Assembly: GCF_003002925.1 (NCBI RefSeq) | Contig: NZ_PVTK01000001.1 | Location: forward strand, 868,001 to 932,000 | Length of the DNA stretch: 64,000 nt | Direction: 5' to 3' | Source: Vreelandella songnenensis | Lineage (GTDB): Bacteria > Pseudomonadota > Gammaproteobacteria > Pseudomonadales > Halomonadaceae | Shown here: positions 1 through 64,000 of the stretch, in pieces | How positions within the stretch are numbered: position 1 is the stretch's first letter | Layout of the letters: every line of letters begins with the position of its first letter | Position numbers and translations under genes: made by a program | Notes under the pieces: model-generated | What the model saw: the letters and a program-made list of their open reading frames with translations, nothing else | Told to the model about the DNA's origin: nothing | Database searches by the model: none

Positions 1-27
1 AGGTGGACGACCCAGAAGGATGAGCAA

Positions 28-711
28 ATGACCAAGATACTTCAGCGCAACCTGTATCGAGAAGTGGCCGATCGCATCGGTGATCTGATCGAGCATGGCG
101 AACTGGCGCCGGGCGAGCGCATTTCCGAAAAGCAGCTGTGCGAAAAATTCGGCGTATCGCGTACCCCCCTGCGCGAAGCGTTGAAGGTGCTGGCCACCGA
201 AGGGCTGATCGAGCTGTTGCCCAACCGCGGCGCACGCGTGGTGCGCTTGACGTTCAAGAAGGTCAAGGACACCTACGACCTGATGGCCGCGCTGGAAGGG
301 TTATCCGGCGAGCTTGCCTGCCAGCATATCAGCGATGCGGAAATCGCCGCCATTCGCCGGCTGCACAACAGTATGCTCGAGCACTACCGCCAGCAGGATC
401 TGAAGACGTACTTCGAACTCAACCGACAGATTCATGAAAGCATTCTGGCGGCGTCGCAAAATGAGGTACTTCAGGAGATGTACAGCAACCTCAGCCAGCG
501 CGTAAAGCGCGTGCGCTACTCCAAGAAGATGACCCAGGCGTTCTGGGATCGCGCAGTCAAGGATCATGAAAACATGATCAACGCCCTGGAAGCGCGCGAC
601 AGCCAGTTGCTTGGCCAGATTCTGCGCGACCACCTGTGCAACAAGCTGGAGGTAGCCACCCTGGCCGGTGTGATCGACGATGACGGGCCTCTTGAGGCGG
701 TCAACGGGTAA
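28..711 (+). CDS. GntR-family (FadR/FCD subfamily) transcriptional regulator
   Basis: A 227-residue DNA-binding regulator. Residues about 10-75 form a GntR winged helix-turn-helix (signature CEKFGVSRTPLREALKVL), and residues about 85-215 are an all-helical FCD ligand-binding domain, with His residues at the spacing typical of metal/carboxylate-binding FCD proteins. The start is supported by AAGGA 8 bases upstream. It ends 4 bases before the tail of glcC, so the two regulators converge. It probably controls genes lying left of the window rather than the glycolate operon. The ligand cannot be deduced. Family assignment is secure; the target is unknown. Confidence 0.9.
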   Translation: MTKILQRNLYREVADRIGDLIEHGELAPGERISEKQLCEKFGVSRTPLREALKVLATEGLIELLPNRGARVVRLTFKKVKDTYDLMAALEGLSGELACQHISDAEIAAIRRLHNSMLEHYRQQDLKTYFELNRQIHESILAASQNEVLQEMYSNLSQRVKRVRYSKKMTQAFWDRAVKDHENMINALEARDSQLLGQILRDHLCNKLEVATLAGVIDDDGPLEAVNG

Positions 712-715
712 GGCG

Positions 716-1492
716 CTACCAGGACTCGATGCGCATGGCCGAGCGCTCCAGGCGCTCGCTTTCGGCTTCAAGTTCGCGCAACAGCTCGCTGATACTGGTG
801 AGGTGCTCGAGCGCCACCCGCTTTGCCTGTTCGGCATCGCCCGCCACCACGGCATCGTGCAGCCGGGCGTGCTGGCGGTTGATCATCTCTCTGGGGCCTT
901 CGCGGTGATAAAGGTGCTTGACCGAGGCAAACACCGAACTCAGCAACAGGTCGGTCAAACTTTGCAGCGTGTGTACCAGTACCGGATTGTGCGAAGCCTG
1001 GGAAATCGCCAGATGAAAGGCGTGGTCCAGTCGCGCCAGCCGTTCCACCTCGATGGGCTCTGCCTGCTCGGCGTAGTCGGCCATCTCGCGGTAGCGCCGG
1101 GTGATCAGCACGCGGTCCATCGACGTGCCCCGCCGGGCCGCCAGAAACGCCGACTCGCCCTCCAGCAGCGCGCGCACTTCCAGAAGATCGAACAGCGTGC
1201 GCGGATGGTCGTTGAACAGGTGCATCAGCGGGCTGTGCTGGTGCATGGGCAGAAGCGACGCCACCGTGGAGCCGTGGCCCTGGCGGGTATCGATGATCTG
1301 CTTGCTGCGCAGAATCCGCAGGCCCTCGCGCAACGAGGCGCGCGACACCTTGAGCCGCTCGCACAGCCTGCGCTCTGAAGGCAGCAGCTGGCCCGGGCGG
1401 AACACGCCATCCAGAATCAGCTGCTCGAGCCGCGCCGCCACGTTTTCCGGCGTGCGCCGTCCGGCCACTCGCTTCTCGTTTGAAAGCGTCAT
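716..1492 (-). CDS. glcC: GlcC, GntR-family regulator of the glycolate operon
   Basis: A 258-residue FadR-subfamily GntR regulator, divergent from glcDEFG as in E. coli, where GlcC activates the operon in response to glycolate. The winged helix lies near residues 10-75 (motif CERLKVSRASLREGLRIL), followed by an FCD domain. The reading frame is open for 54 more codons upstream, but the ATG at 1492 is preceded by GAGGAGAG and gives the normal family length, so I chose it. The gene starts 237 bases from glcD, and two FadR-type palindromes lie in that gap. Assignment rests on family plus gene context. Confidence 0.88.
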   Translation of the reverse strand: MTLSNEKRVAGRRTPENVAARLEQLILDGVFRPGQLLPSERRLCERLKVSRASLREGLRILRSKQIIDTRQGHGSTVASLLPMHQHSPLMHLFNDHPRTLFDLLEVRALLEGESAFLAARRGTSMDRVLITRRYREMADYAEQAEPIEVERLARLDHAFHLAISQASHNPVLVHTLQSLTDLLLSSVFASVKHLYHREGPREMINRQHARLHDAVVAGDAEQAKRVALEHLTSISELLRELEAESERLERSAMRIESW

Positions 1493-1542
1493 GCTCTCTC
1501 CTCTCGAACCACCGGCTCGTCTTGCACCTTGAAAGCAGGCAG

Positions 1543-1628
1543 TGGTAAGACCTGTGGCAGCGGCTGCCAGCGCAGCGCTGCGGCAATCGCGATGCTTCGC
1601 TATCGTCGACCAATTACTGGTCTGACCA
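1543..1628. promoter_or_regulatory. Two FadR-type operator candidates in the glcC-glcD gap
   Basis: TGGTCTGACCA at 1618-1628 is a perfect TGGT-N3-ACCA palindrome. TGGTAAGACCT at 1543-1553 matches the same pattern with one mismatch. Their centres are 75 bases apart, close to seven helical turns. TGGT-N3-ACCA is the core recognised by FadR-subfamily GntR proteins, and GlcC is the obvious candidate. Binding itself is inferred. Confidence 0.5.
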
Positions 1629-1729
1629 TTGCACCACAGTCTGGACAGGCACACAAAAAAAGCTCAGATTGACGCTATTGCCCTACCGACCGTGCGGTTA
1701 CTTTCAACGATAAAAACTGGGATGTCGTG

Positions 1730-3229
1730 ATGAATATCCTCTTTGATGAGCGCCTTGATGGTGAGCTGGTACGCCGCGACAAGCACGAGGTCCTGACGGA
1801 CCTGCAGCAGGCCGTGCCCAGCATGACCCTGCTTCACCGCGAGGAAGATCTGCGCCCGTTCGAGTGTGACGGCCTGGCCGCCTACCGCGTTCTGCCCATG
1901 CTGGTGGCCCTGCCGGAAAGCCTTGACCAGGTGGAAATGCTGCTCAAGCGCTGCCATGCGCTGGACGTTCCGGTGGTGACCCGCGGCGCGGGCACCGGGC
2001 TTTCCGGGGGCGCGCTGCCGCTCGAGCAGGGTGTGCTTCTGGTAATGTCGCGCTTCAACAAGATCGTCAGCGTCGACCCCGACGCCCGCCTTGCCCGCGT
2101 GCAGCCCGGGGTGCGCAACCTGGCCATTTCCGAGGCGGCCGCCCCTTACGGGCTTTACTACGCGCCGGACCCCTCCTCCCAGATTGCCTGCTCCATTGGC
2201 GGTAACGTGGCGGAGAACGCCGGCGGCGTGCACTGCTTGAAGTACGGTCTGACCGTACATAACGTGCTGCGCGTGGATGTACTGACCATCGAAGGCGAAC
2301 GCATGACGCTCGGCGCCGAATCCCTCGACGCCCCGGGGTTTGATCTTCTTGCGCTGATGAACGGCTCGGAAGGCATGCTGGGGGTGGTGACCGAAATCAC
2401 CGTCAAGCTGCTGCCCAAACCCGAAACCGCCAAGGTGTTGATGGCAAGCTTTGACGATGTCGAGAAAGCGGGCCGTGCGGTGGGCGACATCATCGCGGCA
2501 GGCATCATTCCAGGCGGGCTCGAGATGATGGACAGGCTTGCCATCAAGGCCGCGGAGGATTTCGTTCGCGCGGGCTACCCGCTGGACGCCGAAGCCATCC
2601 TGCTGTGCGAGCTCGACGGCGTGGAGGCCGACGTCGACGACGACTGCGAAACGGTGCGCCGGGTACTCGAGAAAGCCGGGGCCACCCAGATCCAGCAGGC
2701 TCGCGACGAGCTCGAGCGGGCGAAATTCTGGGCCGGGCGCAAGAACGCCTTCCCGGCGGTGGGCCGCATGTCGCCGGACTACTACTGCATGGACGGCACC
2801 ATCCCGCGCCGCGAGCTGCCCCGCGTGCTCAAGGGCATTGCCGCGCTTTCCGAGCAGAGCGGCCTGGCGGTGGCCAACGTGTTTCACGCCGGCGACGGCA
2901 ACATGCACCCCTTGATACTGTTCGATGCCAACAAAGAGGGCGAGCTTGCGCTTGCCGAAGACGTGGGCGGCAAGATTCTGGAGCTGTGCGTAGCCGCCGG
3001 CGGTTCGATCACCGGCGAACACGGCGTGGGGCGTGAAAAGATCAATCAGATGTGCAGCCAGTTCCAGGCCGATGAGATCAGCGTGTTTCACGCGTTGAAA
3101 GCCGCCTTCGACGAGAAGCGCCTGCTGAACCCGGGCAAGAATATTCCCACGCTTGCGCGCTGTGCGGAATTTGGCGCCATGCACGTGCATAACAACGAAT
3201 TGCCACACCCGGAGCTTCCGCGCTTTTGA
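1730..3229 (+). CDS. glcD: Glycolate oxidase, FAD-binding subunit GlcD
   Basis: FAD-linked catalytic subunit that oxidises glycolate to glyoxylate, passing electrons to GlcF and the respiratory chain. It has 499 residues, as in E. coli. The PCMH-type FAD domain includes TRGAGTGLSGG near residue 84, and the C-terminal FAD-oxidase domain includes FHAGDGNMHP near residue 384. The N-terminus MNILFDERLDG aligns with E. coli GlcD, so I chose ATG 1730 over the in-frame GTG at 1727; the ribosome-binding site is weak. It is first gene of glcDEFG. No malate synthase (glcB) follows within the window. Confidence 0.96.
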   Translation: MNILFDERLDGELVRRDKHEVLTDLQQAVPSMTLLHREEDLRPFECDGLAAYRVLPMLVALPESLDQVEMLLKRCHALDVPVVTRGAGTGLSGGALPLEQGVLLVMSRFNKIVSVDPDARLARVQPGVRNLAISEAAAPYGLYYAPDPSSQIACSIGGNVAENAGGVHCLKYGLTVHNVLRVDVLTIEGERMTLGAESLDAPGFDLLALMNGSEGMLGVVTEITVKLLPKPETAKVLMASFDDVEKAGRAVGDIIAAGIIPGGLEMMDRLAIKAAEDFVRAGYPLDAEAILLCELDGVEADVDDDCETVRRVLEKAGATQIQQARDELERAKFWAGRKNAFPAVGRMSPDYYCMDGTIPRRELPRVLKGIAALSEQSGLAVANVFHAGDGNMHPLILFDANKEGELALAEDVGGKILELCVAAGGSITGEHGVGREKINQMCSQFQADEISVFHALKAAFDEKRLLNPGKNIPTLARCAEFGAMHVHNNELPHPELPRF

Positions 3230-3246
3230 TGGCACAAGGACACCCC

Positions 3247-4347
3247 ATGACCGATTTAGCGATTCACTCCGCCGACCGCGATATCGCCGACACCCTGTGT
3301 GACCAGGTACGCACAGCCTATGAAACGCGCACGCCGCTACGCATTGTCGGGGGCGACACCCGCGCCTTCTATGGCCGCCCGGTCGAAGGTCAGGCGCTTT
3401 GCCTGGCGGCGCACAGCGGTATCGTCTCCTACGACCCGGTAGAACTGGTGGTCACCGTGCGCGCCGGTACGCGTCTTGATGCCCTGCAAAGCGCGCTTTT
3501 CGAGCATCACCAGATGCTTCCTTTCGAGCCGCCGGTGTTTGGCGAACAGAGCACCATCGGTGGCGCGGTCGCCACCGGGCTTTCCGGCCCGCGCCGCCCC
3601 TGGGCGGGCGCGGCGCGGGATTTCGTGCTGGGCACGCGGGTCATCACCCAGGAAGGCAAGCTGCTGCGCTTTGGTGGCGAAGTCATGAAAAACGTGGCGG
3701 GGTACGATCTTTCCCGGCTGATGGCCGGTGCCCAAGGCACGCTTGGCGTGCTTGCAGATATCTCCTTCAAGGTGCTGCCCATTCCCACCGCCAGCCACTG
3801 TCTGCGCCTTTCCATGGGCGTTGATGATGCCTTGGGCAAGCTTGCCGAACTGGGCCGCCAGCCACTGCCTATTACCGCGGCGGCCTGGCATGCCGGCGAG
3901 CTTTTCATTCGCCTTGAAGGCGGTGAAAGCTCGGTGAAGGCCACCCGTGAACGTCTGGGCGGCGAGGCGCTGGACGCCGAGTTCTGGACGGCGCTGCGCG
4001 ATCATACGCTCGATTTCTTCACCCTGACCGAAGGCCAGGCGCTGTGGCGCCTGTCGCTGCCGCCCCATACGCCGCCGCTTTCGCTGGATATAGCCGAGAC
4101 CGATATCTTCTACGACTGGGCTGGCTGCCAGCGCTGGGTAAAGGCGGCGCTGGATGCCAAGACCCTGCGCGATGCCTGTCAGGCGGCCGGCGGGCATGCC
4201 ACCTGCTACACCCCCGAGGCCCAGGGCGGCGCGGCCGAACCTTTTACGGCGCTTAACGCCGTGGTGGAGAAGTATCACCGCAATCTGAAAACTCAGCTGG
4301 ATGCCCACGGTATTTTCAATCCCGGTCGTCTTTACGCGGCGTTTTAA
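3247..4347 (+). CDS. glcE: Glycolate oxidase, FAD-binding subunit GlcE
   Basis: Second flavin-binding subunit of glycolate oxidase, 366 residues. It carries the shorter PCMH FAD-binding domain (motifs IVSYDPVELVVTVRAGT, GLSGPRRPW and FGGEVMKNVAGYDLSRLM) and ends with FNPGRLY, as in GlcE. ATG 3247, preceded by AAGGA, is the most likely start. An ATG at 3229 overlapping the glcD stop (ATGA) is in frame and would add six residues, so translational coupling from there is an alternative. Co-transcribed with glcD and glcF. Confidence 0.94.
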   Translation: MTDLAIHSADRDIADTLCDQVRTAYETRTPLRIVGGDTRAFYGRPVEGQALCLAAHSGIVSYDPVELVVTVRAGTRLDALQSALFEHHQMLPFEPPVFGEQSTIGGAVATGLSGPRRPWAGAARDFVLGTRVITQEGKLLRFGGEVMKNVAGYDLSRLMAGAQGTLGVLADISFKVLPIPTASHCLRLSMGVDDALGKLAELGRQPLPITAAAWHAGELFIRLEGGESSVKATRERLGGEALDAEFWTALRDHTLDFFTLTEGQALWRLSLPPHTPPLSLDIAETDIFYDWAGCQRWVKAALDAKTLRDACQAAGGHATCYTPEAQGGAAEPFTALNAVVEKYHRNLKTQLDAHGIFNPGRLYAAF

Positions 4348-4361
4348 TCAGGAGAGCTGAT

Positions 4362-5591
4362 ATGCAAACGCATTTCACCGAGGCCGATCGTCAAAAGCCG
4401 CATATTCAGGAAGCCGAGCGCATTCTGCGCACCTGCGTGCACTGCGGGTTCTGTAACGCCACCTGCCCCACCTATCAGCTGCTGGGCGATGAGCGCGACG
4501 GCCCGCGCGGGCGCATCTACCTGATGAAGGAGCTGCTGGAGAGCCGTGACGATGACGACCAGGTCACCGAAGAGACGAGGCTGCACCTGGACCGCTGCCT
4601 GACCTGTCAGAACTGTGAAACCACCTGCCCGTCCGGCGTCGAGTATCACAAACTTCTCAACATCGGCCGGGCGGAGATCGAGCGCCGCGTACCGCGACCA
4701 CCGGCAGACCGCGCCCAGCGCTATGCGCTGCGCAAGATGATGGTCGAGCCCAAGCGCTTCAAGGCGCTGCTCACGCTGGGCCAGACCTTCAAGCCGCTGG
4801 TACCTGCCAAGCTGCGCAACAAGATGCCCGCCGCCCCGGTGGATGCCGGCAAGCGCCCCGCCACCCGGCACGCCCGCCGCATGCTGATTCTGGAAGGCTG
4901 CGTCCAGCCCGGCCTTTCGCCCAACACCAACGCGGCCACGGCGCGCCTGCTCGACCGCCTGGGTATCAGCCTGAGCCCGGTGAGCGAGGCCGGCTGCTGC
5001 GGGGCGATCGATTTTCACCTCAACGCCCAGGATGACGGCCGCGCTCGCATGCGCGCCAATATCGATGCCTGGTGGCCGCATATCGAGCAGGGCGTCGAAG
5101 CCATCGTGCAGACCGCCAGCGGCTGTGGGGCCTTCATCAAGGAGTATGGCTACATGCTCAAGGATGACCCGGCCTACGCTGAAAAGGCCAAGCGGGTCAG
5201 CATGCTGGCCAAGGATATTGTCGAGATACTGCGCGACGAGCCTCTGGAGTCGCTCAAGGTAGCCGAACCACAGCGGCTCGCCTTTCACTGCCCGTGTACG
5301 CTGCAGCACGCCCAGAAGCTCAACGGCGCGGTCGAAGGCGTGCTTACCAAGCTCGGCTTTGCGCTGACGCCGGTGCAGGATGCCCACCTGTGCTGCGGCT
5401 CGGCGGGTACCTACTCGATCACCCAGCCAGCGCTTGCCACCCAGCTGCGCGATAACAAGCTCAATGCCCTGGAAGCGGGCAATCCTGAGCTTATCGTGAC
5501 CGCCAACATTGGCTGCCAGACGCACTTGGCCGGTGCCAACCGCACGCCGGTGCGCCACTGGATAGAAGTCGTGGAGGCCGCGCTTGGCTGA
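4362..5591 (+). CDS. glcF: Glycolate oxidase iron-sulfur subunit GlcF
   Basis: Iron-sulfur electron-transfer subunit of membrane-associated glycolate oxidase, 409 residues (E. coli 407). Two ferredoxin-type clusters are visible: CVHCGFCNATCP near residue 25 and CLTCQNCETTCPSG near residue 78. Two CCG domains follow (GCCGAIDFH near 210, CCGSAGTY near 344), the usual cysteine-rich region that links to quinone or heterodisulfide-type chemistry. The start has AGGAGAG upstream and lies 14 bases after glcE. All expected cysteines are present. Confidence 0.95.
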   Translation: MQTHFTEADRQKPHIQEAERILRTCVHCGFCNATCPTYQLLGDERDGPRGRIYLMKELLESRDDDDQVTEETRLHLDRCLTCQNCETTCPSGVEYHKLLNIGRAEIERRVPRPPADRAQRYALRKMMVEPKRFKALLTLGQTFKPLVPAKLRNKMPAAPVDAGKRPATRHARRMLILEGCVQPGLSPNTNAATARLLDRLGISLSPVSEAGCCGAIDFHLNAQDDGRARMRANIDAWWPHIEQGVEAIVQTASGCGAFIKEYGYMLKDDPAYAEKAKRVSMLAKDIVEILRDEPLESLKVAEPQRLAFHCPCTLQHAQKLNGAVEGVLTKLGFALTPVQDAHLCCGSAGTYSITQPALATQLRDNKLNALEAGNPELIVTANIGCQTHLAGANRTPVRHWIEVVEAALG

Positions 5592-5667
5592 CAACGCTCC
5601 GCGCCTGCCCGGCGGGCGCGGCTTTAACCCCCTGAAACAACACTTTGTCCAACCACAGGAAACCGAT

Positions 5668-6069
5668 ATGCAAACCAAAGCGATTCTTGCCCTGACCGAT
5701 ATCAACAAGATACTGGATGCCGCGCAGAAAGAGGCCGACAGCAACGCCTGGCCGGTGACCATTGCCGTGGCCGACGATGGCGGCCACCTGCTGGCGCTGC
5801 GCCGCCTGGATGGCGCTGCGCCCTTCAGCGCCGAAGTGGCCACTCACAAGGCGCGCAATGCAGCGCTGGGCCGCAAGGAGACCCAGGTGTTCGAAGAGAT
5901 GATCAACGGCGGGCGCACGGCATTTGTGACCGCCCCTCTACAGGGTCTTCTTTCCGGCGGCGTGCCGGTCATCGTGGATGGCCAGGTGATCGGCTCGGTC
6001 GGTATTTCCGGCGTGAAGCCCGAACAGGATGTGCAGATCGCCAAGGCGGGTGTCAGCGCGATCGCCTGA
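5668..6069 (+). CDS. glcG: GlcG/HbpS-family protein
   Basis: A 133-residue member of the GlcG/HbpS (DUF336) family, the accessory protein encoded in glc operons. Its exact role in glycolate use is not established; some relatives bind heme or cobalamin. Motifs include VADDGGHLLALRRLDGA and the C-terminal GSVGISGVKPEQDVQIAKAG. The frame stays open upstream into glcF, but ATG 5668 with CAGGAAA before it gives the normal family length. Last gene of glcDEFG, followed directly by a terminator. Confidence 0.9.
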   Translation: MQTKAILALTDINKILDAAQKEADSNAWPVTIAVADDGGHLLALRRLDGAAPFSAEVATHKARNAALGRKETQVFEEMINGGRTAFVTAPLQGLLSGGVPVIVDGQVIGSVGISGVKPEQDVQIAKAGVSAIA

Positions 6070-6091
6070 CAGGTGTTACGAGCGCACACAA

Positions 6092-6120
6092 AAAACCCCG
6101 GATCAAGGATCCGGGGTTTT
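6092..6120. terminator. Bidirectional rho-independent terminator
   Basis: A 13-base stem (AAAACCCCGGATC pairs with GATCCGGGGTTTT) with a 3-base AAG loop, and with A and T tracts on its two flanks. It ends glcDEFG on the plus strand and can also stop the tRNA operon arriving on the minus strand. Confidence 0.9.
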
Positions 6121-6193
6121 GGAATTTGTTCGGTATCAACCGATAGTTTTCAAGATAATTACTTGAAAACGAGTACTTGATACTAGTGCTTAA

Positions 6194-6270
6194 TGGCGGA
6201 CCGGACGAGACTCGAACTCGCGACCTCCGGCGTGACAGGCCGGCATTCTAACCAACTGAACTACCGGTCC
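6194..6270 (-). tRNA. tRNA-Asp (GTC)
   Basis: A 77-base cloverleaf on the minus strand, beginning GGACCGGTAG and with the CCA encoded. The anticodon loop reads CTGTCAC, giving anticodon GTC. It is identical over its full length to the Asp copies at 6451 and 6567 and is the promoter-distal gene of the five-tRNA cluster. Confidence 0.97.
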
Positions 6271-6321
6271 ACTAATAAGGCACTTTCTAACACTATTACA
6301 ACCATTTAAAAGGACTTTAAA

Positions 6322-6397
6322 TGGTGGGTGGTACTGGGTTCGAACCAGTGACCCCCAGCTTGTAAGGCTGGTGCTCTCCCAACTGAGCTAACCACCC
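6322..6397 (-). tRNA. tRNA-Val (TAC)
   Basis: A 76-base cloverleaf on the minus strand beginning GGGTGGTTAGCTCAG, with CCA encoded. The anticodon loop CTTACAA gives TAC, which reads valine. It is identical to the copy at 6704. Confidence 0.97.
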
Positions 6398-6450
6398 GGG
6401 GTGTTGATGTTTAATCAACCGATTTTCATCAACCAATCAGCAAGTTATCG

Positions 6451-6527
6451 TGGCGGACCGGACGAGACTCGAACTCGCGACCTCCGGCGTGACAGGCCGG
6501 CATTCTAACCAACTGAACTACCGGTCC
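6451..6527 (-). tRNA. tRNA-Asp (GTC)
   Basis: Second of three identical tRNA-Asp genes on the minus strand, with anticodon GTC and encoded CCA. It is separated from its neighbours by short AT-rich spacers. Confidence 0.97.
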
Positions 6528-6566
6528 GAATAGCGATAACTGCTTTAAAGTAGGTGGGCGTGATGA

Positions 6567-6643
6567 TGGCGGACCGGACGAGACTCGAACTCGCGACCTC
6601 CGGCGTGACAGGCCGGCATTCTAACCAACTGAACTACCGGTCC
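6567..6643 (-). tRNA. tRNA-Asp (GTC)
   Basis: Third identical tRNA-Asp gene on the minus strand, with anticodon GTC and encoded CCA. It is second in transcription order, after the Val gene at 6704. Confidence 0.97.
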
Positions 6644-6703
6644 GCTGTTACATCATGCTGATGCTACTTTGATACTGCTTCACATTTCCAGGCCATCTTG
6701 CGA

Positions 6704-6779
6704 TGGTGGGTGGTACTGGGTTCGAACCAGTGACCCCCAGCTTGTAAGGCTGGTGCTCTCCCAACTGAGCTAACCACCC
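6704..6779 (-). tRNA. tRNA-Val (TAC)
   Basis: First gene of the tRNA cluster in transcription order, with anticodon TAC and encoded CCA. Its sequence is identical to the Val copy at 6322. A strong promoter begins 20 bases upstream. Confidence 0.97.
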
Positions 6780-6798
6780 GCTGGTCACGTGGCGCTGC

Positions 6799-6826
6799 AT
6801 TCTACAGAAGCCTACCGGGATGTCAA
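6799..6826 (-). promoter_or_regulatory. Sigma-70 promoter of the Val/Asp tRNA operon
   Basis: On the minus strand a perfect -35 TTGACA (6821-6826) and a -10 TAGAAT (6799-6804) are separated by 16 bases. A GC-rich GCAGCGCC stretch follows, resembling the stringent-control discriminator of stable-RNA promoters. The first tRNA starts about 20 bases downstream of the -10 box. Confidence 0.85.
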
Positions 6827-6867
6827 CACGTTATGTTTAAACTTTATGATTTAAACCAGCGCGTTGC

Positions 6868-7629
6868 TCACCCTGCCGAAGGCGTTCCATGAGCGCGGAC
6901 GAAGGATGCCGCAAGTAGGGCCGCTTCGTCAATCAAAAACTCATGTTTCACCCCTGACGCCTTTCGCGGCTTGAAGTCATGGTCGCCATCGGCAAGCCAG
7001 GCAAGGCGCGTTTGCGGGGCAAGCGGGTAACCTTCCACCTCTTCCCGAGTGCCAAACGGGTCGCGCTCGCCTTGAAGCACCAGCAGCGGGCAGTGAATAT
7101 CACTCCAGTGGCCCAGGCGCAGCGCCTCCGGCTTCTTGGGCGGGTGAAACGGGTAGCCGGCAACCACTACACCGGGGCAGTTGGCGTCTTCTATCTCACC
7201 GCGGTGCACCCCACTGGCAAACAGCGTGGCAATACGCCCACCCATGGATTTGCCCCCCCCCCAGAGCGGCTGGCTACTCATGGGTTCAAGCAAACGGTAC
7301 CAGGCGACGAAGTGCTCAAGCGTGCGTTCGACGCGGGGCGGCGGGCGGCGCTTTCCCTGCTCCAGCATCTGCTGCATGTAGGGAAAGTCGATCGCCAGCA
7401 CCTGAATGCCGTGCTCGGCAAGCGCTCTGATGATCTGCTGCATGAATGCCGATTGATGCCCGGCGCCAGCGCCGTGAGCCCATAAAATTCGCCCATGGCG
7501 CGGCTGCCCTACCACCGCCAGAGGCCCCAGGCCTTCTACCCGCAGGCGCGGCGCAGCAGACTCCTCTAGCGCTGCGGCCAGCGCATCTGGCAAAACCGGC
7601 GTGTAGTCTGCATAGGCATGCTGAGTCAC
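6868..7629 (-). CDS. KANL3/Tex30-type alpha/beta hydrolase
   Basis: A 253-residue alpha/beta-hydrolase-fold protein. Seen directly: the oxyanion-region motif WAHGAGAGHQS, the nucleophile elbow GGKSMGGR (Ser), the acid-loop motif LQGERDPFG and the late histidine in DGDHDFKP. Together these give an apparently complete Ser-Asp-His triad. The pattern fits the KANL3/Tex30 family (dienelactone-hydrolase-like), whose bacterial substrate is unknown. The start is GTG at 7629, supported by AAGGAG 8 bases upstream. It stands alone, divergent from the CcoI-like gene, with no signal peptide. Confidence 0.83.
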   Translation of the reverse strand: MTQHAYADYTPVLPDALAAALEESAAPRLRVEGLGPLAVVGQPRHGRILWAHGAGAGHQSAFMQQIIRALAEHGIQVLAIDFPYMQQMLEQGKRRPPPRVERTLEHFVAWYRLLEPMSSQPLWGGGKSMGGRIATLFASGVHRGEIEDANCPGVVVAGYPFHPPKKPEALRLGHWSDIHCPLLVLQGERDPFGTREEVEGYPLAPQTRLAWLADGDHDFKPRKASGVKHEFLIDEAALLAASFVRAHGTPSAG

Positions 7630-7847
7630 TGTTTGATCTCCTTTGGGGTAGTGGGTCGCATTTTGGCGGTTTTCGGCGTCTCCTGCGCGTTAAATTCGCC
7701 CCTTAGGCTGCGATCCTGCTAACCTTTTCAAACCGTTAAATACGGGCTTTCGATTCACCCTACTGCACCGGGCCTTGGCCTGAAGGACATCCGTTTGGCT
7801 GAGAAAACGCTGATGCGCCGGTTATCTCAAGAGTGGATAGCCAGGGC

Positions 7848-9599
7848 ATGACGACACCTGCCGCCTGCTATCATTGCAAAAGCGCCGTGCCTGCCGGTGC
7901 CCCCTGGCAGATTACGCTGGATAGCGTGTCTTACCCGGTGTGCTGCCCGGGGTGCGAAGCCGTGGCCAATGCCATCGTGCAGGGCGGGCTCGAGCACTAC
8001 TACCGACAGCGCACCGAACCGCCCGAAAAGCCCGCCACGCAAGCTGTGAAGCGCAATCTCTGGACGCACTTTGATCTGCCCGAATACCAGCACTGGGTCA
8101 GCCTCGAACCGGCAACCGGCAAGGCAAGTGCGACGCTGGCCGTCGAGGGGATTACCTGCAACGCCTGCGCCTGGCTTATCGAGCACCGCTTGAACGCGCT
8201 TCCCGGCATTGCTGCCAGCGCCGTGGATCTGGCCCACCACCGCCTTGTGGTCAGCTGGCACCCCGAAACGCTCCAACCGTCGACATTGATGGGGGAGCTT
8301 GCCGCCATCGGCTATAGCGCTCTGCCCTATATGCCAGTCCCCGCCCAGGCACGCCTTGAAGCATGCATGCGCCAGACGGCCAGGCGGCTGACCGTGGCGA
8401 CAGCGAGCCTTGCGGGCATCGCAGCGCTGGCGCTTTATCCGCTTTTGGACGGGCCTGGGAGTGGCGGCTCAACGCTTCTTGCCGGGCTGACCTTGGCGCT
8501 GGCCAGCGCGTCAATGCTCGCCGCCGCGCCCTTCTTTTTCCAGGCGCTTGGCGATCTAAAGCGCCGCCAACTGGGCCTGATGGTGCCCGTCAGCCTGGCA
8601 CTGACAAGCGCCTACCTGGCCGAGGGCTATGTGATTCTGCACGGCAGCGGGCATTACGCAGGCGCTATCGCCCTGCTGGTGGCGCTCTTACTGCTTGGAC
8701 GCTACGTTGCGCTTCGCAACACTGTAAACGCCGCCGGACAGCGGGCGCTGCCCGCCTTTGCCACGCGGCTCGAAGGCGCGGATGAAGCTCGCGAGCGCCT
8801 GATACCCGTCGCCGCGCTGCTAGTCGGCGATTGCATCAAGGTGGCGCCCGGCCAGCGCCTGCCCGCTGACGGCACCATCATTCGGGGCGAATCCAGCCTG
8901 GATACCTCGCGCCTGACCGGTGAGCCGCTGCCGGCCGCTTGCCGGGCGGGCGATGAGGCGCTGTGCGGTGCACTCAACCTGGAGAACCCGCTGGTCATCA
9001 AGGTATCTCGCGCCGCCGACCAGGCGCGCGCGGCCTGCATCAACCGCCATCTTCAGGCCAACTGGCGCGCGCGGCACCTGGGCGCGACAAGTGCGCCTTA
9101 CATGCACGCCTGGGTGCTGGGGTTGCTGATATCAACGGCCGTCATTGCAGGGCTTTCATGGGACGCCCCCCAGGCCATCGATGCGCCCGTTGCCATGCTG
9201 ATGGCGGGCAGCCCGTTTGCCCTGGCTCTGGCCACGCCGCTGGCCCTGGTGGCCGGGTTCAAGCAGCTTGGCAGGCGCGGGGTATGGGTTACCCGCCCCC
9301 ACGCGCTGCTTACACTGGCGCGTGCTGCACCTATCACCGCGCCTCCGGATGTCTCGCTGCTTAGCCCTCGCGCAGGGCGCCTCGATGAAGCCGTGGCGAT
9401 GGCGCGCTTTACCCAGCGCTGCGTGCAACAAAACCGCTACATTGCGCTTGGAATGACGCTTGTGCTGGTACTTCTGGCCGCACTGGGCCAGCTTTCCCCC
9501 TTGGGTGCCGTGATGGGCAGTGCCGTCAGTGCGCTGATGGTGATCGCCAACACGCAGCGGCGGCTGGGCCGCCCCACTTTTCCCACAGGTAGCCTATGA
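7848..9599 (+). CDS. CcoI/FixI-like P-type ATPase relative lacking the catalytic P and N domains
   Basis: A 583-residue membrane protein related to CcoI, the copper P1B-ATPase that supplies cbb3 oxidase. Present: the N-terminal cysteine region (C8, C10, C32, C33, C36), a heavy-metal domain with CNACAW (C104, C107), helices on both sides of an actuator domain with LTGEPLP near 354, and the final two helices. Absent: the DKTG phosphorylation motif and the whole P and N domains; the chain runs from TRPHALLTLARA straight to ADVSLLS-like sequence (PDVSLLSPR) before the last helices. The membrane CPC metal site reads SPF near 454. The frame is uninterrupted. It probably cannot hydrolyse ATP and may be a metal-binding or assembly partner. 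The start could instead be GTG 7833. Confidence 0.82.
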   Translation: MTTPAACYHCKSAVPAGAPWQITLDSVSYPVCCPGCEAVANAIVQGGLEHYYRQRTEPPEKPATQAVKRNLWTHFDLPEYQHWVSLEPATGKASATLAVEGITCNACAWLIEHRLNALPGIAASAVDLAHHRLVVSWHPETLQPSTLMGELAAIGYSALPYMPVPAQARLEACMRQTARRLTVATASLAGIAALALYPLLDGPGSGGSTLLAGLTLALASASMLAAAPFFFQALGDLKRRQLGLMVPVSLALTSAYLAEGYVILHGSGHYAGAIALLVALLLLGRYVALRNTVNAAGQRALPAFATRLEGADEARERLIPVAALLVGDCIKVAPGQRLPADGTIIRGESSLDTSRLTGEPLPAACRAGDEALCGALNLENPLVIKVSRAADQARAACINRHLQANWRARHLGATSAPYMHAWVLGLLISTAVIAGLSWDAPQAIDAPVAMLMAGSPFALALATPLALVAGFKQLGRRGVWVTRPHALLTLARAAPITAPPDVSLLSPRAGRLDEAVAMARFTQRCVQQNRYIALGMTLVLVLLAALGQLSPLGAVMGSAVSALMVIANTQRRLGRPTFPTGSL

Positions 9600-10381
9600 A
9601 CCCAACCGGGCTTGATCTTCCGCCGCTGATGGCCGCCTTTGTGTTTGGTCTTTTGGGGGGCGCTCATTGCATCGGCATGTGCGGCGGCATCATGAGCGCG
9701 CTGAGCTTTGCCGTGCCGCCCAGCATGCGCCGCCCCGGGCGCATGGCGGGCCTGCTGCTTGGCTATAACCTGGGGCGTATTGCAAGCTATATGGCAGCAG
9801 GCGCCCTGGTGGCCGCGCTGGGCACGCTGATATCGCTGGCCCCGCTCGCCCGCCAGATACTGCAGGGCCTGGCGGCAGTGATGCTGATTCTCATGGCGCT
9901 GTATATCGCCAACTGGTGGAAGGGACTATTGGGCATTGAAGCCCTGGGCAAGCGCCTGTGGCGCTACCTAGAGCCGGTCGGTCGGCGGCTGATGCCGGTG
10001 GTTCACCTGCCCCAGGCGTTTGCATTGGGGGCTATCTGGGGCTGGCTGCCCTGCGGCCTGGTCTACGCCATGCTGGCCTGGAGCCTGGCGATTGCCGAAC
10101 CGCTTCAAGGGGCACTACTGATGGGCGCCTTTGGCCTCGGCACGCTGCCAGCGCTTCTGGCCACCGGGCTTGCGGCCCGCAAGCTGGGTGGCCTGATTCG
10201 CCATCCAGCCACGCGTACCCTGGCGGCACTGATAATCATCGCCTTTGCGCTATGGCAGCTGTGGACGCTGAACGCTCACTCGGGCGAACACTCCCAGGGG
10301 CACTCAGCACCCGCCACGCCTTCACACTCACATTCACATTCACATTCGCCACCATATTCGCCCTCCCACCCCATTCATTGA
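9596..10381 (+). CDS. TauE/SafE-like (DsbD/CcdA-type) membrane protein with His-rich tail
   Basis: A 261-residue polytopic membrane protein with about six helices, of the sulfite exporter TauE/SafE or cytochrome-biogenesis type commonly found after ccoS in cbb3 loci. Conserved cysteines sit in GGAHCIGMCGG near the N-terminus and in WLPCGLVYAML in the middle, as in CcdA/DsbD-type domains. The C-terminal tail is rich in Ser-His repeats, suggesting metal binding. The start codon overlaps the preceding stop (ATGA), so it is translationally coupled to the CcoI-like gene. Its transported substrate is not known. Confidence 0.82.
   Translation: MNPTGLDLPPLMAAFVFGLLGGAHCIGMCGGIMSALSFAVPPSMRRPGRMAGLLLGYNLGRIASYMAAGALVAALGTLISLAPLARQILQGLAAVMLILMALYIANWWKGLLGIEALGKRLWRYLEPVGRRLMPVVHLPQAFALGAIWGWLPCGLVYAMLAWSLAIAEPLQGALLMGAFGLGTLPALLATGLAARKLGGLIRHPATRTLAALIIIAFALWQLWTLNAHSGEHSQGHSAPATPSHSHSHSHSPPYSPSHPIH
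10322..10345 (+). repeat. TCACAT hexamer tandem repeat in the His-rich tail
   Basis: Four tandem hexamers, one TCACAC then three perfect TCACAT, within the 3' end of the TauE/SafE-like gene. In frame they encode alternating Ser and His. The unit length keeps the frame on gain or loss, so tail length may vary between strains. Confidence 0.8.
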
Positions 10382-10461
10382 TGTAGCGCAACACTTCAGG
10401 GCACCGGCTCGTTTAGTCTTGCAACAAGTTCTAAACGTATCAGCTACCGGAGGCGTTCCTC

Positions 10462-11889
10462 ATGCCCGTGCGTGCCCCTGTTGCCTCCCTATCTGCCCTG
10501 GGTGCCAGCCAGCCGATTCCCCATTGGGACGCCGCCCTGCTGCGCCGCTACGACAAGAGCGGCCCGCGCTATACCTCTTACCCCACAGCGCTGGCCTTTC
10601 ATGAACGCTTCACGGCGGATGACACCATTCAAGCGCTGGAGCGCAGCAACCGGTACGGCCGCCCGCTCTCGCTGTATGTTCACGTGCCGTTCTGTCGCAA
10701 GATCTGCTTTTACTGCGCCTGCAACAAGATTGCCACCAAGAACACCTCGCTGGCTGAGCCCTATCTTTCGCGACTTGACCGGGAAATGGTGCTGACGGCC
10801 CGCCACCTGGACACCTCACGCCCGGTCAAGCAACTGCACTGGGGCGGCGGTACACCAACCTTTCTCTCGCTTTCACAGATGGGCGACCTGATCGACCGCC
10901 TGGACGCCCGGTTCGGGCTTTCAAGCGATGCTGACCGCGATTACGCCATTGAAATCGACCCGCGCGAGGCGGATGTCTTTACCCTGCGTCACCTGCAGTC
11001 GTTAGGCTTCAACCGCTTGAGCCTGGGCGTTCAGGACTTGAGCCCACAGGTACAGAAAGCGATCAATCGTCATCAACCCCGTGTGCTGACCGAAACGCTG
11101 ATGGATGAAGCCCACCGGCTGGGCTTTCGCTCGCTGAACCTGGATCTTATCTACGGCCTGCCCTTTCAGACCGAAAGAAGTTTCGCCGACACCCTGGCGC
11201 AGGTGATCGAGTTGAGTCCGGCGCGCCTGTCGGTGTTCAACTACGCGCATATGCCGGAACGCTTCAAGCCCCAGCGGCGCATCAAGGAGGACGATTTGCC
11301 AGGAGCCGAGGAGAAGCTTTCAATTCTGCGCACCACGATCGAGATGCTCACGGCGGCGGGCTATGTGCATATCGGCATGGATCACTTCGCCAAACCCGGT
11401 GACAGTCTGGCGGTTGCCCAGGCCAACGGCACTCTGCAGCGCAACTTTCAGGGTTACTCGAGCCACGCCCAGTGCGATCTGATCGGCCTCGGGGTTTCCG
11501 CCATCTCGCGCATCGACGATGTGTATGCCCAGAACCCGTCAAGCCTCGGCAGCTATGAAGACGCCTTGGATCAAGGTCGACTAGCCACGCTAAAAGGGGT
11601 GCGTTTAAATAAGGATGATCTAATACGAGCGGACGTCATCGAGCGGTTGATGTGCGATATGCACCTTGATCTGGGCGCCGTGAGCCAGCGCTGGAACATT
11701 GAAGCGGCCGACTATTTTGCCGGCGCAATGGCAACACTGCGCACCGCCGAGCAGGACGGGCTAATTACCTGGCAGGGTGATACGCTAAGCACCACCCCCA
11801 TGGGGCGGCTATTGATCCGCCATCTGGCCATGGCGTTTGATGGCTATCTGCCTGGGCAGTCGGGTTCGCGCTATTCACGCATTGTCTAG
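10462..11889 (+). CDS. hemN: Oxygen-independent coproporphyrinogen III oxidase HemN
   Basis: Radical-SAM enzyme that decarboxylates coproporphyrinogen III to protoporphyrinogen IX during anaerobic or microaerobic heme synthesis. It has 475 residues; E. coli HemN has 457, and the extra length is at the N-terminus. The [4Fe-4S] motif is CRKICFYCAC (C78, C82, C85), with the HemN-specific fourth cysteine at 87. HWGGGTPT and the C-terminal HemN domain (FADYFAG...GRLLIRH) are also clear. The start has GGAGG upstream. Placement next to the Anr-type gene matches Pseudomonas cbb3 loci, although I saw no TTGAT-N4-ATCAA site in its short leader. Confidence 0.96.
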   Translation: MPVRAPVASLSALGASQPIPHWDAALLRRYDKSGPRYTSYPTALAFHERFTADDTIQALERSNRYGRPLSLYVHVPFCRKICFYCACNKIATKNTSLAEPYLSRLDREMVLTARHLDTSRPVKQLHWGGGTPTFLSLSQMGDLIDRLDARFGLSSDADRDYAIEIDPREADVFTLRHLQSLGFNRLSLGVQDLSPQVQKAINRHQPRVLTETLMDEAHRLGFRSLNLDLIYGLPFQTERSFADTLAQVIELSPARLSVFNYAHMPERFKPQRRIKEDDLPGAEEKLSILRTTIEMLTAAGYVHIGMDHFAKPGDSLAVAQANGTLQRNFQGYSSHAQCDLIGLGVSAISRIDDVYAQNPSSLGSYEDALDQGRLATLKGVRLNKDDLIRADVIERLMCDMHLDLGAVSQRWNIEAADYFAGAMATLRTAEQDGLITWQGDTLSTTPMGRLLIRHLAMAFDGYLPGQSGSRYSRIV

Positions 11890-11939
11890 CGCCCTGAACG
11901 CACTGATATTTACTGGGGCACAAGAACAGGGAGAGATGT

Positions 11940-12692
11940 ATGTCACTACCGGCAAGCCAACGCCGATCGCTTCTTCAGGAAGCCCGCTGCCAGACCTGCA
12001 GCCTGAGCTCGCTGTGCCTGCCGCTCGCGCTGGAGCTGGAGGACATGGGGCAGTTCGATGCCATCATTCGCCGCCGGGCGCCGTTGAAAAAAGGCGAGCC
12101 GCTGTTTCGCCAGGGTGATCGTTTTACCAGCGTGTACGCGGTGCGCTCGGGTAGCCTGAAGCAGATCACCAGCGAAGGTAATGGCAACGATCAGTTGACC
12201 AACTTCTTTCTGCCCAGCGAGCTCGTTGGCCTGGACGGGATTGACGAAGAGCACTACCCCGGCAGCGTCATCGCGCTTGAAACCACGACCATCTGCGAGA
12301 TCCCGTTCGACCAGCTGGATACGCTTTCAGAAGAGTTGCCGGAGCTGCGTGGCCAGCTCTACCGCAGCATGAGCAAGGAGCTTCGCGACGACCGGCGCAT
12401 GATGCGCCTACTCTCGCGCAAGACCGCCGACCAGCGGCTGGCAAGCTTTTTACTCACGCTATCCGAGCGCTTTCGGCGTCGCGGCTACTCGCCCTACAGT
12501 TTCAGGCTCTCCATGGCGCGGGCGGATATCGGCAACTATCTGGGGCTGGCCGTCGAGACGGTCAGCCGCATTCTGAGCCGTTTTCAGCAGCAGAAGGTAG
12601 TGGCCGTTTCCGGCCGGGAGGTCAACATTCTCGACATGCAACGCCTTGTGGCGTTGAGTGAAGAGGACGATCAGACGATCACTTCACGTTAA
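11940..12692 (+). CDS. anr: Anr/FNR-type oxygen-responsive transcriptional regulator
   Basis: A 250-residue CRP/FNR-superfamily regulator that senses oxygen with a [4Fe-4S] cluster. The four cluster cysteines are visible: C17, C20 and C26 in [10 protein letters not shown], and C119 in TICEIP. A cyclic-nucleotide-like beta roll follows, then a DNA-recognition helix in the form [10 protein letters not shown] near residue 207, with the E-SR arrangement of the FNR type. GGGAG lies upstream of the ATG. Its tail overlaps the tail of ttcA by 14 bases. It is the expected regulator of microaerobic genes such as hemN. Confidence 0.94.
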
Positions 12693-13590
12693 ACGCCTGA
12701 ATACGTCCACTCATCAGCTCGGCCTGCTTGGCTTCAAGGCCTGCAAAGTCAAACAGCTCACGGTCGGCCAGCTGCGAAGGGGCGACATTGGTCACCGCCT
12801 TGAACATGCTTTCAAGGCGGCCTGGGTGTTTCTTGTCCCACTCGGCGAGCATCTCCTTGACGACCTGGCGCTGCAGGTTGGGCTGCGAGCCACACAGGTT
12901 GCAGGGGATGATCGGGAACTCCATCAGCCGCGAAAACTCGGCAATATCCGCTTCCTTGCAGTAGGCCAGCGGGCGAATCACGATGTTCTTGCCGTCGTCG
13001 GAAAGCAGCTTGGGCGGCATTGCCTTCAGGGTGCCGCCAAAGAACATGTTCAGGAACATGGTTTCCAGAATGTCTTCGCGGTGATGGCCAAGAGCAATCT
13101 TGTTGGCGCCGATCTCTTCGGCAAAGCCGTAGAGCGAGCCGCGCCGTAACCGTGAACACAGCGCGCAGGTGGTCTTGCCTTCCGGGGTCTTCTCTTTCAC
13201 CACCGAGTAGGTATCGCGCTCCAGAATGTGGTACTCCACGCCCAGCGCGTCCAGGTAGCGCGGCAGCACGTGCTCGGGAAAACCGGGCTGTTTCTGATCC
13301 ATGTTGACCGCTACCAGGGAAAAATTCACCGGCGCGTTGCGCTGCAGATTGCGCAGAATCTCGAGCATCGTGTAGCTGTCTTTACCACCGGACAGGCAGA
13401 CCATGACCCGGTCGCCTTCATTGATCATCTGATAGTCGATGATGGCGTTACCCACTTCGCGCCGCAGCCGCTTTTGCAACTTGTTGAATTCACGCTTTTG
13501 TTTGGCATCAACAGCGTCCTGCTGGCTGTCAGGGCCAGCCGTTGGCGCAACCGTTGCCGTGGCGGGGTCAAAATGATCAATGTGTTGCAT
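12679..13590 (-). CDS. ttcA: tRNA 2-thiocytidine biosynthesis protein TtcA
   Basis: ATP-dependent enzyme that thiolates cytidine 32 in tRNA using a [4Fe-4S] cluster. The PP-loop [12 protein letters not shown] is intact, and the cluster cysteines sit in [10 protein letters not shown] and [10 protein letters not shown] chose ATG 13590, giving 303 residues; a GTG at 13653 is in frame but adds 21 residues with no conserved sequence, and neither start has a strong ribosome-binding site. Converges with anr, as in several gammaproteobacteria. Confidence 0.95.
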
Positions 13591-13689
13591 GGTATAAGCA
13601 CTGCCAATGGTAGAAGGAGCAGCGGCTATTCTAACAACACTCCCTGCATTCACCCAACTGGCAAACTCACGCCCTTCAAGCGGAAGATA

Positions 13690-14340
13690 CTAACCAGATT
13701 GGGCCATATCACGCTGCAGGCGCATATACAAAAGCGCGCTGGCGGCCGCCTTGCCAAGCAGCCCGCGTGCGGCAATCGTGGGAATCTGCCAGCACGCCAG
13801 TGCCTCGGGAAACTGGCAGGAGGACTCGACCAGCGGATGCCGGCGGCGTAGCTGGCGCTGATGCAGCCTCGCCACATCCACTTGAGCATTGGGCAGCCCG
13901 AAGCCCAGGTGGACTCTGAAGGCGCTGTTGAGCATTGCCAGCTGCTGCTCCAGCTGCCAACCGATCAATGGTCGGTTGCCGATGAACTCCGCCAACCCTT
14001 TCAGCGCCTGGGCGCTGAAGCGTAACGTGGTCTGGGTATCATAAAGCTCTTGATGACGGCGCACGGTCTTGCCACACGCGGTCTCGGCGTCGGCGAAGGT
14101 CGCCACCCATGCATGGCTCAACTGAATGTGCTGCTGATTCATCACTACCGCGGCGATGCTGAGCACCGGCGCAGGCCCCGGTGTTACCTGACAGGCCAAA
14201 GCGACGAGCTCCTCGCCCATGTAGGGCTGAAAAAGCCAGGCATAGGGCGAGTTGGCGTAGCGGCGGCGATCCCTTTCGCGCTTGAACAACAGGCGCAGCG
14301 AGCGCCCCAGGAGTGCGGCGTATCTATCGATTCCGCTCAT
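13690..14340 (-). CDS. DnaQ-fold exonuclease-like protein with lost catalytic residues
   Basis: A 216-residue protein in the position occupied by a DEDD 3'-5' exonuclease beside cNMP/CBS/DUF294 genes in Pseudomonas. The fold pattern is recognisable (residues 46-67 and 120-138), but the active site is not. The ExoI stretch reads VALACQVTP where VALDxExTG is expected, the ExoII stretch reads LEQQLAML where EFDLAML is expected, and the ExoIII stretch near 192-199 lacks the His and Asp. It therefore looks catalytically inactive while remaining a clean frame. Its ATG overlaps the stop of the DUF294 gene (ATGA), indicating coupled translation. Family placement is inferred from context and weak similarity. 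Confidence 0.68.
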   Translation of the reverse strand: MSGIDRYAALLGRSLRLLFKRERDRRRYANSPYAWLFQPYMGEELVALACQVTPGPAPVLSIAAVVMNQQHIQLSHAWVATFADAETACGKTVRRHQELYDTQTTLRFSAQALKGLAEFIGNRPLIGWQLEQQLAMLNSAFRVHLGFGLPNAQVDVARLHQRQLRRRHPLVESSCQFPEALACWQIPTIAARGLLGKAAASALLYMRLQRDMAQSG

Positions 14341-16151
14341 GAGTACTCTAGGTGGTAGCGGTGGGAAAGATGCTGCTTGAAATCCTTCACGATATGCAGC
14401 GATTCACGCAGCAGATCGCGCTCAAGCGATGAAAGCTCCTGAACGATGACACGATTGGAGTGCGCATCGTTGATCTCCTGGCTGCCCAACTGCTGCTTGA
14501 GGCGCAGTTCGGTAAAAAGAGAAAGTGCTTCACCCAGGTCGTCGGCCACACGGCGCTCGAGGCGGCCGTCATCGGCCAGCGCTTCCAGACGGCCAAGCGT
14601 CGAGGTCACGCCGATACGTCGTTCAAGCGCCATGGTGCGCACGCCGTGAACGATGGGAAAAATGCCTCCCTTCTTGATATCGATGCCGTGCTGAGGCTTT
14701 TTAAGCGAGCCAAACAGGGTGAGCGGCGTAGAGAAGCGCAGCGCCGTGCGGGCCAGGTAGGAGAGCAGTATCTCGTCGCGGGCGCAGTGCTCGAACAGCG
14801 CTTCGCGGACGCTTTCCAGCAGCCGCGGGTTGCCCGCCACGGCGTGGGCGTCCAGCAGGATGGCAAGCTTCATGAGGCTGTCGCCATCACGCACGCTGGC
14901 CCACTGGATGATACTGTTTTTCCACTGGCTGACGCTTGCCACCCACTGCGGGTTGGACACCATGATGTTGCCTGGGCACGGCGGATAGCCCAGGCGTATC
15001 AGCGTATCCGTGAGGCGCTGCATGTCGCCTGACACATCAGGCCACGGCGCGTCATCGTCAAGAATCAGCCCGTTGTCCTGATCGGTTTTCAGAATCTGCT
15101 CGCCGCGCCCTTCGCTGCCCATCACCATCAGGCAGCTGTGCGAGTGATGCGTCTCATTGACGGTAAACTCCCACGCCTTGTTCATGATGCGGCCATTGAG
15201 CGCGGCCAGCAGATCCATGGCAAAACGCAGCTTGACCCCTTGTGCCATCAGCGCCCGAACCAGCTCCGGCGTGCGCTGGCTGGCAACCGCCAGGGTATCC
15301 AGGTCATTGGCCTGCTCTACCTGCAGGCTGACCACATAGCTTCGGCTGGAGAAGTAGCTCAGCACATCGGTGAGTTCGACCACACCTTTCAAACTGGCCT
15401 GCTCCATGACCACCACGCGCGTCACCTTGTGCCGAGTCATCAGCACCAGGGCCTCAAAGAGGTATTGGACAGGCGTCACCGTGACCAGGGAAAAGTGTGC
15501 GACCTGATCGACCGGCGTTTCCTGAGTAAAACCTTCAACCACCAGGCCATTGAGCAGGTCGGTCTTGGTAACCATGCCAAGCTTGCCCCGGGTTTCGACC
15601 AGAAGGCTGTCGGCGTGGCTGTCGTTGAGCTTTCTGACGGCGTCGGCAATGCTGCCCTGGGCATCCATCAGCAGGGGTTCACGCATGCACTCGCCCACGC
15701 TTGCCAGCATGAAGCCCGCCATGGTGACGCCCCCCTCGGCACGCTTTTCGGTCAACAAGCGCGCCTTGTGCGCCAGCGATTGACGGAAAAACTGCTCGAA
15801 CGGCGGATACTGACGGCACAGCTGGAGAAACAGCGCACGCGGCAAGAGGTAGCAAAGGCACTCCTGTTCGGCCTGAAAGCGGTAGCGGCTCTTGCCATTC
15901 AAGATGCTGATGGCCCCGAACAGATCTCCGGCGGTGTAGTGACCCAGCCGGGCGCTGGCGGCGGGCAGCGTGGGGTCAATCTCAGCCACGTCGCCCTTGT
16001 GCACCAGAAATACATGCTCCCCCTTTTCCCCCGTTTCCAGGATGATGCTGTCGCGCTCGAAATAGGCCAGGTCCATGCTGCGGCGAACATGGTCGCGCCC
16101 TTCGTCATCGAGCAACGTAAACGGCAGCTGGGACAGATCGACATCAACCAT
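14337..16151 (-). CDS. cNMP-binding / CBS-pair / DUF294 nucleotidyltransferase-like protein
   Basis: A 604-residue signalling protein. Domains in order: a cyclic-nucleotide-binding-like domain (about 10-140), a CBS pair (about 150-280), a DUF294 nucleotidyltransferase-like domain related to GlnD (about 310-450, containing MGSEGRGEQILKTDQDNGL with the G-S and DxD pattern), and a helical DUF294 C-terminal domain. In this family the pair of DUF294 protein and exonuclease-like partner usually sits next to an acetate-type symporter, as here. The start at ATG 16151 is chosen because sequence upstream looks non-conserved; it lacks a clear ribosome-binding site. Function is not experimentally defined. 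Confidence 0.9.
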   Translation of the reverse strand: MVDVDLSQLPFTLLDDEGRDHVRRSMDLAYFERDSIILETGEKGEHVFLVHKGDVAEIDPTLPAASARLGHYTAGDLFGAISILNGKSRYRFQAEQECLCYLLPRALFLQLCRQYPPFEQFFRQSLAHKARLLTEKRAEGGVTMAGFMLASVGECMREPLLMDAQGSIADAVRKLNDSHADSLLVETRGKLGMVTKTDLLNGLVVEGFTQETPVDQVAHFSLVTVTPVQYLFEALVLMTRHKVTRVVVMEQASLKGVVELTDVLSYFSSRSYVVSLQVEQANDLDTLAVASQRTPELVRALMAQGVKLRFAMDLLAALNGRIMNKAWEFTVNETHHSHSCLMVMGSEGRGEQILKTDQDNGLILDDDAPWPDVSGDMQRLTDTLIRLGYPPCPGNIMVSNPQWVASVSQWKNSIIQWASVRDGDSLMKLAILLDAHAVAGNPRLLESVREALFEHCARDEILLSYLARTALRFSTPLTLFGSLKKPQHGIDIKKGGIFPIVHGVRTMALERRIGVTSTLGRLEALADDGRLERRVADDLGEALSLFTELRLKQQLGSQEINDAHSNRVIVQELSSLERDLLRESLHIVKDFKQHLSHRYHLEYS

Positions 16152-16792
16152 GGGGCAAACATCCGTTAGGTCGCTTGTTATTGTTAAATGGAAAATCACT
16201 CTGCCTGGCGATGTCAGGCAACTGACCATGCTTAATAAAACTTATGCCAAGATGAAGCAGAAACGAAATGCTTAACCAGAAGACTCACTAATTCGCTTGT
16301 TAGCCTTGACCACCCATACTTTGGGATATGCTGCCAACGTCGACACTACGTTTGGATTAACGACTAAAGTCGTGGTTTATTGACTTTATATATGTATATT
16401 CCTCACTTTATTCAAAGTAGCAAACAATATCGCTTAACCAAACCCTAGACCATGGTTCAAGTGACTGTCGCCCACCCTATGGAAAACGAAAAACCTCTTT
16501 TATTACAGAAGGATTAAAACCTTCCATACGCTTGCACGATTCGTGATACCAAAGTCTGGGATTATTTTTTAGCTATTATTGTCCAGTATTAACACGGTAT
16601 GATTCAGGAAAATCACATAGGGGACGCGCAAACTTTCCCTGATATTAAAAGTGATCATTCAACCAAGCGGAAACCCAAAATAATCGATAACTAAGAGCTA
16701 AGTGGTTTTTTGGCGTGCGGTTACCCTGACATGCCAAATGCTACTCCTGGTGAACTTTCCAAACCTTAAAAACACAAGTGGAGAGCAACACA
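16152..16792. promoter_or_regulatory. 641-bp AT-rich intergenic region upstream of the symporter operon
   Basis: No credible gene was found. The region is clearly more AT-rich than its surroundings and separates two divergent units. Visible elements are an inverted repeat CGACT-AA-AGTCG at 16361-16372, a TAGGGGA heptamer at 16618-16624 resembling the repeat units upstream of acs, and CCCTAG/CCCTAT at 16443 and 16475 on the opposite strand. It probably holds the regulatory sites of the symporter genes. No single promoter could be assigned with confidence. Confidence 0.45.
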
Positions 16793-17053
16793 ATGGCAGA
16801 CGACAAATCCAATGCTGCTGAATACTGGAAAGCCAACGTTCGCTTAATTTTCGGATGCCTGGTGGTATGGGCCTTCGTCTCTTATGGGTGTGCGATCCTG
16901 TTTCGCCCTCTTCTGGCGAGCATTCCAGTGGGGGGAACAGACCTGGGCTTCTGGTTTGCTCAGCAAGGCTCCATTCTTACCTTCATCGTGCTGATCTTCT
17001 TCTACGCCTGGAGAATGAATAAGCTCGATCAAAAATTTGGCCTTGGGGAGTAA
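16793..17053 (+). CDS. Na+:solute symporter small subunit (DUF4212)
   Basis: An 86-residue membrane protein with two predicted helices (about 15-38 and 50-72) joined by a loop with SIPVGGTDLGFWFAQQGS. This is the DUF4212/small-subunit family always found just upstream of the VC_2705-type sodium:solute symporters. I chose ATG 16793, with GGAG 10 bases upstream; an in-frame GTG at 16778 is less likely. It lies six bases before the large subunit, so the two are co-translated. It is distinct from the DUF485/YjcH partner of ActP. Confidence 0.92.
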   Translation: MADDKSNAAEYWKANVRLIFGCLVVWAFVSYGCAILFRPLLASIPVGGTDLGFWFAQQGSILTFIVLIFFYAWRMNKLDQKFGLGE

Positions 17054-17059
17054 GCCAGC

Positions 17060-18841
17060 ATGAGCCAATTTGCAATCAACCTACTGTTCGTTGGCGCCTC
17101 CTTTGCCCTGTATATCGGCATTGCGATCTGGGCGCGAGCGGGGTCCACCAAGGACTTCTACGTTGCGGGGGGCGGCGTTCATCCGATTACCAACGGGATG
17201 GCCACGGCCGCTGACTGGATGTCCGCGGCTTCGTTCATTTCCATGGCGGGTCTGCTCGCCTCCGGCGGCTATGCCAACTCTACCTTCCTGATGGGCTGGA
17301 CCGGCGGCTTCGTTATTCTGGCAATGCTGTTGGCGCCTTACCTGCGCAAGTTCGGCAAGTTCACCGTACCGGACTTTATCGGCGACCGCTTTTACAGCAA
17401 CACCGCACGCTTTGTTGCCATCGTGTGTCTGATCATTGCCTCGGTCACTTACGTTATCGGCCAGATGACCGGTGCGGGCGTTGCCTTCTCGCGCTTTCTG
17501 GAAGTCAGCAATACCTGGGGTATCTGGCTTGCCGCGCTGATCGTGTTCCTGTACGCAGTGTTCGGCGGCATGAAAGGGATCACTTACACTCAGGTGGCTC
17601 AGTACATCGTATTGATCGTGGCCTACACGATTCCCGCCGTATTTATCGCCTTCCAGCTCACCGGCAATCCGATCCCCATGTTCGGCATGTTCAGCACGCA
17701 CACCGAATCCGGCATTCCGCTGCTGCAGAAACTCGATGACGTGGTCAGCGCGCTGGGCTTCCAGGACTACACCGCCGATGTGGACAACAAGCTCAACATG
17801 GTGCTGTTCACGCTCTCGCTGATGGTGGGTACCGCCGGTCTTCCTCACGTTATCATCCGCTTTTTCACCGTGCCTAAAGTATCCGACGCACGCTGGTCAG
17901 CCGGCTGGGCGCTGGTGTTCATCGCCCTGCTCTACCTGACCGCACCGGCGGTGGGCTCCATGGCACGCCTTAACCTGATGACCACGGTCTATCCGGAAAT
18001 GGCAGGCCAGGTGGAGAACTACGAAGAGGCTGCTCAGACCCCCATCCTGTACGAGGAGCGCCCAGACTGGTTCCGCACCTGGGAAGATACCGGCCTGATC
18101 ACCTTCAACGACCTGAACAACGACGGCCGCATCCAGTTCTACAATGATGCTGCTGACTACGCTGATCGCGGTTGGGAAGGCAACGAGCTGACGGTCAACA
18201 ACGACATCCTGGTACTCGCGAACCCGGAAATTGCCAACCTTCCAGGTTGGGTTATCGGCCTGATTGCCGCAGGCGGTATTGCCGCTGCCCTTTCAACCGC
18301 GGCGGGTCTGCTGCTGGCCATCTCCTCGGCCATCAGCCACGACTTGATCAAGACGATGATCAACCCGAACATTTCCGAGAAAGGCGAAATGCTCGCAGCG
18401 CGTATCTCCATGGGCGGGGCAATCCTGCTGGCCACGTACCTGGGCTTGAATCCTCCCGGGTTTGCGGCACAAACCGTGGCGCTTGCCTTCGGTATTGCCG
18501 GTGCCTCGCTGTTCCCGGCGCTCATGATGGGTATCTTCTCGACCCGCATGAACAACGTGGGGGCGATTGCCGGCATGCTGTCAGGCCTTATCTGCACGCT
18601 GCTGTACATCTTCACCTACCTTGGCTGGTTCTTCATCCCTGGCACCAACACGCTGGCCAACACGCCGGATAACTGGATCCTGGGTATTTCGCCGCTCTCC
18701 TTCGGTGCAGTCGGTGCGATGATCAACTTTATCGTGGCCTTCGCGGTATCCAGCGTCACGGCCAAGCCGCCGCAGGAAATCCGCGAGCTGGTGGAGAGCG
18801 TTCGCTATCCAAAAGGTGCTGGTACAGCCATCAATCACTAA
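17060..18841 (+). CDS. Na+:solute symporter large subunit, VC_2705/ActP-like
   Basis: A 593-residue sodium:solute symporter of the SSS family (VC_2705 subfamily), probably importing acetate or a related carboxylate given the nearby crbS, crbR and acs. The SSS core begins with AGGGVHPITNGMATAADWMSAAS, the usual Na+/substrate region near residues 35-57. Between helices, around residues 310-385, is a hydrophilic insert containing DLNNDGRIQFYND, which has the spacing of an EF-hand/dockerin calcium loop. The start has GGGAG upstream. The substrate is inferred from context, not from specific residues. Confidence 0.9.
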   Translation: MSQFAINLLFVGASFALYIGIAIWARAGSTKDFYVAGGGVHPITNGMATAADWMSAASFISMAGLLASGGYANSTFLMGWTGGFVILAMLLAPYLRKFGKFTVPDFIGDRFYSNTARFVAIVCLIIASVTYVIGQMTGAGVAFSRFLEVSNTWGIWLAALIVFLYAVFGGMKGITYTQVAQYIVLIVAYTIPAVFIAFQLTGNPIPMFGMFSTHTESGIPLLQKLDDVVSALGFQDYTADVDNKLNMVLFTLSLMVGTAGLPHVIIRFFTVPKVSDARWSAGWALVFIALLYLTAPAVGSMARLNLMTTVYPEMAGQVENYEEAAQTPILYEERPDWFRTWEDTGLITFNDLNNDGRIQFYNDAADYADRGWEGNELTVNNDILVLANPEIANLPGWVIGLIAAGGIAAALSTAAGLLLAISSAISHDLIKTMINPNISEKGEMLAARISMGGAILLATYLGLNPPGFAAQTVALAFGIAGASLFPALMMGIFSTRMNNVGAIAGMLSGLICTLLYIFTYLGWFFIPGTNTLANTPDNWILGISPLSFGAVGAMINFIVAFAVSSVTAKPPQEIRELVESVRYPKGAGTAINH

Positions 18842-18885
18842 GCCATAATCACTCCTGACGCTTGGCGCTGGGATCAAAAGTGACC

Positions 18886-18911
18886 ATCGGGCCTCCTCTG
18901 GGAGGCCCGAT
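18886..18911 (+). terminator. Hairpin after the symporter gene
   Basis: An 11-base perfect stem (ATCGGGCCTCC pairs with GGAGGCCCGAT) with a TCTG loop, 45 bases past the symporter stop. The following T tract is weak, so this may be a partial terminator or an mRNA-stabilising hairpin, letting some transcription reach the next gene. Confidence 0.6.
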
Positions 18912-18931
18912 GACTTTCAGAAGGGAAATGT

Positions 18932-19453
18932 ATGATATGGCACCTGATTGCCGCCGTCTTCGCCGGTCTTGCCGGCGCCGGGATTGGCCTGTTGCTGCGC
19001 ACGCTCAGCGGCAAACGACTGCCCAAGTGGATCGTGCCGGTGTTTGGCGGGCTGGGCATGCTGGGCTACCAGATCCAGGTAGAGTATTCGTGGTTCGAGC
19101 ACAAAAAGGCACAGCTGCCCGAGACGGCCATGGTGATATCAAGCGATACGTCTACCGCCGTGTGGCGCCCCTGGACCTTTGCGTTTCCCATGACCACCAA
19201 GTTCAGCGTGGTAGACCGCGACAATATCGTGGCGCGTGACATCGAAGGCACGCCGGTAGTGGAATTCATCTTGTACCAGTTCGAGCGTCATCATACCGAT
19301 ATCCTCATCATGCAGCCTTACGTGCTGAACTGTGCAAGCCGCGAGCTGGTGCCGCTTGAAGGCATCGGCGGTGAAGCCGAAATCGGCGAGCTGCGCCGAT
19401 TGCGCGAAACCTCGCCTCTGCTGACCACGGTATGCGGACTCTCCAACGCTTGA
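18932..19453 (+). CDS. Unknown membrane-anchored protein
   Basis: A 173-residue protein that I do not recognise. Residues about 2-22 and 32-50 are hydrophobic and probably form two membrane helices, with the remaining hydrophilic part on one side of the membrane. It contains two cysteines late in the chain (LNCASREL and TVCGL) and a patterned beta-rich middle region. AAGGGAAA lies upstream of the ATG. It sits between the symporter and the CrbS-type sensor on the same strand, so a role in carboxylate uptake or its sensing is possible, but nothing in the sequence proves it. Confidence 0.75.
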   Translation: MIWHLIAAVFAGLAGAGIGLLLRTLSGKRLPKWIVPVFGGLGMLGYQIQVEYSWFEHKKAQLPETAMVISSDTSTAVWRPWTFAFPMTTKFSVVDRDNIVARDIEGTPVVEFILYQFERHHTDILIMQPYVLNCASRELVPLEGIGGEAEIGELRRLRETSPLLTTVCGLSNA

Positions 19454-19540
19454 GCGAGACGCACGCGGCGCTCTTCGCCTAGAATGGGGGACTGCACGCG
19501 CCTTGGCGGGCGCCAATAATCGTTGGCTGGGGAAATAGGC

Positions 19541-22500
19541 ATGTTTCACGGTGGGCTGCTGGTCGCGGTATCTCTACTCTATATCGCGGTGCTGTTCGGC
19601 ATTGCCTGGTACGGTGACCGCCGTGCGCGCACCCACGGCGCCAGCCGCCGCCGCCCCATCATCTATAGCCTGGCACTGGCCATCTACTGCACCTCCTGGA
19701 CCTTTTACGGCGCGGTGGGCCAGGCGGCCACCGCCGGGTGGTCGTTTGCCAGTATCTTCGTCGGCCCGATCCTGACGTTTCTGCTGTTCTGGCCGGTGCT
19801 GGCCAAGATGATTCGCGTGGCCAAGCACCAGAACGTGACCTCGATTGCCGATTTCATCGCCTCGCGCTACGGCAAGACCCAGTCACTGGCGGCGTTTGCA
19901 AGCCTGGTGGCTCTGGTCGGCACGCTACCCTATATCGCCTTGCAGCTCAAAGCCGTCTCGACCACCTTCAGCGTGCTCACCGATGAGAATACCTCCGGCG
20001 CCCCACTGTTTGGCGACACCGCCTTCTACGTGGCAATCGTCATGGCGGTGTTTGCGATTCTGTTTGGCACCCGGCATACCGACGCTACCGAGCACCACGA
20101 GGGCCTGATACACGCCGTGGCCTTCGAGTCCGTCGTCAAGCTGCTGGCCTTCTTGGTGCTTGGCGCGTTCGTCACCTGGGGCATGTTCGATGGCCTGGGC
20201 GAGCTGATGGGACATGCCGAGAGCCAGCTGGAACTTCAGCGCCAACTCGCCAATCAGGATTTTGGTCAGAGCTTCTGGGCCCAGACCCTGCTCGCCATGC
20301 TGGCGATTCTGTGCCTGCCCCGCCAATTTCACGTCGCCGTGGTGGAAAACATCCACCCGGGCGACGCCACCAAGGCGCGCTGGCTATTCCCGCTCTACCT
20401 GCTGGCCATTGCCTTCTTCGTGGTACCGTTGGCCGCCGCCGGGCTGCTGCTCTTTTCCGAGAGCGGTGTGGAGCCGGACACTTACGTACTGGCGCTCTCC
20501 ATGCAGTCCGGTCAGCAGTGGCTGACGCTCTTGACCTTCATCGGCGGTTTTTCCGCCGCCACCGGTATGGTGATTGTCGCGGCCGTGGCGGTCTCGATCA
20601 TGATCTCCAACGAAATCGTGATTCCAGCGCTTTTCCGGCTGCGCTGGTTTGATACCAAGGCGCGCGACTACGGCCGCCTGGTACTGCGCGCCCGGCGTAT
20701 CACCATCGCCGTGGTCCTGACCATGGCCTACGGCTTCTATCGGCTGATTGCCGAGTTCACCTCGCTTGCCTCCATCGGCATGCTTTCCTTTGCCGCGGCG
20801 GCGCAGTTCGCGCCCGCCCTGATTGGCGGGCTTTACTGGAAACGCGGCAACCGGCTGGGCGTCATTGTGGGCATGAACGCAGGCTTTGCCATCTGGGCCT
20901 ACAGCCTGCTGATGCCGGCAATGATCAATGCCGGCGTCCTGCCCGCTGCGTGGCTTGTCGGCGGGCCGCTGGGTGTGACCTGGCTCTCACCCACGGCACT
21001 GTTTGGCCTGCATCTGGGCGACAGCTTCACCAACGGCGTGATGCTGTCGCTCGGGGTCAACCTGTTCTGCTATATCTTCATTTCTCAGATGACCTCCCAG
21101 CGCGTGGTCGAGCGTATTCAGGCCTCGCTGTTCGTGGACAGTGTGGAAACCCGCCAGACCTCGGTCAACCGCCCCTGGACCGGCGCCACCACGGTGGGCG
21201 ATTTGAAGGTACTGTGCGAACGCTTTCTGGGCGCCGGCCAGGTCGACCGGGCGTTCGAGGATTACGCCCGCCGCGCGGGCAAGCCGCTGGATAACGGTAC
21301 GCGAGCATCAATCGATGTCATCCAGTTTACCGAGCGCTTTCTGGCTTCAGTGCTGGGCGCCTCATCGGCGCGCATCGTGGTGAACTCGGCGCTTCAGGGG
21401 CGCGGGATCGGCATATCGGATGTGATCTCGATCGTCGATGAAGCCTCTCAGGTGCTGGAGTTCAACCGTGCACTGTTGCAGGCCACCATCGAGAACATCA
21501 ACCAGGGCATCAGCGTGGTAGACCAGAACCTGCGTCTGGTGGTCTGGAACCAGCGCTATCTGGAGCTGTTTCGTTTTCCCGACCACCTGATTCGAGTGGG
21601 CGCGCCGATCGATCGTATCTTTCGCTACAACGCCCATAACGGCGAGTATGGCCCCGGCGACCCGGAAGAGCACGTCCAGCTGCTGCTGGACAACATCCGC
21701 GACGGCCAGCCCCACCGCTACGTGCGCTACCGCCAGGATGGCAGTGTGCTGGAAGTCCAGGGCAACCCCATGCCCGGCGGTGGATTTGTGTATACCTATC
21801 AGGATATTACCCAGCAAAAGCGTATCGAAGAAGCGCTGATCCGCTCGGAAAACAATATCCGTATCTACACCGATAACGTGCCCGCACTGATCGCCTACTT
21901 CGATAAAGAGTGCCGCTACCTGTTCACCAACCGCGCCTACGAGCAGGCGTTCGGTATCGACCGCAATGCGGTCATTGGCCGCCGCTATGAAGACGTGCTG
22001 TCGTTGAAGCAGTCCGAAGAGCGTGCCCCCTGGGTCGATCTGGCGCTTTCCGGCGAGCGGGTCAGCTTCGAGGTGTCCATGCGTGTCAACGACGCCATGC
22101 GCTACATGCTGGTCACCTACACGCCCCACTTTGGCGACAGCCAGTCGATTCTGGGCTTCTTCGCGCTCTATCAGGATATTACCGAGCGGCGCCGGGCAGA
22201 GATTGCCTTGAAAGAGACCAACGAAACGCTCGAGGAGCGCGTGCGCGAGCGCACCCAGGCGCTTTCCGAAGCCAACGCCGCACTGCGCCAGGAGAACCGT
22301 GTGCGCGCCGAGGCCGAGCAAGCCTTGCGACAGGCCAAGCAGCTAGCCGAAGACGCCAACGCCTCCAAGACCCGCTTTCTGGCCGCGGCTAGCCACGACC
22401 TGCTGCAGCCGCTCAATGCCGCCAGGCTCTTCACCTCGGCGCTGATGCAGAACGTTACCGCTCCGGATACTCAGCGCACCATCGGCCATATCGACAACTC

Positions 22501-23476
22501 GCTGCAGGCGGCCGAAGAGCTTCTGGGCACGCTCCTGGATATCTCCAAGCTGGATGCCGGCGCGCTTACGCCCCGGCGCAGCCACTTTGCGCTGGCGGAT
22601 ATCTTCCGCCCGCTGCGCGCCGAGTTCGAGGTCATGGCCGATAACCGGGGCCTGGACTTCATGGTGGTACCGACCCAGCAGTGGGTGGATTCCGACCCGC
22701 AGATGCTGCGCCGGATCGTGCAGAACTTCCTGTCCAACGCCATTCGCTACACCCAGCACGGCCGCGTACTGCTGGGCTGCCGCCGCCAAGGCCAGCGCCT
22801 GATAATTGAAGTGTGGGACAGCGGCCCCGGCATTCCGGCGTCCAAGCTGACGGAAATCTTCCAGGAATTCCGCCGTCTGGATCAGGTATCGCGGCACAAG
22901 GAGAGCGAAAAGGGCCTGGGCCTTGGGCTCTCGATTGCCGACCGCATGAGCCGAGTGCTCGATCACCCCATCAAGGTGCGCTCCTGGGAGGGCATGGGCA
23001 CGGTGTTCTCTGTCAGCGTGCCTATCGTCGCACCCCGAGAAATCAGCACAACCGAAGAGCCGACCAGCAAGCGCAGCGGCAACAAGCTTGCCGGGGCGCG
23101 CATCGTGTGTATCGATAACGAGACGCTGATTCTGGAAGGCATGACCGCCATGCTCAGCGGCTGGGGCTGCGAGGTGTTCACGGCCACAAGCATCGGCGGG
23201 GCCAAATCGATTCTGCGCAACATGGACGGCGACCCGGATGCGATTCTGGCCGACTACCACCTGGACAACGAAGTCACCGGCCTGATGGCGCTGGAAGCGC
23301 TCAGCGAGCGCCTGACCGATGCGGTACCGGGCATTGTGATTACCGCCGACCGCACCGAGGAAGTGGCCGAGCTGATCAAGCGTGCGGGCTACCAACTGCT
23401 GCTCAAACCGGTCAAGCCCGCCGCCCTGCGGGCGCTTCTAACCCGCACGCTGCAGGCCAGCCGCGCCAAAAGCTGA
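19541..23476 (+). CDS. crbS: CrbS/MxtR-type transporter-histidine kinase-receiver sensor
   Basis: A 1311-residue hybrid sensor. Residues about 1-520 form a 12-13 helix SSS transporter-like domain. Two PAS domains follow (INQGISVVDQNLRLVVWNQ near 650 and a second near 775), then a coiled-coil linker, a phosphoacceptor region with ASHDLLQPLNA (His), an ATPase domain with GLGLGLSIADRM, and a C-terminal receiver with the phosphoacceptor Asp in LADYHLD. CrbS/MxtR proteins control acetate use through CrbR/ErdR, encoded just downstream on the other strand here. ATG 19541 with GGGGAAA upstream is preferred over TTG 19523. Confidence 0.92.
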   Translation: MFHGGLLVAVSLLYIAVLFGIAWYGDRRARTHGASRRRPIIYSLALAIYCTSWTFYGAVGQAATAGWSFASIFVGPILTFLLFWPVLAKMIRVAKHQNVTSIADFIASRYGKTQSLAAFASLVALVGTLPYIALQLKAVSTTFSVLTDENTSGAPLFGDTAFYVAIVMAVFAILFGTRHTDATEHHEGLIHAVAFESVVKLLAFLVLGAFVTWGMFDGLGELMGHAESQLELQRQLANQDFGQSFWAQTLLAMLAILCLPRQFHVAVVENIHPGDATKARWLFPLYLLAIAFFVVPLAAAGLLLFSESGVEPDTYVLALSMQSGQQWLTLLTFIGGFSAATGMVIVAAVAVSIMISNEIVIPALFRLRWFDTKARDYGRLVLRARRITIAVVLTMAYGFYRLIAEFTSLASIGMLSFAAAAQFAPALIGGLYWKRGNRLGVIVGMNAGFAIWAYSLLMPAMINAGVLPAAWLVGGPLGVTWLSPTALFGLHLGDSFTNGVMLSLGVNLFCYIFISQMTSQRVVERIQASLFVDSVETRQTSVNRPWTGATTVGDLKVLCERFLGAGQVDRAFEDYARRAGKPLDNGTRASIDVIQFTERFLASVLGASSARIVVNSALQGRGIGISDVISIVDEASQVLEFNRALLQATIENINQGISVVDQNLRLVVWNQRYLELFRFPDHLIRVGAPIDRIFRYNAHNGEYGPGDPEEHVQLLLDNIRDGQPHRYVRYRQDGSVLEVQGNPMPGGGFVYTYQDITQQKRIEEALIRSENNIRIYTDNVPALIAYFDKECRYLFTNRAYEQAFGIDRNAVIGRRYEDVLSLKQSEERAPWVDLALSGERVSFEVSMRVNDAMRYMLVTYTPHFGDSQSILGFFALYQDITERRRAEIALKETNETLEERVRERTQALSEANAALRQENRVRAEAEQALRQAKQLAEDANASKTRFLAAASHDLLQPLNAARLFTSALMQNVTAPDTQRTIGHIDNSLQAAEELLGTLLDISKLDAGALTPRRSHFALADIFRPLRAEFEVMADNRGLDFMVVPTQQWVDSDPQMLRRIVQNFLSNAIRYTQHGRVLLGCRRQGQRLIIEVWDSGPGIPASKLTEIFQEFRRLDQVSRHKESEKGLGLGLSIADRMSRVLDHPIKVRSWEGMGTVFSVSVPIVAPREISTTEEPTSKRSGNKLAGARIVCIDNETLILEGMTAMLSGWGCEVFTATSIGGAKSILRNMDGDPDAILADYHLDNEVTGLMALEALSERLTDAVPGIVITADRTEEVAELIKRAGYQLLLKPVKPAALRALLTRTLQASRAKS

Positions 23477-23531
23477 TCGAAGAAAAGTGAGCCCCAGATA
23501 ACGGCTTTCTATAGCCCGTATCAGGCACACA

Positions 23532-23567
23532 AAAAACCTCGCTTGCGGCGTCGCAAGCGAGGTTTTT
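23532..23567. terminator. Bidirectional terminator between crbS and crbR
   Basis: A 15-base stem (AAAAACCTCGCTTGC pairs with GCAAGCGAGGTTTTT) with a 6-base loop and T/A runs on both sides. It lies in the gap between two convergent genes and ends both. Confidence 0.92.
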
Positions 23568-23585
23568 TTGAACCGGAGAAGATGC

Positions 23586-24248
23586 TCAGGATTCGACTTT
23601 GGGCGGATCGACTTCCAGTTTCTGTGCGGCAATCACTGCCTGAGTGCGCGAATGCACGCCAAGCTTGCGCAGGATCGCCGTCACGTGCGCCTTGATGGTG
23701 GCCTCCGAGACGTTGAGCTCGTAGGCGATCTGCTTGTTCAGAAGGCCTTCAGTGAGCATGTTGAGCACGCGGAACTGCTGCGGCGTCAATGAAGCAATCG
23801 CTTCGGCAAAGCGCGACTCTTCCTCGCTGGTCTCTTCAAGCACGTTGGCCAGTGCTTCAGGCAGCCAGACTTCACCCTGCAGGATTTCGCCTACCGCTTC
23901 GGCAATCAGTTGCAGCGAGGAGGATTTGGGAATGAAGCCCGAGGCGCCGTAATCAATCGCCCGGCGAACAACGTAAGGTTCGTCGCTGCCCGATACCACG
24001 GCCACCGGAATATCCGGCATCTGGCCGCGCAGTTGAATCAGTCCGGAGAAGCCGTGCGCGCCCGGCATGTGCAAATCCAGCAGGATCAAATCGGCATCGG
24101 GATGACGATTGACCACATCCGTTGTGGCTTCCATGGTATCAGCTTCGACAATCTCAGCCTGTGGGGCCAGCTGGCGTAACGCCTGGGTAAGCGCTGCGCG
24201 AAACAGCGGATGGTCGTCTGCGACGATAAACTTATGGGCTACTGCCAT
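23586..24248 (-). CDS. crbR: CrbR/ErdR-type LuxR-family response regulator
   Basis: A 220-residue response regulator. The receiver domain (1-120) has the acidic pair in VADDHPLF, the phosphoacceptor Asp in LILLDLHMPG and the conserved Lys in GFIPKSSS. The LuxR-type helix-turn-helix (about 150-215) includes LTEGLLNKQIAYELNVSEA and AHVTAILRKL. GGAGGAAT precedes the ATG. It lies between crbS and acs, as expected for the acetate-switch regulator CrbR/ErdR/AgmR group, which activates acs and acetate-permease genes. The exact name is by context and family similarity. Confidence 0.9.
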   Translation of the reverse strand: MAVAHKFIVADDHPLFRAALTQALRQLAPQAEIVEADTMEATTDVVNRHPDADLILLDLHMPGAHGFSGLIQLRGQMPDIPVAVVSGSDEPYVVRRAIDYGASGFIPKSSSLQLIAEAVGEILQGEVWLPEALANVLEETSEEESRFAEAIASLTPQQFRVLNMLTEGLLNKQIAYELNVSEATIKAHVTAILRKLGVHSRTQAVIAAQKLEVDPPKVES

Positions 24249-24393
24249 GGATATTCCTCCGGTTCCTCGTGCAGCGGTATTACCGGCCGCCGCGACGCTA
24301 GGCTCATACGGTCACATGGTACCCCATGGGCTTATTCAAGCCCAAATATCCCATGCACATTGGTCGTCGTTATATCACCCGTTTAAACGCAAC

Positions 24394-24417
24394 AGTGCCG
24401 GCCCCGTGGCCGGCACT
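24394..24417 (-). terminator. Hairpin after acs
   Basis: A 10-base perfect GC-rich stem (AGTGCCGGCC pairs with GGCCGGCACT) and a CCGT loop, 100 bases past the acs stop on the minus strand. No U tract follows, so it is a terminator candidate or mRNA-protecting hairpin. A smaller TGGGCTT/AAGCCCA hairpin lies at 24327-24344. Confidence 0.5.
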
Positions 24418-24517
24418 ACAACGCGTAAGCGCAGTATGCTGCTATCTACGCCCTGACTGGTGGGCGCTTATCAAGACAGGTGGCTTAGCCAGGCTAAGCT
24501 CGCTGAATGTTAAGCTA

Positions 24518-26467
<1,950 letters not shown>

Positions 26468-26546
26468 AGTTGCCTCTGTCCGTGGAAATGCACTTTTATA
26501 GGAATGTAGTCGATATGCGCACGGGCTGCGCCGACACCACTAATTG

Positions 26547-26586
26547 TTCCCCTAGCATAAACCTCCCTAAGGCGCCTTCCCCTTAG
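26547..26586 (-). promoter_or_regulatory. Three 10-bp direct repeats upstream of acs
   Basis: Read on the minus strand, CTAAGGGGAA (26577-26586), CTTAGGGAGG (26562-26571) and GCTAGGGGAA (26547-26556) recur with a pitch of exactly 15 bases, 80 to 120 bases before the acs start codon. They share the core TNAGGG or TAGGGG. The first two also form an inverted CTAAGG/CCTTAG around the palindrome AAGGCGCCTT. They are candidate activator sites, with CrbR the likely protein. This is inference. Confidence 0.45.
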
Positions 26587-26633
26587 ACATTGGTATTAGC
26601 AATTTTTAATTTAAAAACAGCAACCTATAGCGA

Positions 26634-27182
26634 TTATCCTGGCGCATGCGGCGTATGGACCAGACGCTGCTGGCAGTGACGGCAGCGATAGCGGCGCCCT
26701 TTCAACACCCAGGCGTGGCGTCTGGGTGTCAATGCATGGGTGCGGCAGCCGCACCGGTAGCGGTAAGGCGCCGGCTGGGCCTTTTGCACATCGAAGCGGT
26801 GCGTCACCCGGGGTGGAAGGCCGAACAGCTCACACATCACGGTCTGCCATTCGCGTCCATGGGGCTTGAAACGGCGCGCATCGTCCAGATGAAAGACCAG
26901 CCAGTGAGCCATCTCGTGGGGGATGACGTCATCGAAGAAAGCGGCGCGATTATCACTCAGCAGAATAGGGTTGAAGCGCAGCCCGCCTCGGCCCATGTGT
27001 GCCTGCCCGGCGGAAGCACCTCTCAGATCAAACCACACGCCAGGGCGCGGAAGCGTCGGGTGGACCTCCAGGCAGCGCCGCCACGCTTCGTCAACGCGCC
27101 TCAAGGCGGCCTCGTGCAGGGCATCAGTGGAAAGTGCGTCCAGACCGCCCTCTAGCCAGGGCGGCAGTGGCGATACGCCCAT
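26634..27182 (-). CDS. sprT: SprT-family zinc metalloprotease-like protein
   Basis: A 182-residue SprT-domain protein. It has the zinc-binding HEMAH motif (consensus HExxH) with a downstream H in KPHGREWQ, and a C-terminal zinc ribbon with cysteines in YRCGCRTH and YRCRHCQQ. Bacterial SprT proteins resemble the protease domain of Spartan; their substrate is not established. I chose ATG 27182, which has AGAGGA 7 bases upstream, over ATG 27215, which has none. It faces away from the yecA-type gene. Confidence 0.85.
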   Translation of the reverse strand: MGVSPLPPWLEGGLDALSTDALHEAALRRVDEAWRRCLEVHPTLPRPGVWFDLRGASAGQAHMGRGGLRFNPILLSDNRAAFFDDVIPHEMAHWLVFHLDDARRFKPHGREWQTVMCELFGLPPRVTHRFDVQKAQPAPYRYRCGCRTHALTPRRHAWVLKGRRYRCRHCQQRLVHTPHAPG

Positions 27183-27269
27183 GGGGGATTCCTCTATTAG
27201 TGATAAACTGGTCATCAATCAACGCCAGACAATTGCGATTCATCAACCGAACAACCCACGAGGCTTGCC

Positions 27270-27935
27270 ATGGCAGAGCGCCCCAATGACGCCGCGTCCG
27301 AAACCGCCCCTCCGCAGCCGCTGCTGACCGATGAGCAGCTTGACCGGCTGGATGACTTCCTCGACTCGGAGCAGGTAGACGAAGATGCGCTGGATCTGAT
27401 CTCGGCTCACGGCTTTCTGGTAGCGCTTGCCGTCGCGCCCAGCGAAGTGCCCCCTACGCAGTGGCTCGCTGAGCTGTTCCAGGGCGAGCCGCGCTACGCC
27501 GACGATGCCGAGCGCGACGAGATCATCACCCTACTGACGCTGCTGCGCGATAACGCCGTTGCGGTGCTGGAGCAGGGCGGCCTGCCGGAACTGCCCTTCG
27601 AGCTGACCCTTGACGGCCTGCCCGCCGAAGAGACGCCGATTGGTGATTGGTGCGCGGGCTTCATGGAAGGCGTCTTCAGCGATGAGAGCGCCTGGTTCCA
27701 GGATGACGAGGAGGCCGCGGCCACGCTGCTGCTGCCTTTCATGCTGCTCTCCGGGCTATTTGATGACGAGCCCGACATGGCTGAAATGGCCAGCGACACC
27801 GCACGCCAGGAAGCGCTGGTAGTACAGCTGCCGGAGTTGGTGCTGGATCTGTACCTGCACTACCGCGTACCGCCGGAAACCCCGAAACCCAAGCCGCGCA
27901 AGAAGACTCCCTCCAAGGGCGGCAAGCGCCGCTGA
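27270..27935 (+). CDS. UPF0149 (YecA/YgfB-type) protein
   Basis: A 221-residue acidic protein of the UPF0149 family, recognised from the helical pattern LDRLDDFLDSEQ...DALDLISAHGFLVAL, the central IGDWCAGFMEGV motif and the LLLPFMLLSGL segment. The C-terminal 25 residues are Lys/Arg/Pro-rich, in place of the SEC-C zinc motif found in many YecA proteins, so nucleic-acid contact is possible but unproven. GAGG precedes the ATG. No biochemical role is firmly established for the family. Confidence 0.88.
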   Translation: MAERPNDAASETAPPQPLLTDEQLDRLDDFLDSEQVDEDALDLISAHGFLVALAVAPSEVPPTQWLAELFQGEPRYADDAERDEIITLLTLLRDNAVAVLEQGGLPELPFELTLDGLPAEETPIGDWCAGFMEGVFSDESAWFQDDEEAAATLLLPFMLLSGLFDDEPDMAEMASDTARQEALVVQLPELVLDLYLHYRVPPETPKPKPRKKTPSKGGKRR

Positions 27936-27962
27936 TCATGCCCGGAACACAAGCTTGAGGCG

Positions 27963-29090
27963 CTATTTGAGCCGGGTAACGATAGCGTCCAGCGTGCCGA
28001 ATAGCCACTCGAAGGCGCGCTGTGTCCAGGAGCGTTCTGCCCACTCCTCGGCCAGCACTTCCTTGCTGGCCGCAAAGTTACGTTCAAACAGCGCCTGCAC
28101 GTCGCTTGCAAGCGCCGGGTCAATGGCTTCTTGGTTGGCTTCGAGATTCCAGTGCAGATTCCAGTGATCGAAATTGCACGAGCCGATGCTCACCCAGTCA
28201 TCCGCCAGCACGAACTTGGCGTGAATGAACGTCGGCTGGAATTCATAAATACGCACTCCCGCCTTGAGCATGGCCTGGTAAAAACGCTGCCCGGCATAGC
28301 GCACGCCAGGGTGGTCATGCTTGGCGCCCGGCAGTAACAGGCGAACATCCACACCTCGCCTTGCCGCACGCACCAGGCGTCGGCGCAGGGTAAAGGTAGG
28401 CACGAAGTAAGGCGTGCACAGCCACAAGCGCTCCTGCACACCGCCTACCTGCTGATACAGCGAGCGCCGGATGGCCTGGTAGCGATACCCGCGACCCTGC
28501 ATGGCACGCCCGGCTTTGCCGTCCTCAAGCGCCTGGGCCTTGCGCTGCTTGGGCAGCGGTTCGGCCGCGCGCCTGTCGTCGGCCCGGGTCAGGCGCGAGC
28601 GCCACAGCCTGCGAAAAAGCATTTCCCAGTCAGCCACGACCGGGCCTTCGATACGCACGGCAATTTCGTACCAGGCTTCCAGGAACTCATCGACCGCCCC
28701 GAACCCGCCGGTAAAGGCAATGCTGCCATCGACCACCATGATCTTGCGATGATCACGGCTCAGGTTACGCGCCAGCGAGTGAAGCCCCAGAGGATTGAAA
28801 AAGCGCAGCGCCACGCCAGCATCCGTCAATCGGTCACGGTCGGCTCTGGCAAGCCCGCGGGCGCCGTAGCCATCGAGCAGCAGATAGACGCTGATGCCGC
28901 GACCGGCAGCGCTTGAAAGTGACTCGATCAGCTGGTCGGCAAACTCCCCCGACTCCATCAGGTAAAGCTCGACCAGTACGTAGTGGCGGGCATGCTCGAT
29001 GGCTTCGAACATGGCGGGTAGAAAACGCGACACTTCGGGCAGCAGGGTAAAGTGATTGCCCTCACGCCACGTCAGCGGCTGATACTTCAT
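27963..29090 (-). CDS. Phospholipase D-superfamily protein, ClsB-like cardiolipin synthase
   Basis: A 375-residue protein with two HKD catalytic motifs: DHRKIMVVDG near residue 117 and IHAKFVLADD near 297. Each is followed by the usual GG/GSCN-type strand. It begins WREGNHFTLL, close to E. coli ClsB, and lacks the N-terminal membrane helices of ClsA. ClsB-type enzymes make cardiolipin from phosphatidylglycerol and related donors. The frame is open far upstream inside rsmJ, but ATG 29090 with AGGAG is the real start. It follows rsmJ by 43 bases in a likely tsaB-rsmJ-cls operon. Confidence 0.88.
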   Translation of the reverse strand: MKYQPLTWREGNHFTLLPEVSRFLPAMFEAIEHARHYVLVELYLMESGEFADQLIESLSSAAGRGISVYLLLDGYGARGLARADRDRLTDAGVALRFFNPLGLHSLARNLSRDHRKIMVVDGSIAFTGGFGAVDEFLEAWYEIAVRIEGPVVADWEMLFRRLWRSRLTRADDRRAAEPLPKQRKAQALEDGKAGRAMQGRGYRYQAIRRSLYQQVGGVQERLWLCTPYFVPTFTLRRRLVRAARRGVDVRLLLPGAKHDHPGVRYAGQRFYQAMLKAGVRIYEFQPTFIHAKFVLADDWVSIGSCNFDHWNLHWNLEANQEAIDPALASDVQALFERNFAASKEVLAEEWAERSWTQRAFEWLFGTLDAIVTRLK

Positions 29091-29133
29091 ACAGACCTGC
29101 TCCTTTGCACTATCCTTGGCAATCCGCCCTGCC

Positions 29134-29841
29134 CTAACGGTGCAGCGACTTTTTAACATAGAGGTCGTAGCGGCTGGTCTTGCCTTCCAGCACGTGCTGC
29201 GGCGCAGGCCCTGCAACGGGTGGCGCCTTGCGCGGGCGCTTGACCACAACCCGGTGCGTGGCGATATCCAGCGCCGCTTCAAGCAAACGGGGCGCGTCAT
29301 CGTCGCTGCCGGCCAGCTCACGAAACAGGCGCATCTCCTTCTTGACCAGCGCCGACTTCTCCCGATGGGGAAACATCGGGTCCAGATGGATGACCTCGGG
29401 ACTGAACGCGGCGTCTTCAATCAACGCGCCAAGCCTCTTGGCGGAATCACCCTGGCGCAGCGTCATGCGGGCGATGATCTCGGCAATCTCGCTTTCACGC
29501 GCGGCCCGCGCCAGGCCATCTTCCAAAAGCGCGGCAATCGCCTCGACCCGCTCGATCAGCAGTACCCGGGCGCCCAGACTTGCCAGCACGAAGGCGTCCC
29601 GGCCAAGCCCGGCAGTGGCATCCACCACGCTTGGCGTCACGCCCTTGGCAAGCCCGCAGGCCTTGGCCACCAGCTGCCCGCGTCCGCCGCCGAACTGGCG
29701 CCGGTGGGCGGCCTTGCCTTCGGCAAAGTCGACGCTCAGCGGCTTGCCGTAACGCTTTTCATCCCCGGCCAGCACCAGGCGCCCGTCCTGGCGTACCAGC
29801 GTGAGTCCTTCGGGCAGTTCAGCGGCGTGCGGCACGTTCAT
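29134..29841 (-). CDS. rsmJ: 16S rRNA (guanine1516-N2)-methyltransferase RsmJ
   Basis: SAM-dependent methyltransferase of the RsmJ/YhiQ family, which methylates G1516 of 16S rRNA. It has 235 residues. The SAM-binding motif I is [17 protein letters not shown], the catalytic-region motif is HLDPMFPHR, and the C-terminal KRPRKAPP stretch is typical. The start codon overlaps the tsaB stop by four bases. All parts expected for the family are present. Confidence 0.93.
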
Positions 29842-30536
29842 GCCGGCTTTTTCCAGGCCACGTTATTGCGCAGGTAAACCGGCTGCGCCTGGTGGGCCGG
29901 CTTGCCTAACCCGGCGGCGAAATCATCAGCGCCAAGCCAGGCCATCTCTTCAGCGCGGGGCTCCATATCGACCAGATGCTGGGACATGCGTACCTGCACG
30001 GTAGGGGCAAAGCGCTCCCAGAGGGTAAAGCCTGCGCCGACGCCCACCCAGTCGGTTTCATCTTCCGGCAGATGAAACGCTTCGGGCGCCAGTACGGCTT
30101 CATCGCGTTCAAGGCTCACGCTATCGTTCAGGCAGTGCCAGGTCGCGGCGTAGATCTCGCCCATGCGTGCATCGAGGGCGGTGACCACATAGCGAAAGTG
30201 AAAACGCCGGTGCGCCTGAAGCGCCAGCGCCTTGAGGGTCGATACCCCGAGCAGCGGGCGGTCGAGCCCGAAGGCCAGCCCCTGGGCGGCCCCGGCGGCA
30301 ATGCGCAGCCCGGTAAACGACCCCGGCCCCTGCCCGAAGGCCACCGCATCAAGATGTGTCGGCGTGATCCCGGCCTCCGCCAGCAGCTCATCCATCATGG
30401 GCATCAGCCGCCGGGTATGGGCGCGCGGCGTCATCTCGTGGCGCACCAGGCACTCGTGGGTTTCGCCATCCTGACGTAGCAGCGCCACCGAACAGGCGCT
30501 GGAGGAGGCGTCTAACGCCAGAAGGTGTAACGACAT
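29838..30536 (-). CDS. tsaB: tRNA threonylcarbamoyladenosine biosynthesis protein TsaB
   Basis: A 232-residue inactive ASKHA paralogue of TsaD that scaffolds the TsaBDE complex making t6A37 in tRNA. It begins [15 protein letters not shown], with the family motif [16 protein letters not shown] near residue 68 and [11 protein letters not shown] after it. ATG 30536 is near-certain. It sits between adk and rsmJ, with a hairpin separating it from adk. Confidence 0.94.
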
Positions 30537-30594
30537 AGCAATTCAGCACTCGTGATAAGTATCCGGCCATTATACCTTCAGCGCTCCCAGACGA

Positions 30595-30621
30595 CGATGG
30601 CCCGCACCAGGCGGGCCATCG
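30595..30621 (-). terminator. Hairpin after adk
   Basis: An 11-base perfect stem (CGATGGCCCGC pairs with GCGGGCCATCG) with an ACCAG loop, 20 bases past the adk stop. No clear U tract follows on the minus strand, so termination may be partial. Confidence 0.6.
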
Positions 30622-30641
30622 GGGAGCACTACCGCAAGGCC

Positions 30642-31334
<693 letters not shown>

Positions 31335-31475
31335 TTAACCGACAATAACCGCGCCACTCAGGCGGCACAACTCCCCAAAAGCCTGAGATACCCTTTTTTG
31401 TGAAATTTTTTTAAATAAAACAGCCAAATGACGCAAGCCTTGTACTTTCGTCACCCTTTCGACTGCCTAAACGCA

Positions 31476-31501
31476 CGCGGCGCCCACTAGGGGGCGCCGC
31501 G
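31476..31501 (-). terminator. Terminator hairpin after aceF
   Basis: A 10-base stem (CGCGGCGCCC pairs with GGGCGCCGCG) with a 6-base loop, 46 bases past the aceF stop. On the minus strand it is followed by a short GTTT run. It probably ends the aceEF operon. Confidence 0.6.
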
Positions 31502-31547
31502 CGTTAGACCTTACCGCTTGCTTGTTACGTACCCGGCATACGCCGCG

Positions 31548-33599
31548 TTACAGCAACAGACGACGAATATCGGTCAGTACATCGGCCAAAAAGGCCGTAA
31601 AGCGTGCCGCATCGGCACCGTTGATGGCTCGGTGGTCATAGGAGAGCGACAAAGGCATCATCAGCCGCGGCTGGAAGGCGCTGCCATCCCAGACCGGCTT
31701 CATCTGCGCCTTGGAAACACCCAGAATGGCCACTTCCGGCGCGTTGACGATCGGCGTAAAGGCAGTGCCGCCAATCGAGCCCAGGCTCGAAATGGTGAAA
31801 CAGCCACCGGTCATCTCTTCACGCTTGAGCTTCTTGGTTTGCGCCTTCTTGCCAAGCTCTGCCATGTCCTTGGCGATTTCGATCAAGGACTTCTTGTCGG
31901 CATCGCGCAGGACCGGCACCATCAGGCCATCCGGCGTATCCACGGCGATACCGATATGGACATAGTTCTTCCATACCAGCGTTTCGCCATCGCCCTTGAG
32001 GCTGACATTGAACTGCGGGAACTTGCGCAGTGCAAAGGCACAGGCCTTGACCAGAAACGGCAGCGGTGTGAGCTTGGCGCCCTGGGCTTCAGCTTCGGCC
32101 TTCATCGACTTGCGGAAGTTCTCAAGCTCGGTGATGTCCGCTTCGTCGAACTGGGTAACGTGCGGCACGTTGAGCCAGCTGCGATGCAGATTGGTCGCCC
32201 CCATCTTGAGCAGACGGCCCATCGGCTTCTCTTCCACTTCACCAAACTGGCTGAAGTCGACTTCCGGAATCGGCGGAATACCGGCGCCCGCTGTCGCGGT
32301 GGCAGCACCACCAGAGGCTTGAGCAGCTCCCTGATTGGCCATTACCTGCTTCACGTAGGCCTGCACGTCCTCTTTGAGCACGCGCTCCTTGGGCCCGCTT
32401 GGCTTCACCAGGCCAAGGTCGACACCCAGCTCACGGGCCAGCATACGCACGGCCGGGCCCGCGTGTACCAGCTTGCCGTCACGCGGCTTGTGGGCAGCCA
32501 TCTGCGCTTCAGGGCTTGGCGTACCGCCGCTTGCAGGCTTCTCCTGCTTGGCCGCGCTCTTGTCCGCCGCTTTCGCAGGGGCCTTTTGAGAAGCGTCTTT
32601 CTTCGGCGCCGGCTTGGAAGCCGATTTCTTCGCACCGGCTACTTCGATATAGCCGATCAGGTCGCCTTCAGAGACGGTGTCGCCTTCCTTGACGCTCAGC
32701 TCGACGAGCTTGCCTTTATAGGGGCTCGGCACGTCCATGGAGGCCTTGTCGGACTCGAGCGTGATCAGCGAATCTTCTTCGTTGATCTCATCGCCGACGG
32801 CAACGCCAATCTCGATGATCGGTACATCGGTGGAACCGGAGATATCCGGAACACGAATTTCCTTGCGCTCGGGCTCGCCGCTGACCGCCTCGTCTTCGCT
32901 TTCATCGCTCTCGACATCAGACTCGTCGCTAGATGTGCCTTGCGCTTGCTCAGCGGGGGCGTCGTCGGCGGCGCTGTCTTCAGCAGCATCACCGCCTTCA
33001 CCCTCGACTTCCATCTGGCCGATAACGTCGCCCTCGGAAACCGTATCGCCTTCTTTTACCGTAAACGCGACGATCTTACCGCTATAGGGGCTCGGCACAT
33101 CCATGGAGGCCTTATCGGACTCAAGGGTGATCAGCGTGTCTTCAGCGCTGACTTCATCGCCTTCGCCAACGGCGACTTCGATGATTTCAACGTTGTCCGA
33201 GCCGCCCAGGTCCGGCACCTTGATGTCCACGGTCTGCTTGCCACCGCCGGATTTCTTGGCACTTTTCTGCTCGGTCGCGGATTTTTCTTCCGCTTTCGGG
33301 GCTTCTTTCTGCTCGGGTTCGGACGCCTGCTTTTCGTCCTCTTCCTCGGCATCGCCGCCGCCTTCGGCTTCCAGCTCAACGATATCGTCGCCTTCGGAGA
33401 CGGTATCGCCTTCCTTCACCAGCACTTTGATGACCTTGCCGCCTTTCGGGGCAGGAATATCCATGCTGGCCTTATCGGATTCCAGCGTGATCAGGGTGTC
33501 TTCCGCTGCAATGACGTCGCCTTCCGACACCGCGATCTCGATGATTTCGACACCTTCGCTACCGCCGATGTCGGGCACTTTGATGATTTCGCTACTCAA
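31548..33599 (-). CDS. aceF: Pyruvate dehydrogenase E2, dihydrolipoamide acetyltransferase AceF
   Basis: Core acetyltransferase of the pyruvate dehydrogenase complex, 683 residues. It contains three lipoyl domains, each with an ESDKASMD lipoyl-lysine motif (near 43, 163 and 283), a peripheral-subunit-binding domain (about 373-405) and the catalytic domain ending with DHRAINGADAA. The linkers are unusually rich in Glu, Asp and Ser, consistent with a halophile. The start is TTG at 33599, preceded by AAAGGAG; no ATG gives the conserved N-terminus MSSEIIKVPDIGG. It follows aceE by 60 bases. Confidence 0.95.
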   Translation of the reverse strand: MSSEIIKVPDIGGSEGVEIIEIAVSEGDVIAAEDTLITLESDKASMDIPAPKGGKVIKVLVKEGDTVSEGDDIVELEAEGGGDAEEEDEKQASEPEQKEAPKAEEKSATEQKSAKKSGGGKQTVDIKVPDLGGSDNVEIIEVAVGEGDEVSAEDTLITLESDKASMDVPSPYSGKIVAFTVKEGDTVSEGDVIGQMEVEGEGGDAAEDSAADDAPAEQAQGTSSDESDVESDESEDEAVSGEPERKEIRVPDISGSTDVPIIEIGVAVGDEINEEDSLITLESDKASMDVPSPYKGKLVELSVKEGDTVSEGDLIGYIEVAGAKKSASKPAPKKDASQKAPAKAADKSAAKQEKPASGGTPSPEAQMAAHKPRDGKLVHAGPAVRMLARELGVDLGLVKPSGPKERVLKEDVQAYVKQVMANQGAAQASGGAATATAGAGIPPIPEVDFSQFGEVEEKPMGRLLKMGATNLHRSWLNVPHVTQFDEADITELENFRKSMKAEAEAQGAKLTPLPFLVKACAFALRKFPQFNVSLKGDGETLVWKNYVHIGIAVDTPDGLMVPVLRDADKKSLIEIAKDMAELGKKAQTKKLKREEMTGGCFTISSLGSIGGTAFTPIVNAPEVAILGVSKAQMKPVWDGSAFQPRLMMPLSLSYDHRAINGADAARFTAFLADVLTDIRRLLL

Positions 33600-33659
33600 G
33601 GTCGCGCTCCTTTCAAATCGGATCGAGCCGGCGGGTCACTTGACCCGCCGGGCAGCGGT

Positions 33660-36332
33660 TTAGCTGATCAGCGGATTGGGCTTGTTAGCGTCAATGCTGT
33701 ACTTCTTGAGGGCTTCGCCAACGAGCTTGCGGTCGATATCGCCACGGTCTGCAAGCGCACGCAGGGCCGCCACGGTCACGAAGTAGCGGTCCACTTCGAA
33801 GAAGTGGCGCAGCTTCTCACGCGTATCTGAACGGCCGAAACCGTCGGTACCCAGCACGGTGTAGTCGCCCGGCACCCATGCACGCACCTGATCGGCGTAG
33901 AGCTTCATGTAATCCGTCGAGGCGATGACCGGGCCATCGCGGCCTTCCAGACACTTGGTCACGTGAGGCTTGTTGGCCTCGGCGTCCGGATTCAGGAAGG
34001 CTTCACGCTCGAGCAGCAGCGCTTCACGGCGCAGCTCGTTGAAACTTGTAACGCTCCAGATGTCGGCGCCAATGCCCCACTCTTTTTCCAGCAGCTCGGC
34101 GGCGGCTTCCACTTCGCGCAGAATGGTGCCAGAGCCCATCAGCTGAACGCGACCCTTGTCGCCTTGGGTTTCACGCAGCAGGTACATGCCCTTGACGATA
34201 TCGTCGACCGGCACGTTCTCAAGCTCCGGATGCTCGTAGTTCTCGTTCATCACGGTCAGGTAGTAGAAGCAGTTCTCTTTATCAGTGAACATGCGCTTCA
34301 GACCATCCTGAACGATGACCGCCACTTCGTGAGCGTAGGTCGGGTCGTAGCTGCGGCAGTTGGGAATGGTGGACGCCTGGATCAGGCTGTGACCATCCTG
34401 GTGCTGCAGACCTTCGCCGTTCAGCGTGGTGCGCCCGGCAGTACCGCCGACCATGAAGCCACGCGCCTGCAGATCGCCTGCGGCCCAGGCCAGATCGCCA
34501 ATACGCTGGAAGCCGAACATCGAGTAGTAGATGTAAAACGGCAGCAGCGTGACGTGGTTGTTGCTGTAGGAGGTCGCCGCGGCAATCCACGCCGACATTG
34601 CGCCAGCTTCAGTAATACCTTCTTCGAGGACCTGACCTTTCTGGTCCTCGCGGTAGTACATGATCTGGCCCTTATCCATCGGCTCGTACTTCTGGCCTTC
34701 AGCGGTATAGATACCCAGCTGACGGAACATGCCTTCCATACCGAAGGTACGCGCTTCATCAGGGATGATCGGCACTACCTGCTTGCCAAGTTTCTTGTCC
34801 TTGACAAGACCGTTCAGCACGCGCACGAAGGACATGGTGGTAGAGACTTCACGACCCTTGGAGCCACCCATCTGAGAGGCAAACGTCTTGTCTTCGAGTG
34901 AGGGGATTTCCAGCGCTTCGAAGTCGCTCTTGCGGCTCGGCAGGTAGCCGTTCAGCCGCTCGCGCTGAAGGTGCATGTACTTGAGCTCGGGCGAATCGTC
35001 TTCCGGCTTGTAGTACGGCACTTCCTTGAGCTGTTCGTCGGTGAGCGGAATGCCGAAGCGGTCGCGGAATTTCTTCAGCGCTTCGTACTCCATGCTCTTG
35101 ACCTGGTGCGCTTCGTTGGCCGCTTCGCCGTCGCCGCTGCCCATGCCGTAACCTTTGACGGTATGCGCCAGGATGACCGTGGGCTTGCCGTTTTGGGTAT
35201 TCACCGCTTCGTGATACGCCGCGTACACCTTGAAGGGGTCGTGGCCGCCGCGGTTGAGTTTCCAGATATCTTCATCGGAAAGCTCTTTGACCATCTCTTC
35301 GGTTTCAGGATACTTGCCGAAGAAGTGCTCACGCGTGTAGGCGCCGCCGTTGGCCTTGTAGTTCTGGTACTCGCCGTCGACCGCTTCGTCCATGCGTTTT
35401 TGCAGGAAGCCTTTCTTGTCCTTCTCGAACAGCGGGTCCCAGTGACGACCCCAGACGACCTTGATGACGTTCCAGCCAGCACCGCGGAACACGCCTTCGA
35501 ACTCGTCCATGACGCGGGAGTTACCCCGTACCGGGCCGTCGAGACGCTGCAGGTTGCAGTTGATGACGAAGATCAGGTTATCCAGGTTTTCACGGCCGGC
35601 CAGCGAAATGGCGCCCAGGGATTCCGGCTCGTCGCACTCGCCGTCGCCCATGAAGCACCAGATCTTGCGGTCGTACATGTCCTTCATTTCGCGGTGATGC
35701 AGGTACTTCATCACGTGCGCTTGATAGATCGCCTGGATCGGGCCAAGGCCCATGGAGACGGTCGGGAACTGCCAGTAATCCGGCATCAGCCAGGGGTGCG
35801 GGTAGGACGACAGGCCGTCGCCATCCACTTCCTGACGGAACTTGTCCATCTGCTCTTCAGACAGACGGCCTTCCAGGAAGGAGCGCGCGTAGATACCCGG
35901 CGCAACGTGCCCCTGGATGTAGACCAGGTCGCCCGCGAAGTCGTCTTTCGCCGCGCGGAAGAAATGGTTGAAGCCCACATCGTAAAGCGTCGCCGACGAC
36001 ATGAAGCTGGCAATGTGGCCGCCAAGCCCGGGGTTTGCCCGGTTGTTACGAATGACCTGGGCGATCGCGTTGTAGCGGATCAGCGAGCGGATACGCCGCT
36101 CCATGAACAGGTCGCCAGGCATCGGCGCTTCACGATGAAGCGGAATCGTATTGCGGTGCGGGGTTGTCACCGAGAAGGGCACCTTCATCCCGTCCCGGCG
36201 CAAGCGATCCGCCAGGCGGGTCATCAGGTAGCGGGCGCGATCTTCGCCCTCACGATCCAGAACCGATTCCAGGGATTCCAGCCACTCCGTGGTTTCGACC
36301 GGATCGAGATCTTCTCTTGTCTCCAGACTCAT
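33660..36332 (-). CDS. aceE: Pyruvate dehydrogenase E1, homodimeric AceE
   Basis: Thiamine-diphosphate-dependent E1 component that decarboxylates pyruvate and acetylates the lipoyl groups of AceF. It has 890 residues (E. coli 887). The thiamine motif begins CFMGDGECDEPE and ends NLIFVINCN. The N-terminal segment (ETTEWLESLESVL) is the E2-binding start typical of this type. GGAGAG precedes the ATG. First gene of aceEF; no lpd follows, so E3 must be encoded elsewhere. Confidence 0.97.
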   Translation of the reverse strand: MSLETREDLDPVETTEWLESLESVLDREGEDRARYLMTRLADRLRRDGMKVPFSVTTPHRNTIPLHREAPMPGDLFMERRIRSLIRYNAIAQVIRNNRANPGLGGHIASFMSSATLYDVGFNHFFRAAKDDFAGDLVYIQGHVAPGIYARSFLEGRLSEEQMDKFRQEVDGDGLSSYPHPWLMPDYWQFPTVSMGLGPIQAIYQAHVMKYLHHREMKDMYDRKIWCFMGDGECDEPESLGAISLAGRENLDNLIFVINCNLQRLDGPVRGNSRVMDEFEGVFRGAGWNVIKVVWGRHWDPLFEKDKKGFLQKRMDEAVDGEYQNYKANGGAYTREHFFGKYPETEEMVKELSDEDIWKLNRGGHDPFKVYAAYHEAVNTQNGKPTVILAHTVKGYGMGSGDGEAANEAHQVKSMEYEALKKFRDRFGIPLTDEQLKEVPYYKPEDDSPELKYMHLQRERLNGYLPSRKSDFEALEIPSLEDKTFASQMGGSKGREVSTTMSFVRVLNGLVKDKKLGKQVVPIIPDEARTFGMEGMFRQLGIYTAEGQKYEPMDKGQIMYYREDQKGQVLEEGITEAGAMSAWIAAATSYSNNHVTLLPFYIYYSMFGFQRIGDLAWAAGDLQARGFMVGGTAGRTTLNGEGLQHQDGHSLIQASTIPNCRSYDPTYAHEVAVIVQDGLKRMFTDKENCFYYLTVMNENYEHPELENVPVDDIVKGMYLLRETQGDKGRVQLMGSGTILREVEAAAELLEKEWGIGADIWSVTSFNELRREALLLEREAFLNPDAEANKPHVTKCLEGRDGPVIASTDYMKLYADQVRAWVPGDYTVLGTDGFGRSDTREKLRHFFEVDRYFVTVAALRALADRGDIDRKLVGEALKKYSIDANKPNPLIS

Positions 36333-36678
36333 AGAGGTCTCTCCGAATGACGATAAATGACATGAGCCCCGCCAACCCGTATGGGCCTGGGGCGGCTGCG
36401 GTGATTGGTGGCCACCGCAGATAAGTATTTGCGCGGTAACGCTAACGGTATTTTCGTTCTACATTCAACGAACTACGCGGCTTGCAATGTAGTAAAGCTA
36501 CACAAATATCGTAAAAGTTAGCCTTTTGTATATGCGAAGATACCGCAAAGTCGCCACGCTGCCAATTACAGAACCGCTGAAAAGGCTATCGAAAACAAAC
36601 TATTGCACCGCAACATAAGCACTTTCAAAAATTGTTTCCAGACTTTTTGAAGCCCCATGCTGTAGCTAAACTACCGTT
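36333..36678. promoter_or_regulatory. aceE upstream region with TGTAG-N5-CTAC elements and a leader hairpin
   Basis: This 346-bp gap holds no credible gene. TGTAGTAAAGCTACA at 36488-36502 is a TGTAG-N5-CTACA palindrome, and TGTAGCTAAACTACC at 36661-36675 is the same pattern with one mismatch. CTACATT at 36459 also pairs with AATGTAG at 36486. A CTGCGGTG/CACCGCAG hairpin at 36396-36420 would lie in the aceE leader. I saw no ATTGGT-N3-ACCAAT PdhR site. The regulator is unknown. Confidence 0.5.
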
Positions 36679-37302
36679 TTATTCTGTTAAGAGTGAATCA
36701 CTTATCCCGCTTCTCCAGGAGGCATCAACGCTTCTGGCGCCCAACAGTTGATAAAAGTAGGCCCAATCAAATGCAGGCCCCGGGTCCGTCTTGCGCAGCG
36801 GCGCTATGTGGGCGTGCCCCGTGATTCGTGACTCATCAAGGGCAGGATAGCGCGCCATCAGCCATTTCACGAGTTTTACCAGGGCGTGGTACTGCGCCTT
36901 GGCAAACGGCGTGACATCATCGCCTTCAAGCTCGATACCCAACGAAAAATCGTTGAGCGCCTGTCGATAATCCGCGCACCGGCTGTCCCACCATCGTGAA
37001 CGTCCGGCATGCCAGGCGCGCTGATCTGTATCAACAAATTGCACGCACTCGCCATCGCGCCGGATCAAAAAATGTGCCGAGACGCGCAGATGGGCGATCT
37101 CTGCAAAAAACGGGTGGTCAGCTGCCACCAACTGGTTGGTGAACAGCGCCTCGATCGCCGGGCCGCCAAACTGCCCCGGCGGCAGGCTGATCGCGTGCAG
37201 CACCACGAGGGAGACTTCATCGCTCGGGCGCGCATCGCAGTTGGGCGAGGCAAGCTTTCGTGCACGCGGATACACCGCGCCTGCCATGTCGTTATCGCTC
37301 AC
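36679..37302 (-). CDS. ampD: 1,6-anhydro-N-acetylmuramyl-L-alanine amidase AmpD
   Basis: Cytoplasmic zinc amidase that recycles anhydro-muropeptides and thereby restrains AmpR-dependent beta-lactamase induction. It has 207 residues. The zinc ligands are visible: His in VLHAISLPPGQFGG, His in GHAHIAP and Asp in RKTDPGPAFDW. The catalytic-region Glu is in IELEGDD. The usual Asn after the first His is Ala here. The start is GTG at 37302 with a strong GGAGG; ATG 37287 is the alternative. Divergent from nadC, a conserved arrangement. Confidence 0.94.
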   Translation of the reverse strand: MSDNDMAGAVYPRARKLASPNCDARPSDEVSLVVLHAISLPPGQFGGPAIEALFTNQLVAADHPFFAEIAHLRVSAHFLIRRDGECVQFVDTDQRAWHAGRSRWWDSRCADYRQALNDFSLGIELEGDDVTPFAKAQYHALVKLVKWLMARYPALDESRITGHAHIAPLRKTDPGPAFDWAYFYQLLGARSVDASWRSGISDSLLTE

Positions 37303-37417
37303 TCACTGGGCCTCCGTTATCAAACACTCAGTATCTAGTACTCGGTTTCGCTGCTCTTTGTCTGCGCTCTTACTATAATGCCGGTCACACTTGCTGATGC
37401 CCAGAGAACTCACTGCC

Positions 37418-38278
37418 ATGAATGACCAGAACGCGCTTGCTGAAGAGATCCGCCTCTGCGCTACCCGCCTGCTTGCCGAAGATGTAGGCAGCGGTGATAT
37501 TACCGCTCAACTGATCCCCGAGAACCAGTGGGCGACCGCCAAGGTCATTACCCGCGAGGCCTGCGTACTGTGCGGCACGGCCTGGGTAGAGGAGATCTTT
37601 CGCCAGCTAAACGAGCGCGTTACCCTGCGCTGGCAGGCCGCTGACGGCGACCGGCTGGACCCCGAGCAGTGCTTTCTGGAAATCGAAGGACCCGCCCGCA
37701 GCCTGTTGACCGGCGAGCGCGCGGCCTTGAACGTGCTGCAGACGCTTTCAGCCACCGCGACCACAACCCGAGCGTATGTCGACGTGATCGAAGGCACCGG
37801 CGTACGCCTGCTGGATACCCGCAAGACGCTTCCCGGCCTGCGCCTGGCGCAGAAGTATGCCGTTACCTGTGGCGGCGGGCACAACCACCGTATCGGCCTG
37901 TGGGATGCGTTCTTGATCAAGGAGAACCATATTGCCGCCTGCGGCGGAATTCAGGCCGCGGTCACCAAGGCGCGGGCGCTCTCCCCCAAGCTGCCGGTCG
38001 AAGTGGAAGTCGAAACCTTCGAAGAGATGGATCAAGCCTTGGCGGCCGGTGCCGATATCATCATGCTCGACAACTTTGCCGTGGAAGACCTGCACGTGGC
38101 CGTCGAGCTCAACGGCGGCCGAGCCACCCTAGAAGCGTCGGGCAATGTGGATGCCGCCACGCTCAAGGCCATTGCCGACACCGGCGTTGACTGTATCTCC
38201 AGCGGCGCTCTCACCAAGGACGTGAAGTCGGTTGACCTCTCCATGCGCGTTACCCAGACGTTCAACGTCGACGTTTAA
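37418..38278 (+). CDS. nadC: Nicotinate-nucleotide pyrophosphorylase NadC
   Basis: Converts quinolinate and PRPP to nicotinate mononucleotide, the third step of de novo NAD synthesis. It has 286 residues from ATG 37418. Motifs: [45 protein letters not shown] and [13 protein letters not shown] 37397 is also in frame and would add seven residues; the ribosome-binding sites are weak for both. nadA, which makes its substrate, lies 8 kb away at 46250. Confidence 0.95.
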
Positions 38279-38286
38279 CGCATCGG

Positions 38287-38817
38287 TCAGGTTTCGATGG
38301 CGCTCAGGCGTTTTTCCAACCGATAGCGCTTGAGCGACTCACCACTGCGCTCGACCCACTGCTCGCCGCGGTTTTCCCATCCGCGGCGCAGCAGGCGATC
38401 AAACAGCACCTCGCTTGCCTCGATCTCCACCCGGTCAACGCCCTGCTCCAGCAATATCCGTTCGGCATGGATCAGCAGCGTCGTGCCGATGCCACGGCCG
38501 GTTAGCGACGGCCAGACGTACAGGGTCTCGATGCGCCCCCCTTCGATGTCCAGCTCCAGAAACCCCACGCAGCGACCATCACACACAGCCACCAGCGTGG
38601 TGTAAAGCGCGTGACGTACCGCCCAGGCGCTGGCTTCGCGAGGCAGCGCATTGGCCCAGGCACGCCGCTGGCTCAACGCGTAGTGGCTCGCCGCCCCCTG
38701 CATGACCGCGTGGTAGAACACTTCAGCCTGGTCGGCGGCGTCACGCGCCAGGGCAGCGCGGTAGGTTATTCGGGCAGGAGAGGCTTCAGGCGCAGAAAGC
38801 TCGTCGGTCGTTGGCAT
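38287..38817 (-). CDS. GNAT-family N-acetyltransferase
   Basis: A 176-residue acetyltransferase of the GNAT fold. The acetyl-CoA-binding motif is VWPSLTGRGIGTTLL (Q/RxxGxG/A type) near residues 98-112, preceded by the beta-4 strand of the form GFLELDIEGGRIETLYV. AGAGG precedes the ATG. It converges with nadC, eight bases apart. The substrate cannot be told from sequence. Confidence 0.87.
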   Translation of the reverse strand: MPTTDELSAPEASPARITYRAALARDAADQAEVFYHAVMQGAASHYALSQRRAWANALPREASAWAVRHALYTTLVAVCDGRCVGFLELDIEGGRIETLYVWPSLTGRGIGTTLLIHAERILLEQGVDRVEIEASEVLFDRLLRRGWENRGEQWVERSGESLKRYRLEKRLSAIET

Positions 38818-38921
38818 GCATCACCTCTACACAGTGATCGAAAAGGGGGTTTACGGGATGCTCGGCGCGTAACGCCAAGCTGCTTTATACTGGGGCGCCT
38901 ATCTCAGCATAAGGCAGTATC

Positions 38922-39650
38922 ATGCACAACGCCCCTGCAGCGCCCTTTACGCTAACGCCGGTCGGTTACGTCGAGAGCGACTACCCGGACAAGTTTGGCA
39001 TCCCGCGCCAACCGGGCCTGGCGCCGGCAGCAGAGGCAAGTCTGGTACTGGTGGCACCCTACAACGACCCGCTCAGCGTGCGCGGTCTGGACGCCTTTAG
39101 CCATATCTGGGTGTCCTTCATCTTTCATCAAAGCCCTGAGCGCTGGACCCCGCTGGTACGCCCGCCCCGCCTGGGCGGCAATCAGAAAGTGGGCGTATTC
39201 GCCAGCCGCAGCACCCATCGCCCCAACCGGCTGGGACTCTCGCTGGTGAAACTGGCCGGCATCGACACACGCCAGGGCGTTCGCTTGAAACTGGAAGGCT
39301 GCGATCTGGTAAGCGGCACGCCGGTAGTGGATATCAAGCCCTACCTGCCCTGGGCAGAAGCGCGCCCGGATGCCAGCGCCGGCTTTGCCCCCGAGGCGCC
39401 GGGCCTGCTGCAGGTAAGCTTCCGCCAGCAGGCGCTTGAAACGCTGGCCGCACGCGCCGACAGCGCCACGCTACAGGCCTTGATCATCCAGGTACTTGGC
39501 CAGGACCCCCGCCCCGCCTACAAGCAAGACGACGAGAGCGAGCGGGTGTATGGCGTACGCCTGCGCGATGTGGATGTGAAATTCTGTGCCTTCAAGAACG
39601 ACGAAGCCACCACGTTGAACGTGGTGGCTATCGAGCGGGCTACGCCATAG
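38922..39650 (+). CDS. trmO: tRNA t6A37 N6-methyltransferase TrmO
   Basis: SAM-dependent methyltransferase of the TrmO/YaeB (TsaA-domain) family that converts t6A37 to m6t6A37 in tRNA-Thr. It has 242 residues. Motifs: PVGYVESDYPDKFGIPRQPG at the N-terminus, FSHIWVSFIFH, and VGVFASRSTHRPNRLGLSLV, which form the beta-barrel SAM site. The C-terminal YGVRLRDVDVKF is also typical. AAGG precedes the ATG. It converges with purC. Its substrate nucleotide is made by TsaB and partners, also present here. Confidence 0.93.
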   Translation: MHNAPAAPFTLTPVGYVESDYPDKFGIPRQPGLAPAAEASLVLVAPYNDPLSVRGLDAFSHIWVSFIFHQSPERWTPLVRPPRLGGNQKVGVFASRSTHRPNRLGLSLVKLAGIDTRQGVRLKLEGCDLVSGTPVVDIKPYLPWAEARPDASAGFAPEAPGLLQVSFRQQALETLAARADSATLQALIIQVLGQDPRPAYKQDDESERVYGVRLRDVDVKFCAFKNDEATTLNVVAIERATP

Positions 39651-39656
39651 TGATGT

Positions 39657-40376
39657 TTACGCCGTCGGAAAGGTAATACCCAGGCGCCGACCCACTTCCT
39701 CATAGGCTTCGATCACGCCACCCAGGCCCTGGCGGAAGCGGTCCTTGTCGAGCTTTTCGCGGGTATTGGCATCCCACAGGCGGCAGCCGTCCGGTGAGAA
39801 CTCGTCGCCCAGCACGACTTCGCCCTTGAACACGCCGAATTCCAGCTTGTAGTCCACCAGCAGCATGTCGCCCTCGGCGAAGAGCTGCTTGAGCACGTGA
39901 TTGACCTTGAAGGTCAACTTTTTCATCTGCGCAAGCTGCTCCGGGGTCGCCCAGCCGAAGGTTTCCGCCAGCGACTCGTTGATCATCGGGTCGCCCTTCT
40001 CGTCGTTCTTCAAGAATAGCTCGAAGGTGGGCGGTGTCAGCGCAATGCCCTCTTCAATGCCCAGACGCTTTACCAGCCCGCCTGCCGCGATGTTGCGCAC
40101 CACGCACTCCACCGGAATCATCTGCATCTTTTTCACCAGGCTTTCCGTGGGGGAAAGCTGCTTTTCAAAATGCGTGGGAATTCCGGCTTCCTGCAGGCGC
40201 TCCATGATGAACGCGTTGAAGATGTTGTTTACCATCCCTTTGCGGGCAAGAGCCTCTTTCTTCTTGCCGTCGAACGCGCTGGTGTCGTCACGAAAATGCA
40301 GCACCAGCAGGTCCGGATCGTCGGTGGTATATACAGATTTTGCCTTGCCGGCATAGAGTTCTTGGCGCTTTTCCAT
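39657..40376 (-). CDS. purC: SAICAR synthetase PurC
   Basis: Ligates CAIR and aspartate to SAICAR in purine synthesis. It has 239 residues, the short bacterial form. Motifs: [33 protein letters not shown]-like [13 protein letters not shown], and [18 protein letters not shown] 40376 with GGAG upstream is preferred over the longer frame. It follows bamC by 30 bases in the dapA-bamC-purC operon order known from E. coli and relatives. Confidence 0.97.
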
Positions 40377-40406
40377 GAGGGCTCCGAAAGGGATCAAGTC
40401 AACAGG

Positions 40407-41390
40407 TTAACGTAAATAGCTTGCCACACGCTCGATCAGCTCGCGCTGGTCGTCGGCGGTGAACGCCCGATCGCTGGCATTGACGGCCCGCAGAACGGTC
40501 TGATTGCCATCCGGCTGCAGCACCAGGCGTATTTCTTGTGACATCTGGCGCACGTCTCGACTGAATACCACCTGCAGCGGGTTGCGGCCGCGTTCGGTTT
40601 CGGTCATGTAATCGACCAGGAACGCATAGTTTTCAGCGTCGGCGCTCAAAAGATCGCGTTGCCCTTCCTGGGTAAAGTCCAGCGCCAGGTAGTGGTTTAG
40701 CTCGGCCCATACACGGTCCACCGGCTGGGGAATCACGGCTTCCCAGCCATCGCCCTGCTCGCGGATCTGCAGCGTTTGCTGGGTATTCAGACGCTGTGCG
40801 TTCCAGGAGGAAGTCACGCTCTGCGAGGCGCTGCGTGCGCTCAGGTACTCTTCCAGGGCGTCGAGACAGTTGGTGACCGTCTGGCCGCCACGTTCGCAGC
40901 GTACTTCGCTGTTGCCCGCGCGCATCGCGCTTTGCAGGCGCAGCTCGGCCTGGGAGGTCACGATGACGCCCTGAGATACATCGCTTTGCTGCACGCCCAG
41001 CTGGCGGCTTTGCGCAAAGGCTTCAAGCTGAGGCCAGACGGCGCCGGTGTCGGCAGCGACCACCAACCAGCTCTGATCACCTACCTGGCGGCGTTCGACG
41101 TATTCAGCTTCCAGGCCGCTGCCAATGGCCAGCGACTGGGGCGGGCGTATGTCCGCGGCTTCCTTGATGCGTGCGCCCTGCACAGCCGCTTGAGGAACGG
41201 GTAACGCGTCCTGATAGCGCTGAGCATTGCGGGTTTCAGGGAGCACCAGCGGCGGCGCCGGAGCGGCTTCCGTGTAGTCCAGGTTGCGGTCGTGGTAGTA
41301 ACCATCACGCGCACACCCAGCCAAAGCGACAGCCGTTACGAGTGCCAGCGGTATCCATTTAAGCGCACGTTTTTCAAGCACAGAGCTCAT
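40407..41390 (-). CDS. bamC: Outer-membrane assembly lipoprotein BamC
   Basis: A 327-residue lipoprotein component of the BAM complex for beta-barrel insertion. The signal peptide has a lipobox VALAGC near residue 25. The next 50-60 residues are the disordered segment that binds BamD (DYTEAAPAPPLVLPE), followed by two helix-grip domains. AAGGTGG precedes ATG 41390; the 20 upstream codons are not part of it. Located between dapA and purC as in E. coli. Confidence 0.92.
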   Translation of the reverse strand: MSSVLEKRALKWIPLALVTAVALAGCARDGYYHDRNLDYTEAAPAPPLVLPETRNAQRYQDALPVPQAAVQGARIKEAADIRPPQSLAIGSGLEAEYVERRQVGDQSWLVVAADTGAVWPQLEAFAQSRQLGVQQSDVSQGVIVTSQAELRLQSAMRAGNSEVRCERGGQTVTNCLDALEEYLSARSASQSVTSSWNAQRLNTQQTLQIREQGDGWEAVIPQPVDRVWAELNHYLALDFTQEGQRDLLSADAENYAFLVDYMTETERGRNPLQVVFSRDVRQMSQEIRLVLQPDGNQTVLRAVNASDRAFTADDQRELIERVASYLR

Positions 41391-41480
41391 CAAGCCACCT
41401 TCAGTCAACAGAGCAGCTGCCCGACCACATTTGGGTGCGCCGAGCAGCAAAAGTATCTCGCTGGATGCGATAAAAGAGCA

Positions 41481-42365
41481 TTACTCCTCGATCACGCCCG
41501 CCAGTTGCATCGCTTCACTCACAGTGGCGTGGTACTTCTCGGATAGCCACGTCAACGGCAGGCGAATCCCCGCGTCCATGTATCCCATGCGGTTAAGCGC
41601 CCATTTTACCGGAATCGGGTTCGACTCGATGCCCAGGTTGGTATGCAGCGGCATCAAGCGGGTGTTGATCTGGTGAGCTTTATCCGCATCGCCCGCCACC
41701 GCCGCCGCACACAGGTCGTGCATCGCCTTGGGTGCCACGTTCGCGGTCACCGAGATGTCGCCATGCCCGCCCATCAGCATGAAGTCACAGGCGGTTGCAT
41801 CATCACCGGAGTAGAGCATGAAATCGCTGCCTTTGAGGCGAGAGATTAGATCCTCTGCCCGCTCAAGGTTCCCGGTCGCATCTTTCAGGCCGATAATATT
41901 GTCCACGCTTGCCAGCCGCACCACGGTTTCATTGTACAGATCAGAGCAGGTGCGCCCCGGCACGTTGTACATGATGACCGGCAGCTTGCTGCCCTCGGCC
42001 ACGGCCTTGAAGTGCTGGTACAGGCCTTCCTGGGTCGGCTTGTTGTAGTACGGGCATACCGACAGGCAGTAGTCGGCGCCTACTTCGCTGGCGTAGCGGG
42101 CAAGTTCCACGGCTTCGGAGGTAGCGTTGGCACCGGTACCGGCGATCACCGGAATGCGCCCGTTGACTTCCTCGACAACGCTTCGGATGACGTCAAAGTG
42201 CTCGGCAAACGACATGGTGGTCGGCTCGCCGGTGGTGCCTGCAGCCACGATACCGTCAGTGCCGTTTTCAAGGTGGAAATTTACCAGACGGCGAAGCGCC
42301 TCCCAATCGATGTCGCCATTGACTTTCATCGGCGTCGCCAGGGCGACGATGCTGCCTGTGATCAT
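41481..42365 (-). CDS. dapA: 4-hydroxy-tetrahydrodipicolinate synthase DapA
   Basis: First committed step of lysine/diaminopimelate synthesis, condensing pyruvate with aspartate semialdehyde. It has 294 residues. Motifs: [10 protein letters not shown], the Tyr in MYNVPGRTC, and the Schiff-base Lys in [18 protein letters not shown] precedes ATG 42365, and sequence upstream of that ATG is not conserved. First gene of dapA-bamC-purC. Confidence 0.97.
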
Positions 42366-42616
42366 CCGTTTATTCCTCACCTGCAAAATTGTGAAATCAA
42401 GCCCAGCGCGGGGCACCAAACAAGACGCCGGATGGCGGCCTGGAATATCAGCGCTATCACTCTTTTGGGCTTACAGGGGGTAAATGGTACTCAGGCGATT
42501 CAAGCCTGTACAGCGCAAACCGCAGTGAGTTTGCGCTACACGCCTCATCCGCCTTTGACATGCTGCCTCAGGTTGCGTGTAATCACCCCAACCCTCGCCC
42601 ATCACAAGGAGTCTGC

Positions 42617-43093
42617 ATGAGCATTGAAATAGGCCAACCCGTTCCCGATTTTTCCGCCAGCGCCACCGGTGACACGACCGTGACGCTTGCCGAGCTGCGC
42701 GGCAAGCAGGTCGTCATCTACTTCTACCCGAAGGCCAGCACGCCGGGCTGCACCACCCAGGGCGGTGACTTTCGCGACCGCAAGACCGCCTTCGATGAGG
42801 CCAACACCGTGATACTGGGCGTTTCAAGAGACGGTCTGCGCGCCCAGGAGAACTTCAAGGCCAAGCAGGATTTCAACTTTGCGCTGATTTCCGACAAGGA
42901 TGAAACGCTCTGCACGTTGTTTGACGTGATCAAGCTGAAAAAGATGTACGGCAAGGAGCACCTGGGCATTGAGCGCAGCACCTTCTTGATTGACGCAGAG
43001 GGCCGGCTTGCCAAAGCGTGGCGCGGCGTCAAGGTGCCGGGCCATGTAGAAGAGGTATTGGCCGCAGCGCAGGCGTTAAGCACCGGCCAGTAA
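42617..43093 (+). CDS. bcp: PrxQ/Bcp-type peroxiredoxin, apparently lacking the adjacent resolving Cys
   Basis: A 158-residue thiol peroxidase that reduces peroxides. The peroxidatic cysteine is in STPGCTTQ near residue 45. In E. coli Bcp the resolving cysteine is five residues later; here the sequence reads GCTTQGGDFRD with glycine at that place. The only other cysteine is in ETLCTLF near 98, so it is either a 1-Cys enzyme or uses that residue. AAGGAG precedes the ATG. It is divergent from dapA, and a strong hairpin follows. Confidence 0.93.
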   Translation: MSIEIGQPVPDFSASATGDTTVTLAELRGKQVVIYFYPKASTPGCTTQGGDFRDRKTAFDEANTVILGVSRDGLRAQENFKAKQDFNFALISDKDETLCTLFDVIKLKKMYGKEHLGIERSTFLIDAEGRLAKAWRGVKVPGHVEEVLAAAQALSTGQ

Positions 43094-43099
43094 GCTAAG

Positions 43100-43126
43100 C
43101 GCCCGCTCGGTATCACCGAGCGGGCG
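43100..43126 (+). terminator. Terminator hairpin after bcp
   Basis: A 12-base perfect stem (CGCCCGCTCGGT pairs with ACCGAGCGGGCG) with a 3-base ATC loop, six bases after the bcp stop. The T run after it is weak. It may also serve the convergent permease transcript. Confidence 0.7.
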
Positions 43127-43203
43127 TCATTCGAGGCGTTTTCTGCCAGCGTTCTACGCGCTATAACGCCAAATAGCCGTGTGACGCTACCCGCCCTGCC
43201 AAG

Positions 43204-44301
43204 CTAGGAATCCACGCGCACAATGCCGCTGGCCGCTTCCTGTTCGCGAATGCCGCGCGGCCAGGCGTAGATCAACGCCTTCAGCAGCGTTGCCAGCGGG
43301 ATGGCGAAGAACACTCCCCAAAATCCCCAGATACCGCCAAAGAAGAGTACCGCCACGATGATGGAAACCGGGTGGATGTTGTTGGTTTCAGAAAACAGCA
43401 CCGGCGAAAGCACGTTGCCATCCAGCGCCTGGATAACACCATAGGCCACCAGAACGTAAAAGAACTGATCGCTCAAACCGAAATAGAAACCCGCCACCGC
43501 GGCCACGGGTAGCGTCGCCACTGCCGCGCCAATGAACGGCACCAGCACTGAAAACCCGACCAACACGGCCAAGAGCGCCGTATAGGGCAGCCCGAAAAAG
43601 GTGAAGGTGAAAAACGCAACCGTTCCCACGATCATGATCTCGATGAACTTGCCGCGGATATAGTTGGCAATCTGATGATCCATCTCCTGCCAGATGCGGG
43701 TCAGCAGGCTACGCTTTTGCGGCAGCAGCGAAAGCGTAAAACCGACCAGCACTTCACGATCCTTGAGCATGAAAAAGACCAGAATGGGCACCAGCACCAG
43801 ATAGATGATCAGCGACATCACGTTGCCAAGCGAGGCAAGCGAAAGCGTCAGAGCGCGCTGGCCCAGCTGGCTGATCTCGCGACTTGCCACGCCGATCCAG
43901 CTCTGCATCTGATCAGGCGTGATCAGGTTGGGGTAGCGCGCCTGCATCTCGTCAAGCCATGCCTGACCGCTGGCGAACATTCGCGGCGTTTCCTGCACAA
44001 GCCCCACCAGCTGATTCCAGATCAGCGGCATCAGGATAAACGCAAGCGTCAGCAGCACACTGACAAAGGCCAGGAAGACGCTGATGACGGCCAAGAGATG
44101 CGGCACGCCGCGCCGGGTCAGCGTGCTGACCACGCCTTGAAGTAAAAAGGCCAGTATCAGCGCAGTAAAAAACGGCGCCAGCATGCGGCCAAACCAGATG
44201 ATGGCAGCAAATCCCGCCACCAGTATCAGCAGCAGCACCAGCGCCTCTTCATCGGAGAAGTAGCGCTCAACCCAGCTTTTCAGAATCGTCCGCATGGTCA
44301 T
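43204..44301 (-). CDS. AI-2E-family membrane transporter (PerM/YdiK type)
   Basis: A 365-residue integral membrane protein with about eight helices, of the AI-2E/PerM permease family. The helical segments, the hydrophilic loop near residues 120-170, and the C-terminal block ending GGIWGFWGVFFAIPLATLLKA match the family. The substrate is unproven for most members. The ATG at 44301 overlaps the tusA stop (ATGA), giving coupled translation; GGGGGA lies upstream. The pairing with tusA is a recurrent order in this group. Confidence 0.88.
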   Translation of the reverse strand: MTMRTILKSWVERYFSDEEALVLLLILVAGFAAIIWFGRMLAPFFTALILAFLLQGVVSTLTRRGVPHLLAVISVFLAFVSVLLTLAFILMPLIWNQLVGLVQETPRMFASGQAWLDEMQARYPNLITPDQMQSWIGVASREISQLGQRALTLSLASLGNVMSLIIYLVLVPILVFFMLKDREVLVGFTLSLLPQKRSLLTRIWQEMDHQIANYIRGKFIEIMIVGTVAFFTFTFFGLPYTALLAVLVGFSVLVPFIGAAVATLPVAAVAGFYFGLSDQFFYVLVAYGVIQALDGNVLSPVLFSETNNIHPVSIIVAVLFFGGIWGFWGVFFAIPLATLLKALIYAWPRGIREQEAASGIVRVDS

Positions 44302-44561
44302 GGACGCACATCCCCCGCCTTGCGTATCCAGAAGATGTACCCATCTCCCTGCTGTGTTCGCGCTTCCATGGTGTGGCCGCTCTGCTGGGTAAAAGACGCC
44401 ATGTCGCGCCATGAACCCGCATCCGAGGCGCGCACCTCCAGCAGTTGACCGGCGGCCAGCCCGGCAAGCGCCTGCTTGGCCTTGAGCAGAGGCAACGGAC
44501 AGTGCAGCCCGCTTGCATCAAGTATCTGGTCGGGCTGAAGGCCTGTCGATGATTCAGACAT
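44298..44561 (-). CDS. tusA: TusA-family sulfur carrier
   Basis: An 87-residue sulfur-carrier protein. The family signature LDASGLHCPLPLLKAKQAL holds the sulfur-accepting cysteine (C19), followed by the alpha/beta fold ending in a strand YIFWIRK. It may relay sulfur for tRNA thiolation or other sulfur transfer. GGGAG precedes ATG 44561. The longer open frame upstream is not coding. It overlaps the next gene by four bases. Confidence 0.9.
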   Translation of the reverse strand: MSESSTGLQPDQILDASGLHCPLPLLKAKQALAGLAAGQLLEVRASDAGSWRDMASFTQQSGHTMEARTQQGDGYIFWIRKAGDVRP

Positions 44562-44714
44562 ACGTACTCCCAAAAATGCCTGCATGAACACCGCATTGTT
44601 GCATAAACTGTTTACTTTGCGATGTTCAATGCGTATTTGATTTAACGGCACGTCACTGCACCCATCAATATTCCAGGTTGACCGCTGCGCCTTACCCTTA
44701 TCAATGAGGATGCC

Positions 44715-46175
44715 ATGCCGCACTTACGGAACGCTTACTCTCGCGGGCTCAAAGCGCTGGTCGTTGCTTTAAGCCTTAGCGCCCTGAGCCCCACCAGCTA
44801 CGCACTCAACGACTACCATCTGCCCACGCTTGGCGGTGCCGCATCATCGGCGACCAGCGAGGAGTTCCGGCTAGGGCGCGCCTGGCTGCGTCAGTTCCGC
44901 GCCCAGGCACCACAATGGCAGGACCCGATCGTCAGCGATTACCTGGATAACCTGGTGGCCCGGCTGATCCCCTACAGCCAGATGGGCAGCCTGCAGACCA
45001 CCACGGTGATGGTGGATAACCGTTCGCTCAACGCTTTTGCCGTGCCCGGCGGCGTGATTGGCATCAACTCCGGGCTGTTCGCCTTTGCCGAGGATGAAGG
45101 GGCGTTCGTATCGGTCATCGCTCACGAGCTTGGTCATCTCTCGCAGCGCCACTACGCGCGCGGCAGCGCCAGGGCCGAGCAGACACAGCTACCCGCCATG
45201 GCGGCCATGCTGGCCGGCATGCTGGTCGCCGCCAGCGGTGGCGGCGACGCGGGCCTGGCGGCGGCCATGGGTTCCCAGGCGGCGCTGATTCAAGATCAGC
45301 TCACCTACTCGCGGCGCTTCGAGCAGGAGGCCGACCGCATTGGCCTGCAGGCCATGGCCGATGCCGGGTACGACCCCGAAGCCATGGTGCGCATGTTTGC
45401 CGCCATGCAGCGAATGGCGCGCCTGCAGGGCGGCACGCCGCCGGAATTTCTGCTTACCCACCCGGTGTCCGACAGCCGCCTGAGCGATGCCCAGGCACGC
45501 GCCTCGCAGCTGAGCGTCGCCAATGCTCACACCAGCGATACGCTTTACGACATGATGCGCGCCCGCGCCCTGCTGAGCATTTACAGCAATTCGCCCCAGC
45601 AGGCCGCTTCCCGGCTTGCTCAAGAGGGCGCGGAAGAGCCCGCCCGCCGCTACCTGGATGCGCTGATTGCGGCACGTAACGGCCAGGCTGACCGCGCGCT
45701 GCAGATGATCGACCAACTGGCTGCCGAGCTGCCCGACTACGGCATGCTACCTGCCACCGGCGCAAGCCTTGCCCTGGAAGCTCAGCGCTACGACGACGCC
45801 ATCAGCCGCAGCCAGCGCCTGCTGCGCTTCATGCCGGGCTATCTGCCCGCCCAACTGGTACTGGCGGAAGCGCAGTTGCAGCGCGACCCGAACGACGCCT
45901 ACGCGCTCTTGAACGAGATTACGGCACGCCACCCAGAAAACCCGCAGGGTTTCAATCTGCTGGCCGAAGCGGCCGGGCGCAGCGGCCACAATAGCTGGGG
46001 GCATCTGGCCCGCGCCGAGCATCTGCAGCTGACCGGACGGGTCGATCAAGGCATACGCCAGCTCTCCCTGGCCCAGGACGCCGCTGAGCGCGAAAACGAT
46101 CAGCAGGCGCTGGCGCGCATCGAGCAGCGCCGCGAAGCCTTTATCGAGTACCGCAAGGCACTGGACGACTTCTAG
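44715..46175 (+). CDS. bepA: Periplasmic M48 metalloprotease/chaperone BepA
   Basis: Periplasmic zinc protease and chaperone for outer-membrane proteins such as LptD. It has 486 residues. A signal peptide (about 1-30, ending SYALND) precedes the M48 domain with HELGH near residue 137 and the third-ligand region EQEADRIG. TPR-type repeats fill the C-terminal half (about 290-480). GAGGATG precedes the ATG. Family and domain order agree with E. coli BepA (YfgC). Confidence 0.94.
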   Translation: MPHLRNAYSRGLKALVVALSLSALSPTSYALNDYHLPTLGGAASSATSEEFRLGRAWLRQFRAQAPQWQDPIVSDYLDNLVARLIPYSQMGSLQTTTVMVDNRSLNAFAVPGGVIGINSGLFAFAEDEGAFVSVIAHELGHLSQRHYARGSARAEQTQLPAMAAMLAGMLVAASGGGDAGLAAAMGSQAALIQDQLTYSRRFEQEADRIGLQAMADAGYDPEAMVRMFAAMQRMARLQGGTPPEFLLTHPVSDSRLSDAQARASQLSVANAHTSDTLYDMMRARALLSIYSNSPQQAASRLAQEGAEEPARRYLDALIAARNGQADRALQMIDQLAAELPDYGMLPATGASLALEAQRYDDAISRSQRLLRFMPGYLPAQLVLAEAQLQRDPNDAYALLNEITARHPENPQGFNLLAEAAGRSGHNSWGHLARAEHLQLTGRVDQGIRQLSLAQDAAERENDQQALARIEQRREAFIEYRKALDDF

Positions 46176-46190
46176 CCCCACCGCCCATGC

Positions 46191-46219
46191 AATGCGCCCG
46201 GCTTTTAGCCGGGCGCATT
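46191..46219. terminator. Bidirectional terminator between bepA and nadA
   Basis: A 12-base stem (AATGCGCCCGGC pairs with GCCGGGCGCATT) with a TTTTA loop, between two convergent genes, with short T/A runs outside. Confidence 0.85.
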
Positions 46220-46249
46220 TACAGCGGGACGCTTCGGTCCATCCAGGTA

Positions 46250-47281
46250 CTAGCGCTGGGCGTTGAAACCCAGCATCCGCTCCAGCGGCTTCAGCGCGCG
46301 CAGGCGCAGGGCCTCGTCCACCAGAATTTCACCGCTGCCCTGGCGCAGGGCGTCGGCCAGGTTATCCAGCCCGTTCATGGCCATCCACGGACAGTGGGCA
46401 CAGCTGCGGCAGGTGGCACCGTTACCCGCGGTAGGCGCCTCGAACAGCGCCTTGTCCGGCACCGCCTGCTGCATCTTGAAGAAAATCCCCCGGTCCGTGG
46501 CCACTATCAGCTTGTCGTTGGGCAGCGCCTTTGCGGCGCTGATCAGCTGCGAGGTCGACCCGGCCACATCGGCCATGCGCACCACAGGCTCCGGCGATTC
46601 CGGATGTACCAGCACCGCGGCGTCAGGATAAAGGCGCTTGAGGTCTGCAATCCCCTTGGCCTTGAACTCTTCATGGACGATACAGGCGCCATCCCACAGC
46701 AGCATATCCGCGCCGGTCTTTTTCTGGATATAGCCACCCAGGTGCTTGTCCGGCGCCCACAGGATCTTCTCCCCTTTCGCCTGCAGATGCTCGATCACTT
46801 CAACGGCAATGGAGGAGGTCACCACCCAGTCAGCGCGCGCCTTGACCGCGGCCGACGTGTTGGCATACACCACCACCGTGCGATCCGGATGGGCGTCGCA
46901 GAAGGCGCTGAACGCCGCTTCCGGACAGCCGATATCCAGCGAGCAGGTGGCCTCGAGCGTGGGCATGAGCACACGCTTTTCCGGGGACAGGATCTTGGCC
47001 GTCTCGCCCATGAAGCGCACGCCCGCCACCACCAGCGTGGTAGCCTCGTGGCGAGCCCCGAAGCGGGCCATTTCCAGGGAATCTGCCACGCAGCCGCCGG
47101 TCTCTTCCGCGAGCTGCTGAATGGCATCATCGGTATAGTAATGGGCGACCAGTACCGCATTGTTTGCCTCAAGCAGCGCTTTTATGTCAGCCACGCGCGC
47201 CTGGTCTTCAGCGGGAATACGGGTAGGGCAATAAGGGCTTTGTAGCGGAGCATCAAGCTCTGCTGTAGTCATCATAGTCAT
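46250..47281 (-). CDS. nadA: Quinolinate synthase NadA
   Basis: [4Fe-4S] enzyme that condenses iminoaspartate and dihydroxyacetone phosphate to quinolinate, the substrate of NadC. It has 343 residues. Cluster cysteines are in [16 protein letters not shown] and [20 protein letters not shown] and HPESPEPV are also typical. ATG 47281 is chosen over GTG 47293. A 7-base hairpin (AACAGGG/CCCTGTT, 47301-47319) lies about 20 bases upstream of the start and could affect expression. Confidence 0.96.
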
Positions 47282-47508
47282 CGTGTCTACCACTGTGACG
47301 AACAGGGAATCCCCCTGTTAACCATCGTCGCGGCAGTGTCATCCACACCTGCCGCTCGCGATTGCACCAGCCCGCTGCGTCTTTCGCGGTGGCCTGCTGC
47401 GGTCGGCTTTTCCGCCACTGCTTTTAAGCGGCGTGAAAGCGTGGCCTTATTGTGGTGGCAAGCGGCCGGGCTTCGCAAGTGGCACTCGAGGGGAATCGCG
47501 CATGGCAA

Positions 47509-47541
47509 AACGCCCCTGGCAGCGAGGCTACCAGGGGCGTT
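47509..47541 (-). terminator. Terminator of the tRNA-Lys operon
   Basis: An 11-base perfect stem (AACGCCCCTGG pairs with CCAGGGGCGTT), lying six bases past the 3' end of the tRNA-Lys gene and followed by TT on the minus strand. It ends the two-gene tRNA operon. Confidence 0.85.
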
Positions 47542-47546
47542 GAATT

Positions 47547-47622
47547 TGGTGGGTCGTGTAGGATTCGAACCTACGACCAATTGATTAAAAGTCAACTGCT
47601 CTACCAACTGAGCTAACGACCC
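47547..47622 (-). tRNA. tRNA-Lys (TTT)
   Basis: A 76-base cloverleaf on the minus strand beginning GGGTCGTTAGCTCAG, with CCA encoded. The anticodon loop CTTTTAA gives TTT. It is identical to the copy at 47687 and lies second in transcription order. Confidence 0.97.
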
Positions 47623-47686
47623 AAATTCTTGCTTGACTTGCGTTTTACGACAACGCTTTCAAGATCGCGCCGCCTTTTCGTTCGAG

Positions 47687-47762
47687 TGGTGGGTCGTGTA
47701 GGATTCGAACCTACGACCAATTGATTAAAAGTCAACTGCTCTACCAACTGAGCTAACGACCC
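47687..47762 (-). tRNA. tRNA-Lys (TTT)
   Basis: First of two identical tRNA-Lys genes in transcription order, with anticodon TTT and encoded CCA. A promoter starts 17 bases upstream. Confidence 0.97.
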
Positions 47763-47778
47763 CCTCGAACGGATGCAT

Positions 47779-47807
47779 ATAGTACAGATACGACTTATGG
47801 ATGGCAA
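47779..47807 (-). promoter_or_regulatory. Sigma-70 promoter of the tRNA-Lys operon
   Basis: On the minus strand, -35 TTGCCA (47802-47807) and -10 TACTAT (47779-47784) are separated by the ideal 17 bases. The tRNA begins 16 bases downstream of the -10 box. Confidence 0.72.
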
Positions 47808-47927
47808 GGGCTTTTTTAGCTTTCTATCAGCGCTTTCTGAACATGATCAATTAGCTGGATCAAATAATCGAAAGCGGCCTTGCCATCGACCCCGCTGATT
47901 GGGGTGATTCCAGGGCCGGGCTCCTGA

Positions 47928-47964
47928 AAAGCGCGCGCCGGTTTCATCACCGGCGCCGCGCTTT
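47928..47964 (-). terminator. Terminator after rluB
   Basis: A long, slightly imperfect stem (AAAGCGCG and CGCCGG pair with CCGGCG and CGCGCTTT around one unpaired base), just past the rluB stop, followed by TTTTC on the minus strand. It separates scpAB-rluB from the tRNA operon. Confidence 0.75.
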
Positions 47965-47975
47965 CCAAACGCCTC

Positions 47976-48848
47976 TCAGCGGCGGTTCTGCTTGGGCTTA
48001 CGCATTGCCTGTACCGGGCGGCGCTTGTTCTTGTCACGGCTCCAGCGGTTCTTCTCGTCAGGCGTCAGCTCAGGTACCTTGCGGGTTTCCAGATTGGCAA
48101 GCGTGGCCAGGTCATCGACTTCATCTTGAGTAAGCTCGACCCACTCACCCGCCTTGGCGCGCTTGTCCAGGAAGATGTTGCCGTAACGCACCCGCTTCAG
48201 GCGGCTGACGGTAAGCTCCTGGGATTCCCACAGGCGGCGTACCTCGCGGTTGCGGCCTTCCAGAATCACGACGTGGAACCAGGTGTTGATCCCTTCGCCG
48301 CCAAACTCCTGAACGTCGGTAAAGCGTGCCGGGCCGTCTTCGAGCATGACGCCATCCACCATGGCGACAATATGCTCACGCTTGACCTCCCCCATCACGC
48401 GCACCGCGTACTCGCGCTCTACCTGGGTCGAGGGGTGCATCAGACGGTTGGCCAGTTCACCATCGGTGGTGAACAGCAACAGGCCGCTGGTGTTGATATC
48501 CAGACGGCCAATGGCAATCCAGCGCTCGCCTTTCAAGCGCGGCAGGCGCTCGAACACCGTGCGGCGGCCTTCCGGGTCCTTGCGTGTGCACAGCTCGCCT
48601 TCGGGCTTGTTGTACATGATCACCCGGCGCGGCGTTTCGTCTTCCGGGCGCAGCGTCACAGGCCGGTCATCAAAATTGACCTTGTCACGAATTTCAACGC
48701 GGTCGCCAAGCTTGGCGACTTGCCCATTGACCTTTACCCGGCCGTCGGCAATGGCGGTTTCCATTTCGCGCCGCGAGCCAAGCCCGGCTCGCGCCAGCAC
48801 CTTTTGCAGTTTTTCGCTGGCGGGGGGAGTGTTAGTGCTCTGAGTCAT
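47976..48848 (-). CDS. rluB: 23S rRNA pseudouridine(2605) synthase RluB
   Basis: A 290-residue RsuA/RluB-type pseudouridine synthase. An S4 RNA-binding domain (about 10-60, with [17 protein letters not shown]) precedes the catalytic domain with [17 protein letters not shown], whose Asp is the catalytic residue. The C-terminus is basic. ATG 48848 overlaps the end of scpB by 17 bases. The scpA-scpB-rluB order is well known in gammaproteobacteria. Confidence 0.95.
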
Positions 48849-49653
48849 GATCGTCTGACCTCGTATCATTGGTCTGCGTGCGGGCGCGGTCATCGTCGGT
48901 GCGCTGCGCACGTGCCGCGAGCCGTGCTTCCAGATCGGCAAAGCTCAGCGGCTGGGTTAACGCCGTCTCGGCGTGGTCGTCGGCTGTCTCAGCCGTCTTG
49001 GGTGGCGCATCCTGCACGCTTTCAGGCGCCTCGTCCAGTGTTTCCTGCGCGTTTTCTTCGCCCTCTAGAGCGCTGGATAACGGCAGGTCTTCCTGGGGGC
49101 CTTGTGCTTCGGCTGTGTCGCTCTCTTCCCACTTGGCAAGCTCGTGCATGGGTGGAAGAGCATCCAGGGTCTTGAGTCCGAAATCGTCCAGAAAGCTGCG
49201 CGTGGTGGCGTAAACCGACGGCCGTCCGGGCACGTCGCGATGCCCGACCACGCGAATCCAGCCGCGCTCCATCAGCGTGCGCATGATCGAACTGCTCACG
49301 CTTACCCCGCGCACCTCTTCGATATCACCTCGGGTAACGGGCTGGCGGTAGGCCACCAGCGCCAGCGTTTCCAGCAGCGCCCGCGAGTAGCGCTGTGGGC
49401 GCTCGTCCCACAGGCGCGACACCCAATGCGACAGCCGCGGGCGAATGCGCAGCTGAAACCCGGAAGCGGTTTCGACCAGCTCCAGCGCGCCCTCCTGGTG
49501 GCGCGCTGAAAGCCTGGCCAGCGCCTCGCGAAGCTCCCGCCGAGCGGGGCACTCCTGTTCCAGAAACAGCGTTTCAAGGCGCTCCAGCGCCAGCGGCTCA
49601 CCGGCGGCCAGAAGCGCCGCTTCAATAATGTCGTCTAGGGTCGTATCTCTCAT
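48832..49653 (-). CDS. scpB: Segregation and condensation protein ScpB
   Basis: A 273-residue condensin accessory protein that binds the ScpA kleisin and SMC to compact the chromosome. Two winged-helix domains cover about 1-165, with [21 protein letters not shown] in the second. The C-terminal third is an acidic, Ala/Glu/Thr-rich extension not needed for the fold. ATG overlaps the scpA stop by four bases. Confidence 0.95.
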
Positions 49654-50573
49654 GGCGACTTCTCATCCGGCTCGAAGGCGGGTTCGTCAAACGCCGACGC
49701 TTCAAAGACATCTTCTTCTCCATCGATCTGCGTGCCGCTGCGCGCCCGCACATGAATCGGCGAGAGCGGCGCGTTCTGAACAATTTCGATCATCGACTCC
49801 TTGGCAAGCTCCAGAATCGCCATGAAGGTGACCACCACCCCCGCCCGTCCCTCTTCCAGAGTGAACAGGGTTTCAAAAGGCGTGTAGTGCTCCTGGGTCA
49901 GCTGCTCCATGATCCTGAGCATGCGCTCACGGGTCGAGAGCACCTCCCGGCTGATCTGGTGGGCCTGAACGAGCTCCGCGCGCCGGAGAACATCGGACAG
50001 CGCGCCAAGCAGCTCGTCAAGCGCCACGTCCGGGTGAATCACCCGCGCCTCGAGCGGCGGCAACCCCGCCTGCGCGCTGAACCAGTCGCGGCCCATGCGC
50101 GGCAGCGTATCCAGGGTTTCGGCCGCAGCCTTCAAACGCTCGTACTCCTGCAGCCTTCGAATCAGCTCGGCGCGCGGGTCCTCTTCCTCCTCCCCTTCCG
50201 CCTTGGGCGGCCTTGGCAGCAGCGTGCGCGACTTGATCTCCGCGAGCATGGCCGCCATAAGCAGATACTCGCCGGCAAGTTCGATCTCCATGGCCTTCAT
50301 CAGCTCCACGTACTCGATGTACTGATGGGTGATGGCGGCCACGTTGATGGTCAGAATATCCAGGTTCTGCCGGCGGATCAGGTAGAGCAACAGATCCAGC
50401 GGACCTTCGAAGGTCTCGAGAAACACCCGCAGGGCCTCGGGGGGAATGTAGAGATCCTCCGGCAGCTGGGTGATCGGCTCATCGAACAGCCGCCCAAGCG
50501 CCTCCCGCACCGGCTCTGAGGCGGTGTCAGGCGGTGAATCTGTATCGGCAGGGGCGCTTTGTATCTCGCTCAC
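49650..50573 (-). CDS. scpA: Segregation and condensation protein ScpA
   Basis: Kleisin subunit of the SMC-ScpAB condensin, 307 residues. Motifs: FEGPLDLLLYLIRRQNLDI near residue 52, EYLLMAAMLAEIKSR, and the C-terminal winged helix with TFMAILELAKESMIEIVQ. The start is GTG at 50573, as no suitable ATG exists nearby, and the ribosome-binding site is modest. The N-terminal 40 residues are an acidic extension. Confidence 0.94.
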   Translation of the reverse strand: MSEIQSAPADTDSPPDTASEPVREALGRLFDEPITQLPEDLYIPPEALRVFLETFEGPLDLLLYLIRRQNLDILTINVAAITHQYIEYVELMKAMEIELAGEYLLMAAMLAEIKSRTLLPRPPKAEGEEEEDPRAELIRRLQEYERLKAAAETLDTLPRMGRDWFSAQAGLPPLEARVIHPDVALDELLGALSDVLRRAELVQAHQISREVLSTRERMLRIMEQLTQEHYTPFETLFTLEEGRAGVVVTFMAILELAKESMIEIVQNAPLSPIHVRARSGTQIDGEEDVFEASAFDEPAFEPDEKSP

Positions 50574-50652
50574 GCAGTGGCTATCTCTCGGTCAATGGGC
50601 TGGCGGGCAGTGTAACAAAGTCGGCACGCTCAGGCGTTGGCGGCTGGGCGCA

Positions 50653-52413
50653 TCAGCCGGCCTCGTCGGCCTTGCGGTAACGCCCATGGTAATCGAAAAG
50701 CTTGTCGCGAATCTGAAAATGCCGCCCCGCCTTGCGCCCGACCACGAAATCCGGGGCGCGCAGGCGGCGCTCCTCGGCGATCACCTCCTCCGGCGTCTGC
50801 GGCTGCCAGGGCGTGCCCGGCGCGCGCAGATGACGGCGCAGAAAGGCGGCATAAAACGCCCGGCGCTGGGCGGGGGTTTCCAGGGCAAACCACTCGGAGA
50901 GCGTCGTGCCATCCTCATCGTGGTAAGTCACCTTCAAGCGCGGCAGCCCTCGCCCATTGTGGGTCGCCTCGAGTTGCATGCCGCTGACCCGCAGCACCCG
51001 TGCGTCCTTGAGCTTCAGGGCATCCTTGAGCTTGTCGTCGGCATCCACCAGCAGCTGTTCGCAGCCGTGGCAGCGTCTTGCAGCAATATCGTTCTCCGCA
51101 CCGCAGTTGTCGCACACCTTGAAGCGAAAGCGAAAATCGCACTGAATGCGGCGGCCGTCATCCTCCTCCACCAGCCCCTGGCAGCGGCGGCCGAAGTGTT
51201 CGATGACAAGCTCGCCGTCGCGCTTGCCCCAGAACAGGTTGGCGTGACCACAGGCCGGGCACGGCACCTGAACCGGCTCGTTGTCACCGGGCGGCTTCGG
51301 CTCGCCCACCTCCGGGGCGTAGAGATCCCAGGGATTGCCAGCGTAATCCAGAATCAGGCACTCCTGCTTGCCCGGCGAAAGGCGCAGGCCCCGCCCGGCA
51401 ATCTGCTGGTAGAGGCTCACCGACTCCGTGGGGCGCAGCATGGCAATCAAATCCACGTGCGGCGCATCGAAGCCCGTGGTCAGCACCGAGACGTTGACCA
51501 GATACTTGAGCGCGCGCGCCTTGAAGGCGTCGATCAGCGCGGTGCGCTCCACCGACGGCGTAGCGCCGGTAATCAGCGCCGCCTCACCCGCCGGCAGGTA
51601 GCCCATGATCTCTTCGGCGTGGGCCACGGTGGCGGCAAAGATCATCACCCCCTGACGATCGGCCGCGCGTTCGATGATCTGGCGAATGATCATGGGCGTG
51701 GCGCGATTGCCGGCCACTACCCGGTTCAGCTCGGCTTCGCGATAGTGGCCGCTCTCGGCGGGCGCCAGCAGCGAGAAATCATAACCTTCAATCGCCATGT
51801 CCAGACGTCTTGGCTCGGCAAGGTAGCCTTGCTTGACCATCAGGCGCAGGGGCTGCTCGAACACGCAGTCGCGAAAGAAGCTCTCCTCGCCCCCGCGCAC
51901 CATGCCGTGGTAGTGGCGGTAGTAGATGAATCCCTGCCCCAGCCGGTAAGGCGTGGCGGTCAGGCCCAGCACCTTGAGATTCTCGTTCTGGGCCCGCAGG
52001 TGATCGATCACCTGACGATAGCTTGCGTCCTTGTCCAGGGACACCCGATGGCACTCGTCGATCACCAGCAGCGTGAAGCCTGCGTCGTTGAAGGCGTCCA
52101 GGTTACGCACCACCGACTGCACCGAGCCGAACACTACCTGACGCGACGCCTCCTTACGCTTGAGCCCGGCGCTGAAGATATCCGCTTCAAGCCCATAGGC
52201 CTGGTACTTGGCGTGATTCTGCTCGACCAGCTCGCGCACGTGAGCAAGCACCAGCACGCGCCCGCGGGCAAGGCGGGCAAGCTCGGCAATGACCAGCGAC
52301 TTGCCGCTGCCGGTAGGCAGCACCACCACGGCAGGCTCGCTGGAGCCGCGAAAGTGCTCCACGACGCGTTTCACGGCATCTGTCTGGTAAGGCCGCAAGG
52401 CAGGTGACGACAT
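50653..52413 (-). CDS. radD: DNA repair helicase-like ATPase RadD
   Basis: A 586-residue superfamily-2 ATPase equal in length to E. coli RadD (YejH), which acts with RecA and single-strand-binding protein in double-strand-break repair. Motifs: Walker [29 protein letters not shown], and motif [15 protein letters not shown]. The C-terminal zinc region has CPACGH, CDNCGA and CHGCEQ. AAGGAG precedes ATG 52413; the longer frame is spurious. Confidence 0.95.
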
Positions 52414-52478
52414 GACGCTCCTTCGGCAAGAAATGGTTGAACCAGGCACCCAGGGCCCCGGCAGTGCTACGCTAAGCG

Positions 52479-52506
52479 ATGACGGCGGCCTCAGGGCCGC
52501 CGTCAT
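52479..52506 (-). terminator. Hairpin after purL
   Basis: A 12-base perfect stem (ATGACGGCGGCC pairs with GGCCGCCGTCAT) with a TCAG loop, 29 bases past the purL stop on the minus strand. No U tract follows, so it is a probable partial terminator. Confidence 0.6.
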
Positions 52507-52534
52507 GCGTTGCTACTGTGTTACCAGGCGGCGT

Positions 52535-55500
52535 TTAGCCTACCCATACCCGCGCGTTGCGGAACATGCGCAGCCAGGCGCCGTCCTGTGTCCACTCTGC
52601 CGGGCGCCAGGAGTTGGTGACCGCACGGGTCACGCGCTCCGGGTGGGGCATCATGATGGTCACACGGCCATCCGGCGTGGTCAGGCCGGTAATGCCCGAC
52701 GGCGAACCGTTGGGGTTGGCCGGGTAGCGGGTAGTGACCTGCCCGTAGTTGTCGATATAGCGCAGCGCGATCTGGTTGCTGGACTGCATGCGGCGCAGAT
52801 GCGCGCTGTCGCGGAACTCGGCGCGGCCTTCACCGTGGGCCACGGCAATGGGCAGCTGGGAGCCTTCCATACCCGCCAGCAGGATCGAAGGCGTCTTCTC
52901 GACCCGCAGCATGGCGACCCGGGCTTCGAACTGCTCGGACTCGTTGCGCACGAAGCCGGGCCAATCTTCTGCCCCCGGGATCAGCGTCTTGAGCTGGGAG
53001 AGCATCTGACAGCCGTTGCACACGCCCAACGAGAAGCTGTCATCGCGGTTGAAGAACGCCGCGAACTGGTCGCGCGCGCGCTCATTGAACAGCACCGACT
53101 TCGCCCAGCCGCCGCCAGCGCCCAATACGTCACCGTAGGAGAAGCCGCCACAGGCGACCAGCCCCTTGAATTCATCCAGGCTGACACGGCCTTCCAGGAT
53201 GTCGCTCATGTGCACATCCACCGCGTCAAAACCGGCCTTGTCGAAGGCCCAGCCCATCTCGACCTGACCATTGACTCCCTGCTCGCGCAGTATCGCCATG
53301 GCGGGTCTGGCCAGATTGACGAACGGCGCGCTGATGTCCTCGTTGACATCGAAGGTAGGCGTGGCCGAAAGGCCCGGATCGCGTGCATCGAGCAGGCTGT
53401 CGAACTCGTTCTTGGCACACTCGGGGTTGTCGCGCAGCGCCTGCAAGCGGTAGCTGGTCTCCGCCCAGGTACGCTGGGTCAATTGGCGAGTGGTTTCCAG
53501 CAGCGGCTCTTCGAACAGCGTGACGCGCACCTGATCGTCGTAACGCGGCCTTGCAATCACGCCGCAGGTTTCGATGCCCGCGACGGCAAACTGGGTCAGC
53601 ACTTCTTCGGTGTGCTGCCGGTTGACCTGAATCACTGCACCCAGCTCCTCGGAGAACAGCGCGTTGAGCGCCTCTACCGGCTCGTCGATCATCCAGTCGA
53701 GCTTGATCTCGAGCCCTGCATGGGCGGCAAAGGCCATCTCCAGCAGGGTAACCAGCAGACCGCCATCGCTGCGGTCATGATAGGCCAGCAGCTTGCCATC
53801 ACGGTTGAGTCCCTGAATCACCTCGAAAAACGCCTTCAGATCTTCCGGGTCTTCCAGGTCCGGGCAGGTATCGCCCACCTGACCGTATACCTGGGCAAGC
53901 GCCGAGCCGCCCAGGCGGTTCTGGCCATTGCCCAGGTCGATCAGGATCAGATCCGACTCGTCCTGCTCCATGTTGATCTGGGGAGTCAGCGTGGCCAAGG
54001 CGTCCGTCACCGGAGCGAACCCGGTAATCACGGCCGCCAGCGGCGAGGTAACGCTTTTCGCCTCGGCCTCGCCCTGCTCGTTCTCACCCTGCCAGGCGGT
54101 GCGCATGGACATCGAGTCCTTGCCCACCGGCACCGCTATGCCAAGCGCCGGGCAAAGCTCCATGCCCACTGCGTAGACCGCATCATACAGTGCCTGATTC
54201 TCGCCAGGGTGGTCCGCTGCGCTCATCCAGTTGGCGGAGAGCTTGATATCGGACAGCTTTGCAATCGGAGCGGCGGCCAGGTTGGTGATGGCCTCGGCCA
54301 CCGCCAGGCGCGCGCTGGCCGCCGGGTTGATCAAGGCTACCGGCGGGCGCTCGCCCATCGCCATGGCTTCACCGGCGTGGGTGTCGTAGCTTGCCGTGGT
54401 GACCGCCACATCCGCCACCGGCACCTGCCAGGGGCCAACCATCTGGTCGCGGGCGACCTGCCCTGTAATCGAGCGGTCGCCAATGGTGATCAGAAAGCTC
54501 TTGGAGGCCACGGTGGGCAGCCGCAGTACGCGGTCAAGCGCCTCGCGTAGATCCAGGTTATCCAGCATCACGCCGGAAAGCTCGGGCGTATGGCGCTCGA
54601 AGCTGCGCTGCATTTTCGGCGGCTTGCCGAACAGCACGCTCATGGGCAGATCGATCGGCTTGGTATTGAAGTGGCCGTCACGCACTTCCAGGTGGTGATC
54701 CGCCTGGGCTTCGCCGACCACCGCATAAGGGCAGCGCTCGCGCTTGCACAGCGCATCAAACGTTTCCAGATCCTCCGGCGCGACCGCCAGCACGTAACGC
54801 TCCTGGGCTTCGTTGCACCAGATTTCGAGCGGGCTCATGCCGGGTTCGGCGTTGGGCACGGCACGCAGATCGAAAAGCCCGCCGCGATTACCGTCCTTCA
54901 CAAGCTCGGGCAGCGCGTTGGAAAGCCCGCCCGCGCCGACATCGTGAATAAAGCGGATCGGGTTCTTGTCACCCAGCGACCAGCAGCGGTCGATGACTTC
55001 CTGGGCGCGGCGCTCGATCTCCGGGTTCTCGCGCTGAACCGAGGCAAAATCCAGGTCGGCGCTGGAGGTACCCGAGGACATGCTGGACGCTGCCCCGCCG
55101 CCCAGGCCAATCAGCATGGCCGGACCGCCCATCACGATCAGCTTGCCGCCGACCGGGATATCCCCTTTCTGCACGTGCTGGGCACGAATGTTGCCGTAGC
55201 CACCGGCGAGCATGATCGGCTTGTGGAAGCCGCGGCGCTCGATGCCGCCCTCGTTGAGCGACTCCTGCTCGTAGGTACGGAAGTAGCCGGCAAGGTTGGG
55301 GCGGCCGAACTCGTTGTTGAACGCCGCGCCGCCAATCGGGCCTTCCAGCATGATGGAAAGCGCCGACTGCATGCGCTCGGGCTTGCCGTAGTCGAAGGCT
55401 TCCCAGGGCTGCACGAATTCCGGAATACGCAGGTTGGAAACGGTAAAGCCGGAAAGCCCCGCCTTCGGCTTGCCGCCGATGCCGGTGGCGCCCTCGTCGC

Positions 55501-56470
55501 GAATCTCGCCGCCGGAGCCGGTGGCTGCCCCCGGGAAAGGCGCAATCGCCGTCGGGTGGTTGTGGGTTTCCACCTTCATCAGGATATGAATGGGCTCCTG
55601 GTGCGCGCCGTAAAGCGCGCGCTCGTCTTCGGCACCGGTCAAGGGAGTGGCGAAGAAACGCCCGGCCTGGCTGCCCTTGATGACCGCCGCGTTGTCGCTG
55701 TAGGCGGAGAGCACGTTATCCGGCGACGTCGCAAAGGTGTTCTTGATCATCTTGAACAGCGACTGGGCCTGTGGCTCGCCGTCGATCACCCAGTCGGCGT
55801 TGAAGATCTTGTGCCGACAGTGCTCGGAGTTCGCCTGGGCGAACATCATCAGCTCGATATCGGTCGGGTTGCGGTTCAGCTCGTTGAAGGCATCGACCAG
55901 ATAGTCGACTTCATCGTCGGCAAGGGCCAGGCCCAGTTCGCGGTTGGCTGCCACCAGCGCTTCACGGCCGCGGTCCAGAATATCCACGCTGCCTAGTGGC
56001 GCCGGGTCGTGGCGGGCAAACAGCCGCGCCGCGTCCGAGGTATGCTCCAGCACGGTTTCGGTCATGCGGTCGTGCAGCAGGGCCGCCACAGTGGCCAGGC
56101 GCTCATCGTCCGGTGCGGTACTGAAGGCTACCCGGTAGTCCACGCCCCGCTCGATGCGGCGAATGTCGGCAAGCCCGCAGTTGTGGGCGATGTCCGTTGC
56201 CTTGGAAGACCAGGGCGACTGCGTGCCCAGGCGCGGCACGACCAGAAACCGCCGCGCATCCTCAGGCACTTCGCCCTGGGGCGCGGTGCCGTAATCCAGC
56301 AGCTGTGCCAGGCGCTCGCGGGAGGCGTCACTGAGCTCTTCACGGTGGTCAATAAAATGAACATAGTGGGCAGACAGCGCCTCCACCTCGGGAACATGTT
56401 CACGCAGCACCGTTAACAGCCGTGTATGACGGAAGGCAGAAAGGGCGGGCGCGCCTCGCAGTTCGAGCAT
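52535..56470 (-). CDS. purL: Phosphoribosylformylglycinamidine synthase PurL
   Basis: Large single-chain FGAM synthase of purine synthesis, 1311 residues (E. coli 1295). It has an N-terminal domain, then the synthetase core with [20 protein letters not shown] and two AIR-synthetase-like halves. A C-terminal glutaminase domain carries the catalytic cysteine in [13 protein letters not shown] near residue 1150 and the HGEGR/PHPERV histidines. AGGAT precedes the ATG. Divergent from mltF, as in E. coli. Confidence 0.97.
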
Positions 56471-56651
56471 ATCCTGAAGCCTCTAGAGCAGGGAGAATTC
56501 GAGCAGGGTAATAGAGACCGCCAGGCGGCCCCCTTAAATGACACTGATTGGCACCATGATACTGGAAAGCGGCGGCCACACGAAATCAACAAGGTGACAG
56601 CCTGCCCCCGGCTGGGTATCGTGGCAGCTTGTTTCATGCCGACAAGACCCC

Positions 56652-58118
56652 ATGCCGACGTTGATCCTGCGCCATTTCCTTGCCCACTTGCGCCTCTATT
56701 TTGCGTTACTAATCATTATTTTACTGATTCTTTTGCCGACGTTTCCCAAGGTCCTGCCGGGGGAGCATCTGGCGCAGATCAAGGCGCGTGATTTCATTAC
56801 CGCGCACACCCGCAATACGCCCACGACCTACTACGAAGGTCGCCAGGGGCCGACCGGTTTCGAGTATGAGCTGATGCATCTGTTTGCCGAGCATCTAGGG
56901 GTAAGCCTGAACCTGAACGCCAAACATCACCCTGAAAGCGTGCTTTCGGCAGTGAGCGAACAGGGCGACTTCGGGGCTGCCGCCCTGCCGCTCAAACCCG
57001 CCACCCCTGGGGTACATTACACCCGGCCGATCATCCAGATGCAGCCACTGGTGGTGTACCGCCGCGGCCTTCATGGCATACAGGAACCCGGCGACCTGAC
57101 GGGACTTGAGCTGGGTACGCTGAGCGAAGCAGGCACCAGTGAAGCGCTGCGCGAGCTTCAGCAGGACTACCCTGCGCTGAGCTGGAAAGAGTCCACGGAG
57201 CTTGAAGTCGCCGAGCTGCTGGCCCAGGTAGAGAACGGGACGCTCGACGCCGCAGTGATCTTTGATCACCAGTTCAGACTCAACCGGCTGTTCTTCCCCA
57301 ACGTCGAGCGCGGTTTTCTGCTCGGCGACCCACTTTCGATGGTGTGGGCCGTACCCAGCGGGCGCGGGCTGGGCCTGCTGGAGGCGGCCAATCAATTTTT
57401 GCAGGACCTGGATGAGAGCGGCATGCTCGATCATCTGGTCAACCGCTATTTCGGCCACGACGACTACCTGGAATACGTGGGCACACGTACCTTTCTTGCC
57501 CATCTGGACACCCGCCTGCCGCCGTTTGTCGACCTATTCCAGCAGGCCGCCAGCGAAACGGGGTTTGACTGGAAGCTGCTGGCCGCCGTGGGCTATCAGG
57601 AGTCGCACTGGGATGAAGAGGCGGTCTCACCGACCGGCGTGCGCGGGCTGATGATGCTGACCCACCCCACCGCCAGCGAAATGGGCGTCAACAACCGGCG
57701 CGACGCGGCGCAGAGTATCGACGGTGGCGCGCGCTACCTGCGCAGCCTCAAGGACCGGCTGCCGGAAAGCATTACCGGAAGCGACCGTTTATACATGGCC
57801 ATGGCGGCCTACAACATCGGCCTGGGTCATCTTTACGATGCGCGCAAGATCACCGAAATGCGCGGCGGTGACCCCAACCTGTGGCGCGATGTGCGCGAGT
57901 CGCTGCCGCTTTTGCAGCATCAAGCCTGGCATAGCCAGACACGCCACGGCTACGCTCGTGGCGGCGAGCCGGTCATTTACGTGCGCAATATTCGCCGCTA
58001 CTACGAAATGCTCGAGTACGTGGAGCGCAGCCGACAGCAGTTCTTCCAGCTTGAACGCTCGGGAAACGACACCCCTTCGCTGCTCCCATTTGAGCTTGTC
58101 CCGCCAAGAAATCCGTAA
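56652..58118 (+). CDS. mltF: Membrane-bound lytic murein transglycosylase MltF
   Basis: A 488-residue lytic transglycosylase that cleaves peptidoglycan glycan strands. A membrane or signal segment (about 12-34) precedes a substrate-binding-protein-like domain (about 55-280), then an SLT domain with the catalytic Glu in [16 protein letters not shown] near 315. The usual MltF architecture is complete. The ATG has only a weak ribosome-binding site. Divergent from purL. A small terminator-like hairpin follows. Confidence 0.94.
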
Positions 58119-58135
58119 TTTTCGGCAAGCATCGT

Positions 58136-58157
58136 GCCCGGTGCATGACGGGCTTTT
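58136..58157 (+). terminator. Terminator after mltF
   Basis: A short hairpin (GCCCG pairs with CGGGC around an 8-base loop) followed by TTTT, 17 bases past the mltF stop. The stem is short, but the U tract is clear. Confidence 0.55.
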
Positions 58158-58286
58158 CATATAAAAAATAATTACCTGGCCCCGGGAATTAAAGAAAATT
58201 CAGCGTATATGGATTACGCTTTTCTAACCGCTGAACAAACACGCTGGCGATAACAAACTCGCTTGGTTAATAAAACGTCAGCCGCC

Positions 58287-58353
58287 GATACGGTAAAGTG
58301 GTATGAAGGATCAAGATGAACGCACGTGCTGCCGCCAGCATCTTTACCGTATC
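58287..58353. promoter_or_regulatory. Perfect 12-bp inverted repeat upstream of crtE
   Basis: GATACGGTAAAG at 58287-58298 and its exact reverse complement CTTTACCGTATC at 58342-58353 are separated by 43 bases, ending 42 bases before crtE. It can form a long hairpin in a 5' leader, or serve as paired operator half-sites for a regulator of the carotenoid operon. Perfect 12-base identity is unlikely by chance, but its function is unknown. Confidence 0.65.
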
Positions 58354-58395
58354 TGATCTACAGATTGTCATAACGCGAAACCAGGGACCGCTTCA

Positions 58396-59301
58396 ATGAA
58401 CGCCAGCGTCGATACATTTGCAAGCCATGAAACCGCGTTGCAGGCGCTACGCGATGCGCTTCATGCCCGCCTTTCGCAGCTGCTGCCCGAAGGGCACGAG
58501 CGGGACCTGGTCGCGGCAGCAATGCGCGAAGGCACCCTGGCACCAGGCAAGCGTATTCGTCCGCTGCTGTTGCTGCTGGCAGCCCAGGACCTGGGCTGCC
58601 CGGCCGAACAGCCGGGGCTGATGGATCTTGCCTGCGCGGTGGAAATGGTTCATGCCGCCTCGCTGATTCTGGACGACATTCCGTGCATGGATGATGCATC
58701 GATGCGCCGTGGCCGGCCGACGATTCACCGCCAGTTTGGTGAAAGCGTGGCAATTCTGGCCGCCGTGGCCCTGCTCAGCCGTGCGTTTGGCGTCGTGGCT
58801 GAGGCCCAGGGCCTGACGGACGCCTGCAAGGCTCAGGCGTCTGCGGAGCTTTCCCGCGCGGCGGGGCTGGAAGGCCTGGTGCAGGGTCAGTTTCGTGATC
58901 TGAGCGAAGGCGCCCACTCACGCAGCGCCGACGCCATTGTCTCGACCAACACGCTGAAAACCGCCACGCTGTTCGAGGCCACGCTGCAAATGGCCGCCCT
59001 GGCGGCAGGTGCGTCTCATGAAGCGCGCCAGCCGCTACGCCGCTTTGCCCAGGACCTGGGGCAGGCCTTCCAGTTGCTGGACGATCTATCCGACGGCTGC
59101 TGCAATACCGGCAAGGACATCCACCAGGACAGCGGCAAGTCGACCCTGGTGGCCATTCTCGGCCCGGAGGCCGTACGTCAGCGCTTGCAGACACACCTGG
59201 GTCGCGCCGATGAGCACCTGTCCTGCGCCTGCGGCCAGGAGGCCGTTACCCGAGGTTTCGTGCGCGCCTGGTTCGACAAGCAGCTAACCATGCTCGGCTG
59301 A
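58396..59301 (+). CDS. crtE: Geranylgeranyl diphosphate synthase CrtE
   Basis: A 301-residue trans-prenyltransferase that makes C20 geranylgeranyl diphosphate for carotenoids. The first aspartate-rich motif is LDDIPCMDDASMRRGRPT near residue 92, in the CrtE-type form with two extra residues. The second is LLDDLSDG near 229. AGGGA precedes the ATG. It opens the crt operon and lies 278 bases after mltF. Confidence 0.95.
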   Translation: MNASVDTFASHETALQALRDALHARLSQLLPEGHERDLVAAAMREGTLAPGKRIRPLLLLLAAQDLGCPAEQPGLMDLACAVEMVHAASLILDDIPCMDDASMRRGRPTIHRQFGESVAILAAVALLSRAFGVVAEAQGLTDACKAQASAELSRAAGLEGLVQGQFRDLSEGAHSRSADAIVSTNTLKTATLFEATLQMAALAAGASHEARQPLRRFAQDLGQAFQLLDDLSDGCCNTGKDIHQDSGKSTLVAILGPEAVRQRLQTHLGRADEHLSCACGQEAVTRGFVRAWFDKQLTMLG

Positions 59302-59393
59302 GCGCGCAAGGCTTGCCGGACTGACGTTTTATCCGGGTGCATCGGTCCAGGCGCTTATACTCAGATTCTTATACTCAAGTTCAGGGAGTGACA

Positions 59394-60437
59394 ATGCAGG
59401 AGTCAGAGCTGACCCAGCGCAAGAACGACCATCTGGATATCGTGCTCGACCCGGCGCTGGCCGTGCAGAAAACCCGCACCGGGTTCGAGCGCTGGCGCTT
59501 TGAGCACTGCGCGCTGCCGGAGCTCGACCTGGACAGCATTGACCTGGGTACATCGCTTTTCGGTCGGGCCATGCAGGCGCCGATTCTGATCAGCTCCATG
59601 ACCGGTGGCGCCAGCCGTGCCAACGACATCAACCGGTTTCTGGCCGAAGCGGCGCAGACACTGGGCCTGGCCATGGGCGTCGGTTCCCAGCGGGTAGCGC
59701 TTGAAAGCGACGCCAACTGGGGTCTGACCCGCGAGCTGCGCGCCCTTGCCCCGGATATTGCGCTGCTGGCCAACCTGGGTGCGGCCCAGCTTACCGGCCA
59801 GCACGGCACCGACTACGCCAGGCGCGCGGTGGAAATGGTCGAGGCGGATGCACTGATCATTCACCTCAATCCCTTGCAGGAGGCCCTGCAGACCGGCGGC
59901 GACCGCGACTGGCGCGGCATTCTCGCGGCCATCGAGCGCGTCACGGCTTCACTCGGCGCACCGGTAGTGGTCAAGGAAGTAGGCGCCGGGCTCTCCGCAA
60001 CGGTTGCCCGCCAGCTTCAGGAAGCGGGAGTTGCCATGCTGGATATCGCTGGCGCCGGCGGCACCAGCTGGGCGGCGGTTGAAGGTGAGCGCGCCAGCAC
60101 GCCGCAAAAGCGTGCCGTCGCCATGGCGTTTGCCAACTGGGGCATTCCAAGCGCCCAGGCGCTGTGCGAGGTACGCCGAACGCTGCCTGCCATGCCGCTG
60201 ATCGCCTCCGGCGGTATCAATGACGGCATTGATGCGGCCAAGGCGCTGTGCCTGGGTGCTGACCTGGTGGGCCAGGCGGCGGCGGCCCTGCACAGCGCTA
60301 CCACTTCGCTCGACGCCGTCATCGACCACTTCCAGATCGTGATCGAACAGCTGCGGGTCGCCTGTTTCTGCACCGGAAGCGCTGATTTGACCGCGCTCAG
60401 GCACGCGGTCCTGCGGCGTATCGAGGATGGTGCATGA
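59394..60437 (+). CDS. fni: Type 2 isopentenyl-diphosphate isomerase
   Basis: FMN- and NADPH-dependent isomerase converting IPP to DMAPP, 347 residues. Motifs: [10 protein letters not shown] near the start, [39 protein letters not shown] and IAGAGGTSW, which form the FMN-binding TIM barrel. GGGAG precedes ATG 59394. It lies between crtE and crtX, as in Pantoea carotenoid clusters, and the crtX start overlaps its stop by four bases. This type is not related to the type 1 Idi. Confidence 0.94.
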
Positions 60438-61711
60438 GCCACTACGCGGTAGTCGCTCCGCCGCTTTACAGCCACGTCAAGGCGCTTCAGGCTCTGGCGG
60501 CCCAGCTGCTCGAGCGCGGCCATCGGGTTACCTTCGTGCAGCAGTTCGAAGCGCGCGGCCTGCTTGACGACCCGCGCATCGGTTTTTATCCGCTGGGTGA
60601 AACGCGCCTTGCCCCGGGCAGCCTGGCGGCCACCCTGGCACTGACCGCCCGTCCCTCGGGCCTGGGCCTTTTCCGGCTGATCGACGATCTGGCCGCCACG
60701 ACCGATATGCTCTGCCACGAGCTGCCCGGCGCGCTTGAGGCGCTCAAGGTCGATGGCCTGATTGTCGATCAGATGGAGGCCGCCGGCGGGCTGGTAGCCG
60801 ACGCCCTGGGGCTACCCTACGTGTCTGTCGCCTGCGCCCTGCCGGTCAATCGCGAGCGGGGGTTGCCGCTTCCGGTCATGCCGTTTGCCTACTCGACCAG
60901 TGCCCAGGCCCGCCACCGCTATGACGCCAGCGAGAAAATCTACGACTGGCTGATGCGCCGCCACGCCCGAGTGATCGACCATCACGCCCGGCGCCTGGGG
61001 CTTGCGCCGCGCCATTCGCTGCACGAGTGCCTGTCGACGCTTGCCCAGATCAGCCAGACTCCGCCTTCGCTGGACTTCCCGCGGGCAGCGTTGCCCGGCT
61101 GCTTTCATGCGGTAGGGCCGCTGCGCGATGAAAGCCCGGGTAGCGGTCAAGAAGCGCCGGCCACGATACCGCCCAGGCCGTTCGTGTTTGCCTCACTCGG
61201 CACGCTGCAGGGCCACCGCTACGCGCTGTTTCGTAACATCGCCAAGGCCTGCCAGCGCCTGGAAATGCCGCTGTTGATCGCCCACTGCGGCGGGCTGGAC
61301 GCCGCTCAAGCGGCCCGGCTCGAGCGTTACGGCACCACCTGGGTGACCGACTTCGCCGACCAGCGCGCGGTGCTTTCAAGCGCCCGCGCCGTGATTACCC
61401 ATGGAGGCCTGAATACCGTGGTCGATGCCATTCACAGTGCCACGCCCATGCTGGTCGTGCCGCTGGCGTTCGACCAGCCCGGCGTCGCCGCGCGCATCGT
61501 GCATCACGGTATCGGGCAGAGCGCCTCTCGGTTTGTTGGCAGCGCTACCCTGGCCAAGCGGTTGAGCGGCCTGCTCAATAACGATATCTATCGGCTGCGC
61601 CTGCGCGCCATGCACGCTACGCTCACCCAGGCGGGCGGCGCGGTAAAGGCGGCGCGCATTGCCGAGCAGGCGCTCAGCGAGCGCCGCCCGGTACTCGCGG
61701 AGGCCGCATGA
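60434..61711 (+). CDS. crtX: Zeaxanthin glucosyltransferase CrtX
   Basis: A 425-residue GT1-family glycosyltransferase that adds glucose to zeaxanthin hydroxyls. It begins [16 protein letters not shown], and the UDP-sugar-binding region near residues 305-370 includes VTHGGLN-type [13 protein letters not shown] and [15 protein letters not shown]. Overlaps fni and crtY by four bases each. The product is inferred from the cluster; no zeaxanthin-forming hydroxylase (crtZ) is visible before the window ends. Confidence 0.92.
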
Positions 61712-62886
61712 GCGACACACGGTGGGATCTCATCCTGGTAGGCGCAGGGCTAGCCAACGGCCTGATAGCCTTGCGCCTGCACCAGCGCCAGCCCGAACTC
61801 AAGGTCCTGCTGCTCGAAGCGGGCGCCACGCCCGGTGGCAACCATACCTGGTCGTTTCATGCGGGCGACCTGAGCGCCGACCAGCACGCCTGGATTGCTC
61901 CGCTGGTGGCTCACCGCTGGCCGGATTACGACGTCGTCTTTCCAGCGCTTGCCCGCACCGTGGCCGGCGGCTACGCAAGCGTCACCTCCGAGCGCTTTGC
62001 CGAGGTCATCCGCCAGGCGCTTGGCGAGCGTCTTGTCACGAACGCGCCGGTCATTACGCTCACCCCCACCTCGGTTACCCTGGAGGATGGCCGCTGCTTC
62101 AATGCGGGGGCAGTGATCGACGGGCGGGGTTACCGGCCAAGCCCGCACCTGGCTATCGGGCTTCAGGCGTTTTTCGGCCAGCAGTGGCAGCTCGAGCGCC
62201 CGCACGGGCTGACCCGCCCGCGGCTGATGGACGCCACCGTGGACCAGCAAGGCGGCTACCGGTTCGTCTACACGCTGCCACTGACGGCCACGGCGCTGCT
62301 GATCGAAGACACCCACTATATCGACCGGGCCACACTTGATCATGACCGGGCACGGCTAAACATTGCCCACTACGCCAAGGCGCAGGGCTGGGCGCTTGGC
62401 ACTCTCCAGCGCGAAGAGCAGGGTAACCTGCCGATCACCCTGACCGGCGACCCCAAGGCATTCTGGCAGGCGGCCCAAGGCCTACCCCAGAGCGGCCTGC
62501 GCGGCGGGCTGTTTCATCCGACCACCGGCTATTCGCTGCCGCTGGCAGTGGCGCTTGCCGACATGATCGCTGAACAAACCCGTCTTACGCCGCCATCGCT
62601 GTATCGCCTTATCCACGCTTATGCCAGGCAGTGCTGGCGGCAGCAGCGTTTTTTTCGCATGCTCAACCGCATGCTGTTTCTGGCCGGCCCCGACGACAGG
62701 CGCTGGCAGGTAATGCAGCGCTTTTACGGCCTGAACGATGGCCTGATAGCACGCTTTTATGCCGGCCGGCTGACCCTTGCCGACCAGGCGCGAATATTGA
62801 CGGGCAAGCCGCCGGTACCGGTAGGCGAAGCCTTACAGGCGGTTCTCAAACAAACTCCTCGGCTGCGAGCCTTTCATGATGAGTAA
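61708..62886 (+). CDS. crtY: Lycopene beta-cyclase CrtY
   Basis: A 392-residue flavoprotein that cyclises lycopene to beta-carotene. An N-terminal dinucleotide-binding motif VGAGLANGLIALRL is followed by VIDGRGYRPS in the middle and FRMLNRMLFLAGP near residue 320, all matching proteobacterial CrtY. It overlaps crtX by four bases and crtI by eight. Confidence 0.95.
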   Translation: MSDTRWDLILVGAGLANGLIALRLHQRQPELKVLLLEAGATPGGNHTWSFHAGDLSADQHAWIAPLVAHRWPDYDVVFPALARTVAGGYASVTSERFAEVIRQALGERLVTNAPVITLTPTSVTLEDGRCFNAGAVIDGRGYRPSPHLAIGLQAFFGQQWQLERPHGLTRPRLMDATVDQQGGYRFVYTLPLTATALLIEDTHYIDRATLDHDRARLNIAHYAKAQGWALGTLQREEQGNLPITLTGDPKAFWQAAQGLPQSGLRGGLFHPTTGYSLPLAVALADMIAEQTRLTPPSLYRLIHAYARQCWRQQRFFRMLNRMLFLAGPDDRRWQVMQRFYGLNDGLIARFYAGRLTLADQARILTGKPPVPVGEALQAVLKQTPRLRAFHDE

Positions 62887-64000
62887 AGCAATCGTAATCG
62901 GGTCAGGCTTTGGCGGCCTGGCTCTGGCCATCCGCCTGCAGGCGGCGGGCATCCCCACCCTGATTCTTGAGCAGCGCGACAAGCCCGGCGGGCGCGCCTA
63001 CGTCTATCAGGATCAGGGGTTCACCTTCGATGCCGGGCCCACGGTGATCACCGACCCGAGCGCCATCGAGGAGCTTTTTACCCTGGCGGGAAAACGCCTG
63101 GAAGAGTACGTCGAGCTGATGCCGGTCACCCCCTTCTACCGGCTGTGCTGGGAGTCCGGTAAGGTCTTCAATTACGACAACGACCAGGCGCACCTGGAGG
63201 AGCAGATCGGCCAGTTCAACCCGGCCGATGTAGAGGGTTACCGGCGCTTTCTAAGCTACTCCCAGGCGGTGTTCAAGGAGGGCTATCTGAAGCTTGGCAC
63301 CGTACCGTTTCTGTCGTTTCGCGACATGGTGCGCGCCGGACCGCAGCTGGCGCGCCTGCAGGCCTGGCGCAGCGTCTACAGCATGGTTGCCAAGTTCATC
63401 GAGGATGACCATCTGCGCCAGGCGTTCTCGTTTCACTCGCTGCTGGTCGGCGGCAACCCGTTTGCCACCTCCTCCATCTACACGCTGATTCACGCGCTCG
63501 AGCGCGAATGGGGCGTCTGGTTTCCACGCGGTGGCACCGGCGCGCTGGTGCAGGGCATGGTCAAACTCTTTGAGGATCTGGGCGGCGAGATCGAGCTCAA
63601 TGCCGAGGTCACGCAGCTCGAGGCCGAGGACAACACCCTGAAGGCGGTAAAACTGGCCGACGGGCGGCGCATCGAAGCAAGCGCCGTGGCCTCCAACGCC
63701 GATGTGGTGCACACCTACGAAAAGCTGCTCGGCCATCATCCGGTAGGCGCCAAACGCAGCACCTCGCTCAAGCGCAAGCGCATGAGCAACTCGCTGTTCG
63801 TACTCTATTTTGGTCTCAACCATCATCATGAGCAGTTGGCCCACCATACCGTCTGCTTCGGGCCGCGCTACAAGGAGCTGATCGACGATATCTTCAACAG
63901 CGACGCCCTGGCCGAGGATTTCTCACTCTACCTGCATGCGCCCTGCGTCACCGACCCCTCATTGGCGCCCCCGGGCTGCGGCAGCTACTACGTACTCGCT
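62879..64000 (+). CDS. crtI: Phytoene desaturase CrtI (partial, cut by the window end)
   Basis: The first 374 codons of a flavin-dependent desaturase that converts phytoene to lycopene; the frame stays open to base 64000. It begins AIVIGSGFGGLALAIRLQ (dinucleotide-binding) and contains AGPTVITDP and LLVGGNPFATSSIYTLIHAL, closely matching Pantoea CrtI as I remember it. Either ATG 62876 or 62879 could start it; the latter gives MSKAIVIGSG. Its start overlaps the crtY stop, suggesting coupled translation. crtB and crtZ would be expected to the right. Confidence 0.93.
   Translation, partial: MSKAIVIGSGFGGLALAIRLQAAGIPTLILEQRDKPGGRAYVYQDQGFTFDAGPTVITDPSAIEELFTLAGKRLEEYVELMPVTPFYRLCWESGKVFNYDNDQAHLEEQIGQFNPADVEGYRRFLSYSQAVFKEGYLKLGTVPFLSFRDMVRAGPQLARLQAWRSVYSMVAKFIEDDHLRQAFSFHSLLVGGNPFATSSIYTLIHALEREWGVWFPRGGTGALVQGMVKLFEDLGGEIELNAEVTQLEAEDNTLKAVKLADGRRIEASAVASNADVVHTYEKLLGHHPVGAKRSTSLKRKRMSNSLFVLYFGLNHHHEQLAHHTVCFGPRYKELIDDIFNSDALAEDFSLYLHAPCVTDPSLAPPGCGSYYVLA

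Follow-up and report, generated by a model that had tools for sequence, protein, structure and literature searches.

A CcoI homologue without its ATPase domains, kept beside a DsbD_2 membrane protein with a His-rich tail in Vreelandella genomes in which cbb3 oxidase was not found

Introduction

The closest described relative of the protein considered here is CcoI (FixI), a P1B-1 ATPase of the CopA2 type. One study of R. capsulatus CcoI (PMC8475189) reports that mutation of the CPC cysteines leaves about 2% of oxidase activity, that N-MBS1 and N-MBS2 mutants have about 25% activity, with full or partial rescue by copper, and that N-MBS1 is glutaredoxin-like. PMC7558416 describes CupA of Streptococcus pneumoniae as a membrane-anchored copper chaperone. 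Its likeness to the short CcoI is one of proposed working only, namely a Cu(I)-binding domain held at the membrane. CupA is not known to derive from a P-type ATPase. E. coli CopA(Z) arises by ribosomal frameshifting and consists of the N-terminal metal-binding region of CopA, so that there too a copper ATPase contributes its metal-binding region without the pump. CopA(Z), however, is soluble and occurs alongside the intact pump, whereas the short ccoI gene has itself lost the catalytic domains and retains its membrane helices.

The short CcoI resembles CcoI in its end-to-end homology outside a single gap, in its combination of PF12156, HMA domain, membrane region and actuator, and in its locus; it differs in lacking the P domain, the N domain, CPC, YN and the TM8 Met, and in that no cbb3 oxidase was found for it to serve. 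Its partner is a member of the DsbD_2 membrane proteins (PF13386), set apart from other members in short-form genomes by a His-rich C-terminal tail and by its linkage to a CcoI remnant. In the parts of the open-access literature available, we recognised no described case of an engine-less P-type ATPase or of a short-ccoI locus.

Results

The short CcoI protein

The window analysed here is a stretch of 64,000 nucleotides of Vreelandella songnenensis (NZ_PVTK01000001.1, positions 868,001 to 932,000). The short ccoI gene and its parts lie in it as follows.

7848 to 9599, forward strand: engine-less CcoI homologue, 583 aa (ORF call, Pfam, alignment)
7863 to 8093, forward strand: N-MBS1 (PF12156 by Pfam; CYHC and CCPGC cysteines, all five kept in 9/9 short proteins)
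8133 to 8315, forward strand: N-MBS2, an HMA or CopZ-like domain (Pfam; CNAC, both cysteines kept in 9/9; omega 0.11)
8748 to 9032, forward strand: actuator domain with TGE (Pfam; model compared with the CopA A-domain 2hc8)
9210 to 9218, forward strand: former CPC transport site, which reads SPF (sequence, alignment)
9318 to 9356, forward strand: junction without the P and N domains, about 215-250 aa in full-length relatives (alignment)

Counted from the ATG, the product has 583 aa (588 if a GTG at 7833 were the start), and the end of the gene overlaps the start of the following gene, dsbD_2, in an ATGA at 9596-9599. The open reading frame and this overlap confirm the clean, coupled frame described in the first-pass annotation, which had also read the product as CcoI-like, with both metal-binding regions, the helices and a TGE actuator, with SPF for CPC and without P and N domains; Pfam, motifs and alignment agree on every one of these points. 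Pfam placed PF12156 at residues 6-82, HMA at 96-156 and the E1-E2 actuator family at 303-476, and found no HAD/Hydrolase domain in the 583-aa protein; in a full-length relative, taken as a control, PF00702 covered residues 515-726. Both DKTG and GDGxND are absent from the window protein. An AlphaFold model built from a 29-row alignment (mean pLDDT 76, pTM 0.62) had copper P-type ATPases as its best structural matches (ATP7B 7si6, E 5.9e-18; 4bbj; 7r0g), and its actuator domain superposed on 2hc8 with an rmsd of 1.3. Because the whole-chain superpositions were loose, the model backs the fold and not the domain arrangement. Judged by its sequence, the window protein is a descendant of CcoI, yet it lacks what defines a P1B ATPase.

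At positions 9345-9371, part of what was the final strand of the P domain survives in the eight clade members introduced below (invariant V, P and R). FNR-box patterns were absent from up to 320 bases upstream of ccoN or the short gene at 16 loci, a promoter and terminator scan found nothing, and neither the plasmid collection nor PADLOC gave a match.

Distribution

A CcoI match (E 1e-90) was present in 69 of the 82 genomes of the genus Vreelandella, and 8 of the 69 are short. These eight genomes (G000, G059, G026, G072, G064, G022, G086 and G063), each standing for its own species, have a common gap and a common locus, and the other seven short proteins are 50-72% identical to the window protein. 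A scan of named genomes returned the short form in Vreelandella aquamarina MB598, V. nanhaiensis, V. populi, V. zhanjiangensis, Halomonas colorata and a Halomonas MAG; these six records are themselves members of the eight (G059, G072, G026, G022, G064 and G086) and add no cases. The same scan gave one unrelated Microbacterium match at 28% identity. Frames in the 61 other CcoI-match genomes measure 753-984 aa; the one exception is G069, whose 446-aa frame is a fragment in a genome 80% complete. A ninth short form, that of G065 (535 aa), scored below the E 1e-90 cut-off and is differently shortened, lacking some 65 residues from its first membrane helices in addition to the P and N domains.

When 293 genomes from across the order were scanned with a profile, 188 had a match at E 1e-80, a cut-off that would miss a G065-like protein; among the matches listed, window aside, three frames were below 650 aa (G194, G133 and G151), those of G194 and G133 lying less than 400 bases from a contig start. 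Family-wide, PF12156 was present in 205 of 275 genomes, as surveyed from the matches listed plus 47 further genomes picked by E-value; frames below 500 aa in G069, G073, G098, G455, G463 and G503 (genomes 74-86% complete) were treated as fragments.

The locus and the cbb3 oxidase

Three further features mark the place of the short gene within the old locus.

7630 to 7847, no strand: site of ccoNOQPGH in cbb3-bearing relatives (synteny)
10462 to 11889, forward strand: hemN, rest of the old cco-hemN-fnr locus (synteny)
11940 to 12692, forward strand: fnr, rest of the old locus (synteny)

FixO of the cbb3 oxidase was found in 62 of the 82 genus genomes and FixS in 64 (a few of these being weak matches inside longer frames), each in 0/9 of those with a short CcoI; CcoS was not found in any of the nine either. 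The earlier suggestion of an oxidase-assembly partner therefore fails for cbb3. FixO is present in 60 of the 61 other CcoI-match genomes, the exception (G083) being 66% complete, and ten genus genomes have neither PF12156 nor FixO. Two COX1-family genes remain in each of the nine short-form genomes.

All seven loci examined that encode full-length CcoI read glcF-glcG-(abh)-ccoNOQPGHIS-dsbD2-hemN-fnr-ttcA, with abh unmatched in G035 and G024. The eight clade loci read abh-ccoI(short)-dsbD2-hemN-fnr-ttcA, and that of G065 reads ccoI(short)-dsbD2-hemN-fnr-ttcA with no abh match. The descent of the short ccoI from the cco locus, beside the cbb3 genes, is clear, and to judge from these gene orders the ancestral locus was ccoNOQPGHIS-dsbD2-hemN-fnr. 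Nine of the ten loci without CcoI were looked at (G032 was left out), of which seven read abh-hemN-fnr and two (G006 and G012) have abh beside ttcA. Since genomes without CcoI also occur, a genome that loses the oxidase does not always retain a short CcoI; those that do retain dsbD2 as well. That relatives encode a normal CcoI in the same position had been named as evidence against a maintained short form; such a gene is indeed seen at the cbb3-bearing loci (7/7), and it does not overturn that reading because genomes without cbb3 have either the short form or no gene.

Three side observations concern the same region. In G006 and G012 (L139 and L140 being their respective loci), hemN and fnr are gone from the locus along with the entire cco cluster, and abh adjoins ttcA. 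In G010 (L039, 14966-16730), two adjoining TtcA-like pieces are 96% and 64% identical to the G017 protein. In G065 (L138, 10111-11076), dsbD_2 and hemN are separated by a 321-aa ORF whose product looks like an esterase by eye.

The DsbD_2 partner

The gene coupled to the short ccoI encodes the following.

9596 to 10381, forward strand: DsbD_2 membrane protein, 261 aa, with ATGA overlap with the short ccoI (PF13386, E 1e-52)
10265 to 10378, forward strand: His-rich C-terminal tail of DsbD_2, 38 aa with 9 His, predicted periplasmic (tail survey, hydropathy)

The DsbD_2 gene adjoins the short ccoI in 9/9 genomes and is absent from the nine CcoI-less loci looked at. Its product carries a tail of 14-45 aa with 4-19 His in all nine short-form genomes (at least 28 aa and at least 8 His in 8/9, and 19 His in G065). 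In 57 full-length-CcoI genomes, a survey that left out three more of this kind, the tail has 4-18 aa with 0-3 His and reaches four His in 0/57; the longest of them (18 aa, 2 His) comes near the tail of G063 (14 aa, 4 His). Hydropathy and charge, with overlapping N-terminal windows merged, suggest six helices and a periplasmic tail, loops with 4, 6 and 4 K+R alternating with loops of 0-1 K+R. The cysteines of HCIGMC and PCG are invariant across 33 rows, and omega for the DsbD_2 core is 0.053 (three short pairs) vs 0.026 (six full pairs). A structure model of DsbD_2 (pLDDT 57.6) was too weak to use.

Three further DsbD_2 copies, in copper islands, have tails of 19-20 aa with 2-4 His and no short CcoI beside them; the copper-island copy is 71-73% identical, with a DsbD_N domain protein (PF11412) directly before it and a CopA-type ATPase nearby. 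One such copper-type island, in G072 (L189, G072:C20:10000-25000), holds a CopA-type ATPase (824 aa), DsbD_N and a second DsbD_2 by Pfam, and by eye also DsbG-, TlpA- and Lgt-like genes; similar DsbD_2 copies occur in G010 and G036.

Residues kept and lost

Every short protein (9/9) retains the full set of seven N-terminal cysteines. The catalytic Asp of DKTG, the first CPC Cys, the TM7 Tyr and Asn and the TM8 Met are each present in 38/38 full-length rows and 0/9 short proteins. The second CPC Cys is kept in 4/9, the CPC Pro in 5/9 and the TM8 Ser in 9/9, and the actuator motif reads TGE in 7/9 and SGE in 2/9, its Glu being kept throughout. Mean pairwise identity among the eight short proteins is 0.81 for HMA, 0.71 for N-MBS1, 0.62 for the actuator and 0.52-0.54 for the membrane parts; among 37 full-length proteins it is 0.90 for TM1-4 and TM5-6, 0.85 for HMA and actuator, 0.82 for N-MBS1 and 0.81 for TM7-8. 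The metal-binding domains have therefore moved from below the TM1-6 core in the full-length proteins to the best-kept part of the short ones.

Pooled omega, obtained by a counting method from three independent short pairs and ten full pairs, was 0.26 vs 0.064 over the shared columns. By part, short vs full, it was 0.112 (0.052-0.196) vs 0.075 for HMA, 0.185 (upper limit 0.29) vs 0.101 for N-MBS1, 0.167 vs 0.075 for the actuator, 0.363 (0.273-0.481) vs 0.050 for TM1-4, 0.357 vs 0.044 for TM5-6 and 0.266 vs 0.053 for TM7-8. Every pooled short value has an upper limit below 0.54; TM1-4 in the closest single short pair reached 0.91 on very few changes. These substitution estimates demonstrate purifying selection on the short CcoI, strongest on the HMA domain. 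Together with frames that stay open in eight species of one clade and in G065, they bear out the first-pass view of a protein that is maintained rather than decaying.

One or two origins

The eight short-form genomes form one clade in species markers (support 95/96, and 100/99 in the hemN+fnr+ttcA tree); in the hemN+fnr+ttcA tree G065 falls elsewhere, weakly (73/78) beside the G024+G035 pair (100/100). Constraining G065 to join the eight in that tree lowers lnL by 31 (AU p 0.020); joining it to G024 alone is rejected (p 1e-11), as expected because of the strongly supported G024+G035 pair. In the TtcA tree, whose set did not include G035, G065 groups with G024 (90/93); in the tree of the DsbD_2 core it groups with G024 and G088 (96/87), union with the eight not being rejected (p 0.365). 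In the CcoI tree, G065 joins the eight (93/94) on a long branch of 1.01, placement beside G024/G035 not being rejected (p 0.28), and the N-terminal part of CcoI alone gives the same union (93/90; p 0.21 for placement beside G024/G035, not rejected). Species markers and the differences between the deletions are more simply read as two origins; a single origin followed by transfer, joining G065 to the eight, is also possible. The eight clade members count as one event, and the correlations reported here rest on one or two independent events.

Other P-type ATPases and oxidases

The window genome has one PF12156 protein only, with no second full-length CcoI, and its three other P-type ATPases all lack PF12156 and are unlinked to the short ccoI. 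No separate P/N-domain polypeptide was found in the nine short-form genomes, where every listed match lies in a frame of 666-869 aa. A further cluster of the window genome (L191, G000:C11:25000-40000, positions 2859-9061) holds what reads as a caa3-type oxidase: its COX2 has a CxxCH motif, and its COX1, of 841 aa, may be a fusion with COX3. Next to these genes is a complete heavy-metal P-type ATPase of 727 aa. Because this cluster has its own complete P-type ATPase, delivery to a caa3-type oxidase is not an obvious role for the short CcoI.

Discussion

The short CcoI is best read as a protein that neither pumps copper nor regulates a second CcoI. Since its sequence has lost the ATPase domains and the transport-site residues, it cannot carry out ATP-driven transport by the known cycle. 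The proposal that it regulates a full-length CcoI elsewhere is not supported, given the single PF12156 protein in the genome, the lack of PF12156 in its three other P-type ATPases and the failure to find a separate P/N domain in the nine short-form genomes. A metal chaperone, also proposed at the outset, survives as the best kind of answer, its role being putative. On balance, we think it probable that the non-catalytic CcoI remnant is anchored in the membrane, faces the cytosol, binds Cu(I) and acts together with the DsbD_2 encoded beside it. The R. capsulatus mutants suggest a copper-binding role for the retained domains by homology: the N-terminal domains would be Cu(I) binders or thiol donors located at the membrane and might hand metal or electrons on to DsbD_2, and the His-rich tail of DsbD_2 may buffer or receive metal on the periplasmic side. 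Against this reading stand the fast-evolving membrane parts, which partial decay would match, the second CPC Cys in 4/9, the TM8 Ser in 9/9, the modest DsbD_2 tail of G063 and the His-bearing tails of copper-island copies that have no short CcoI as neighbour. More tentatively, it is possible that after cbb3 loss CcoI was remade, on perhaps two separate occasions, into a metal dock without an engine, and that DsbD_2 acquired its periplasmic His-rich tail and became the membrane conduit, so that the two proteins form an ATP-free copper or reductant route made from parts of a pump locus.

That the short CcoI is instead a slowly decaying relic, its frame open only through translational coupling to dsbD_2, is in our view unlikely. 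Constraint is relaxed (omega 0.26 vs 0.064 over the shared columns), the gene overlaps dsbD_2, and ccoNOQPGH and ccoS are gone from the locus. However, omega stays at 0.11 for HMA and 0.19 for N-MBS1 (upper limits 0.20 and 0.29), the seven cysteines persist in 9/9 proteins despite dS above 1 in most pairs, and nine genomes contain zero frame-breaks; coupling would preserve an open frame, not N-terminal metal-binding residues.

We regard as distinctly unlikely a thiol-redox relay, in which N-MBS1 would pass electrons through DsbD_2 to the periplasm with copper secondary. The DsbD_2 family name, the invariant HCIGMC and PCG cysteines and the copper-island copy, preceded by DsbD_N and near genes that look thioredoxin-like by eye, all fit such a relay, but a His-rich tail and an HMA domain point more to metal than to thiols, and of the genes of the window that were searched at this locus, none was seen to encode a periplasmic thiol acceptor. 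It is very improbable that the short CcoI is a copper sensor that regulates other P-type ATPases through its metal-binding domains: terminal metal-binding domains regulate copper ATPases according to PMC11970713, and other full-length P-type ATPases persist in short-form genomes, but their genes are unlinked to the short ccoI, and relatives with full-length CcoI own such ATPases too, without an additional short form. An assembly or sequencing deletion in the window genome has nothing in its favour and is practically excluded by the identical gap in eight genomes of as many species, six of them represented by separately deposited named records.

The short CcoI is a natural split of the metal-binding half of a copper pump from its motor, selected in eight species of one clade. 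Because the pair outlasts both the oxidase and the pump activity, the action of the CcoI N-terminal domains alone can be put to the test, and so can the role of the DsbD_2 neighbour of the cco genes.
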